Shown here: positions 1 through 38,948 of the stretch, piece after piece
How the letters are laid out: each line of letters opens with the position of its first letter
How positions within the stretch are numbered: the stretch's first letter is position 1
Assembly (NCBI GenBank): GCA_029571985.1
Contig: JAKQVC010000199.1
Span: 1 to 38,948, forward strand
DNA: 38,948 nucleotides
Source: Bacteroidota bacterium
GTDB taxonomy: Bacteria; Bacteroidota; Bacteroidia; Chitinophagales; BACL12
Reading direction: 5' to 3'
Translations under genes and position numbers: made by a program
Notes under the pieces: model-generated
The model's database searches: none
What the model saw: the letters and a program-made list of their open reading frames with translations, nothing else
What the model was told of the DNA's origin: nothing

Positions 1-787
1 AAACAGATGAGTTATTTTCAAATCCGATAAATGCCGGTCTCTTAAATCGCAATGCCACAGCACTTTGAGATCCATTATCCGGATTTGCTCTATCGTTTAT
101 TAACGTTGTTTCTACTTGGTTAAATGCATTTGTTTCAGATGCGTTACGAGAAATTGGAATTGTTGAATTGCCTACGGTGGTGGGTTGTCTTTGATTTGTT
201 GCTGCTGTATTTCCTCTAATGAATCCCACACCCAATATTAAAGTCCTATTATTACCAACCACCCCATTAGCTGGGTTGGTAACCTGGTTCGTGAAATCAA
301 GATTCGTATTATTGTTTTTTGATGCTTGAGACATATTATTTACAAACGTGGTATTCGCAGGTGTAGCTTGCAGCTGTAGATAAAGTATGCCAGCTTGACC
401 AAAAAAACGGTCAGCCGCATTCTGAATTTTAAAAATTGTTGAACCCGTGTATCTGCCAGTATTGTCATACCATCTTACGACAACATATTCTTCGAGTCCG
501 TCTAAATCAACTGCAACTATGACTTTGTTTCCCGCAAATTGATATGGTGTATACCATGCATAATTTTTATGTAATGGATCAACACTTAAAAATTTGCCCA
601 ATCTCGGGTTGTAAATCCTAAATCCATAATCATATACATTCCCGCTTCCATTAACCTCAACATCATGCTCTTTCCCATTAAACCCATACCTATACCCGCT
701 TCCAGCCTCCCAAGAACGTCCTGTTAACAGCATCCCAAACGGGTGATAAACGGGTTTGACTGAATTGAGATGTGCAGGGTCTTTCAT
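1..787 (-). CDS. Orphan RHS-core protein, C-terminal part cut by window edge
   Basis: 262 codons are visible, with the 3' end outside the window. An ATG at 787 opens a frame encoding HPFGMLLTGRSWEAG, then the RHS-associated core (RYGFNGKEHD, YDYGFRIYNPRLGKFLSVDP, YTPYQFAGNK, DLDGLEE). About 165 residues of Asn/Thr-rich sequence follow that I do not recognise. The long YD-repeat shell expected before the core in a full RHS protein is absent: an in-frame TAA lies 21 nt before the ATG. The core is a close copy (about 88% DNA identity) of that in the second RHS module at 1681-2808, but the C-termini are unrelated. That is the pattern of displaced polymorphic-toxin tips. The toxic activity and export route are unknown; it may be a silent cassette used for recombination rather than an expressed protein. 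Confidence 0.75.
   Translation of the reverse strand, partial: MKDPAHLNSVKPVYHPFGMLLTGRSWEAGSGYRYGFNGKEHDVEVNGSGNVYDYGFRIYNPRLGKFLSVDPLHKNYAWYTPYQFAGNKVIVAVDLDGLEEYVVVRWYDNTGRYTGSTIFKIQNAADRFFGQAGILYLQLQATPANTTFVNNMSQASKNNNTNLDFTNQVTNPANGVVGNNRTLILGVGFIRGNTAATNQRQPTTVGNSTIPISRNASETNAFNQVETTLINDRANPDNGSQSAVALRFKRPAFIGFENNSSV
541..748 (-). repeat. RHS-core direct repeat, copy 1
   Basis: 208 bp aligned without gaps to 2562-2769, with about 25 differences by eye (about 88% identity). It spans the conserved RHS core in both modules; homology stops within a few codons of DLDG, after which the two proteins are unrelated. Confidence 0.85.
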
Positions 788-1192
788 GGAATTTTCTGAC
801 ACACGAATTTAGTATATTTTGCTTTAAATCCTCTAGTTTACTTAGATGCCATATATAAATGCTAGGTTCATAGGATCGATATTGCCGGTATACAATTAGA
901 ATTACGCAAGGTCACTTTTCATATGGGTGAGAGCAGTTAAGCTGGAATATCGGATCCATTTAGACCAATATTTACCGAAACACTGGTCTTGTATAGTGTT
1001 AGTATTATATTTTGCCTACAAATTCTTAAAATCTAATAGTTTATTTTAATGGTTATATGCTCTTCATTCCTTTTTTTCTTTAGAAAGAAGGTACCTGGGT
1101 ATATTGAATTTTTGTTGCTACAGAAGATTATTTCAGTATTCGTAAGTTCATTTTGTAGTTTTTGGTATAGATCAATATGGCCACAATATCAT
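788..1192. other. Gap between immunity candidate and RHS module
   Basis: No convincing coding frame, RNA gene or promoter is visible in this AT-rich stretch. A short inverted repeat (AACACT at 979-984 and AGTGTT at 995-1000) could fold, but it lacks a clear U-tract on either strand. Confidence 0.5.
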
Positions 1193-1669
1193 TTACTTTA
1201 ACTCAGGAAATTTATTAATCAAATCCGTTTCCCACGTTGGGTCGTTTAGCTGAAACTTAGATTTTATCGGATCGTTGTTTGGCAAACTTCTAACCTTTGC
1301 TATTCTATTTGTTTTTAGATTATAATTTAATACATATCGCTTTATCCAATTAAAATCCCCATACAAAAGTGAATCTTTTAAGTAATTATTTATGATATAT
1401 TTATAAGCTTCAAACACATCGCCGTCATTTAATCTAAAATCGCTATTAAACCCATAATAAGGTATAGATTTTAAGCTGAATTCATCCTCCTTTCCGTTTT
1501 GAATTAAATCGCATTCCAAAAATCCCCAATCCTTGTAAAAAACTAAAGTTGCATATTTATTCTTAAAATTCAATTGGAATTTAAATATTTCAACCGTAAA
1601 TTGATAAGCGGTTGTAATGTCCACAAATGAATTAATAATATAGTTTGGATTTGTAATTTCTACTTTCAT
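1193..1669 (-). CDS. Putative immunity protein for the upstream RHS toxin module
   Basis: 158 residues, no signal peptide and no membrane segment, rich in aromatic residues (FYKDWGFLECD, PYYGFNSDF, GDFNWIKRY). I recognise no family. The case for immunity is positional: the gene starts 11 nt after the stop of the RHS-core module on the same strand, and it is a small cytoplasmic-type protein. In polymorphic toxin loci the cognate immunity gene follows the toxin tip directly. The sequence shows the position, size and lack of an export signal; the immunity function is inference. It could also be an unrelated hypothetical gene. Confidence 0.55.
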   Translation of the reverse strand: MKVEITNPNYIINSFVDITTAYQFTVEIFKFQLNFKNKYATLVFYKDWGFLECDLIQNGKEDEFSLKSIPYYGFNSDFRLNDGDVFEAYKYIINNYLKDSLLYGDFNWIKRYVLNYNLKTNRIAKVRSLPNNDPIKSKFQLNDPTWETDLINKFPELK

Positions 1670-1680
1670 TTAATTTTATT

Positions 1681-2808
1681 TTATTGTTTTACTGCTGATC
1701 CATTTAAGAATGTGTAACCTGCTTTTTCCAAATGTTCTACCTCCATCCCAAATGTAGTTAAACCTCCTGTTTCATCGACACCATTAGCGAATATAGCCTT
1801 AGGACTAATGGGATCTGATACTAATCGAAAATTATCACCTCTGTCAATTGCCGCTTGAAGCCAGGGCTTATTATAGCTGTTAAAAAATTCCATTCTAGCT
1901 TTTTGAAGCCCAATTAGATCTAAATTGTCAGGATCGCCATATTTGCCCGCAATTTGGTTCCACTCATTATTTCTGCATAAGATATTAAGCGAGCCCGTAT
2001 TTGCTCCTTCCCTATGTACTCCATATGCCCTAATAAAATCTATATCATTTGTTTTTCCTAGAATGGTTGTAGTTTTATTAGCAACTAATCCAACACTGTT
2101 TCCTCCCCACAATTTTGCATTAGAAGCGGTTATATTCAACATTTTTGATGATGACCAATTACCAACAGTCTTGCCTGCGAGATTTTTGACCACCACCTGT
2201 CTTGTTGCTCTACCTGCGTCGTCAATCGGTCCCGGAGTATCCCAATTTCCAACTGGATTAGGATCTGCCAATCCCATAGCAAAATTACCGACTGCTGTTG
2301 CAGTATAAGGATTCCGAACAGCCCACCAAAATACTGTCCTTCCACCTTGGCCTGCCATTACTATCAAAGTTCCGGCCGAACCGCCCATACCAACTGCCAT
2401 TTGTGATCTTGTCCTTTTTTCAACTAGCTCATCAAACGTTATATTACCATTGTCAAATGCCCTATCTTGTGCTTCCCAATTATTTACCATCATACCAGTG
2501 GAAATACCATCCTCTAAACCATCTAAATCTTTGCACCAAATCGGTTTATTTCCAGCATATTGATATGGTGAATACCATGCATATCCAGATGTTAATGGAT
2601 CAACACTTAAAAATTTTCCTAATCTCGGGTTGTAAATCCTAAATCCATAATCATATACATTCCCGTTTCCATTAACTTCAATATCATGCTCTTTTCCATT
2701 AAACCCATACCTATACTCACTTCCAGCCTCCCACGAGCGTCCTGACAATAGCATCCCAAACGGATGGTAATTGGAAACGCTAATAATATAGCTATTAGGG
2801 CGATGCAT
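1681..2808 (-). CDS. Orphan RHS-core protein with candidate C-terminal toxin domain
   Basis: 375 residues. Residues 1-100 carry the end of the RHS shell and the RHS-associated core (HPFGMLLSGRSW, RYGFNGKEHD, RIYNPRLGKFLSVDP, PYQYAGNKP, DLDGLED). A hydrophobic/glycine linker follows at about 137-153, then a segment typical of Bacteroidota RHS proteins (NPYTATAVGNFAMGL, about 167-180). From about 245 comes a tail with TTTILGK, SYNKPWLQAAIDRGD and FGMEVEHLEKAGY. I have a general memory of similar tails ending Bacteroidota RHS proteins, with no assigned activity. An in-frame TAA lies 21 nt upstream of the ATG, as in the module at 1-787, so the usual 1000-residue shell is missing. Likely a displaced toxin tip or a truncated gene; the adjacent small gene at 1193-1669 fits an immunity role. 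Confidence 0.75.
   Translation of the reverse strand: MHRPNSYIISVSNYHPFGMLLSGRSWEAGSEYRYGFNGKEHDIEVNGNGNVYDYGFRIYNPRLGKFLSVDPLTSGYAWYSPYQYAGNKPIWCKDLDGLEDGISTGMMVNNWEAQDRAFDNGNITFDELVEKRTRSQMAVGMGGSAGTLIVMAGQGGRTVFWWAVRNPYTATAVGNFAMGLADPNPVGNWDTPGPIDDAGRATRQVVVKNLAGKTVGNWSSSKMLNITASNAKLWGGNSVGLVANKTTTILGKTNDIDFIRAYGVHREGANTGSLNILCRNNEWNQIAGKYGDPDNLDLIGLQKARMEFFNSYNKPWLQAAIDRGDNFRLVSDPISPKAIFANGVDETGGLTTFGMEVEHLEKAGYTFLNGSAVKQ
2562..2769 (-). repeat. RHS-core direct repeat, copy 2
   Basis: Partner of 541-748, same orientation, about 2 kb apart. A recombination between the two would delete the intervening toxin tail and its putative immunity gene and leave a single RHS module with the other tail. 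Confidence 0.85.
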
Positions 2809-2937
2809 TGGATTGTTTGGTACTGCAATTTAGTGTTTTTTGGCTAAATGCAACGCAAATCACAAAAAGTGGCAAAACCTGTGACAGGTATGTATGGTGC
2901 TGAAATGTAGTGCCTTTTTGTAATGAAAAGCAGGAAG

Positions 2938-3339
2938 CTAAAATATTTCAACAATTACAATGGTACTTTTTTTGTCCTCAGATAATATTGCTTCACCAGT
3001 AGTAACAAACACTATTCCAGATGGCAACAGCGTTTGCAATTCATCTTTAATCTGGGTAGCTTTATAACTATAACAGGATCTGCTTTCTACCTCCAACATG
3101 TGTTCAATCACCGTTATCCTACAAGTATCAAAGCTCTTTGTGAAGGTATTCAACGCTATTGAATCTAGGTAGTTTTGACTAGCATGGGTAATTAATTCAC
3201 AACTTAAGTTCCAATACAATTTACCGGAGTATATAGTGTCTATAGGCACATTTATTATATAATTTTCTTCTAAATTGGGAGAGCTATTTTGATGCATGGT
3301 TACTGACAATAACTCCAAGAATATTATCAATATTTTCAT
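2938..3339 (-). CDS. Hypothetical small secreted protein
   Basis: 133 residues starting MKILIIFLELLSVTMHQNSS, a short hydrophobic N-terminus that could be a weak signal peptide. The rest is a soluble-looking domain with three cysteines (CEL, DTCR, RSCYSY) and a valine-rich beta-type end. No family recognised. It lies on the minus strand between the lipoprotein at 3401-4063 and the RHS module, 61 nt after the lipoprotein stop and about 130 nt before the RHS start, so the three may be one transcription unit. Its position just upstream of a toxin module is suggestive but proves nothing about function. Confidence 0.55.
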   Translation of the reverse strand: MKILIIFLELLSVTMHQNSSPNLEENYIINVPIDTIYSGKLYWNLSCELITHASQNYLDSIALNTFTKSFDTCRITVIEHMLEVESRSCYSYKATQIKDELQTLLPSGIVFVTTGEAILSEDKKSTIVIVEIF

Positions 3340-3400
3340 AATTCCAATTTATTAATAATTCAAATGATTACTTCCTGAACAATTTGCGTTTATAGCCGAT

Positions 3401-4063
3401 TTACATTGGAATCTGCATTACCAACTCTCTAGTTAAGCTATCTAAATTGCTGGTTGAAGAGCATATTATTTGGACCCAATTATCACCAAATTTAACAGAG
3501 TTAATACATTCTGATGGATACATAACACAGCTAGTTAAAAAAGGCAATTCATTGTAAGCCCCATTTTTTAAGTTCAATGCCCTTATGGTGGAGGTATCGT
3601 CATCAGCGGGAAGATATAGCAAACAATTGGTTGCACTATCAACAGCTATAAAATCGCTTAATTCATATGATTTGAATGATGGATTCAATGGCAATATTAA
3701 ACCGAGTTTGGTTGATTGTCCGTTAGGCCTTGACATAACAATAAAATCATTGTTGACGCATTCAACTCTAAATCTATTGTTGTGCAATGGATACTTATCC
3801 ATGCAGTCGTAATAGTAACCAGTCCCATTCGAAAAGGTGGAATTTCCATAAACCATTTCAAATGAACGCTCTTTTTCCCTGTAGTGATACTGAATAAAAT
3901 ACCCATTCGAAAAAACAGTATCAAATTTACAATTCAATTCCTGTTTAGCTTCTACACCCCCGATGCGGAGGTTTGGATTCTCCTGAATAGAATCAGCGCT
4001 GGTGTCCTTTCTGCAACTTGATAAGGCAATAGCACAAAATATGACAAATAAATACCTCTTCAT
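3401..4063 (-). CDS. Hypothetical lipoprotein
   Basis: 220 residues from the ATG at 4063; an in-frame TTG three codons earlier is a less likely start. The N-terminus MKRYLFVIFCAIALSSCRKD has a basic start, a hydrophobic core and a lipobox (LSSC) followed by charged residues, so it should be lipid-anchored in the envelope. The mature part holds repeated aromatic/asparagine beta-type stretches and several cysteines (YDCMDKY, RVECVNND, TNCLLYLP, TSCVMYPSECIN). No domain recognised. It is the first gene of the minus-strand run that leads into the RHS module. Small unique lipoproteins beside RHS tips in Bacteroidota may be cargo or immunity genes, but this sequence gives no direct evidence. Confidence 0.6.
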   Translation of the reverse strand: MKRYLFVIFCAIALSSCRKDTSADSIQENPNLRIGGVEAKQELNCKFDTVFSNGYFIQYHYREKERSFEMVYGNSTFSNGTGYYYDCMDKYPLHNNRFRVECVNNDFIVMSRPNGQSTKLGLILPLNPSFKSYELSDFIAVDSATNCLLYLPADDDTSTIRALNLKNGAYNELPFLTSCVMYPSECINSVKFGDNWVQIICSSTSNLDSLTRELVMQIPM

Positions 4064-4078
4064 AATATGCAATGCATT

Positions 4079-4322
4079 CTAAGCATCCGTGTTCAAGTTG
4101 ACGGTAATATTTCCCCCAACAAATAAGTATCCGTCTTTCCTATCTGGAATTTGAAGTTTCACATTAGCGTTTTTAGTCAAGAATTTAGTCCCAATATCAA
4201 CTATCGAAATGCCGTGAAATGCAAACCATAAACTTCTCATTAAACTGCCCAGCATTTAATGATTGTTTGAGCGACAGAGACAGATTCGAGGTGTTGTATT
4301 CGAGGGTGTTTTCAATGTAAAT
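4079..4322 (-). pseudogene. Possible decayed coding trace
   Basis: Two overlapping minus-strand frames look protein-like but neither has a good gene structure. The frame from 4322 to the stop at 4197 reads YNTSNLSLSLKQSLNAGQF with no start codon and a stop just before it. A second frame, ATG 4255 to TAG 4079 (58 residues), reads LQIPDRKDGYLFVGGNITVN. Together they could be a frameshifted end of a secreted beta-rich protein. The call rests on composition only and is weak. Confidence 0.25.
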
Positions 4323-4638
4323 TTAAAGAATACCAGCTAATTAATCCCTATCAATAATAAGGGCACAACATGAGGTTAAAGTATCTCTACATCCCATTGA
4401 AAACTAGCACCATCGATAGTTATGGGCATTCAAAAGCCGCCGGTTTAGCAAAGTCACTGGTCATTTATCATAGATTCCGACTAGCACAATTGACAATACC
4501 AACCACTATGCCTCTCGAAAGAATGTACTAAGATGATTACCTTGAAAACCACCATTAACAACATTAATTCATAAAATATTTATCTTTAAACACTAGTAAG
4601 ATAGTTTTGAGCTTATCATTAAAAATTAACAATTATTC
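4323..4638. other. Gap with no recognisable feature
   Basis: About 315 bp between the decayed trace and the small basic ORF. No long frame, RNA gene, strong hairpin or clear TAnnTTTG promoter was found. The last 80 bp are very AT-rich and probably contain the promoter for the rightward genes. Confidence 0.4.
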
Positions 4639-4710
4639 ATGCTGAGCAAGTTTTTCCGGAAAAAGTGGTCTCATAAAGTGCGGAAAACCAAAAAGCTGCT
4701 ACGTCGATAA
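4639..4710 (+). CDS. Very basic 23-residue ORF
   Basis: ATG at 4639, TAA at 4708. The product starts MLSKFFRKKW and ends KKLLRR; about half of its residues are Lys or Arg. It starts 102 nt before the secreted hypothetical gene at 4741 on the same strand. There is no visible ribosome binding site, which is normal for the phylum. A 24-codon frame can occur by chance, but the bias to basic and hydrophobic residues is notable. It could be a membrane-active peptide, a leader ORF or chance. Confidence 0.3.
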   Translation: MLSKFFRKKWSHKVRKTKKLLRR

Positions 4711-4740
4711 ACTAAACTACAAATTGAAACTTACTCAACC

Positions 4741-5244
4741 ATGAAGTGTCAACATCGAAAACTATTTTACCCTGGCTTGTTTGCTTATATGATGCTATTT
4801 ACAAACAATCCGATTTCCTTTGGGCAATTGCCACAAAATGCCTCCATTGATTTATATTCAATTGCAATAATCTCCATTGCAGGCGAAATAATGAAAGAAG
4901 ACACTTCAAATACAATAGATTCGTTATACTTCACTCTACCCTCCAATGTAGACTGCATCCCACCAGCCAAAATTAATGATGTTGATATTATATATTTAAA
5001 TATAGACTCCCTATCGTTGGCTAACGGAGGATATTTAGTTTTCAATATAAATCCGCTTTATGAAGTGGATGAAAAATTAAAACTGCATTATTTGATTGAA
5101 TATTTAATTCTACACGAAATGGACCAATCCTGGGTATGTTGTCAGGGCTGCAGTGCAGGCGGAGATGTTGTATTCCATTATAATGATGAAAACAAGGCCT
5201 ATGAAATAAAAGAAATAACCTATTATAATTGTTTTAATCAATAA
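4741..5244 (+). CDS. Hypothetical secreted protein
   Basis: 167 residues. The N-terminus (KLFYPGLFAYMMLFTNNPISFGQ) looks like a signal peptide with cleavage near FGQ. The mature part contains a beta-type domain (DSLYFTLPSNVDCIPP, DIIYLNIDSLSLANGGYLVF) and a cysteine cluster near the end (WVCCQGCSAGG), then a C-terminal stretch with one more Cys. The cluster could form disulfides or bind metal. No family recognised. It is the first substantial rightward gene of the accessory region and is followed 71 nt later by another hypothetical gene. Confidence 0.55.
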   Translation: MKCQHRKLFYPGLFAYMMLFTNNPISFGQLPQNASIDLYSIAIISIAGEIMKEDTSNTIDSLYFTLPSNVDCIPPAKINDVDIIYLNIDSLSLANGGYLVFNINPLYEVDEKLKLHYLIEYLILHEMDQSWVCCQGCSAGGDVVFHYNDENKAYEIKEITYYNCFNQ

Positions 5245-5315
5245 AAACTGATAATTTGCCTATTTAAATATCAGTGCGAATAGAAGAATGAATCAATTAT
5301 TATTGAATTCCACCC

Positions 5316-5702
5316 ATGAAAATAAAACACATAAACGAAATAAATGAGGCAGGTGATGAAATCATAATGGTATATGATTTTGACACTACTGAAGCTCAGG
5401 CGTTTGGCGAACAGCTGCTTAAACTGGTCTCCGGCGAGCAGCAGGAAATTGATATCCGGGAAATTGAATTTATTATTCTAGAAAACTGTGAGCTGAAACT
5501 GCGCATTGCTGATATTGACACCGGCATTCATCCTGAGGAGGACTCCGGTTCAAATTTTATATGTAAACTGACCAGATCAAGTTATTCAGCTATGGCTGAG
5601 GTGGTTAAGGCTTATGATTCAGAAAACAATACCGGTTACCATTGGCTATACAATATCAATACGCCAATTGATTTTTTGTTTTCTTCAGGCGGCACCTGGT
5701 AA
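5316..5702 (+). CDS. Hypothetical acidic cytoplasmic protein
   Basis: 128 residues, no signal peptide, strongly acidic (INEAGDEIIMVYDFDTTEA, GEQQEIDIREIEF, DIDTGIHPEEDSG). The middle has short beta-strand-like stretches (FIILENCELKLRIAD) and the end is YHWLYNINTPIDFLFSSGGTW. Codons are more GC-rich than those of its neighbours, so it may have a different origin from the surrounding AT-rich genes. The size, acidity and setting in a region with RHS tips resemble immunity proteins, but no toxin partner is directly adjacent, and I do not recognise the family. Confidence 0.6.
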   Translation: MKIKHINEINEAGDEIIMVYDFDTTEAQAFGEQLLKLVSGEQQEIDIREIEFIILENCELKLRIADIDTGIHPEEDSGSNFICKLTRSSYSAMAEVVKAYDSENNTGYHWLYNINTPIDFLFSSGGTW

Positions 5703-5782
5703 TAATGCTAAAATATGAATATTTGTGTATCAAAAGACATATCACCAGAAACTAGGCACGCATGCAAAACCCTTATGTAACT

Positions 5783-5851
5783 AATCCACAGGTGATTATG
5801 CCTACTATTATCTCGATGATATATCCCTGATTGAAGGGGATGGCTTTAGTT
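5783..5851 (+). pseudogene. Remnant of a secreted-protein C-terminus (YYYLDDISLIEG)
   Basis: A short frame reads STGDYAYYYLDDISLIEG and then GDGFS before a stop. The YYLDD[IV]S motif is common near the end of Bacteroidota secreted jelly-roll type domains. There is an in-frame stop just upstream, so only the tail survives. A 21-bp core (5806-5826) is repeated exactly at 7318-7338. Confidence 0.5.
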
Positions 5852-6166
5852 AGGGAATTTGGGAAGTTATGGGAAAATCGTGTCAATATTATGGCCAGCC
5901 AAGCTTTTAATTATGGAACTTTGGAAAAAACAGGCACCTATCTTGACCATAAATTAATAAATTGGAACCTGACAGTAACTATGTCCGACGGCACCAAAAT
6001 AAGTAACAAATTTGGTGAGGGTTACCTTTTATATGATATAAATAAAAAAGTCACCGATTATGGGAAGGGTGGAACCAGTGGCAATGTTCAAGTCAACTCC
6101 ACTGGACCTAATCCAATTCAAATTATCACAAGAACTCCATGCTTTGGAACAAACTGCGAAAATTAA
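5840..6166 (+). CDS. Hypothetical protein, possibly an orphan toxin-type tail
   Basis: 108 residues from the ATG at 5840 (a TTG at 5831 is also in frame). It overlaps the end of the YYYLDDIS remnant in another frame. The sequence (LENRV-type start, NYGTLEKTGTYLDHKLINWN, VTMSDGTKISNKFGEG, ending RTPCFGTNCEN) has no signal peptide. It reads like the end of a larger protein rather than a complete domain. The next gene, a lipoprotein, starts 5 nt after its stop, so the two are probably cotranscribed. It might be a polymorphic-toxin tail with its partner downstream; this is inference. Confidence 0.45.
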   Translation: MALVREFGKLWENRVNIMASQAFNYGTLEKTGTYLDHKLINWNLTVTMSDGTKISNKFGEGYLLYDINKKVTDYGKGGTSGNVQVNSTGPNPIQIITRTPCFGTNCEN

Positions 6167-6171
6167 ATCAA

Positions 6172-6618
6172 ATGAAAAAGCTACTATTCTATTTATTCCC
6201 GTTAGTTTTCCTAAGTTGCAATTATTCCGAATCAAAACCAAAAGGTAAACAACCAGGTTCTATAATTAATGATACAATCTTTCTAGAGAAAATGGAAGCG
6301 AAAAAGAGTAATGTGCTAAAACCTAAATTTCCGGGCGGGAAAGAACAACTGGTTGCGTATGTGAATGAAATGAAAAACGCAAAAGGCTTTGGTATGAACA
6401 GCTATGGTGAGAAGGTATACATTGCATTTACGATTGACTCGATTGGGAATGTGACAAATTGTCGCATCATGCAGGAGTCATCATGCAAAGAATGTAATGA
6501 TTTTTCATTGAGTATAGTAAATAGTTTCCCACGATGGGAGCCAGCCTATGACACAGATTCGCAAGGCAATAAATTGAATCCTATTTCCTGGGATGAAGTG
6601 TTAATGATAAATTTTTAG
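6172..6618 (+). CDS. Lipoprotein with TonB C-terminal-like domain
   Basis: 148 residues from ATG 6172. MKKLLFYLFPLVFLSCNYSE is a lipoprotein signal with lipobox FLSC. After a short linker come PKFPGGKEQLVAYVNEM, KVYIAFTIDSIGNVTNCRIM and SFPRWEPAYD, the order of motifs in the TonB C-terminal fold found in many Bacteroidota envelope proteins (PGG near the start, V.V.F.I...G.V..., then P.W.PA). There is no N-terminal transmembrane anchor or proline-rich linker, so it is not a classical TonB energy transducer; it is probably a periplasm-facing lipoprotein using the same fold for protein contacts. Two extra cysteines (SSCKECND) sit in the domain. The start 5 nt after the preceding stop supports an operon. 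Confidence 0.65.
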   Translation: MKKLLFYLFPLVFLSCNYSESKPKGKQPGSIINDTIFLEKMEAKKSNVLKPKFPGGKEQLVAYVNEMKNAKGFGMNSYGEKVYIAFTIDSIGNVTNCRIMQESSCKECNDFSLSIVNSFPRWEPAYDTDSQGNKLNPISWDEVLMINF

Positions 6619-6636
6619 AGCCAAAATTATATACAA

Positions 6637-6723
6637 ATGGAAAACAAACAGGTGATCGCACGAGAACTAGCTGGTGAAACTATCATTTCGATTCCGCAAG
6701 GAGATTTATTAAAAAAAAATTAG
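6637..6723 (+). pseudogene. T9SS sorting-domain remnant
   Basis: A 28-codon frame reading KQVIARELAGETIISIPQGD followed by LLKKN and a stop. This matches the usual spacing of a T9SS type A sorting domain middle (G[KR]xV...L.......I.I..L..G.Y), but the final Gly-x-Tyr strand and the rest of the protein are missing. Most likely the fossil of a secreted protein whose body was lost. Confidence 0.45.
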
Positions 6724-6730
6724 ACAAAAT

Positions 6731-7219
6731 ATGAGTAGATTATATTTTACGCTAATAAATAGCATATGCGGTTTGCTATTCATGTTAATTTGTCATTCTT
6801 GTAGTAAGAATCAAAAAAATGTAATCAATAGTACTATACAATCAACTGTTTGTGAATATTATTGGTTTGGAGGTGAATTATTAGCAGTTGATATTACTCC
6901 GGATAGTCTGAGATTTTTAGTTAATCCACAATGCGACTTTGTTTTTCGAATTGAATCTGACAGCAATAAATTAATACTGTTTTGGCCACCAGATAATCAA
7001 TGTAAGACAAAAGATATGTTTTCTCTAAAATTCATGGATACAAAAACCCCAAAGGAGGGATCAATTTTCGCTGAATTTCAGTTGGATGAAGACTTCAAGT
7101 TTCACTGCAAATATATTTATCAAGACTGGGTTGATTCCATTAACATTGTCCGTGGTTTGTATTTTCCAAAATCACTTAGTGTTAAATTTCCTAAATCTCC
7201 TAAGGCTTCAAGTGATTAG
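6731..7219 (+). CDS. Hypothetical lipoprotein
   Basis: 162 residues. The N-terminus (SRLYFTLINSICGLLFMLIC then HSCSKNQ) is a hydrophobic signal ending at a Cys followed by Ser-Lys, a loose Bacteroidota-type lipobox. The mature part has two further cysteines in similar contexts (NPQCDFVF, DNQCKTKD) and a beta-type pattern (EYYWFGGELLAVDITPDSLRF). No family recognised. It starts 7 nt after the T9SS-tail remnant. It is the last gene of the accessory region and is followed by a second YYLDDISLIE remnant. Confidence 0.55.
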   Translation: MSRLYFTLINSICGLLFMLICHSCSKNQKNVINSTIQSTVCEYYWFGGELLAVDITPDSLRFLVNPQCDFVFRIESDSNKLILFWPPDNQCKTKDMFSLKFMDTKTPKEGSIFAEFQLDEDFKFHCKYIYQDWVDSINIVRGLYFPKSLSVKFPKSPKASSD

Positions 7220-7308
7220 AACCAATCTCAAAAATACGTAATTCACCTCAACCTATGCACAAGTTTGCTTATACAGGTATTAAGGAATGCCACTTTTTGG
7301 TTCAAAAA

Positions 7309-7363
7309 AAATGCCTATATTATCTCGATGATATATCCTTGATAGAGGTTCATAAGCCATAAT
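7309..7363 (+). pseudogene. Second YYLDDISLIE tail remnant
   Basis: The frame reads LYYLDDISLIEVHKP then stop. The 21 bp at 7318-7338 equal 5806-5826. Just upstream, one base is missing relative to the first copy (ATGCCTA-TATTAT against ATGCCTACTATTAT), so the upstream frame is broken. Same type of decayed secreted-protein end as at 5783-5851. Confidence 0.5.
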
Positions 7364-7390
7364 ACAATTTAATGTGCAAGCCCCCATCAA

Positions 7391-7424
7391 ACAAAAACAA
7401 CCGGATCATCTCTAACCCGGTTGT
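7391..7424 (-). terminator. Rho-independent terminator of the SRPBCC-VOC gene
   Basis: ACAACCGG at 7397-7404 pairs with CCGGTTGT at 7417-7424 (8 bp, 12-nt loop). Read on the minus strand it is followed by TTTTTG, and it lies about 20 nt beyond the stop at 7447. Confidence 0.7.
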
Positions 7425-7446
7425 CGTTATATATAATACTAGACGC

Positions 7447-8406
7447 TTATTGCTGTGCGTTCACCATCCAGTTGATGCCATATTTGTCGGTCAGGCTGCC
7501 AAAGTAGGCACCCCAGAACATGTCTTGGAGCGGCATGGTAATTTTTCCGCCGGCGGAGAGGGCATTAAAAATACGCTCAGCCTCTGCACGCGAGCCTGTA
7601 TCTAAATTGATATGCATATTATTACCCGATGTAACGGTGAATCCCATTTCGGCAGGTGCATCGGTTGCCATCAGCACATGTCCGCCAATTAAGGGTAGTT
7701 CACAATGCAGCACCATATTTTTTACTCCTTCTGCCATAGGTGGTTGTGCGGGATCAGCGGGTAAATCGGCAAAGCGTTGTATACCCTGAATAAATTCTGT
7801 TTTAAAAATATCCCGATAAAAATGCATGGCCTCATCGGCATTGCCTGGAAAATTTACATAGGTAGAAACACGTACGCCTGTGTTGCCTTTTTTCTGCTTG
7901 CGCAAATAAAACTGAGCGGCAATATATTGGTCGAGATTTTGCAATCCCATAGTAAATCCTTCTTTGAAGCCCATGGCAATGATAGCTTCGAGGTCTTCCA
8001 CTTTTTCGAAACGGATGAGCACGTGCACAATAGATTGGTCGCCCGACTGTTCGAAACTATTTTGCCATTGCATGCCGGGCATGGCTGTATTCAGGTTGCC
8101 CTGTTCATCGCAAAATCCATCTTTACCGGCATACATGCGCATCGGCTCAATTTTGCTGTATTCAAAAAAGCAATAATGTCTTTCTCCCTGTGGCGACTCC
8201 ATATAATAATGCCATTTGCCACCCACCACAAATTGCATATTCAAGGTAACATTCTGATAAGGTTTTGGCGCCCACCATTGGTCTAAAATATCTGCTTCGG
8301 TCCATGCCGACCAAACCAAATCCAGAGGTGCATCAAAAGAGCGGTCAACCCGAATGACCTGCGCGTCTTTATCGACTGTAAAGTCGAAGAGCAGTGCTTT
8401 ATTCAT
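7447..8406 (-). CDS. SRPBCC (AHSA1-type) and VOC (PhnB-like) fusion protein
   Basis: 319 residues with two domains. Residues about 10-165 are an AHSA1/SRPBCC ligand-binding fold (VIRVDRSFDAPLDLVWSAWT, LDQWWAP, GGKWHYYM, FEYSKIEP, MGFKEGFTMGLQNLDQYI). Residues about 178-319 are a PhnB-like glyoxalase/VOC domain (STYVNFPGNADEAMHFYRDIF, VLHCELPLIGGHVLMATDAP, FNALSAGGKITMPLQDMFWGAYFGSLTDKYGINWMVN). Both families are common as separate genes beside ArsR regulators; here one frame encodes both with no stop between. The substrate cannot be read from the sequence. The start codon overlaps the ArsR stop by 4 nt, so translation is probably coupled. Confidence 0.85.
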   Translation of the reverse strand: MNKALLFDFTVDKDAQVIRVDRSFDAPLDLVWSAWTEADILDQWWAPKPYQNVTLNMQFVVGGKWHYYMESPQGERHYCFFEYSKIEPMRMYAGKDGFCDEQGNLNTAMPGMQWQNSFEQSGDQSIVHVLIRFEKVEDLEAIIAMGFKEGFTMGLQNLDQYIAAQFYLRKQKKGNTGVRVSTYVNFPGNADEAMHFYRDIFKTEFIQGIQRFADLPADPAQPPMAEGVKNMVLHCELPLIGGHVLMATDAPAEMGFTVTSGNNMHINLDTGSRAEAERIFNALSAGGKITMPLQDMFWGAYFGSLTDKYGINWMVNAQQ

Positions 8407-8723
8407 CGTTTTTTATGTTTGAGGTTATGTAATACGTGGTCTAACTGATCAAATTTGCGCATCCAGATTTTTCTGAATTGCGCTAGCCAGGCATCTATTT
8501 CCTGCATTTTTTCTATCTGTAAGGTGTAATAAATTTCTCTCCCCTCTTCGCGTGCTTCAACCAATTCGCATTCGGCCAAAATGTGGAGGTGTTTGGAAAC
8601 TGCCTGTCGCGACATATCGAAATGTGCGGCCAGTGCGTTGGGCGTCATGGCATGCATGGCAATCAATCCGATGATGGCTCTGCGCGTAGGGTCTGCTATG
8701 GCTTGAAATACATCGCGTCTCAT
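8403..8723 (-). CDS. ArsR-family helix-turn-helix repressor
   Basis: 106 residues from the ATG at 8723. MRRDVFQAIADPTRRAIIGL is the standard opening of the ArsR subgroup paired with AHSA1 proteins, followed by the winged helix (TPNALAAHFDMSRQAVSKHLHIL, then LVEAREEGREIYYTL). No cysteine metal-binding motif is present, so it is not a metal sensor of the classical ArsR/SmtB kind. It heads a two-gene operon and probably represses it through the palindromes directly upstream. An in-frame TTG at 8732 is less likely because it falls inside the operator. Confidence 0.9.
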   Translation of the reverse strand: MRRDVFQAIADPTRRAIIGLIAMHAMTPNALAAHFDMSRQAVSKHLHILAECELVEAREEGREIYYTLQIEKMQEIDAWLAQFRKIWMRKFDQLDHVLHNLKHKKR

Positions 8724-8728
8724 AATAT

Positions 8729-8770
8729 GCAACTAATTGGTTGCAAATATATTCGCAACCGATTAGTTGC
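8729..8770. promoter_or_regulatory. Double palindromic operator of the ArsR operon
   Basis: GCAACTAATTGGTTGC (8729-8744) and GCAACCGATTAGTTGC (8755-8770) are inverted copies of each other with one mismatch. Each is itself near-palindromic (GCAAC-N6-GTTGC), with 10 nt between them. They cover the promoter of the ArsR gene, as expected for an autorepressor. Confidence 0.7.
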
Positions 8771-8775
8771 GCAAA
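8744..8775 (-). promoter_or_regulatory. Bacteroidota-type promoter of the ArsR operon
   Basis: On the minus strand TTTG (8772-8775) is followed after exactly 20 nt by TATATTTG (8744-8751), matching TTTG / TAnnTTTG. The -7 element ends 20 nt before the ATG at 8723 and lies between and inside the operator palindromes. Confidence 0.7.
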
Positions 8776-8841
8776 TATTTTAACATAAATCTTCTGGTGG
8801 AAGCATGTGCTCCAATCTGATTATCTGGTAATTATCGGATG

Positions 8842-8863
8842 AAAAGTGGCCGGAAACAGCCAC
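8842..8863 (-). terminator. Weak terminator after the STAS gene
   Basis: GTGGC at 8846-8850 pairs with GCCAC at 8859-8863; on the minus strand the stem is followed by TTTTC. The stem is only 5 bp, so this is a tentative end of the relA-fur-STAS operon. Confidence 0.35.
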
Positions 8864-8886
8864 CAGCTTAACTTGCAGAACTCGGA

Positions 8887-9246
8887 TTACTCCTGAATAT
8901 GCTCCTTCTCAAAATACCCCAACGCACTTTCAATATCCGGAGTGATGGTAAAAAAGGCGTTGAGTTTGGTGGTAACGATAAGCGTTTCCAACAAATTATT
9001 GAGTGCACATAATACAACCTCACCGTCCATGCGGCGTGCACGGGTCAGAATCTTCAGCAAAAAATTCAAACCGGTTGAATTCATGTATTCCAGATGTTCG
9101 AGATTAATTATCCATCTGGTAAATCCTTCGTCTTCCAAATCTTCTATTTGTTCGGCCAAGGGAAGTGTTTCATACTCTGCAATTAATCTGCCTTTCAGGG
9201 AAATTAACACAATCTGGTCTGCTCTTTTCTCAATTGTAAATTCCAT
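8887..9246 (-). CDS. STAS-domain protein, anti-sigma factor antagonist-like
   Basis: 119 residues, a single STAS domain: beta strand and loop DQIVLISLKGRLIAEYE, strand RWIINLEHLEYM, then NSTGL with Ser57 at the position phosphorylated in SpoIIAA/RsbV proteins, followed by the helix LNFLLKILTRARRM and strand EVVLCALN. The Asp that usually precedes this Ser is Asn here. It is the last gene of an apparent operon after fur (12 nt apart). No anti-sigma kinase or phosphatase is in the window, so its partner is elsewhere. In Bacteroidota such proteins belong to partner-switching systems; the specific role is unknown. Confidence 0.85.
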   Translation of the reverse strand: MEFTIEKRADQIVLISLKGRLIAEYETLPLAEQIEDLEDEGFTRWIINLEHLEYMNSTGLNFLLKILTRARRMDGEVVLCALNNLLETLIVTTKLNAFFTITPDIESALGYFEKEHIQE

Positions 9247-9258
9247 ACTTAATTTTTT

Positions 9259-9747
9259 TCACGAGGTTTTTTGATCCTGGCGTTCGCGCACTTTCTGACA
9301 GCTGCCGCAAATGCCATACATATTTAAACTATGGTGGGTTATTTTAAAGTTCAACAAATCGCCCATCATGGTTTGTATCTGATGGATGCGCGGATCGCAG
9401 AATTCCACAACTTTTTTGCAATCCACACAAATAATATGGTCGTGCTGTTTGTAGCCATAGGATTTTTCATACTGCGCCAGATTTTTACCGAACTGGTGCT
9501 TGGTGATGAGGTCGCAGCTCAGCAGCAATTCCAGTGTATTATATACGGTTGCGCGGCTTACGTGATATCCGCTTTTCAGTAAATGCGAATACAAACTCTC
9601 TGCATCAAAATGATCGGTGCGGCTATATATTTCTTCCAGTATTGTAAATCGTTCAGGTGTTTTGCGCAAACCTTTTGATTCGAGATGTGCTGCAAAAATA
9701 TTTCGAATTTCCTCGAGATATTTGGCCTGTTGTAAATCTTTTTCCAT
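9259..9747 (-). CDS. Fur-family transcriptional regulator
   Basis: 162 residues. The N-terminal winged helix contains KGLRKTPERFTILEEIY and the DNA-reading helix VSRATVYNTLELLLSCDLI. The C-terminal part has HDHIICVDC with the first structural zinc pair (Cys107, Cys110) and GICGSC with the second (Cys147, Cys150). Length and motifs are normal for Fur/PerR/Zur proteins; which metal or peroxide it senses cannot be decided by eye. It starts 9 nt after the relA/spoT stop and is followed 12 nt later by the STAS gene, so the three are likely one transcript. Confidence 0.9.
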   Translation of the reverse strand: MEKDLQQAKYLEEIRNIFAAHLESKGLRKTPERFTILEEIYSRTDHFDAESLYSHLLKSGYHVSRATVYNTLELLLSCDLITKHQFGKNLAQYEKSYGYKQHDHIICVDCKKVVEFCDPRIHQIQTMMGDLLNFKITHHSLNMYGICGSCQKVRERQDQKTS

Positions 9748-9756
9748 AATCCGGAT

Positions 9757-11964
9757 TTAGGTTGTTTCAAGACGGGTAACGGATATCACCCCTTTCATAT
9801 GTTTTAATTTATGCATGAGTTTATCCAACTCGTCCGTATTTTTTACATATACTTTAATCGTGCCTTCAAATACCCCGTCTTTGGCATCCATCAGCAAACT
9901 CTGCATATTCAATTTCATTTCGCCGGAAATAATATGGGTAACCTTATTTACTAAGCCCACATCATCTAATCCGGTAACTTTTACACCGGTAAGAAAGGCA
10001 ATATCTTTTTGCTGGGTCCAGCGCGTGCGCACAATGCGATAGCCATATTTGCTCATCATCTCTGTGGCGTTCGGACAACTCGTTTTATGAATTTTAATAC
10101 CTTCATTGATGGTAATAAATCCAAACACATCGTCACCTACAATCGGGTTGCAACATTTGGCCAGCGAATATTTAATATCATCCAGCTGATTATCAAAAAT
10201 GAGCAACTCGGCATTACTGGTGGCAATTTTCTCGAGTCGGGCTAAATCAACAGGTGTCTGCTTATCTCTGGAAGGCGGAACCAGTTTACCATTTTGCACG
10301 GTAAATTCTTTCAGCTCCTTCAGCAGAATATCTTTGGTGCCGATTCTGTAAAACAGCTCCATGCTGGTAGGCTGATGATAAAACTCCATGAGCATCTGAA
10401 TGTTGCGGTCAAAAAATTCAACCTTCATGGATTTCAGTTTTTTCTCCAGAATCAATCTGCCTTCCTGGGCAATAGAACGTTTTTCCTCTTTCAGCGCATT
10501 TTTCACCTTGCTGCGTGCACGGGAGGTGATGAGGTAATTCAACCAATCTTCATTCGGCCTTTGTTTCTTTGAGGTAATAATTTCTACCTGATCACCATTG
10601 CTCAGCACATAACTTAAAGGCACCAGCCTGTGATTCACTTTTGCACCAATACAATGATAGCCGACAGCGGTATGGATTTCAAAGGCAAAATCGAGTGCGG
10701 TAGCGCCTTGCGGAATAATTTTTAAATCGCCTTTTGGGGTAAACACATAAATTTCCTTACTGAATAAATTCAGGCGGAAATCATCCATGAATTCGAGCGC
10801 ATTAAATTCGGGGTTGCGCAATAATTCGCGTATTTCCCTCAGCCAGGTATCGAGTGCTTTATCGTTGGAGCCTTCTTTATATTTCCAATGCGCCGCGAAT
10901 CCTTTTTCGGCAATTTCATCCATGCGTTTGGTGCGAATCTGCACTTCCACCCAGCGACCTTTTGGTCCCATTACAGTCGTGTGCAAACTTTCGTATCCGT
11001 TTGCCTTTGGCGATGAAATCCAGTCGCGCAAACGATCGGGGTTCGGATGATATAATTCCGTTACATTCGAATACACACGCCAGCAGTCTGCTTTTTCTGA
11101 ATCCAGTGGTGTGTCGATGATTATACGGATGGCAAATAAGTCGTATACCTCATCAAAGGTTACGCCCTTATTTTTTATTTTATTATAAATGGAATAAATA
11201 CTTTTCGGCCGGCCATACATATCGAATTGAAACCCATCTTTTTCGAGACGTTCGCGAATCGGTTTCATAAATTCATTCATGTAGCGCGTGCGTTCGCGTT
11301 TTGTTTCAGCGAGGCGGCGGGCGATATCTTTGTAGGCTTCCGATTCGGTATATTTCATACCCAAATCTTCCAGCTCACTCTTTATCGCATAAAAACCTAA
11401 ACGATGTGCTAAAGGCGCATACAGATACAGCGTTTCCGATGCAATTTTTAATTGCTTCTTGCGCGGCATGGCATCCATGGTGCGCATATTATGCAAACGG
11501 TCGGCAATTTTGATGAGGATTACGCGCACATCATCTGCGAGCGTCAATAATAATTTTTTGAAATTTTCGGCCTGAATAGAACTGGTTAAATCAAACACGC
11601 CGCTTACTTTGGTAAGGCCGTCGATAATTTTCATCACCTTCACCCCAAATTCGCGCTTGATATCGTCGAGGGTGAGTTCGGTATCTTCCACCACATCATG
11701 TAATAATGCGCAGATAGCCGCGGTTGCACCCAAGCCCATTTCATTCACCACTATTTGAGCCACTTGGAGCGGGTGGAGGATATAGGGTTCGCCGCTTTTG
11801 CGACGCATATCCTTATGCGCATCCACCGACATTTCAAAAGCCAGACGTATCTGCTTTCTTTCGGCCTGCGTCATGTTGTTGCGTAGCGGACGCAGGAGGT
11901 TACGATACTCCTTTAAAATGAGTTTCTTCTCTTTTTCCAGGTCGATAGGTGCCGCTTTTTCCAT
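9757..11964 (-). CDS. Bifunctional (p)ppGpp synthetase/hydrolase, RelA/SpoT
   Basis: 735 residues, full length. The order is: HD hydrolase domain with YILHPLQVA and HDVVEDT (His89-Asp90), so hydrolysis should be active; synthetase domain with RPKSIYSIYNKIKNKGVTFD, DLFAIRIIID and SPKANGYESLHTTV; TGS domain (VFTPKGDLKIIPQGATALDFAFEIHTAVG region, about 400-460); the CCNPIVGDDVFGFIT segment; and a C-terminal ACT domain ending GVISVTRLETT. It makes and degrades the stringent-response alarmone in the cytoplasm, probably bound to ribosomes. It heads the operon with fur and the STAS gene and is divergent from the ABC-F gene. Confidence 0.95.
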   Translation of the reverse strand: MEKAAPIDLEKEKKLILKEYRNLLRPLRNNMTQAERKQIRLAFEMSVDAHKDMRRKSGEPYILHPLQVAQIVVNEMGLGATAAICALLHDVVEDTELTLDDIKREFGVKVMKIIDGLTKVSGVFDLTSSIQAENFKKLLLTLADDVRVILIKIADRLHNMRTMDAMPRKKQLKIASETLYLYAPLAHRLGFYAIKSELEDLGMKYTESEAYKDIARRLAETKRERTRYMNEFMKPIRERLEKDGFQFDMYGRPKSIYSIYNKIKNKGVTFDEVYDLFAIRIIIDTPLDSEKADCWRVYSNVTELYHPNPDRLRDWISSPKANGYESLHTTVMGPKGRWVEVQIRTKRMDEIAEKGFAAHWKYKEGSNDKALDTWLREIRELLRNPEFNALEFMDDFRLNLFSKEIYVFTPKGDLKIIPQGATALDFAFEIHTAVGYHCIGAKVNHRLVPLSYVLSNGDQVEIITSKKQRPNEDWLNYLITSRARSKVKNALKEEKRSIAQEGRLILEKKLKSMKVEFFDRNIQMLMEFYHQPTSMELFYRIGTKDILLKELKEFTVQNGKLVPPSRDKQTPVDLARLEKIATSNAELLIFDNQLDDIKYSLAKCCNPIVGDDVFGFITINEGIKIHKTSCPNATEMMSKYGYRIVRTRWTQQKDIAFLTGVKVTGLDDVGLVNKVTHIISGEMKLNMQSLLMDAKDGVFEGTIKVYVKNTDELDKLMHKLKHMKGVISVTRLETT

Positions 11965-11978
11965 ACCAGTCTAAACTA

Positions 11979-12012
11979 CAAATCTATTTATATAATGCTA
12001 ATCCGGCTCAAA
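11979..12012 (-). promoter_or_regulatory. Promoter of the relA/spoT operon
   Basis: On the minus strand TTTG (12009-12012) and TAGATTTG (11979-11986) are separated by 22 nt. The -7 element lies 15 nt before the ATG at 11964, giving a very short leader. Confidence 0.6.
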
Positions 12013-12125
12013 TAGTTTTACACCTGCCCACATTTTCGCAACGATGTCTGTGGACAGGCAGCAGGATGATGAGGAGGGTAGAAACCGACCTTTTGCCTTT
12101 TCTGCGGCCTCCCGCCTGTATTCCT

Positions 12126-12133
12126 TACCTTTG
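12126..12133 (+). promoter_or_regulatory. -7 element of the ABC-F gene, suggesting a leaderless mRNA
   Basis: TACCTTTG, an exact TAnnTTTG, ends 4 nt before the GTG start at 12138. Transcription starts a few nt after this element in Bacteroidota, so the transcript would begin at or beside the start codon. The -33 box is weak. Confidence 0.5.
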
Positions 12134-12137
12134 CGCC

Positions 12138-14033
12138 GTGAATTACTTACAGGTTGATCATCTGACGAAGACTTACGATAGTAAGACCTTGTTTACCGAT
12201 ATCTCATTTACGATAAATAAAGGTCAAAAGGTTGCCCTGGTAGCCCGAAACGGCGCCGGAAAAACCACCTTGATGCGCATTTTAACCGGAAAGGACTTCG
12301 CCGACAGCGGAACGGTGCAAACCCATAAGTCGATTACAACCGGATATCTGGAGCAAGAGCCGGTATTGCGTGAGGAGCTGAGCATTATGGATAACATTCT
12401 GAACAGCGACTCGCCCAGCATACGTGCCATTCGTGCTTATGAAGAGGCCTTGTTACAACAGGAGAAAGCTTACACCGAAGAAACCCATCTGGCTGTTGAG
12501 CGTGCCCATGTTCAAATGGAAGCTTTAGGTGCCTGGGATTTTGAACTGCGGATTAAACAAATTTTGGGTCGCTTACATATTCATGCACTCGATCAAAAGG
12601 TAAGTACGTTAAGCGGCGGACAAAAAAAACGCATAGCCCTCAGTAAATTATTAATTGAAGAACCCGATTTACTCATTTTAGATGAACCCACTAACCATCT
12701 GGATATTGAGATGGTAGAATGGCTGGAAGAATATTTAAGCAGTCGCAATCTTACGTTGTTAATTGTTACGCACGACAGGTATTTTCTCGACCGGGTATGT
12801 TCTGAAATTATGGAATTGGAAAATGGTAAATTATTTGTTTACCGCGGCAACTATTCCTTGTTTGTAGAAAAGAAAGCCCATCGCGATGCAGTGGAAGCTG
12901 CTGAATTAGACAAGGTACGCAATACCTATCGCAGGGAATTAGAATGGGTAAGGCGCATGCCGAAAGCCCGCACCACCAAAAGCAAATCGCGCCTCGATGC
13001 CTTTGATTCGATTGAAGAAAAAGCTAAAGGTAAAAAGCAACAGGAAGGCCTGAGTCTGGAAGTTAAAATGACCCGCATGGGCGGCAAGATTCTGGAAATG
13101 ATTAAAGTATCTAAATCATTTGGCGACCTGAAAATAGTTGAGCAGTTTACGTATTTATTCAAGCAGTACGATAAAATCGGCATCGTTGGGAGAAACGGAT
13201 TAGGTAAAACCACTTTCCTGAATCTGATTATGGAATCGATAAAACCCGATGCCGGAAAAATTACTACTGGCGAAACCATCGTGTATGGATATTATGCGCA
13301 GGATGGTATGTTATTGAAAGAGGATAAGCGGGTGATAGAAGTGGTAAAAGATATTGCCGAATTTATTCCGCTGGCCGATGGCAGTAAATTGAGTGCAGCG
13401 CAACTGCTTACGCGTTTTCAATTTCCACCGGAAACACAATATACCTTTGTGAGCAAACTCAGCGGTGGCGAAAAGCGTCGTTTATACCTGATGACCATCC
13501 TCATTAAAAATCCGAATTTTCTGATTTTAGATGAGCCTACCAACGATTTAGATATTCTCACATTAAGTATTCTTGAAGAATTTCTCGCTGAATTTAAAGG
13601 TTGCGTATTAATCGTATCCCACGACCGCTATTTTATGGACAGGCTGGTGGATCATGTTTTTGTATTCGAAGGCAATGGCGTTATCCGCGATTTTCCGGGC
13701 AATTATACCGACTGGCGGAGTTTTACAGATGCAGAAAAGCTCAGGCTACAACGCGAAGCCGCTTCCACAACTGAAACGGTAGTGCCGGTAAACATTCCAG
13801 TGCAGCCGACAGGCAAAAAAGTCGGTTACAAAGAAAAGCGTGAATACGAACAACTCAGCACCGATATCCCCTTGCTGGAAGCCCGCAAAGCCGAATTAGA
13901 GCAGGCCTTAACCGATGCCACCACCGATCACCAAAAACTGCTTGACCTGACTGCAAACCTGTCGCAGGTTAGCAATGAGCTCAGCGAAAAAGAGCTGCGC
14001 TGGCTGGAATTGGATGAGTTGATGAATGGCTGA
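12138..14033 (+). CDS. ABC-F family ATPase (ribosome-associated, Uup/EttA-like)
   Basis: 631 residues from a GTG at 12138, giving MNYLQVDHLTKTY. The frame extends further upstream, but those residues run back into the relA promoter and do not resemble the family. Two ABC cassettes in one chain: Walker A ARNGAGKTT and GRNGLGKTT; signatures LSGGQKKRIAL and LSGGEKRRLYL; Walker B LLILDEPTNHLD and FLILDEPTNDLD. The linker between them is rich in Arg/Lys (RRMPKARTTKSKSRLDAF), the tRNA-contacting arm region of ABC-F proteins. A C-terminal coiled coil (about residues 555-630) follows. There is no membrane domain. The family acts on ribosomes in translation; the sub-class and any antibiotic protection cannot be read from the sequence. 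Confidence 0.92.
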   Translation: MNYLQVDHLTKTYDSKTLFTDISFTINKGQKVALVARNGAGKTTLMRILTGKDFADSGTVQTHKSITTGYLEQEPVLREELSIMDNILNSDSPSIRAIRAYEEALLQQEKAYTEETHLAVERAHVQMEALGAWDFELRIKQILGRLHIHALDQKVSTLSGGQKKRIALSKLLIEEPDLLILDEPTNHLDIEMVEWLEEYLSSRNLTLLIVTHDRYFLDRVCSEIMELENGKLFVYRGNYSLFVEKKAHRDAVEAAELDKVRNTYRRELEWVRRMPKARTTKSKSRLDAFDSIEEKAKGKKQQEGLSLEVKMTRMGGKILEMIKVSKSFGDLKIVEQFTYLFKQYDKIGIVGRNGLGKTTFLNLIMESIKPDAGKITTGETIVYGYYAQDGMLLKEDKRVIEVVKDIAEFIPLADGSKLSAAQLLTRFQFPPETQYTFVSKLSGGEKRRLYLMTILIKNPNFLILDEPTNDLDILTLSILEEFLAEFKGCVLIVSHDRYFMDRLVDHVFVFEGNGVIRDFPGNYTDWRSFTDAEKLRLQREAASTTETVVPVNIPVQPTGKKVGYKEKREYEQLSTDIPLLEARKAELEQALTDATTDHQKLLDLTANLSQVSNELSEKELRWLELDELMNG

Positions 14034-14074
14034 AAACGGGCTTACGTTAAACCCTGAGGCATCTACCGGTCATA

Positions 14075-14090
14075 GCCATAGTTTTATGGC
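14075..14090 (+). terminator. Short hairpin after the ABC-F gene
   Basis: GCCATA (14075-14080) pairs with TATGGC (14085-14090), loop GTTT, about 40 nt after the stop. There is no following T-tract, so termination is uncertain. Confidence 0.25.
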
Positions 14091-14124
14091 ACAAGATTTG
14101 GATGTAAACAGGTAACTTCATGTT

Positions 14125-15519
14125 ATGCCAGCTCCACAAAAACATGTTCAGCATTTGTATTTGCGCGCCGGTTTTGGTGAAACACCAATGGTGATTAAAC
14201 AAAAAATGGCGTACGACATCAACAAATTAGTTGATGACCTTTTTAATGATGCAAAACAATATCGCAACCTCACGTATCTGGAAGATCCGACGCGTGGTAA
14301 GGAGGTATCGAATTTGCGTGTATTGTTGTTGTTTTTAAAATCGCCGGAGCAGATGCGTTCGTTGAACAATGCGTGGATGGATATGATGGCATCAACCAAA
14401 GCTGTGCTGCGCGAAAAAATGACTTTGTTCTGGCATGATCATTTTGCCACGAGTACGCAATTTGCCTGGTTGATGCAGGTGCAGAATAATACACTGAGAA
14501 AACATGCACTGGGTAAGTTTGATAAAATGCTGCATGCTGTTGCGAAGGATCCCGCTATGATTATTTATTTGAATAATCAGCAAAATAAAAAAGATGCTCC
14601 CAATGAAAATTTTGCCCGTGAGGTGATGGAATTATTTACACTGGGTGAGGGCAATGTATATACCGAGAAAGATATTAAAGAAGCAGCACGGGCCTTTACC
14701 GGCTGGACCGTCAATAAAAAAGGAGATTTCGAATTCGTGGCCAAAGAGCATGATGACGGTGAAAAAACCTTCTTAGGCAGAACCGGCAATTTCAATGGGG
14801 AAGAAATCATCAATATTTTATTGGAAGAAAAAGGAACGGCACGGTATGTAACCAGAAAAATCTATAAAGAATTTGTGAATGAAGAAGTGGATGAAGCCCG
14901 TGTGGATGCATTGAGTGCGGTATTTTTTGACAGTGGCTACGATATTTCCAAACTCATGCGTGCCATATTTACGGCAGAATGGTTTTATTCTGAAGAAAAT
15001 ATGGGCTCACTAGTGGCATCACCGGTTGATTTGATTACGCGTTTCAGGCGCATGATTAAAATGGAATTTAAGGAAGACAAAGCCCAATTAAATTTACAGA
15101 AGGTTTTAGGACAAACATTATTTTTCCCGCCCAATGTGGCAGGATGGCCGGGCGGTCGCAATTGGGTGGATTCCTCTACCCTGCTGTTGCGTATGCAAAT
15201 CCCAACACGCATCATAAAAGGTGGCGGCTTTGATATCAAACCTAAACCTGAATTTGAGGATGCGCCGGAAGATGAAATTGCGCTGCGCACTTCCAAAAAA
15301 GCAAACGTGCAAAGCGACTGGTCGGCATTGGTTAATCACTTTAAGAAGTTCCCGAAGGAAGAATTAATTCCTCAGGTATTGGAAGCCTTTATTCAGTCGC
15401 CTAAAAATCATATTGATCAGTCGCTCATTGAAACGTACGTGGACAACAGCAGCGACGAAAAGCGTGTTTTGAGTACTATCGGTATCGTAATGTCATTACC
15501 TGAATTTCAATTAATCTGA
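14125..15519 (+). CDS. DUF1800 family protein
   Basis: 464 residues. Family hallmarks are HLYLRAGFGETP near the N-terminus, the LREKMTLFWHDHFATS motif, NFAREVMELFTLGEG, AARAFTGWTVN and LFFPPNVAGWPGGRNWVDSSTLLLRM near the end. DUF1800 proteins occur next to DUF1501 proteins in many bacteria; the DUF1501 gene here starts 1 nt after this stop, so the two are surely cotranscribed. No signal peptide is evident from this start. The biochemical role of the pair is not established. Confidence 0.92.
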   Translation: MPAPQKHVQHLYLRAGFGETPMVIKQKMAYDINKLVDDLFNDAKQYRNLTYLEDPTRGKEVSNLRVLLLFLKSPEQMRSLNNAWMDMMASTKAVLREKMTLFWHDHFATSTQFAWLMQVQNNTLRKHALGKFDKMLHAVAKDPAMIIYLNNQQNKKDAPNENFAREVMELFTLGEGNVYTEKDIKEAARAFTGWTVNKKGDFEFVAKEHDDGEKTFLGRTGNFNGEEIINILLEEKGTARYVTRKIYKEFVNEEVDEARVDALSAVFFDSGYDISKLMRAIFTAEWFYSEENMGSLVASPVDLITRFRRMIKMEFKEDKAQLNLQKVLGQTLFFPPNVAGWPGGRNWVDSSTLLLRMQIPTRIIKGGGFDIKPKPEFEDAPEDEIALRTSKKANVQSDWSALVNHFKKFPKEELIPQVLEAFIQSPKNHIDQSLIETYVDNSSDEKRVLSTIGIVMSLPEFQLI

Positions 15520-15520
15520 T

Positions 15521-16729
15521 ATGGCACCTACAAGAAGAGATTTTCTGAAAAGAAGTGGTTTTGCCACTGCGAGTATGATGGTTCCTTCGTTTTTGAAGGC
15601 ATCCATTCCCATTTTACCGGGTGATGTACGTCCGAAAGTATTTGTAGTCATTCAGTTTACAGGTGGCAACGATGGTCTTAACTGTATCGTGCCTATCGGC
15701 AATGACATTTATTATAAATCACGTCCGAATATTGGTTACAAGAAAGAAGAATTAATCCGGTTAAGTGATGATATCGGTATGAATGCCAGCTTGCAGGGCC
15801 TTGCTGATTTATTTTACGATGGTAATGTGGTATTGATTAATAATGTTGGATACCCGAATCCGAATCGTTCGCATTTCAGGAGCATGGATATCTGGCAAAC
15901 AGCGAGTGATGAAGACACCTATCTGCAAACCGGATGGATTGGCCGTTTGCTCGACCACCACTGCACGACAGGCAATTGTGTGATGCCGCATTATGCAGTA
16001 GAAATTGATGATAGTCTGAGTCTGGCATTAAAGGGCAGCACCATCAGTGGATTTGCCGTGCGTAATCCGGATCAACTTAAAAACGTGAATACCAATCCAT
16101 TTTTAGATCATGTGGCGCGTCATTATACAGGCGGCAGCCATGTGCATAATAATGTCGAATATTTGCATAAACTACTCACGGATACGACGAATAGTACGGA
16201 TTATATTTTCGAGCAATCTAAAAAATATACCACGGCCGTTCCGTATCCGGCAAATGAATTTGGCAACCAGCTAAAAACCATTGCCAATCTGATCAATGCC
16301 GAAACCAATACATCGGTATATTATGTTTCATTGAGTGGATTTGATACACATGCGTTACAGCGCAATCAGCAGGAGCGTCAATTAAAAATATATGCCGATG
16401 GATTAAAGGCATTTGTTACCGATTTGAAAAACACCGGCAAGTTTAAAGACACACTGATTATGACCTTCAGTGAGTTTGGTCGCCGGGTGGAAGAAAATGC
16501 AGGTAAGGGCACTGACCACGGCACGGCAAACAATGTGTATTTAATTGGCGGCGGATTAAAACAAGGCGGCATGATTAACGAAATGCCCGATTTAAGTAAG
16601 CTGGTAGATGATGATTTAGTGTATCAAACTGATTTTCGTCACATTTATGCAACCATATTAGATAAATGGTTACAAGTGGATGCGAAAACCATTTTAGGCA
16701 ACGATTTTAAGCCGATGGATTTCTTGTAA
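15521..16729 (+). CDS. DUF1501 family protein with Tat signal
   Basis: 402 residues. The N-terminus MAPTRRDFLKRSGFATASMM is a twin-arginine signal (Arg5-Arg6 followed by DFLK), so the folded protein is exported by Tat. Family motifs are VIQFTGGNDGLNCIVP, NNVGYPNPNRSHFRSMDIWQ, LSGFDTHALQRNQQERQL, MTFSEFGRRVEENAGKGTDH and NVYLIGGGLK. The His/Asp pattern resembles the alkaline-phosphatase/sulfatase superfamily to which DUF1501 is related. It is directly downstream of its usual partner DUF1800. The substrate is unknown. Confidence 0.92.
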   Translation: MAPTRRDFLKRSGFATASMMVPSFLKASIPILPGDVRPKVFVVIQFTGGNDGLNCIVPIGNDIYYKSRPNIGYKKEELIRLSDDIGMNASLQGLADLFYDGNVVLINNVGYPNPNRSHFRSMDIWQTASDEDTYLQTGWIGRLLDHHCTTGNCVMPHYAVEIDDSLSLALKGSTISGFAVRNPDQLKNVNTNPFLDHVARHYTGGSHVHNNVEYLHKLLTDTTNSTDYIFEQSKKYTTAVPYPANEFGNQLKTIANLINAETNTSVYYVSLSGFDTHALQRNQQERQLKIYADGLKAFVTDLKNTGKFKDTLIMTFSEFGRRVEENAGKGTDHGTANNVYLIGGGLKQGGMINEMPDLSKLVDDDLVYQTDFRHIYATILDKWLQVDAKTILGNDFKPMDFL

Positions 16730-16762
16730 TCCTTCAGGCAAACAGGATATTTCAGCAACAAA

Positions 16763-18298
16763 TCAGGCTTTAACGGCCACTTTGTTTTTGAGGCGGTTCA
16801 GTACTTTCTCCCATAATATTTCGTACGGGATAATTTCCCATTCAGCCACAGTACTATTACCTGTAGGATCGCCATGCATCATTTTACGCAGGTATTTTTG
16901 TGCCATAGAACGCGAACGATCGTACACAAAATCCTCCTTCACCATGGTGAGTAGCATTTTGAGGAAACAGTTGCTGCGGTAAGCATCATCTTTTCGGAGG
17001 TAGCGACTGCAATATACATTGAGTGCTTCAGCCCTGTTGATGATACCGGTATATTCGCCCTTTTCGAGCATATATAAAATCTGCACAACGAGAATAGATA
17101 CATTGTAGCCCCGTTTATCTTTCGAGAAATTGGGCACCTCGTTCAGGAATTTATGCAATCTGAATTTATGTTTTGCATCGGTGGAGAGTAAATCGCGGTC
17201 GAGATTTTCCGATTCAAAAATATAATTGATATACGCTTCGAATATTTTCCATTTTTCTTTGCGTTCGTCGGTGGAATAATCGAAGCGCGGGTGATTGATT
17301 ACTTTGATAAAGATAGCTGCGGCATTGATGTAGTTTTCGGTATGCATTGCCAGCAGGAAATAATATTCGAGGAAAATAAACCAGTTGTTACTGCCTTCCT
17401 GCAGGAGGTCGAGACAGCGTTCGGCATTTTTCCGGCCATTTTCGTAATCGCGCAATTGCAGATAGGCATTGATTCTGACGAGTGCGAGATTAGCGAGTTT
17501 TACATTTTGGTAAAAATTCGGATTATCGTTGAGATATTGTTCCGCTTTTTCACACACCTGAATGACTTCCTGGAAATTCGCTTTTGTTTGTGCTTTAATA
17601 ATCCAAATCTGATACCGGAGATAATGCAGTTGGAAGGAGTTGCAGGTGGCGCAGAGGTTATTTATTTTTTCGAGACTGAGTTCGGCGGTTTTAGCCATTT
17701 GCTCATCACTATAAGCCGATGAAGCGAATTTGATACTCAGTTGCTGATATAATTCTTCGCCGCGAATTTCGCTTTGTAAATCGCTGAGTGCCTGTTCGGT
17801 GATGGCGAAATAATCTTCATATTCGCGTTCATTCCCGGTGAGGCTGGCATTGCTCATGAGGATGCGTGAGCAATTCAAAATAATATCGGTGAATTTATAG
17901 GTTTGGGCAACGCTCAAGGTTTTAGCGGCAATTTTCACTGCAGAACTGCGGGCGCCGCTGGTAAGCAGAATTCGAATTTGCGCCCAGTTCTTATTACAGT
18001 TGTAATTTGCTTTGTGGTAATCGGAAAAGGAAGGGTCGTTGCTATCCAGGAAAAACAGGGTATTGAGTAAGCGCTTCGTAAACCGCGATTTCAGCTGACG
18101 ATACTTATCATCGAGCGGTGAAGTTTCGTATAAAGCGGCGGCAGCCTCCTCATCTGTTGTAAAGCGGTCGTTTACCAGGCCCTCATAGAATTCATTGAAT
18201 TTGCTGTCTTTCCGGTTCAGTAGACTTTTATCGAAGATCTCTATTTTTGAAATCCTCTTTTTAGTCACAATCTTGGAGATTTCGATCAGGTTTTTCAT
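16763..18298 (-). CDS. Large helical protein of unknown function (TPR-like)
   Basis: 511 residues, no signal peptide or membrane segment. The N-terminus (KNLIEISKIVTKKRISKIEI) is very basic; the rest is a long run of amphipathic helices with helix-turn-helix spacing like tetratricopeptide repeats (for example NLALVRINAYLQLRDYENGR, FLEYYFLLAMHTENYINAAA, YNVSILVVQILYMLEKGEYT). I do not recognise a named family. The gene is convergent with DUF1501 and divergent from the 22-codon ORF unit at 18689, with a 390-bp repeat-containing gap between the two. Its function is not readable; a cytoplasmic scaffold or regulatory sensor is possible. Confidence 0.75.
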   Translation of the reverse strand: MKNLIEISKIVTKKRISKIEIFDKSLLNRKDSKFNEFYEGLVNDRFTTDEEAAAALYETSPLDDKYRQLKSRFTKRLLNTLFFLDSNDPSFSDYHKANYNCNKNWAQIRILLTSGARSSAVKIAAKTLSVAQTYKFTDIILNCSRILMSNASLTGNEREYEDYFAITEQALSDLQSEIRGEELYQQLSIKFASSAYSDEQMAKTAELSLEKINNLCATCNSFQLHYLRYQIWIIKAQTKANFQEVIQVCEKAEQYLNDNPNFYQNVKLANLALVRINAYLQLRDYENGRKNAERCLDLLQEGSNNWFIFLEYYFLLAMHTENYINAAAIFIKVINHPRFDYSTDERKEKWKIFEAYINYIFESENLDRDLLSTDAKHKFRLHKFLNEVPNFSKDKRGYNVSILVVQILYMLEKGEYTGIINRAEALNVYCSRYLRKDDAYRSNCFLKMLLTMVKEDFVYDRSRSMAQKYLRKMMHGDPTGNSTVAEWEIIPYEILWEKVLNRLKNKVAVKA

Positions 18299-18688
18299 TG
18301 CGTGTCGTGCTTTTATGTGCTTTCAAATAATGCTAAAAGGCTTCTGCTGTGGACTTTAAGCGGTTTGTCGTGTTTTAACCCCGTCACAAAACATCAATCT
18401 TTTAGTCCTAACAAATATGGATATTTCCTTTAATAACTAAAAGGCAAAAGCAAGAAAACTTACTTTTTTCACAAATTTCAAGTCGCCTGCATTTCCTCCA
18501 TTTGTCACAATAATACGCTTTTTTTCACATTTTTCTTACCTATTTTGGGCTTTTTAGAGCCATTTTTCCTATAATTGTGATGGATATTGATGTCACACAA
18601 ACTCAATTCGTGTAACATAGTAAGCGATTACAAGCGATTACTTTTGATTTCATCACACGAATACGATAACCATTAAAGAATCAAGACT
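18299..18688. promoter_or_regulatory. Divergent regulatory gap with repeated TCACA-type motifs
   Basis: 390 bp without a gene, AT-rich, between the 511-aa gene (minus) and the 22-codon ORF (plus). It contains six (T/G)TCACA or ATCACA words on the plus strand, a 10-bp tandem repeat (AAGCGATTAC at 18622-18631 and 18632-18641) and an 8-bp inverted repeat ATTCGTGT / ACACGAAT (18606-18613 and 18655-18662) that brackets the tandem repeat. This looks like a binding region for a regulator; no clean TAnnTTTG box was found. Confidence 0.45.
18622..18641 (+). repeat. Perfect 10-bp tandem repeat
   Basis: AAGCGATTAC occurs twice without a gap, nested inside the inverted repeat 18606-18613 / 18655-18662 and about 50 nt upstream of the small ORF. 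Confidence 0.8.
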
Positions 18689-18757
18689 ATGAGAAAAGTA
18701 TTACGCACACGCACTTTAGTTCATGCCATTGTAATTGTTGACATGGACGAATTATAA
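18689..18757 (+). CDS. 22-residue ORF in its own terminator-bounded unit
   Basis: ATG 18689, TAA 18755-18757. The product starts MRKVLRTRTL (five positive charges) and continues VHAIVIV, then the acidic end DMDEL. It is followed 38 nt later by a strong intrinsic terminator and preceded by a repeat-rich regulatory region. It therefore looks like a real short transcription unit rather than random sequence. It could be a small protein, a leader peptide or the visible frame within a small RNA. No family is recognised. Confidence 0.45.
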   Translation: MRKVLRTRTLVHAIVIVDMDEL

Positions 18758-18795
18758 CTAAACAGTTGGTTTGTTTCATAAATTAGGTTCACGAC

Positions 18796-18821
18796 CAAAA
18801 GGAGGCTTTCGCCTCCTTTTG
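18796..18821 (+). terminator. Strong intrinsic terminator
   Basis: CAAAAGGAGGC (18796-18806) and GCCTCCTTTTG (18811-18821) form a perfect 11-bp stem with loop TTTC. The stem's own T-run and the following GTGTTTT supply the U-tract. It is symmetrical enough to act in both directions. Confidence 0.85.
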
Positions 18822-18828
18822 TGTTTTA

Positions 18829-18960
18829 TGGCTGCGCGGAGCATATCTTGTTGTAGTGCAGTAGCCGGGGTGGGTACACGAAACGGATTGCCTTGGCCGC
18901 CGGGGCAGCTGTGACGACAGCCAGGCAGCTGAATGGTTTCGACACCTACATTCCCGCAGG
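18829..18960. other. GC-rich block of unknown nature
   Basis: About 130 bp between two terminators, clearly richer in GC than the flanking sequence. It contains a hairpin GCTGT-GACG-ACAGC, two CAGCTG words and two GCCGGGG words. The minus strand has an open frame (reading ETIQLPGCRHSCPGGQGNPF) with no good start. It could be a structured RNA, an intergenic repeat element or a gene fragment. Confidence 0.4.
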
Positions 18961-18961
18961 G

Positions 18962-18995
18962 TAAAAAAAAACCGCCTCTTTCCGGGAGACGGTTT
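18962..18995 (-). terminator. Terminator of the tig-clpP-clpX operon
   Basis: On the minus strand AAACCGTCTC pairs with GAGGCGGTTT (one G-U pair), loop CCGGAAA, followed by a run of eight T. It lies about 20 nt after the clpX stop. Confidence 0.85.
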
Positions 18996-19016
18996 CAATG
19001 ATATATCAAGTCAGTT

Positions 19017-20252
19017 TCAGGACGCAATTTTGAGTTGGCTGAGTTTTGACTGGTTGAATTTGCCTGTTGCGTACTCGAGGGTCAGATGGAAGGTTTTGGC
19101 ATCTGATTGTGAGGGCAGATCGAACATGGCATCGGTGAGCAGTGCCTCGCAAATACTGCGGAGACCGCGAGCGCCCAATTTAAATTCGATAGCCTTTTCA
19201 ACGATAAAATCGAACACGGCTTCTTCTATTTCGAGCTCGATGCCTTCGAGGGCAAATAATTGTTTGTATTGCTTAATGATGGCATTTTTCGGCTGCACGA
19301 GGATAGCGCGCAGGGTATTGGCATCTAAAGGATCGAGATGTGTGAGCACGGGCAGGCGGCCAATTAATTCGGGAATTAACCCAAATGCCTTGAGGTCCTG
19401 CGGTGCGATATACTGTAACATATTCTCACGGTCGACACCCTTTTCATCTTCATTGCGTTTGAATCCGATAAGCTGAGTGGCAGTGCGGCGGGCGATATTG
19501 CGTTCAATACCGTCGAAAGCACCACCGCAAATGAAGAGAATGTTCTGTGTATTCACCTTCACCATTTTCTGCTCCGGATGTTTGCGACCACCCTGAGGCG
19601 GCACCATTACTTCAGTGCCCTCGAGCATTTTCAGCAAGGCCTGTTGCACCCCTTCACCACTCACATCGCGGGTAATGGAAGGATTGTCACTTTTACGCGC
19701 AATTTTATCAATTTCGTCGATATACACGATACCTTTTTCGGCAGCGGCCACATCGTAATTACAAACCTGCAAGAGGCGGGAGAGTATGCTTTCCACGTCT
19801 TCGCCCACGTAACCGGCTTCGGTAAACACGGTTGCGTCAACGATAGCAAAAGGCACATTCAGATATTTGGCGATAGACCTGGCGAGCAGGGTTTTACCGG
19901 TACCTGTCTGTCCGACGATGATGATATTGGATTTTTCGATTTCCACATCCTCATTCGTCTTTTGGTTTAAGCGCTTATAATGGTTATAAACGGCTACCGA
20001 TAAGATTTTCTTTGCTTCATCCTGGCCGATTACATACGTATCCAGAAACTCCTTAATAGAACGAGGTTTCATGGAGCCCGACATAGCGAACTTATAGCGT
20101 TTAACGGGGGCGTGGAGTTCATCTTCCACCATTTGCCGGGCCTGTTCTACACAGGATTCGCAAATATGGCCTTCGGTACCGGCTATCAGAATGCGCACTT
20201 CTTCTTTAGGTCGCAGACAAAATGAGCAATGACTGGGTTCTTTCTTCTTCAT
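19017..20252 (-). CDS. clpX: ATP-dependent Clp protease ATP-binding subunit ClpX
   Basis: 411 residues, full length. The N-terminal zinc-binding domain has Cys9, Cys12, Cys31 and Cys34 (CSFC, CESC). The AAA+ module has Walker A GQTGTGKT (about 114-121), Walker [11 protein letters not shown], the pore loop GYVGEDVE and sensor-2 LGARGLR. The IGF loop (QLIGFKRN) that docks onto ClpP is present. ClpX unfolds tagged or misfolded substrates and feeds them to ClpP in the cytoplasm. It is the third gene after tig and clpP on the same strand (35 nt after clpP), with a strong terminator just beyond. Confidence 0.98.
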
Positions 20253-20287
20253 ACTACACCAAATTTACCCTAAAATTCGGAAAAGCC

Positions 20288-20977
20288 TTAGCTTTTCTTT
20301 GGGTCGCGGGTCAGCACCTCATCGATCATACCATAATCTTTCGCTTCCTGAGCGCGCATCCAATAGTCGCGGTCGCTGTCTTTTTCCACTTTTTCGTAGG
20401 GTTGACCGCTATGGTTGCTGATGATGGTATAGAGTTCGGTTTTGAGTTTGAGAATTTCCTTGAGGGTAATTTCCATATCGCTGGCCTGGCCTTGAGCGCC
20501 ACCTAATGGTTGGTGGATCATGACACGGCTATGGCCGAGGGCTGAGCGCTTGCCTTTTTCGCCGGCGCATAACAATACGGCTGCCATAGAGGCGGCGATA
20601 CCGGTGCAAATGGTTGCCACATCAGGTGTTACGTAATGCATGGTGTCGTAAATCGCCAATCCTGAATATACCACACCGCCGGGGCTGTTGATGTAAATCT
20701 GGATATCGCGTTTAGCATCAACACTGCTCAAAAAGAGCAACTGTGCCTGCACAACGTTGGCTACATAATCATCGATACCTGTGCCCAGGAAAATGATTCG
20801 GTCCATCATCAAGCGGCTGAACACGTCGAGTGCCTGCGCGTTGAGTTGGCGTTCTTCGATGATATAAGGTGTAAAGTTAGTTACATGCATGCTTGAGGCA
20901 CTCATGTAAGCATCAAGGGCATTGCTGCTCATGCCCATGTGTTTAACCGCGTATTTGCGGAATTCGTTAGGATGCAT
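20288..20977 (-). CDS. clpP: ATP-dependent Clp protease proteolytic subunit ClpP
   Basis: 229 residues. The catalytic triad is visible: Ser130 in GIAASMAAV, His155 in RVMIHQPLGG and Asp204 in DSDRDYW. Family motifs also include RIIFLGTGIDD, INSPGGVVYSGLAIYDTM and the C-terminal AKDYGMIDEVL. A roughly 35-residue N-terminal extension precedes the TPYIIEER start of the core, normal for Bacteroidota ClpP and probably processed in part. The start overlaps the end of tig by 11 nt, so translation is likely coupled. It forms the tetradecameric protease with ClpX. Confidence 0.98.
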   Translation of the reverse strand: MHPNEFRKYAVKHMGMSSNALDAYMSASSMHVTNFTPYIIEERQLNAQALDVFSRLMMDRIIFLGTGIDDYVANVVQAQLLFLSSVDAKRDIQIYINSPGGVVYSGLAIYDTMHYVTPDVATICTGIAASMAAVLLCAGEKGKRSALGHSRVMIHQPLGGAQGQASDMEITLKEILKLKTELYTIISNHSGQPYEKVEKDSDRDYWMRAQEAKDYGMIDEVLTRDPKKS

Positions 20978-22346
20978 AAGTTTCTTCCGGTTTTTTAGTC
21001 AGTTCCTGAAATGCTTCGAGCGTTATCGGTTGTTCATCTAAGTTGACATAAGTGCGCAGAGCGGCAAAGAATTTCTTTTGTGCTACGCGGTTATGCATAT
21101 TTTCGATAAACTGTTTGTCTTTGAGCTGGCTACCCAACACATATTGCACAAATTCGTCGCCTAACTGGGCGTAGCTGCGTGCAACAGTGGTGTATGCTTC
21201 GCTGTAAACTTCCTCATTGCTCACTTCGATATTATGCGCACGTTGAACGGTGCGATACACGAGCGATTGTTTGAGGTTGGTGAGAAACGCAGCAAATTCG
21301 GTTTCGAAATCTTCTGCTTGTTCTTCTTTATTATTAGACTGCACGTACCATTTTCTCAGAAAGACTTCAGGAAGTGGCACCGGGGTTGTATCCATCAGAT
21401 AATTAAAGATGGTATTTTCCAGGTGAGTATCCGTCATTTGGTCGTTATAGCCCATAATTGCCTCAGTAATCTTCTCGCGAAGTTCTGTTTCTGAGTTTAC
21501 CTGTCCTACTTCAACGCTCACCTTTTCGAAAAAGCCGGTTTCCATTTCGGCCGGGAAGAGGCGTGCTATGCGGTCGACACGGAAACTAAAGCCCGGTTGA
21601 ATTTCTTCTACAGATGCTTCGGTTGCTTCACTCAGTTGGAGCACATTTTTCGCGATACGCACTTTATCTCCCTTGAAGACGGAGAAGATATCAGAAATAT
21701 TTTTGGTTTCGCCATTTTTTGTTCCGGCAAACAGATTTTGGCTGTCGTCGTTAAGCATCTGGAGGTTGAAATACGTATCAACTTCTACCCCACCCTCTTT
21801 CGGAGCGCCATCGGCATTCAATTCAACGGCATGGGCATAGATCACGTCATTTTCCTCTACTTCCTCTACATCGCGACGTTCGCCATGTTTACGGAGAAGG
21901 CGATCAATTTCTTCATTAATTTCTTCCGCTTTCGGGGCGATGCGGTAGCGGGTAAACGGCGCTGCGTTGCGGAGGATATTTTCCACTTCAATTTCGGGCT
22001 GGATACCGATTTCGTAGCTGAAGGTGTATGTTTTTTCCTGGTTATGGTCGACACCCAGATCAACCGGCACCGGCAGGGCATCGCCGAGCAGTTCGTGATT
22101 ATTTTCTTTTAACCAGTTGTTCATCTCGTCGTTTACCACGCGGTACAGTTCTTCCAGTAAAACGCTTTCGCCGTACATTTTGCGCACCATACCGGCAGGC
22201 ACGTGGCCCACGCGGAATCCCGGAATTTGTGCTTTTTTAGATAAATCTTTAATCGCTTTTTCGAAGCGGTCGCGGTAATCGGCGTGTGTAATTTCGATAT
22301 GCACGATATTGTGCAGGTTGCCTAAGTTCTCTACAGAAACGTTCAC
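20967..22346 (-). CDS. tig: Trigger factor, ribosome-associated chaperone
   Basis: 459 residues from a GTG start (MNVSVENLGNLHN). The ribosome-docking signature is PGFRVGHVP (about 42-50), close to the classical GFRxGxxP. The middle region (about 150-260) matches the FKBP-type position but is divergent and lacks clear FKBP active-site residues. The C-terminal helical arms run from about 265 to 450 (HLENTIFNYLMDTTPVPLPE, EEVYSEAYTTVARSYAQLGDE). It binds nascent chains at the ribosome exit. The tig-clpP-clpX order is widely conserved. tRNA-Leu lies 90 nt upstream on the same strand. Confidence 0.93.
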   Translation of the reverse strand: MNVSVENLGNLHNIVHIEITHADYRDRFEKAIKDLSKKAQIPGFRVGHVPAGMVRKMYGESVLLEELYRVVNDEMNNWLKENNHELLGDALPVPVDLGVDHNQEKTYTFSYEIGIQPEIEVENILRNAAPFTRYRIAPKAEEINEEIDRLLRKHGERRDVEEVEENDVIYAHAVELNADGAPKEGGVEVDTYFNLQMLNDDSQNLFAGTKNGETKNISDIFSVFKGDKVRIAKNVLQLSEATEASVEEIQPGFSFRVDRIARLFPAEMETGFFEKVSVEVGQVNSETELREKITEAIMGYNDQMTDTHLENTIFNYLMDTTPVPLPEVFLRKWYVQSNNKEEQAEDFETEFAAFLTNLKQSLVYRTVQRAHNIEVSNEEVYSEAYTTVARSYAQLGDEFVQYVLGSQLKDKQFIENMHNRVAQKKFFAALRTYVNLDEQPITLEAFQELTKKPEETYAS

Positions 22347-22435
22347 TGGATTAAATTGAGTTGTTTAATGAATTGTATGTTACCTGCGGGATTTTGAGAG
22401 AACACAGAAAGTGTTCAATACGTTCCCTGGGAAAG

Positions 22436-22517
22436 TGCGGGTGGAGGGACTCGAACCCCCATGCCTCGCGGCGCCAGATCCTAAGTCTGGTATGTCTACC
22501 AATTTCACCACACCCGC
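22436..22517 (-). tRNA. tRNA-Leu (anticodon UAG)
   Basis: 82 nt. The acceptor stem GCGGGTG pairs fully with CACCCGC and the discriminator is A; CCA is not encoded. The D-arm region contains AAATTGGTAGACA. The anticodon stem-loop ACCAGA-CTTAGGA-TCTGG gives loop CU-UAG-GA. A class II variable arm (GCGCCGCGAGGC) and the T-arm GGGGGTTCGAGTCCCTC follow. It reads CUN codons. Confidence 0.95.
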
Positions 22518-22537
22518 GGCAATCCTGAAAAGGTTTG

Positions 22538-22545
22538 CAAAGGTA
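22538..22545 (-). promoter_or_regulatory. -7 element of the tRNA-Leu promoter
   Basis: TACCTTTG on the minus strand, an exact TAnnTTTG, 20 nt before the tRNA 5' end. The -33 region (TTGG near 22565-22568) is a partial match and lies almost at the edge of the satellite array. Confidence 0.55.
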
Positions 22546-22574
22546 GTGGAATAATCGTAAAATGCCAATGGGGC

Positions 22575-22802
22575 GACGTGTCGACGTGCGGACGTGCGGA
22601 CGTGCGGACGTGCGGACGTGCGGAGGTGCGGACGTGCGGAGGTGTCGACGTGCCGACGTGTCGACGTGTCGACGTGTCGACGTGGAATGCAGTGCGGAGG
22701 TGTGGAGGTGCGGAGGTGCGGACGTGTCGACGTGCCGACGTGTCGATGTGTCGACGTGGAATGCAGTGCGGGCGTGCGGAGGCGCGGACGTGTCGACGTG
22801 GA
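22575..22802. repeat. 8-bp satellite array, GACGTG(CG/TC/CC)
   Basis: About 27 tandem or near-tandem units of GACGTGCG, GACGTGTC, GACGTGCC or GAGGTGCG over 228 bp. A higher-order element (GACGTGGAATGCAGTGCGG) appears at 22679 and 22753 and partly at 22795. Units of the TC type create GTCGAC palindromes. The array begins 30 bp behind the tRNA-Leu -7 element. Long frames through it on both strands are a by-product of the repeat. Confidence 0.9.
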
Positions 22803-22890
22803 ATGTAGGTTTGGAAGTTTGGTGATGTGGATGGCGGATTTGTGTGTGGGAGTTTTGGGGTGAGGGGTGAATGGTGTGTGTTGAGTGCAT
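22803..22890. other. G-rich spacer in the repeat island
   Basis: Low-complexity G/T-rich sequence joining the satellite to the 82-bp array. Contains GGGGTGAGGGGTGA (22857-22870), the perfect reverse complement of TCACCCCTCACCCC at 23580-23593. Confidence 0.6.
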
Positions 22891-23216
22891 GCATAATTTA
22901 AGGAGGGGCCTGCCCTGGAGTGAGGTTTTTCGGCGCGTAGCAGTGAAAAAGTTCTACTTCAGAGGGAGTGAATGCATAATTAAGGAGGGGCCTGCCCTGA
23001 AGTGAAGTTTTTCGGCGCGTGGCAGAGAAAAAGTTCTACTTCAGGGGGAGTGAATGCATAATAAATGAGGGGCCTGCCCTGAAGTGAAGTTTTCCGGCGC
23101 GTAGCAGTGAAAAAGTTCTACTTCAAGGCAAGTGAATGCATAATAAAGGAGGGGCCTGCCCTGAAGTGAAGTTTTTCGGCGCGTAGCAGAGGAAAAGTTC
23201 TACTTCAGGGGTAGTG
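22891..23216. repeat. Four tandem 82-bp hairpin-forming units
   Basis: Units begin at 22891, 22974, 23056 and 23138 (period 83, 82, 82) with GCATAAT. Each contains AGGGGCCTGCCCT and a long imperfect hairpin: 5' arm CCCTGAAGTGAAGTTTTTC, loop GGCGCGTAGCAGT, 3' arm GAAAAAGTTCTACTTCAGGG (18 pairs, one bulge, one mismatch). Differences between copies are few and several are wobble-tolerated (for example CCCTGGAGT in unit 1). No unique spacers separate the units. No coding frame is convincing. Confidence 0.9.
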
Positions 23217-23247
23217 GTGTGCGGGTGAATGATTTTTTTTGGTGGTT

Positions 23248-23533
23248 GCGGGTCTGAGACCCGCGAGCTCGCGTGCTTTAGCGGGTCTCTGACCCGCGTG
23301 GGGGAGGCTGGTTTGTGGAAGAGGGCTGTCGGTTGCGTTGTTGCCTGGGCGGGTCTTTGACCCGCGTGGGTGCGGATTTATGGCTTCGTTGGGAAAGGGA
23401 TTCTTGTTTTTTTCAGATGGTGCACGGCGGGTCGGAGACCCTTGTTTGCTTCGTTACAGCTAGTTTCCTCCGAGCTGATGAAGCACCGCCGTTATTCCTT
23501 CGATTCAGCTGGTGCACGTCGGGTCAGAGACCC
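23248..23533. repeat. Five dispersed GGGTC-N3-GACCC palindromes
   Basis: GCGGGTC-TGA-GACCCGC (23248-23264), GCGGGTC-TCT-GACCCGC (23281-23297), GCGGGTC-TTT-GACCCGC (23349-23365), GGGTC-GGA-GACCC (23429-23441) and GGGTC-AGA-GACCC (23521-23533). The 3-nt loops vary while the stem is kept. The last two sit in a longer repeat that starts TGGTGCACG. The rest of the stretch to the GH gene is non-coding and ends in CTCACCCC-type simple repeats (about 23553-23598). Confidence 0.85.
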
Positions 23534-23593
23534 TCGTGAGCGTACTTTGTGTGACCACTCACTACTCACCCCTCACCACTCACCCCTCACCCC

Positions 23594-24991
23594 TCAACGC
23601 ACCTCCACTTCCACGTAGCCGAAAGAATAGGCCGGAATCGTGTTGTTGAAATCTGAACGGTTGATGCCTTTTACTTCATAGCTTTTTACACTGCCTTTAC
23701 CCATGTAGCCGGTTGTGCCACAGCCACTGTACAAGTGTTTGCCTGCTACGGCGTGTATTTTTATTGCGGCACCTGCAGGGATATGAAAATCGGCTGTATA
23801 TGCTTCACCGGTGTTCGTGAAGTAATATTTATAAGTGCCTTTTGCTGATTTGCTGAGGTTCGGAATGTTTTGTGCCGACATCGGTTTGGCATCGCGCGCT
23901 TCAGAGGCGAGCTTGTAGGCAAAATAACCCATCCGGCGTATCATCTCGTTTGGCTCTGAATCATATTTGTTGGATTTACTGATCATGCCATACTTGTCGG
24001 GACCAACACCATTATGAATGATGAGATACTCAGCCATTTTAGAAATTTCAATGAGCTGACTAAATTGCCATTGTCCATTCAAAATGGTGTTATTTAACAT
24101 CTCAGATGGCTTGGTATTCCATTCGGTTATCCAAATTTCTTTGCCCGGAAATTTTTGTTGCAGATAGCGACAGCCATCACCCAATAAATCATTCTCTTCG
24201 AGTAGCAGTGTGGCCGCCTTGTCATACGCCCTGCACAAATCATCGTTCGATTTTGCCGGATCAAATTCATTGCGCAACGGAATCATATCATAAGCCTCGC
24301 CCAACTCACGTGCCGTATAATAATAATGTGGAATGACAGCATCAAAATCACCTTTGTAACCGGCCATGGCATCATTCCATCGCACGATATCATTTCTGCC
24401 CAAATTCGCACCGACAATTAATCCCAATTTTATTTTCGGATATTCTTTTCTGATCATGGCGAATACCGGTTCAAAATCCGGGATGTATTCACTAAAGGAT
24501 GCATATTTTCCGTACACTTCATTACCGGCTTCCACACCCACAATATTTACACCATTGCTCATTAAATACCGGATGGCCTGCATATTGGCTTCAGGTGTGC
24601 TGTTGAGTACATTCAACACCCATAACACCTGCATATTTGGAAATTTTTTCTGCAGGGCAATCAAATCGTCGAGGTAACTATGTGCAGGTTGCTCTTCTGC
24701 TTTGCGTAACCATTTTTCCAGACCGTTGCCATCTTCATCAAATCCTGTGGTTTCGAACCATTGCTTGATATTAGACTCCGATAATCCCCAACCGCGCTTT
24801 ACATTATATGGGTCATGAAATTTAGAAATCGAACCTCCCGGAAAGCGGATCGTAAAAGGTGCATTCAAATCAACCAGATATTGCTCGACATCAGCATCGT
24901 AATTTTCGAACATGCCACTGCCATTAAAGCCAAGATTTTGTGCATGGACAACCTGCACACCAAGTAATATTATGAACAACAGCTTTCTCAT
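23594..24991 (-). CDS. Secreted glycoside hydrolase-like protein (TIM-barrel, clan GH-A type)
   Basis: 465 residues with a signal peptide (RKLLFIILLGVQVVHAQ, cleaved near residue 17). The barrel part has TIRFPGGSISKFHDPYN near the N-terminus, IVGVEAGNEVYGKY with Glu158 as probable acid/base (the NE motif after strand 4) and EIWITEWNT with Glu290 as probable nucleophile. About 100 C-terminal residues form a beta domain (YYFTNTGEAYTADFHIPAG, SFGYVEVEVR) as in GH39/GH51/GH79 enzymes. It probably removes sugars from a polysaccharide in the periplasm or outside. I cannot assign the CAZy family or substrate. No SusC/D pair is nearby. The repeat island lies directly after its stop. Confidence 0.7.
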   Translation of the reverse strand: MRKLLFIILLGVQVVHAQNLGFNGSGMFENYDADVEQYLVDLNAPFTIRFPGGSISKFHDPYNVKRGWGLSESNIKQWFETTGFDEDGNGLEKWLRKAEEQPAHSYLDDLIALQKKFPNMQVLWVLNVLNSTPEANMQAIRYLMSNGVNIVGVEAGNEVYGKYASFSEYIPDFEPVFAMIRKEYPKIKLGLIVGANLGRNDIVRWNDAMAGYKGDFDAVIPHYYYTARELGEAYDMIPLRNEFDPAKSNDDLCRAYDKAATLLLEENDLLGDGCRYLQQKFPGKEIWITEWNTKPSEMLNNTILNGQWQFSQLIEISKMAEYLIIHNGVGPDKYGMISKSNKYDSEPNEMIRRMGYFAYKLASEARDAKPMSAQNIPNLSKSAKGTYKYYFTNTGEAYTADFHIPAGAAIKIHAVAGKHLYSGCGTTGYMGKGSVKSYEVKGINRSDFNNTIPAYSFGYVEVEVR

Positions 24992-25039
24992 ATTGGGGGT
25001 TTTTTAGTAACTCTGCAAAAATTTAAGATACAAGTGCAA

Positions 25040-26776
25040 ATGTCGTGCCCAATGCATCCGGTTAGTCGCAAAACTAAAACAATCCACATAGTTTTGTTCC
25101 TGCTGGCCTGTGCATGCAGTGTTCGCTCCTTTGCACAAAGCGATTCTTCTGGTCAGTTGAGCGGGAGGTATTTTGTGCCGCTCAATGGCTTTAGTTATCA
25201 TTTGGCCGATCGCATGGATATCCGCTATCCCCTCAGCTACCGCCATCTGCATACGGCACTTAAACCTTATTATCGCGATGAAATCAGTCACCTAACCCAG
25301 GCGGTTCAAAAGGCTGATGCCATGGATAATACAGATGCTTTCAACATCGATTATCTGAAAAACGACAATCGCGAATTTTGGTCGAAACAAAACAGCCGAT
25401 ACTACAAGGGTGATTTATTTGGTTTTTTCTATCCGGAACCTGCTACCTTTTATCAGTTTTTTTCGGTGCGCATCAACCCTGTTTTACACACTGCCTTTGG
25501 CTATTCAAATGATAGTATTGGTTTGCGGTTTGTGAATACGCGCGGTGTGGAGTTAAGGGGCAGTATCGACAACAAGGTGGGGTTTTATTTCTACGCTACG
25601 GATAATCAGGCTATACTTCCGGATTATGTGCAGCAACGTGTAGACGCCGCTCCTCAGGTTGTACCTGGAGAGGGTGTTGCAAAATTGTTTAAAGATAATG
25701 GTGTTGATTATTTATCGGCCCGTGGGTATATCAGCTTTGATGCGACTGAGCATATTCAATTTCAATTCGGACATGATAAAATATTTATTGGTAATGGTAT
25801 CAGAAGTCTGATCTGGAGCGATAATGCAGATGATCAGCTCATGTTGCGCATTCGAACAAAATTATGGCGTATTCAATACATGAATATGTTTACCGAACTG
25901 GCTAATTATGATGGTTCCAATATTTATAATAGCCTGATTCATAAAAAATATGCAGCCCTCCATGTTATCAATATTCCAATAGTACCCACGGTGCAAATTG
26001 GATTATTTGAATCAATCGTATTCGACCGGTATGATGCACGTGGTAATGAAACCGGGTTCGAATTACATTATTTAAATCCGATTATATTTTATCGTGCAGT
26101 TGAAAGCGGGCTTGGATCAAGCGACAATGCTACACTCGGATTATTTTGGAAATGGAATTTCTTACAGCGGTTCTCCTTTTATGGACAATTTATTTTAGAT
26201 GAATTTGTGGCCTCAGAATTTATTGCGCAGGATGGCTGGTGGGGAAATAAATATGGATGGCAAAGCGGCATTAAATATATTGACGCTTTTGGTATCGGAC
26301 AATTAGACCTGCAGTATGAATTTAATATGGTGCGTCCGTATACCTACAGCTATGATGATGACAATGGTTCCAGCTACACGCATTATGCACAAGCGATTGC
26401 GCATCCGCTAGGCGCTAATTTCAAAGAGCATGTAGTTTCTATCTGGTACGAGCCATTGCCAAAACTCGTTATTCAGGACAGGCTGATGTTGGCTGTATAT
26501 GGCGCTGATTCGGCCGGACTTAATTATGGTGGCAATATTTTTTCTGATTATAACACCTACGTGCAGGCTTATGGCAATACCATTGCACAAGGCATTCGCG
26601 ATCAGATTTTCTTGCAGGATGTACTGGTTTCCTATTATTTCTGGCATAATACATCGATAGATGCGAGACTCATATATCGACAGGTAAACAGTGAACTTGC
26701 AGCACGCAACAGCTCTACACTTTATTGGAGTATTGGCATTCGTATGCAGGAAGTGCCGAGGTGGAATTTATTTTAA
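25040..26776 (+). CDS. Outer-membrane beta-barrel, capsule assembly Wzi / gliding RemB-like
   Basis: 578 residues from ATG 25040 (GTG 25034 or ATG 25052 are possible). A signal peptide (TIHIVLFLLACACSVRSFAQ) precedes a long region of alternating aromatic beta strands. Characteristic segments are HIQFQFGHDKIFIGNGIRSL, FELHYLNPIIFYRAVESGLG, NATLGLFWKWNF, GQFILDEF and AIAHPLGANFKE, which I associate with Bacteroidota proteins called Wzi-family or RemB. Wzi proteins help attach surface polysaccharide; RemB is linked to gliding motility. It ends in an aromatic residue (WNLF), as barrels do. It is divergent from the GH gene and followed 48 nt later by the OmpA-domain gene. Confidence 0.75.
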   Translation: MSCPMHPVSRKTKTIHIVLFLLACACSVRSFAQSDSSGQLSGRYFVPLNGFSYHLADRMDIRYPLSYRHLHTALKPYYRDEISHLTQAVQKADAMDNTDAFNIDYLKNDNREFWSKQNSRYYKGDLFGFFYPEPATFYQFFSVRINPVLHTAFGYSNDSIGLRFVNTRGVELRGSIDNKVGFYFYATDNQAILPDYVQQRVDAAPQVVPGEGVAKLFKDNGVDYLSARGYISFDATEHIQFQFGHDKIFIGNGIRSLIWSDNADDQLMLRIRTKLWRIQYMNMFTELANYDGSNIYNSLIHKKYAALHVINIPIVPTVQIGLFESIVFDRYDARGNETGFELHYLNPIIFYRAVESGLGSSDNATLGLFWKWNFLQRFSFYGQFILDEFVASEFIAQDGWWGNKYGWQSGIKYIDAFGIGQLDLQYEFNMVRPYTYSYDDDNGSSYTHYAQAIAHPLGANFKEHVVSIWYEPLPKLVIQDRLMLAVYGADSAGLNYGGNIFSDYNTYVQAYGNTIAQGIRDQIFLQDVLVSYYFWHNTSIDARLIYRQVNSELAARNSSTLYWSIGIRMQEVPRWNLF

Positions 26777-26824
26777 ATACATACTATTTTTTTCTGCCTG
26801 AACGTTTTACCCTAAATCGTTCTT

Positions 26825-28330
26825 ATGAGGTCACTCCTACTCCTTTGCAGTATTGGCCTTACTTGTTCACTCTGCGCACAAACTAACCAACCTAAACAAC
26901 TCATTATCAGCTTTAACACGGGTGAGTATATTCCTGACTCAATCGGGTTCATGAAATTACAACAGTTTACTTCCTACCTGGATGCCAAACAGCAGGAAAT
27001 AGACTCCGTATATATTTATGGCTTCGCCGATAGTGTTGGGTCCAATCAAAGCAACCAACTATTATCCGGAAAACGAACGGCTTATATGCAGACGTTTTTT
27101 CAGCAGACATTTGCTGTTGAAGATACACGGATACATCAGCAGTTTTACGGTGAAGAAGCCGGTACAGCCGCATCGCTACCGTGGCAGCAACGCGCTGTAT
27201 TTGTGCATGTCTGGTTGCATCCGGTTACACAGGCAGCATCTGCATGGAAAGGCAGTTCAGCCATTTTCGCATCCTTGGAATCATTAGGTCCCGATTGGCA
27301 ATCATTCACCATCATGCCGAATGCAGATGCAACCATTAAAGGAAAAAATGGCACGCTGATTTATATTCCGGCAAACAGCTTTGACCTGCCCGCATACTTA
27401 AAAGATAAACCCATCAAAATTTCTTTGCGTGAATATTACGACTATTCAGAACTCTTTTTTGGTGGCATGACAACCATGTCTGACAACCAGGCATTGGAAA
27501 CCAGCGGGTCAATTGACCTTCAGGCGTCATCGGGTGGCACGCCGGTAACATTGTTACCAAATGCCCGCGTAAACGTCAACTTTGCGATGCAGGTTGATGG
27601 CAATGGGTTTCAATTATTTTTTGGTTCACGCTCAAATAGAGGCACCATAAATTGGATACAACAAGATGCAGTAATGACCAGCACCGCGGTGAACAAACGA
27701 TTTAAAATGAAAAGCATGTATGCTTTTACAAAATCAGACACCGTATCCTGTCCGTATTTTACTTGTGGCATATCTTCCGATATTCAGTGGTTAATTCATT
27801 ATAGTTCACGAATGCGGAGAAAAACATATGGCAATATCGACTGGTGTGCGTATCGGGCCTATCTCGACAGTTTGTGTGTTCAATTTAATGCGGTGGGTTA
27901 CAATGATTTGGTGCTGAAGGTAAAATCATACAACAACAACCTGGTGCAAACAAGTAGATACTCAGTACAAAGCAAAAATTTCGGCTACTTAAACTGCGAC
28001 CGGTTTATTGAATTACCGGAAGATAAAAAAACCGATATTTTCGTTTTGGGAAAACAGGATTCTACTGCGATATGCCTCGCTTTTGCTCACGATTATAATG
28101 CACTATTGGCCACAAATTTTTCGGATACAGATAAAATCGGATTCAGAGGTGTTGGCAGGGAGGGGACTTATACGGTAGTGATGATTAAATACGATGGGCA
28201 TAACTATTTCATCTACAAAGAAACCATCAAAACGGACGAATCTGTAACACTTTCTCCTACCTTTAAAAAAGTAGATAAGAAAAATTTACAGCAGATACTC
28301 AGTAGTATAAATGGGATCCAACCCACCTGA
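26825..28330 (+). CDS. Secreted protein with N-terminal OmpA-like domain and unknown C-terminal region
   Basis: 501 residues. Signal peptide RSLLLLCSIGLTCSLCAQ. Residues about 25-130 match an OmpA/MotB peptidoglycan-binding domain (ISFNTGEYIPDSIGFMKLQQ, VYIYGFADSVGSNQSNQLLSGKR). Usually this domain is at the C-terminus; here it comes first. About 350 residues follow, including GKNGTLIYIPANSFDLPAYL (about 176-195) and a beta-rich region resembling the ZU5-like segments of other Bacteroidota surface proteins, which I do not identify with confidence. Probably periplasmic, anchored to peptidoglycan. It is likely cotranscribed with the Wzi/RemB-like gene. Confidence 0.65.
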   Translation: MRSLLLLCSIGLTCSLCAQTNQPKQLIISFNTGEYIPDSIGFMKLQQFTSYLDAKQQEIDSVYIYGFADSVGSNQSNQLLSGKRTAYMQTFFQQTFAVEDTRIHQQFYGEEAGTAASLPWQQRAVFVHVWLHPVTQAASAWKGSSAIFASLESLGPDWQSFTIMPNADATIKGKNGTLIYIPANSFDLPAYLKDKPIKISLREYYDYSELFFGGMTTMSDNQALETSGSIDLQASSGGTPVTLLPNARVNVNFAMQVDGNGFQLFFGSRSNRGTINWIQQDAVMTSTAVNKRFKMKSMYAFTKSDTVSCPYFTCGISSDIQWLIHYSSRMRRKTYGNIDWCAYRAYLDSLCVQFNAVGYNDLVLKVKSYNNNLVQTSRYSVQSKNFGYLNCDRFIELPEDKKTDIFVLGKQDSTAICLAFAHDYNALLATNFSDTDKIGFRGVGREGTYTVVMIKYDGHNYFIYKETIKTDESVTLSPTFKKVDKKNLQQILSSINGIQPT

Positions 28331-28341
28331 GGCCATACTGC

Positions 28342-28677
28342 TTACAATTGATCTTTCAACTCAACGAGAAACTGACGAATTTTCTTTAAGGCTTCAATAG
28401 ACTGGAAGCGGGCATCCGTTTCCGGTTTTTTGGAGCGCATTTGTTCACGTGCTCCTTTTATCGTGTATTTTTTTTCCTTGAGCAGGAATTTTATCAGTCG
28501 GAGTTGTTCAATATCTTTTTTGGTAAAGAACCTGTCGCCTTTTTTATTCTTCTTTAATTGAAAGACATCAAATTCTTTTTCCCAAAGCCGAATTTGGGCA
28601 AAGCTTAAATCAAGCATATCTGCCACCTCGCCGATAGACCAATAGACTTTTTCTATTTCCTTTTCCTTATAGGGCAT
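28342..28677 (-). CDS. MerR-family transcriptional regulator
   Basis: 111 residues. The N-terminal winged helix is YWSIGEVADMLDLSFAQIRLWEKEF, followed by the wing (KKGDRFFTKKDIEQLRLIKFLL) and a short coiled-coil dimerisation helix. There is no ligand-binding domain or cysteine motif, so the inducer is unknown; small MerR proteins of this kind are common in Bacteroidota. Convergent with the OmpA-domain gene (11 nt between stops). A good promoter with an overlapping inverted repeat lies upstream, suggesting autoregulation. Confidence 0.9.
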   Translation of the reverse strand: MPYKEKEIEKVYWSIGEVADMLDLSFAQIRLWEKEFDVFQLKKNKKGDRFFTKKDIEQLRLIKFLLKEKKYTIKGAREQMRSKKPETDARFQSIEALKKIRQFLVELKDQL

Positions 28678-28712
28678 GGCGGGTCATTGTGTGTGTATAA
28701 GAGATTGATTGA

Positions 28713-28745
28713 CAAATATATACTATTTGTAATGTAATTGACAAT
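28713..28745 (-). promoter_or_regulatory. Promoter and possible operator of the MerR gene
   Basis: On the minus strand TATATTTG (28713-28720) is an exact TAnnTTTG, 21 nt after a partial -33 box (ATTG, 28742-28745). An inverted repeat ACAAAT-N7-ATTTGT (28712-28730) overlaps it, and ATTGACAA occurs twice nearby. Confidence 0.6.
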
Positions 28746-28779
28746 TGTAGCAGAGGAAGGCGCTGCAGCAGCAAAATTT

Positions 28780-29754
28780 TTAGTCGTAAGACTGGTTCGA
28801 TTTATTAGCGAGTTCTATGAGTTTAGCGTATTCGGTAGCGGAGAGGTCAGTGTAGAAGAAACTGATGGGATCCACCTTAACACCATTTTTTTCCACCTCG
28901 TAATGGAGATGCGGTGCCGTACTCAAACCCGTATTACCGACCTTGCCGATCAGTTCACCGCGTTTGATTTTTTGTCCGGCCTTAACTTTAAAGGCGCTCA
29001 GGTGTGCATAGCGGGTTTTATATCCGTAGCCATGATCTATCACTATACAGTTACCAAATCCACTTTGCGAGTTATCGGCCTGCACCACAGTTCCATCGGC
29101 TGTTGCAAATACATCGGTGCCTTTCGGTGCTGTGAAGTCGAGGCCCTCATGAAACTTGGCAAACTTATAAATCGGATGAATGCGCCATCCAAAACCGGAG
29201 GCGATGCGTTCAAGCTGTTTGTTGCTGACCGGTTGTATGCTCGGCGTATGAGCCAATAATTTCTCCTTGTTCGTTACCAGTTCGTTGATTTCGTCGTAGG
29301 ATTTAGACTGAATCGACATTTGCCTGCGAATACTTTCCAATTTCAGGGCAGTGTTTTTCAGTAAGTCGGCATTGTCGAGCTTGTTCATGCGCTGAAATCG
29401 CTCGCTACCACCAATACCCGCAAGTCGTTCGTTTCTGGATACCGGTTCTGCCTCAAAGATGACCCTGTAAATATTATCGTCGCGGTCGGCCATTTCAGCT
29501 AGGATAACCGCCATGGTATCCATCTTCGTGTTCATGAAATCCAGCTCCAGCTCCATTTCACTGATCTGGTTTTTCAAATATCTTTCCTTTGGAGAGTCGA
29601 AGTATGTATAGGCGATATAGACAATAATAGCCGCAAATACAGCTGTAGTAGATATCCATCCAATGATACGCAAAGTCCATACCCATCTGGGTGTGACATG
29701 CTTCTCAAAACGAAGGTTTGCCGGGTTGTAGAAATATTTTACTTTCCTTGCCAT
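28780..29754 (-). CDS. M23 family metallopeptidase, membrane-anchored
   Basis: 324 residues. A basic cytoplasmic start (ARKVKYFYNPANLRFEKH) precedes one transmembrane helix at about 27-48 (LRIIGWISTTAVFAAIIVYI), then a coiled coil to about 170, then an LytM/M23 domain: FGWRIHPIYKFAKFHEGLDF carries the zinc-binding H-x3-D, and APHLHYEVEKNG the HxH motif. The active residues are intact, so it can cleave peptidoglycan cross-links, or act as an activator. The coiled-coil plus LytM layout is widespread in Bacteroidota next to alaS, from which it is divergent. It sits in the inner membrane facing the periplasm. Confidence 0.93.
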   Translation of the reverse strand: MARKVKYFYNPANLRFEKHVTPRWVWTLRIIGWISTTAVFAAIIVYIAYTYFDSPKERYLKNQISEMELELDFMNTKMDTMAVILAEMADRDDNIYRVIFEAEPVSRNERLAGIGGSERFQRMNKLDNADLLKNTALKLESIRRQMSIQSKSYDEINELVTNKEKLLAHTPSIQPVSNKQLERIASGFGWRIHPIYKFAKFHEGLDFTAPKGTDVFATADGTVVQADNSQSGFGNCIVIDHGYGYKTRYAHLSAFKVKAGQKIKRGELIGKVGNTGLSTAPHLHYEVEKNGVKVDPISFFYTDLSATEYAKLIELANKSNQSYD

Positions 29755-29776
29755 GCTTGGTGCCTGCGGATTTCCG

Positions 29777-29784
29777 TAATTTTG
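29777..29784 (+). promoter_or_regulatory. Probable -7 element of alaS
   Basis: TAATTTTG, an exact TAnnTTTG, 93 nt before the alaS ATG at 29878, with CTTG at 29756-29759 as a poor -33 box. It implies a leader of about 85-90 nt; no T-box or other riboswitch pattern is visible in it. Confidence 0.45.
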
Positions 29785-29877
29785 CGGCTTCCTGCAGGTG
29801 CAACGTGTCTCTCAGCGGGGGAAACGAAGTTAGCACTTTCAAGGCAAATTGTAAAACAAAGCACTATTATACCTGAT

Positions 29878-32493
29878 ATGACCTCCAGAGAAATTCGACA
29901 GCAGTTCCTCAGTTTTTTTGAAAGCAAGCAACATAAAATTGTGCCCTCTGCCCCTATTGTGGTTAAAAACGACCCCACCCTGATGTTTACCAATGCGGGT
30001 ATGAATCAATTTAAGGACCTTTTTCTGGGCAACAAACCTGTGCAGTATCCGCGTGTTGCCGACACTCAAAAATGTTTGCGCGTAAGTGGTAAGCATAATG
30101 ATTTGGAAGAAGTGGGCGTAGACACCTATCACCATACCATGTTCGAAATGCTGTGCAACTGGAGTTTCGGAGATTATTTCAAAACAGAAAGTATTCGCTG
30201 GGGATGGGAATTGCTCACGAAAGTGTATGGTCTTGATACATCGAGATTATATGTGACCGTATTTGAAGGCGACCCTGCAGAAAAATTAGACTTCGATCAG
30301 GAAGCATATGATGTCTGGAAAGAGCTGGTTGCTGAGGACCATATTTTAAGAGGCAATAAAAAGGATAATTTCTGGGAGATGGGTGATACCGGCCCATGTG
30401 GACCATGTTCTGAAATACATTTTGACATGCGTCTGGATGCCGAGCGTTCAATGACAGATGGTGCCACACTGGTAAATACCGGCGACCCGCAAGTAATTGA
30501 AATCTGGAATCACGTATTTATACAATTCAATCGCAAGGCTGATGGGAGTCTGGAAGAATTACCCAATAAACACGTTGATACCGGTATGGGATTCGAGCGA
30601 CTTGTTCGTGCCATGCAAGGCAAATTATCGAATTATGATACGGATGTATTTACACCACTCATTCGACGTATTGAAAGTATCAGTCGCCTGACTTATGGCA
30701 ACGATGAAAAAACTGATATTGCCATGCGCGTTATTGCCGATCATATTCGCGCAGTGAGCTTCTGTATTGCTGATGGACAATTACCTGCCAATAACGGAGC
30801 AGGCTATGTAATTCGCCGAATCTTACGCCGTGCAATTCGCTATGGTTTTTCATTCCTTGGATTGAAGAAACCTTTCTTCCATGAATTAGTTCCGGTATTA
30901 GCCGATCAATTCCATGATGTATTTCCTGAATTACACGCACAACGCGACCTCGTAGCCAAAGTCATTTTTGAAGAAGAGTCTGCATTTTTACGCACACTCG
31001 AAAATGGTATTAAACGATTGCAGGATGTAACACAGGATGCCGCTATACAATCGACCAAAACCATTCCGGGAGCCCTTGCTTTTGAATTATACGACACGTA
31101 TGGTTTCCCGTTCGACCTCACCACACTGATTGCCAGAGAAATGGCGCTGGAGGTGGATGCAGCAGGGTTTGAGGCCGACATGCAAAAGCAAAAAGAACGC
31201 AGTAGAAATGCCACCTCTATGGAAACAGGCGACTGGCTGGTGCTGCGCGATGATAAAACCGTAGATTTTGTTGGTTATACCGATTTACAATGTGAGGCAG
31301 ATATTGTCAAAATGCGTTCAGTAAAAGTGAAGAATGAAACGCAATATCAGGTTGTGCTCAATAAAACACCTTTTTATGCAGAGAGCGGCGGACAAACTGG
31401 CGATACAGGTATTTTATCGATTAATGCCAATGTCATCCGTGTATTAGACACCAAAAAAGAAAACGACCTGATTATTCATTTCACAGATCAATTACCGGAA
31501 ACAACCGGTGCACGTGTGTATGCCGAAGTGGATAGTCGCAGAAGAACCGACATTACCTATAACCATACCGCAACGCATTTAATGCATGCTGCTTTACGCC
31601 AGGTATTAGGCACACATGTTGCACAAAAAGGTAGTTATGTAGGACCAGACCGTTTGCGATTTGACTTCAGTCACTTTGCAAAAGTGTCAGATACAGAGTT
31701 ACGTGAAATTGAAACGATCGTAAATAAAAAAATTCGTGAAAATATTCCGGTAGTTACCAAAGTAATGCCGATTGAAGAAGCGCGTAACCTCGGTGCCATG
31801 ATGTTATTTGGTGAAAAATATGGCGAATTTGTACGCGTGGTCATAGCAGATGAAAACTACAGCAAAGAGTTTTGCGGTGGAACACATGTGGGTGCCACCG
31901 GAGAAATCGGCTATTTCCGTATTGTGAGCGAAAGTGCTGTTGCTGCAGGCATCCGTCGGATTGAAGCCATTACCGGGGCAGCAGTTGATGCCTACATTTA
32001 CGAGCAGCAGCAACAATTAGATAAAATTAAAGAAATTACGAAAGTGGCTGATGTGGTGAAAAGTGTGCAGGCCATGTCAGATGAAAATGCATCGCTCAAA
32101 AAAGAAATAGAACGTTATCAATTAGCACAGGTGCAATCCATTAAAGATGGTTTAAAAACAACTGCTGTTCAATTGCAGGGCGTTCAACTGATCAGTGCTC
32201 AGGTAGATTTACAACATGCGGATTTAATTAAAAAACTTGCGTACGAATTGCGCAACGAAATGGAAAATCTGGTGTGCCTGATTGGCGCTGAAATACAAGG
32301 AAAAGCCAGCTTAACATTGATGATCAGCGATTCGCTTGTTGAAACAAAAGGTTATGATGCTTCTAAGTGGATTCGCGAACTCGGCAAGGAAATTGAAGGC
32401 GGTGGCGGCGGTCAGAAATTTTTCGCTTCAGCAGGCGGTAAAAAACCGGATGGCATTTCTGCTGCGCTGAAAAAAGTGGAAGGTTTATTGTAA
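29878..32493 (+). CDS. alaS: Alanine--tRNA ligase
   Basis: 871 residues from ATG 29878 (MTSREIRQQFLSFFESKQHK), the family's normal length. The frame is open to 29698, but that extra 60-residue stretch overlaps the M23 gene and does not resemble AlaRS. Class II core motifs: APIVVKNDPTLMFTNAGMNQFK, LEEVGVDTYHHTMFEMLCNWSFG region, and GAGYVIRRILRRAIRYG. Editing domain: TATHLMHAALRQ (HxxxH) and FCGGTHVGATGEIG (Cys-x3-His). A coiled coil and the glycine-rich C-Ala domain (GGGGGQKFFASAGGK) finish the protein. It charges tRNA-Ala and hydrolyses mischarged Ser/Gly-tRNA. Confidence 0.97.
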   Translation: MTSREIRQQFLSFFESKQHKIVPSAPIVVKNDPTLMFTNAGMNQFKDLFLGNKPVQYPRVADTQKCLRVSGKHNDLEEVGVDTYHHTMFEMLCNWSFGDYFKTESIRWGWELLTKVYGLDTSRLYVTVFEGDPAEKLDFDQEAYDVWKELVAEDHILRGNKKDNFWEMGDTGPCGPCSEIHFDMRLDAERSMTDGATLVNTGDPQVIEIWNHVFIQFNRKADGSLEELPNKHVDTGMGFERLVRAMQGKLSNYDTDVFTPLIRRIESISRLTYGNDEKTDIAMRVIADHIRAVSFCIADGQLPANNGAGYVIRRILRRAIRYGFSFLGLKKPFFHELVPVLADQFHDVFPELHAQRDLVAKVIFEEESAFLRTLENGIKRLQDVTQDAAIQSTKTIPGALAFELYDTYGFPFDLTTLIAREMALEVDAAGFEADMQKQKERSRNATSMETGDWLVLRDDKTVDFVGYTDLQCEADIVKMRSVKVKNETQYQVVLNKTPFYAESGGQTGDTGILSINANVIRVLDTKKENDLIIHFTDQLPETTGARVYAEVDSRRRTDITYNHTATHLMHAALRQVLGTHVAQKGSYVGPDRLRFDFSHFAKVSDTELREIETIVNKKIRENIPVVTKVMPIEEARNLGAMMLFGEKYGEFVRVVIADENYSKEFCGGTHVGATGEIGYFRIVSESAVAAGIRRIEAITGAAVDAYIYEQQQQLDKIKEITKVADVVKSVQAMSDENASLKKEIERYQLAQVQSIKDGLKTTAVQLQGVQLISAQVDLQHADLIKKLAYELRNEMENLVCLIGAEIQGKASLTLMISDSLVETKGYDASKWIRELGKEIEGGGGGQKFFASAGGKKPDGISAALKKVEGLL

Positions 32494-32627
32494 GCGGTAT
32501 ACTTAATACTTAATTATACGTTTTACCCGTATTTAATCGTTCAGGTAAGGCACGTTTTGGTACTTTACCTGTATGCGATGAGTCAGGCTATGCATGTATG
32601 CATGCCCACACCTAAACCGAAAACCAC

Positions 32628-33437
32628 ATGTTTGATCCTAAGCTACTTAAAACTATTTTGGCCTTATCGATACTGGCAAATATTCTGCTATTGCTGAAAT
32701 CGCGCGACGAGCATACCCCGCCAAATACGGCAATCAGTGCATTTACAGCACAGCAATTAGAAAACACCATGGATGATTTCACGGAATTACAACTAGCGCT
32801 TTTTAATAAATTAAACCAAAAAGAGCTACATACCTTATTGCCTGCATATAACACACAATTAAAAAATGTTGATTCCATTACCAATGTTTATTTAGCGTCT
32901 AAAACATCCAATCGCATTTATCAGGATGGAGAAAGCTTACTACAAGCAAAACTGAATATCACAAAACAATTAGCAGACCCCTTCGATTTATCCTCCGAGT
33001 TGCAGGACTCCCTCCTATTCGGTTATCAAAACACAAACCCGAATATCAATCCAACCGAAGCACGACTTCAATTATTATTAACCCGCTATTCAGCCATTGA
33101 TTATTCCCGACGAAAATGGAATCTTTGCGGACCAGTTTCTGATGGAGAAAATATTGTAAAAGACAGTACGATCATTGTATTTTTCCCAATTAAAAGTGCA
33201 ACTAACAACCAGTCCGGTGATTCCTTGCAAATTGAATCTGTGATTTTAGGCGATGAAGCCTTGCCTGTTTCACGATGTCGAATATACAATCAGGAGCAAT
33301 ACCCGGTCATCATTATCGAAGCCCCTGCCAGATTAATTCGAAACAAGGAAGTACTGCTTATCAAATTCAAACCCTTCATAAAAAGCAGTGAGACAAACCC
33401 GGTTTACGCCAATTACCTGCTTAATGTTGCTGGGTAG
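32628..33437 (+). CDS. Hypothetical membrane-anchored periplasmic protein
   Basis: 269 residues. The N-terminus (FDPKLLKTILALSILANILL) is a signal anchor or signal peptide. A helical segment (about 40-150, LENTMDDFTELQLALFNKLN) is followed by a beta domain (about 170-265: STIIVFFPIKSA, LQIESVILGDEALPV, YPVIIIEAPARLIRN, VLLIKFKPFI). The short membrane anchor plus helical plus beta layout recalls GldM-type envelope proteins, but the motifs do not match and I do not assign it. It stands 134 nt after alaS and 54 nt before the T9SS M23 peptidase. Confidence 0.55.
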   Translation: MFDPKLLKTILALSILANILLLLKSRDEHTPPNTAISAFTAQQLENTMDDFTELQLALFNKLNQKELHTLLPAYNTQLKNVDSITNVYLASKTSNRIYQDGESLLQAKLNITKQLADPFDLSSELQDSLLFGYQNTNPNINPTEARLQLLLTRYSAIDYSRRKWNLCGPVSDGENIVKDSTIIVFFPIKSATNNQSGDSLQIESVILGDEALPVSRCRIYNQEQYPVIIIEAPARLIRNKEVLLIKFKPFIKSSETNPVYANYLLNVAG

Positions 33438-33491
33438 CATCCACTTTTTGCTGTAGCTAAAAAAAGGTATTTTTACCTGAAATTAGATACC

Positions 33492-34907
33492 ATGAAGCTC
33501 GTTTTACCATTTATCTTTCTGTTTAGTGGAGTATTGTGCGCACAAAATAACCTGGTTCCAGCTGCAGGTGGCGGTGAAGCGCCCCTTAATTTGCACGATG
33601 AAATCACACCAGAGATGCGGGCAAAAATCATGGAAGACATTCAACAGAATGAAGATTACATTAAAACCATTGGCAAATGGCCGGCAACGTTTGGACAAAA
33701 GACGAGTAGTGTCAGCCTGAATTTCCCACTTGCCTGGAACGATGGTTTTTCTGATTATGGCTTTTACGGCATTTCTAATTACGCAGATCATAACGTCGCG
33801 TTTCCAAATGTTTTAACAGACTACAATTGCGGTACACGAACCTATGATACTGAGGGCGGCTATAATCATCAGGGTATCGATTATTTTTTATGGCCATTTT
33901 ATTGGAAAATGATGGAGGATGAAGCCGTTAAAATTGTAGCAGCTGCTCCGGGTATGATTGTTGGTCGTTACGACGGTCAATTCGATCAGAACTGCGCCTT
34001 CAACCCAGGTTCATGGAATGCTGTTTATGTGCGTCATGATGATGGTACGTTGGCCTGGTACGGACATATGAAAAACGGTTCGCTTACAGATAAAGGTCTT
34101 GGAGAACTGGTTGAGGTGGGTGAATATCTTGGTTTAGTTGGCAGTTCGGGTAATTCCACCGGGCCGCATTTACATTTCGAGGTATATGATGCGGAAAACA
34201 ATTTGATAGATCCATACAGTGGTGCCTGTAACGCTTGGAATGCCACCTCCTGGTGGGCAGTTCAGCCGGATTATATTGAACCACGTGTAAATCGCATCAT
34301 GACACATGATGTACCTCCTGTTTTCAATCCATGCCCTGAACCGGAAACACCAAATGAACAAAACACATTTAGTCCGGGTCAAACAGCTTATTTCGCCATT
34401 TATCTGGCAGATGTAAGTGAAACCGATCTCATACATTTGAAAATAGCAGATGCCCTGGGCACTGTTTTTTACGAATGGGATTTCTATCAGCCTTTAACTT
34501 ATTACAGCGCTTCTTATTGGTATTGGTGGTACACCCTACCGGATAGTCCGCAAGGCATTTGGACCTGGGAGGCTACGCTGGATGGTGAGGTGTATACGCA
34601 TAGTTTTCAGGTTGGAGAGGCTATTTCTGTTACCGATAAATCCGTAACGACAGATCGTCTGAATGCCTATTTTTCCGACGAAACATTGCAAATAATGCTC
34701 TTTGCCAACGACATGTCCGATTACAAACTCCAGGTTTACACCCCAACCGGCCAGTTATTACATACCGAACAGGTGCAGGCCCAGCCGGGATCAAATGTGA
34801 TCAACATTTCAACAAATACCTGGTCGAAAGGCATGTATATCATTTCTGCAGAACCCGTATTCGGCGAAAATCATAACTCATTGACTACCAAAGCATTAAC
34901 CTACTGA
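33492..34907 (+). CDS. Secreted M23 peptidase with T9SS sorting domain
   Basis: 471 residues. Signal peptide KLVLPFIFLFSGVLCAQ. The catalytic LytM domain at about 120-250 has GGYNHQGIDYFLWPF (zinc-binding H-x3-D), VYVRHDDGTLAWYGHMKNGS and TGPHLHFEVYDAEN (HxH), all intact. A beta-sandwich domain (about 285-385; TAYFAIYLADVSETDLIHLK, WYWWYTLPDSPQGIWTWEA) follows, and a T9SS type A sorting domain ends it (YKLQVYTPTGQLLHTEQVQ, WSKGMYIISA, KALTY). Export is therefore Sec then T9SS, to the surface or medium. It could act on other bacteria's peptidoglycan or on proteins. Confidence 0.9.
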   Translation: MKLVLPFIFLFSGVLCAQNNLVPAAGGGEAPLNLHDEITPEMRAKIMEDIQQNEDYIKTIGKWPATFGQKTSSVSLNFPLAWNDGFSDYGFYGISNYADHNVAFPNVLTDYNCGTRTYDTEGGYNHQGIDYFLWPFYWKMMEDEAVKIVAAAPGMIVGRYDGQFDQNCAFNPGSWNAVYVRHDDGTLAWYGHMKNGSLTDKGLGELVEVGEYLGLVGSSGNSTGPHLHFEVYDAENNLIDPYSGACNAWNATSWWAVQPDYIEPRVNRIMTHDVPPVFNPCPEPETPNEQNTFSPGQTAYFAIYLADVSETDLIHLKIADALGTVFYEWDFYQPLTYYSASYWYWWYTLPDSPQGIWTWEATLDGEVYTHSFQVGEAISVTDKSVTTDRLNAYFSDETLQIMLFANDMSDYKLQVYTPTGQLLHTEQVQAQPGSNVINISTNTWSKGMYIISAEPVFGENHNSLTTKALTY

Positions 34908-35057
34908 TCCGGTTTAATTACCACGTCTCGAGGCTAACTGGAATCTGGGGATTCGGGGTGAATAAAGTAAGGACAAGTGAACTTGCAGCAGGAATTTAAG
35001 GGCTGAAACCCTTGCAAATGGTTATTTCATATTAATTTTACTATATATTTTGAAGAA

Positions 35058-35375
35058 ATGAGGACGCTACTCCTTGGGTTAATACTATGTGTTGTCGCAC
35101 AAAAAGATGTGCAGGCGCAAAGTCTGTCTGATATGAAGATGGCCCTGCCTTCACTGGTAGAGCGTTATGATATGGATTACCATATAGAAGGACTCGCAAC
35201 TGTTACTGAAGAATTACTCACGGGATTAGATCTTGCGCAGTATGAAGATTTAAGAGAAGTTGATCATGATATTTACATTGTCGACCCGGCAACAGATTAT
35301 ACGATTCAATTGTTCAGCGTAAATAAAGCCTTGGCAAATTATGCGATTTTGCATAAAAAAGAAGGCGATCGTTAA
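35058..35375 (+). CDS. Hypothetical small secreted protein
   Basis: 105 residues with a signal peptide (RTLLLGLILCVVAQKDVQAQ). The mature part is acidic with no cysteines (LSDMKMALPSLVERYDMDYH, HDIYIVDPATDYTIQLFSVN). No family recognised. It sits between two T9SS cargo genes; the next gene starts 27 nt after its stop. An AAGGG-CTGAAA-CCCTT hairpin (34998-35013) lies between the previous gene and this one and may end the previous transcript. Confidence 0.55.
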   Translation: MRTLLLGLILCVVAQKDVQAQSLSDMKMALPSLVERYDMDYHIEGLATVTEELLTGLDLAQYEDLREVDHDIYIVDPATDYTIQLFSVNKALANYAILHKKEGDR

Positions 35376-35402
35376 GTTTCATTCACACACACACACCTTT
35401 TT

Positions 35403-36872
35403 GTGAAATACTTTTTTCTATTTTTCATAAGCCTCTCGGTTATAGTGCCTTTAAAAGCACAAACCTATACCCATCCTACCGCAGGTATAGATGGAACCTA
35501 TGTTGGCGATTGTATGGTAAACACCTGTTCAGGCACCTATTATGACAATGGTGGCGCGGGCAGCAATTATTCCAATAATATTTCGAGTTATTACAGAGTG
35601 TTTTGTCCCGAAACACCCGGCACTTGTATGACGGCTACATTCACATCCTTTGATGTTCAGAATGACTGTTCAAAAGATTATTTAACTATCGGTAACGGTG
35701 CTACGCAAAACAGCACAACCATTGCTATTCCCGGGGTAACCACAGTGGTTGCCGGTCAAAACAGAATCTGTGGCACGCCTACTGTGCCATTTTCGGCAAC
35801 GGCTACTTCTGCATCCGGTTGTCTGGTGATGCGTTTTACGTCAAATGCTACTTCAAACGCGCCTGGTTGGGCTGCAACCTTAAGTTGTTCGACCTGTGCA
35901 ATCGGTCCGGTGGATACAGATCCGAACGACTGTATTAATGCAATTGAGGTATGTACCGACTTACCTGTAACCGGTGTTGAAAGTGGTCCCGGACTTGTTT
36001 CAGAGTCTTGTTTGGGCTGTACAGCAGGGGGTGAAAATTACTCAACCTGGTATTATTTCTGCTTTGAAACCAGTGGCACTTTTGCCTTCACTATCGACCC
36101 GGTAACGAATACCGATGATTATGATTTTGCCTTATATGGTCCTGATGTTTCATGCGGGGGTTTAGGTACACCAGTGCGATGCAGTTATGCCGCAACTACA
36201 GGTAATACCGGATTAAAATTTAGTGTTGCCGATGTGTCTGAAACGGTAATTGGAAATGGCTGGGTTGATACCTTGCACGTTGATGCAGGTGAATGTTACT
36301 ATTTAATGATTAATCACTGGACGCCACCTGTTACCGGATATACGGTAGACTGGGAACTTACTGACGGTGCCACATTTGTAGATTGTGATTTATTGCCTGT
36401 TACCATCACCTCGTTTACCGGTGAAGCATATGACAATAATACAATTGCTATGCAATGGGAAACAGCCACCGAATTGAATAATGATTATTTCGAAATTAAA
36501 CGTTCTTCGGATGGTGTTACATTTGAACCACTCATGCAAGTGGATGGTCAAATTCGGTCTACAACCAAAACAACCTATTTTGCAGTTGATACACATCCTT
36601 TTGACGGCACAAACTTCTATGCATTATCTCAGGTAGATATCAATGGCAAATCGACACATCTGGAAACCATAGCCGTAGATATGCAATATAGTTCTGGTAT
36701 GGGTGTTATGCAGGTATATAACCTTTCCGGTCAATTGCTGATTGAAGAAAACATTTATCGCAATCAAATTGCTTTAATGCTTGAGTCGCTGCAACTGCAA
36801 ACCGGCGTGTATGTTTACCGTTATGTGCAACCTAACGGCATACTGGAGTCAGGAAAATTCAATATTGATTAA
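35403..36872 (+). CDS. CUB-like T9SS cargo protein
   Basis: 489 residues from a GTG start (KYFFLFFISLSVIVPLKAQ signal peptide). Residues about 20-165 look like a CUB-type beta sandwich with many cysteines (YYRVFCPETPGTCMTATFTS, KDYLTIGNGA, SGCLVMRFTSNAT, GWAATLSCSTC). A second domain (about 172-330: DCINAIEVCTDLPVTGVESG, STWYYFCFETSGTFAFTI) is PPC-like. It then has the linker frequent before T9SS tails (LPVTITSFTGEAYDNNTIAM, QWETATELNNDYFEIKRSSD) and a sorting domain (VYNLSGQLLIEENIY, LQTGVYVYRY, ESGKFNID). A surface or secreted binding protein of unknown ligand. Confidence 0.8.
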   Translation: MKYFFLFFISLSVIVPLKAQTYTHPTAGIDGTYVGDCMVNTCSGTYYDNGGAGSNYSNNISSYYRVFCPETPGTCMTATFTSFDVQNDCSKDYLTIGNGATQNSTTIAIPGVTTVVAGQNRICGTPTVPFSATATSASGCLVMRFTSNATSNAPGWAATLSCSTCAIGPVDTDPNDCINAIEVCTDLPVTGVESGPGLVSESCLGCTAGGENYSTWYYFCFETSGTFAFTIDPVTNTDDYDFALYGPDVSCGGLGTPVRCSYAATTGNTGLKFSVADVSETVIGNGWVDTLHVDAGECYYLMINHWTPPVTGYTVDWELTDGATFVDCDLLPVTITSFTGEAYDNNTIAMQWETATELNNDYFEIKRSSDGVTFEPLMQVDGQIRSTTKTTYFAVDTHPFDGTNFYALSQVDINGKSTHLETIAVDMQYSSGMGVMQVYNLSGQLLIEENIYRNQIALMLESLQLQTGVYVYRYVQPNGILESGKFNID

Positions 36873-36929
36873 GGTTCTGCTTTGCTTACTTTGGATGAAT
36901 GCGTAGCTTCGCATTTCTGATTTTGACTT

Positions 36930-37847
36930 ATGCAAATACGTTTACGTGTATGGTTTGGCGTTATATGTGCCCTGGTAATGGTTAATGGATCAGCACAATC
37001 ACCGGTACCTGCTGTTACCAGTGGACGAATTGACCATTATGATTCTTTTGCCAGTCAATTTGTACCAGCCAGAACCATAGATGTTTGGCTGCCGGATGGT
37101 TATACTCCGGAAAAAAAATATGCGGTATTGTATATGCATGATGGTCAGATGTTATTCGACCCTAGCAATACCTGGAATCATGCCTCGTGGAATATTGACT
37201 CCATTTTAGGTGCACTGATTTCGTCGCAGCAAATACAGTCTTGTATTGTAGTGGGCATCTGGAATATACCTGAACGACGCCGACGTGAATATTTTCCGGT
37301 GGATGCCACTCAGTATATTGATCCTGAAATAGTTGACAGTGTTAGTCAGGTCGAATGGCAAGGTCAGGCCGGGGAAGCCAATCAATATTTGTCATTTATT
37401 GTGCGGGAATTAAAACCCTTTATTGATAATACCTACAGCACGTATACCGACCGTAAACATACATTTATTGCCGGCAGTAGTTTTGGAGGACTGATTTCGA
37501 TGTATGCCATTTGTAATTATCCGGCCATATTTGGTGGTGCTATTTGCATGTCGGTGCATTGGCCCGGTAGTTTAGCTATAAAAAATGAAGCTATCCCAAT
37601 GGGGATACTGAAGTATTTTAAAAAGCATTTACCGAATCCAAAATATCACAAGATTTATTTCGATATGGGCACTGAAACTTTAGATGCCCAATATGGTACT
37701 TTCCATTGGGAAATGAACACCATCATGCGCAAAAAGGGGTACAATAAAAATGCCTATATGCAGAAGGTTTATAAAGGAGATGAACATACTGAAATTGCAT
37801 GGTCGCGCCGGTTTAATGTCCCTATCACTTATATGCTGGCTGAATAA
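36930..37847 (+). CDS. Secreted alpha/beta-hydrolase, putative esterase (Fes/EsteraseD type)
   Basis: 305 residues with a signal peptide (about 1-23, ending NGSAQ). The fold motifs are RTIDVWLPDGYTPEKKYAVL and YMHDGQMLFDPSNTW (oxyanion region), the nucleophile elbow GSSFGG (Ser184) and GDEHTEIAW with the catalytic His; DMGTETLD is a plausible acid region. This matches the esterase family that includes ferric-enterobactin and feruloyl/acetyl xylan esterases. The substrate cannot be told by eye. No T9SS tail, so it should remain periplasmic or be lipid-free secreted. Confidence 0.85.
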   Translation: MQIRLRVWFGVICALVMVNGSAQSPVPAVTSGRIDHYDSFASQFVPARTIDVWLPDGYTPEKKYAVLYMHDGQMLFDPSNTWNHASWNIDSILGALISSQQIQSCIVVGIWNIPERRRREYFPVDATQYIDPEIVDSVSQVEWQGQAGEANQYLSFIVRELKPFIDNTYSTYTDRKHTFIAGSSFGGLISMYAICNYPAIFGGAICMSVHWPGSLAIKNEAIPMGILKYFKKHLPNPKYHKIYFDMGTETLDAQYGTFHWEMNTIMRKKGYNKNAYMQKVYKGDEHTEIAWSRRFNVPITYMLAE

Positions 37848-37922
37848 TTCAGACTGGTTCTGCAGACAAGCTTAGTCTAATGAAACTTTAATCATGCAAT
37901 TTGCCTGCGAAACAAAGTGAAA

Positions 37923-38948
37923 TTAATTCTTTACAAATTTGGAGACCAGCATTTCACCGCGCGCATTGATTACACGCAACAGGTAAGTTCCGGCGGGGAG
38001 GTGACTTACGTCTAAACTATACAACCGGTTTTGCGGATCTACCGGTTGCACTGAAATGCTAACTAACTGTCCTATCGCGTTGGTCAGGCTGAAACTGATA
38101 TTTGATTCATCCACATCCGATGCAGAAATATACAACTGGTCAGTTACCGGATTTGGATATACGATCAGTGCAGACGACTGACTTCTGGTGATGTGAATAA
38201 GCACGACATTACTATACACATAACTGCCATCCAGATCAATCATTTTAAGCCGGTAATAATTATGTCCATATAATGGAGCATCATCTATAAAAGTATAGTT
38301 TAAAAGCTCCGTAGAAAAACCGGCCGCATCGATGGTACCAATTGCATTATAGGTAAATCCATCCGGCGAACGCTCAAGCACGAAGTAATCTGTATTAAAT
38401 TCTGATGCAGTAGTCCAGAGCAAGTGATTTACTTCACCTGCGTTATAACCGGAGAAGCTTAACAATTCGAGCGGCAATAAGTAACAGGCATCTGTTTGAA
38501 CGACAAATGCACCTTCATCTGCACCAATATCCGGTGTACTTCCGGAGCGTGCATCGCCTTCATAATCCATGGTAATACCGGCAATAACAGCTGCATTACT
38601 TTCGGCATAATTCGTAGAGCCGGTTACCAATTTCAGGTTTGCGGGATAAGAAGCGCCTCCAACAAAAGGCGGTACATCAAATCGCGAATTACTTTCAGCG
38701 GGCGACATAAATGCCCTGTATAATCCGGTACCTGCTCCATCCACATTAAAACATTCGTCGTTATTCAGGTTTCTGGTTACATTAGTGGTAGCACCATTGT
38801 AGGCATAACCATTTACATTCGTGCTGTTGAAATAACCTTCAGTATAAATATAATTCCATGACTGAGGGTTTATATAATAATAATTATTGTTCGAACCCGA
38901 CAATCCCGATGGTGGTGTATACGCTGTTCCTACCAAATTAGAACGCAA
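37923..38948 (-). CDS. T9SS cargo protein, C-terminal part cut by the window edge
   Basis: The visible 341 codons run open to the window edge, so the true start lies beyond. The segment DYEGDARSGSTPDIGADEG (about 132-150) is the usual end of a parallel beta-helix surface protein. It is followed by the pre-sorting linker (LPLELLSFSGYNAGEVNHLL, TDYFVLERSPDGFTYNAIG), very like the one in the CUB-like gene, and a type A sorting domain (ALIVYPNPVTDQLYIS, LTNAIGQLVSISV, LPAGTYLLRVINARGEMLVS, KFVKN). Probably a large adhesin or cell-surface protein. Convergent with the esterase gene. Confidence 0.85.
   Translation of the reverse strand: MRSNLVGTAYTPPSGLSGSNNNYYYINPQSWNYIYTEGYFNSTNVNGYAYNGATTNVTRNLNNDECFNVDGAGTGLYRAFMSPAESNSRFDVPPFVGGASYPANLKLVTGSTNYAESNAAVIAGITMDYEGDARSGSTPDIGADEGAFVVQTDACYLLPLELLSFSGYNAGEVNHLLWTTASEFNTDYFVLERSPDGFTYNAIGTIDAAGFSTELLNYTFIDDAPLYGHNYYRLKMIDLDGSYVYSNVVLIHITRSQSSALIVYPNPVTDQLYISASDVDESNISFSLTNAIGQLVSISVQPVDPQNRLYSLDVSHLPAGTYLLRVINARGEMLVSKFVKN

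Follow-up and report, generated by a model that had tools for sequence, protein, structure and literature searches.

Four nearly identical hairpin units follow one another in register between a tRNA-Leu gene and an ORF in the window, i.e., the whole stretch of 38,948 nucleotides that was analyzed, and the question is what kind of element they represent and how they came to be there. In this study, we propose that the units of the array are copies of a short hairpin element, interspersed in the genome, that probably works like a REP sequence, in the form of a folded single strand, most likely of DNA, which would be moved by an enzyme acting in trans, most likely of the HUH Y1 class.

The array and its hairpin unit

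A reading of the window made earlier from the letters alone (the sequence-only reading) had described four tandem 82-bp hairpin units, and Tandem Repeats Finder (TRF) bears this out (4.1 copies, period 82, 90% matches; Table 1). The unit consists of a 59-nt imperfect hairpin and a 23-nt linker, and AGGGGCCTGCCCT is found in all four of them. Both neighbors of the array are encoded on the minus strand (tRNA-Leu at 22435-22517 and an ORF at 23594-24991), and the four hairpins are antisense to each. An Rfam search of the window returned the tRNA-Leu as its sole match and no family for the hairpin. The linker, GAGTGAATGCATAATTAAGGAGG, is similar to the left flanks of solo copies found elsewhere in the genome (contigs C23 and C125), and thus probably stems from the sequence flanking the founding copy.

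Table 1. Coordinates of the array, its hairpin copies and the neighboring palindromes in the window.
Feature	Position	Strand	Details
Tandem array, 4.1 copies of 82-bp unit	22883..23216	+	TRF score 538; direct-repeat family D3
Hairpin copy 1, 5' head GGCCTG + imperfect hairpin	22907..22965	+	covariance model R1, 72.4 bits, E 7.9e-17
Hairpin copy 2	22989..23047	+	R1 83.2 bits, E 5.6e-20; RNA folding z -2.95
Hairpin copy 3	23071..23129	+	R1 75.5 bits, E 9.6e-18
Hairpin copy 4	23153..23211	+	R1 85.0 bits, E 1.7e-20; RNA folding z -2.26
23-nt linker GAGTGAATGCATAATTAAGGAGG, copies 1/2	22966..22988	+	similar linkers 23048-23070, 23130-23152
Extrahelical T of copy 2, between distal stem and 9-bp basal stem (ACTTCAGGG arm)	23037	+	alignment A3 column 26
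Five GGGTC-n-GACCC palindromes, separate neighboring repeat, outside the element	23248..23540	not assigned	type also around C35 Y1 gene

The 18-pair stem attributed to every unit is found as such in copies 2 and 4, where it comprises 9 bp, a bulged T, 3 bp, one G.G mismatch and 6 bp, whereas copies 1 and 3 depart from it by extra wobbles or mismatches. The changes had also been called wobble-compatible, which is accurate for copy 1 with its added G.T wobbles and wrong for copy 3, which carries true A.C mismatches. Nor is the loop strictly GGCGCGTAGCAGT as supposed; conservation is confined to the apex, GC-GNA-GC. The GNA recurs in 32 of 35 distinct 59-nt variants, and in one copy (contig C20, GTGTAAC) the closing pair has changed to T-A on both sides with the GNA kept. 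Loops of the GNA type are known to form exceptionally stable DNA mini-hairpins when two G-C pairs close them (PMC4686876). Folded as RNA, copies 1-4 give z-scores of -0.2, -3.0, -0.2 and -2.3, which are significant in copies 2 and 4 only. The folding of single copies is not decisive; what decides is the covariation over the dispersed copies.

The intergenic surroundings of the array are themselves repetitive. Degenerate 8-bp tandem repeats (GTCGACGT / GTGCGGAC) adjoin the tRNA-Leu at 22574-22800, and tracts of such 8-mers recur in other intergenic regions of the genome, e.g., on contig C125. At 23554-23596 lies an (ACTCACC)n tract, made up of a 7-mer that also flanks numerous hairpin copies throughout the genome. 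Each hairpin subfamily seems to be bound to a short-repeat tract of its own.

Dispersal and selection on base pairing

With one 82-bp unit as query, 34 places were matched in the source genome (G000, 4.0 Mb). A covariance model (R1) built from 34 distinct copies of this genome gave 126 matches with both strands counted, which come down to about 78 copies, a few weak and degenerate ones included, in 39 clusters when only the better strand is kept. The genome-wide search that had been suggested for the unit thus reveals about 74 copies outside the array of the window. The clusters are distributed over many contigs, nearly all of them intergenic, as solo copies or tandems of up to six, and several copies are located at contig ends. 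Direct tandems prevail, and alternating orientation occurs mainly in contig C132. Subfamilies are embedded in their own short-repeat surroundings, made up of GGTGAGT, GGAATGA or GTAGTGA repeats.

The element extends beyond the source genome (all assemblies are drafts, and kinship is given as assigned by the genome database). A genome of the same genus (G001) carries 12 copies, among them five inverted doublets with a near-constant start-to-start spacing of 97-99 nt. Diverged copies, alike in their hairpin plan but with distal stems of about 4 to 25 bp that are unrelated to each other, are present in a genome from another family of the same order (G016) and in three genomes from another order of the same class (G645, G668, G747). 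A structural scan of 1.3 Mb, to be read as a check of specificity and not as an estimate of density since many of the contigs had been preselected for hairpins, yielded 16 matches against 0 in the reversed sequence. Searched order-wide, the sequence pattern TGAAGTG..CTACTTCA gave mostly chance matches outside G000, G001 and G016, as judged against control columns, and the hairpin had no match in plasmids. In viral contigs, one match to the head (L165) and two matches within phage coding sequence (L318, L319) were judged to be chance, and a phage link was rejected.

The copies share one plan: an unpaired 5' head, a 9-bp basal stem (CCNTGAAGY / RCTTCANGG), an invariant G-C pair, an extrahelical T on the 3' arm and a distal stem that is free in sequence and length, giving elements of about 40-75 nt. 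The head RGCCTG is conserved in G000 and G001 and degenerate in other orders. As to the covariation analysis, which the sequence-only reading had also put forward, pairing proved to be conserved. Among the 34 distinct copies of the source genome, seven pairs show double changes (score 0.147 versus 0.083 when shuffled), and across 58 distinct copies from six genomes double changes occur in nine of 14 pairs, with 108 double-change cells versus 34 in shuffles and a score of 0.329 versus 0.111; in either alignment none of 500 shuffles reaches the score. In sliding controls, with the partner strand moved by 1-3 columns, covariation is far lower and the signal is lost. The scan that collected the 58 cores demanded most basal pairs, which inflates the percentage paired, but it left the extrahelical base free, and this base is T in 57 of the 58. 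In one whole subfamily both bases of the pair next to the bulge have changed, T-A having become C-G (AGTG..CTACT to AGCG..CTGCT).

Some copies in G016 (C21; L045, L233) and G645 (L200, L201, L203) accommodate a terminator-like hairpin or another insert of 50-75 nt in the distal stem, as if the basal clamp could hold variable cargo.

These data bear on three rival explanations. A plain local tandem duplication would account for four nearly identical copies in register; it is rejected, with a negligible residual probability, because about 74 further copies exist in the genome and the structure is conserved across orders. The outcome that had been named beforehand as refuting the hairpin family, i.e., a unit without other copies and without structural conservation, is excluded by the same dispersal and covariation. 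A role as RNA, be it as transcription terminator, mRNA-stability element or regulatory element in intergenic transcripts, would predict strong covariation just as well, and a terminator-like inner hairpin is indeed contained in three G645 copies and a classic terminator with a T-tract in one G016 copy. Yet, the common form in the source genome has no U-run after the hairpin as intrinsic terminators have at gene 3' ends, divergent and convergent gaps contain clusters about equally often, with codirectional gaps occupied as well and no obvious preference (approximate ORF calls), both neighbors of the array are encoded on the strand opposite to its four copies, and the GNA triloop is a fold favored by DNA. 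We therefore regard an RNA function as improbable; the GNA apex, the missing U-run and the lack of an obvious gap preference together favor a hairpin of single-stranded DNA. More improbable still is a function in double-stranded DNA, either as an inverted-repeat site for a dimeric host protein or as a MITE of a DDE transposase with terminal inverted repeats. The arms are inverted repeats and the copies are intergenic and clustered, but such a site would not be expected to undergo compensatory changes that preserve nothing but pairing, to keep a one-base asymmetry in 57 of 58 copies or to let its distal stem vary freely, and the sequences flanking the clusters show no visible target-site duplication.

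Y1 and GIY-YIG genes as candidate partners

For a folded single strand moved in trans, the partner would most likely be a Y1 transposase. RAYT genes are described as always flanked by two inverted REPs (Nunvar et al., PMC2817692). Genes with a Y1_Tnp domain (PF01797) number two in G000, five in G001, four in G016, three in G668 and one in G645. Their flanks (about 1.5 kb, or less near contig ends), checked by R1 and/or the structural scan, contain no 59-nt hairpin in these drafts, and the feature that defines RAYT genes is thus lacking in the available assemblies. The REP-associated tyrosine transposase for which the sequence-only reading had suggested a search is accordingly not found beside the hairpin in these hairpin-bearing genomes, though an unassembled contig could hold a hairpin-flanked Y1 gene, given draft assemblies with copies at contig ends.

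The two Y1 genes of the source genome have palindromes of other types around them. The gene at C181 (in locus L031, 45995-49339) is surrounded by at least eight GCCCC..GGGGCGAC palindromes; it bears the motif YIQNQEEHH and resembles subclass 1.2, which is listed as being without REPs (PMC6006769). The other gene, class-2-like, is located at C35:4531-4767 (L032) amid GGGTC..GACCC palindromes. The palindromes of this type next to the array (Table 1) look like a REP family with a RAYT in the same genome. Other palindromes again surround the Y1 genes of a further relative (G729).

A different candidate partner is a small GIY-YIG gene of the source genome (C132; about 100 aa, domain 57910-58119, minus strand), which lies between hairpin copies at 57676-57732 and 58302-58344, followed by a 213-bp tandem of [minus, plus] hairpin doublets. 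An all-against-all comparison of the ORFs near hairpins in all genomes recovered its homologue in G668 (C219), 58% identical and from a different order, which has hairpins on both sides too. The two loci have a hairpin subtype in common, GATCGAC-NNN-G(G)GAGATC, which is situated on the strand of the gene, about 100-150 nt upstream of it. With two loci that emerged from an open-ended search, this link is no more than suggestive.

It is conceivable, if on balance unlikely, that an element carrying a small standalone GIY-YIG nuclease has the hairpins as its ends or targets, with the nuclease recognizing or nicking the hairpin, and that the dispersed copies are gene-less derivatives of this element or, alternatively, that the nuclease gene parasitizes the hairpins by homing. 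The bracketing of the gene in two orders and the shared upstream subtype argue for such a relation, as does the observation that other small GIY-YIG genes of G000, G001 and G016, several of them adjacent to tRNA genes, have no hairpin within about 1.5 kb. However, a search over all neighboring ORFs is subject to a look-elsewhere effect, no such gene is found near the other clusters examined, the hairpin-bearing genomes G001 and G016 have no GIY-YIG gene of this kind, and the relative orientation of the bracketing hairpins is not the same in C132 and C219. A blind sample of further G668 and G645 contigs provided no second member of the subfamily, the protein had no match in plasmids, phages or viral contigs, and the literature search retrieved no paper naming both GIY-YIG and 'repetitive extragenic palindromic'. 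Somewhat more speculative is the extension of this idea to a mobile hairpin family of Bacteroidota-type bacteria whose partner would be the standalone nuclease of about 100 aa instead of an HUH Y1 enzyme; the nuclease would recognize the hairpin with its conserved extrahelical T, and the dispersed hairpins, the array of the window included, would be its gene-less offspring or target sites.

The tRNA-adjacent GIY-YIG genes were rejected as partner on account of their hairpin-free surroundings (about 1.5 kb). Small genes of this type directly adjoin tRNA genes at C50 (L169, L175, L180) and C110 (L178) of G000, at C85 of G001 (L167) and at C389 of G016 (L166). At C50, C85 and C389 duplicated tRNA fragments are found around the gene, which looks like a tRNA-targeting mobile GIY-YIG element.

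Relation to known hairpin families

REP sequences consist of a hairpin with a 5' guide at its foot and bulges (PMC6006769). The element described here matches the REP/REPIN/BIME systems with TnpA_REP (RAYT) of E. coli and Pseudomonas (PMC2817692, PMC3116915, PMC6006769) in being a dispersed, intergenic, multicopy imperfect hairpin with a bulge and complementary mutations, in the unpaired 5' head that is conserved at its foot and in occurring both in tandem and as inverted pairs, and the doublets of G001 have the fixed spacing seen in REPINs. It differs by its head, RGCCTG in place of GT[AG]G, by its greater length, by the free distal stem and by the lack of an adjacent Y1 gene. The resemblance to clustered REP/BIME elements noted in the sequence-only reading consequently extends to dispersal, intergenic sites, 5' head, covarying stems and inverted doublets, but not to a linked Y1 gene. 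High copy number and selection on pairing in a dispersed intergenic palindrome support an element that works like a REP; a RAYT-type REP is not supported because neither a GT[AG]G or CGTC head nor a linked Y1 gene is found.

REPs fall into GTAG and CGTC superfamilies, the latter without a dedicated transposase (Di Nocera et al., 2013, PMC3733652). The CGTC-tagged REPs are comparable in that they, too, are palindromes dispersed in the genome, carry a 5' tag and lack a dedicated transposase, but they differ in head, in the sequence of the 9-bp basal stem and in the extrahelical T, and the published families have stems of 8-9 bp with loops of 4-5 nt. In another genome (G006; L036, L039), CCGTC-headed hairpins with the apex GGAGCGAAGCGGA represent CGTC-type REPs that possess the same apical DNA mini-hairpin. 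The earlier statement that no Bacteroidota family with this sequence was known needs a caveat, as atypical non-GTAG palindromes have been reported beside the genes of TnpA_REP subclass 2.6 in Bacteroidetes (PMC6006769). Those palindromes are likewise without a GT[AG]G head and have copies elsewhere in the genome; they flank a Y1 gene, whereas the present hairpin is beside none in the genomes examined, a comparison made by description only.

Two further systems rely on folded strands. Integron attC sites are hairpins that are recognized as a folded strand, with extrahelical bases and a variable terminal structure. The present hairpin is similar in all three respects, but it lacks a GTT/AAC R-box and an unpaired central spacer, its copies are not separated by cassette genes, and instead of the attC boxes GTTRRRY / RYYYAAC its basal stem reads CCNTGAAGY / RCTTCANGG. 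In IS608, an unpaired T is a recognition feature. In the IS200/IS605 family, an HUH Y1 enzyme reads the subterminal hairpins in single-stranded form, and the guide is located immediately 5' of the hairpin foot (PMC6006769); this mode of recognition may apply here as well. In contrast to these insertion sequences, no transposase gene lies between the copies, the copies are far more numerous and the distal stem is not conserved.

Taking up our proposal of a REP-like element again, its functional form would be the folded single strand with head, basal stem, G-C pair, extrahelical T and free distal stem, topped in the source genome by the GC-GNA-GC apex. An enzyme supplied in trans, either a nuclease or a transposase, would read the head, the basal stem and the extrahelical T in single-stranded DNA, e.g., in the lagging-strand template, and copy or move the element into intergenic DNA. 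This enzyme would most likely belong to the HUH Y1 class (TnpA_REP/RAYT type) and may have been lost, lie in an unassembled gap or act from a distance. Neither an empty site nor a recent transposition event was seen. The four-unit array may have arisen when one inserted copy, together with its left flank, was amplified locally in tandem.

In summary, we file the element as a new REP-like hairpin family with a putative mobilizing enzyme, for which the GIY-YIG nuclease is a candidate; the family is set apart from the subclass 2.6 palindromes by description only. It adds to the REP-like elements a family with a class-wide signature composed of a basal stem, one unpaired T and a free distal stem, which has spread without any adjacent Y1 transposase being found. 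How REP families without a transposase, such as the CGTC type, multiply thereby becomes a testable question, with a defined hairpin and a candidate nuclease at hand.
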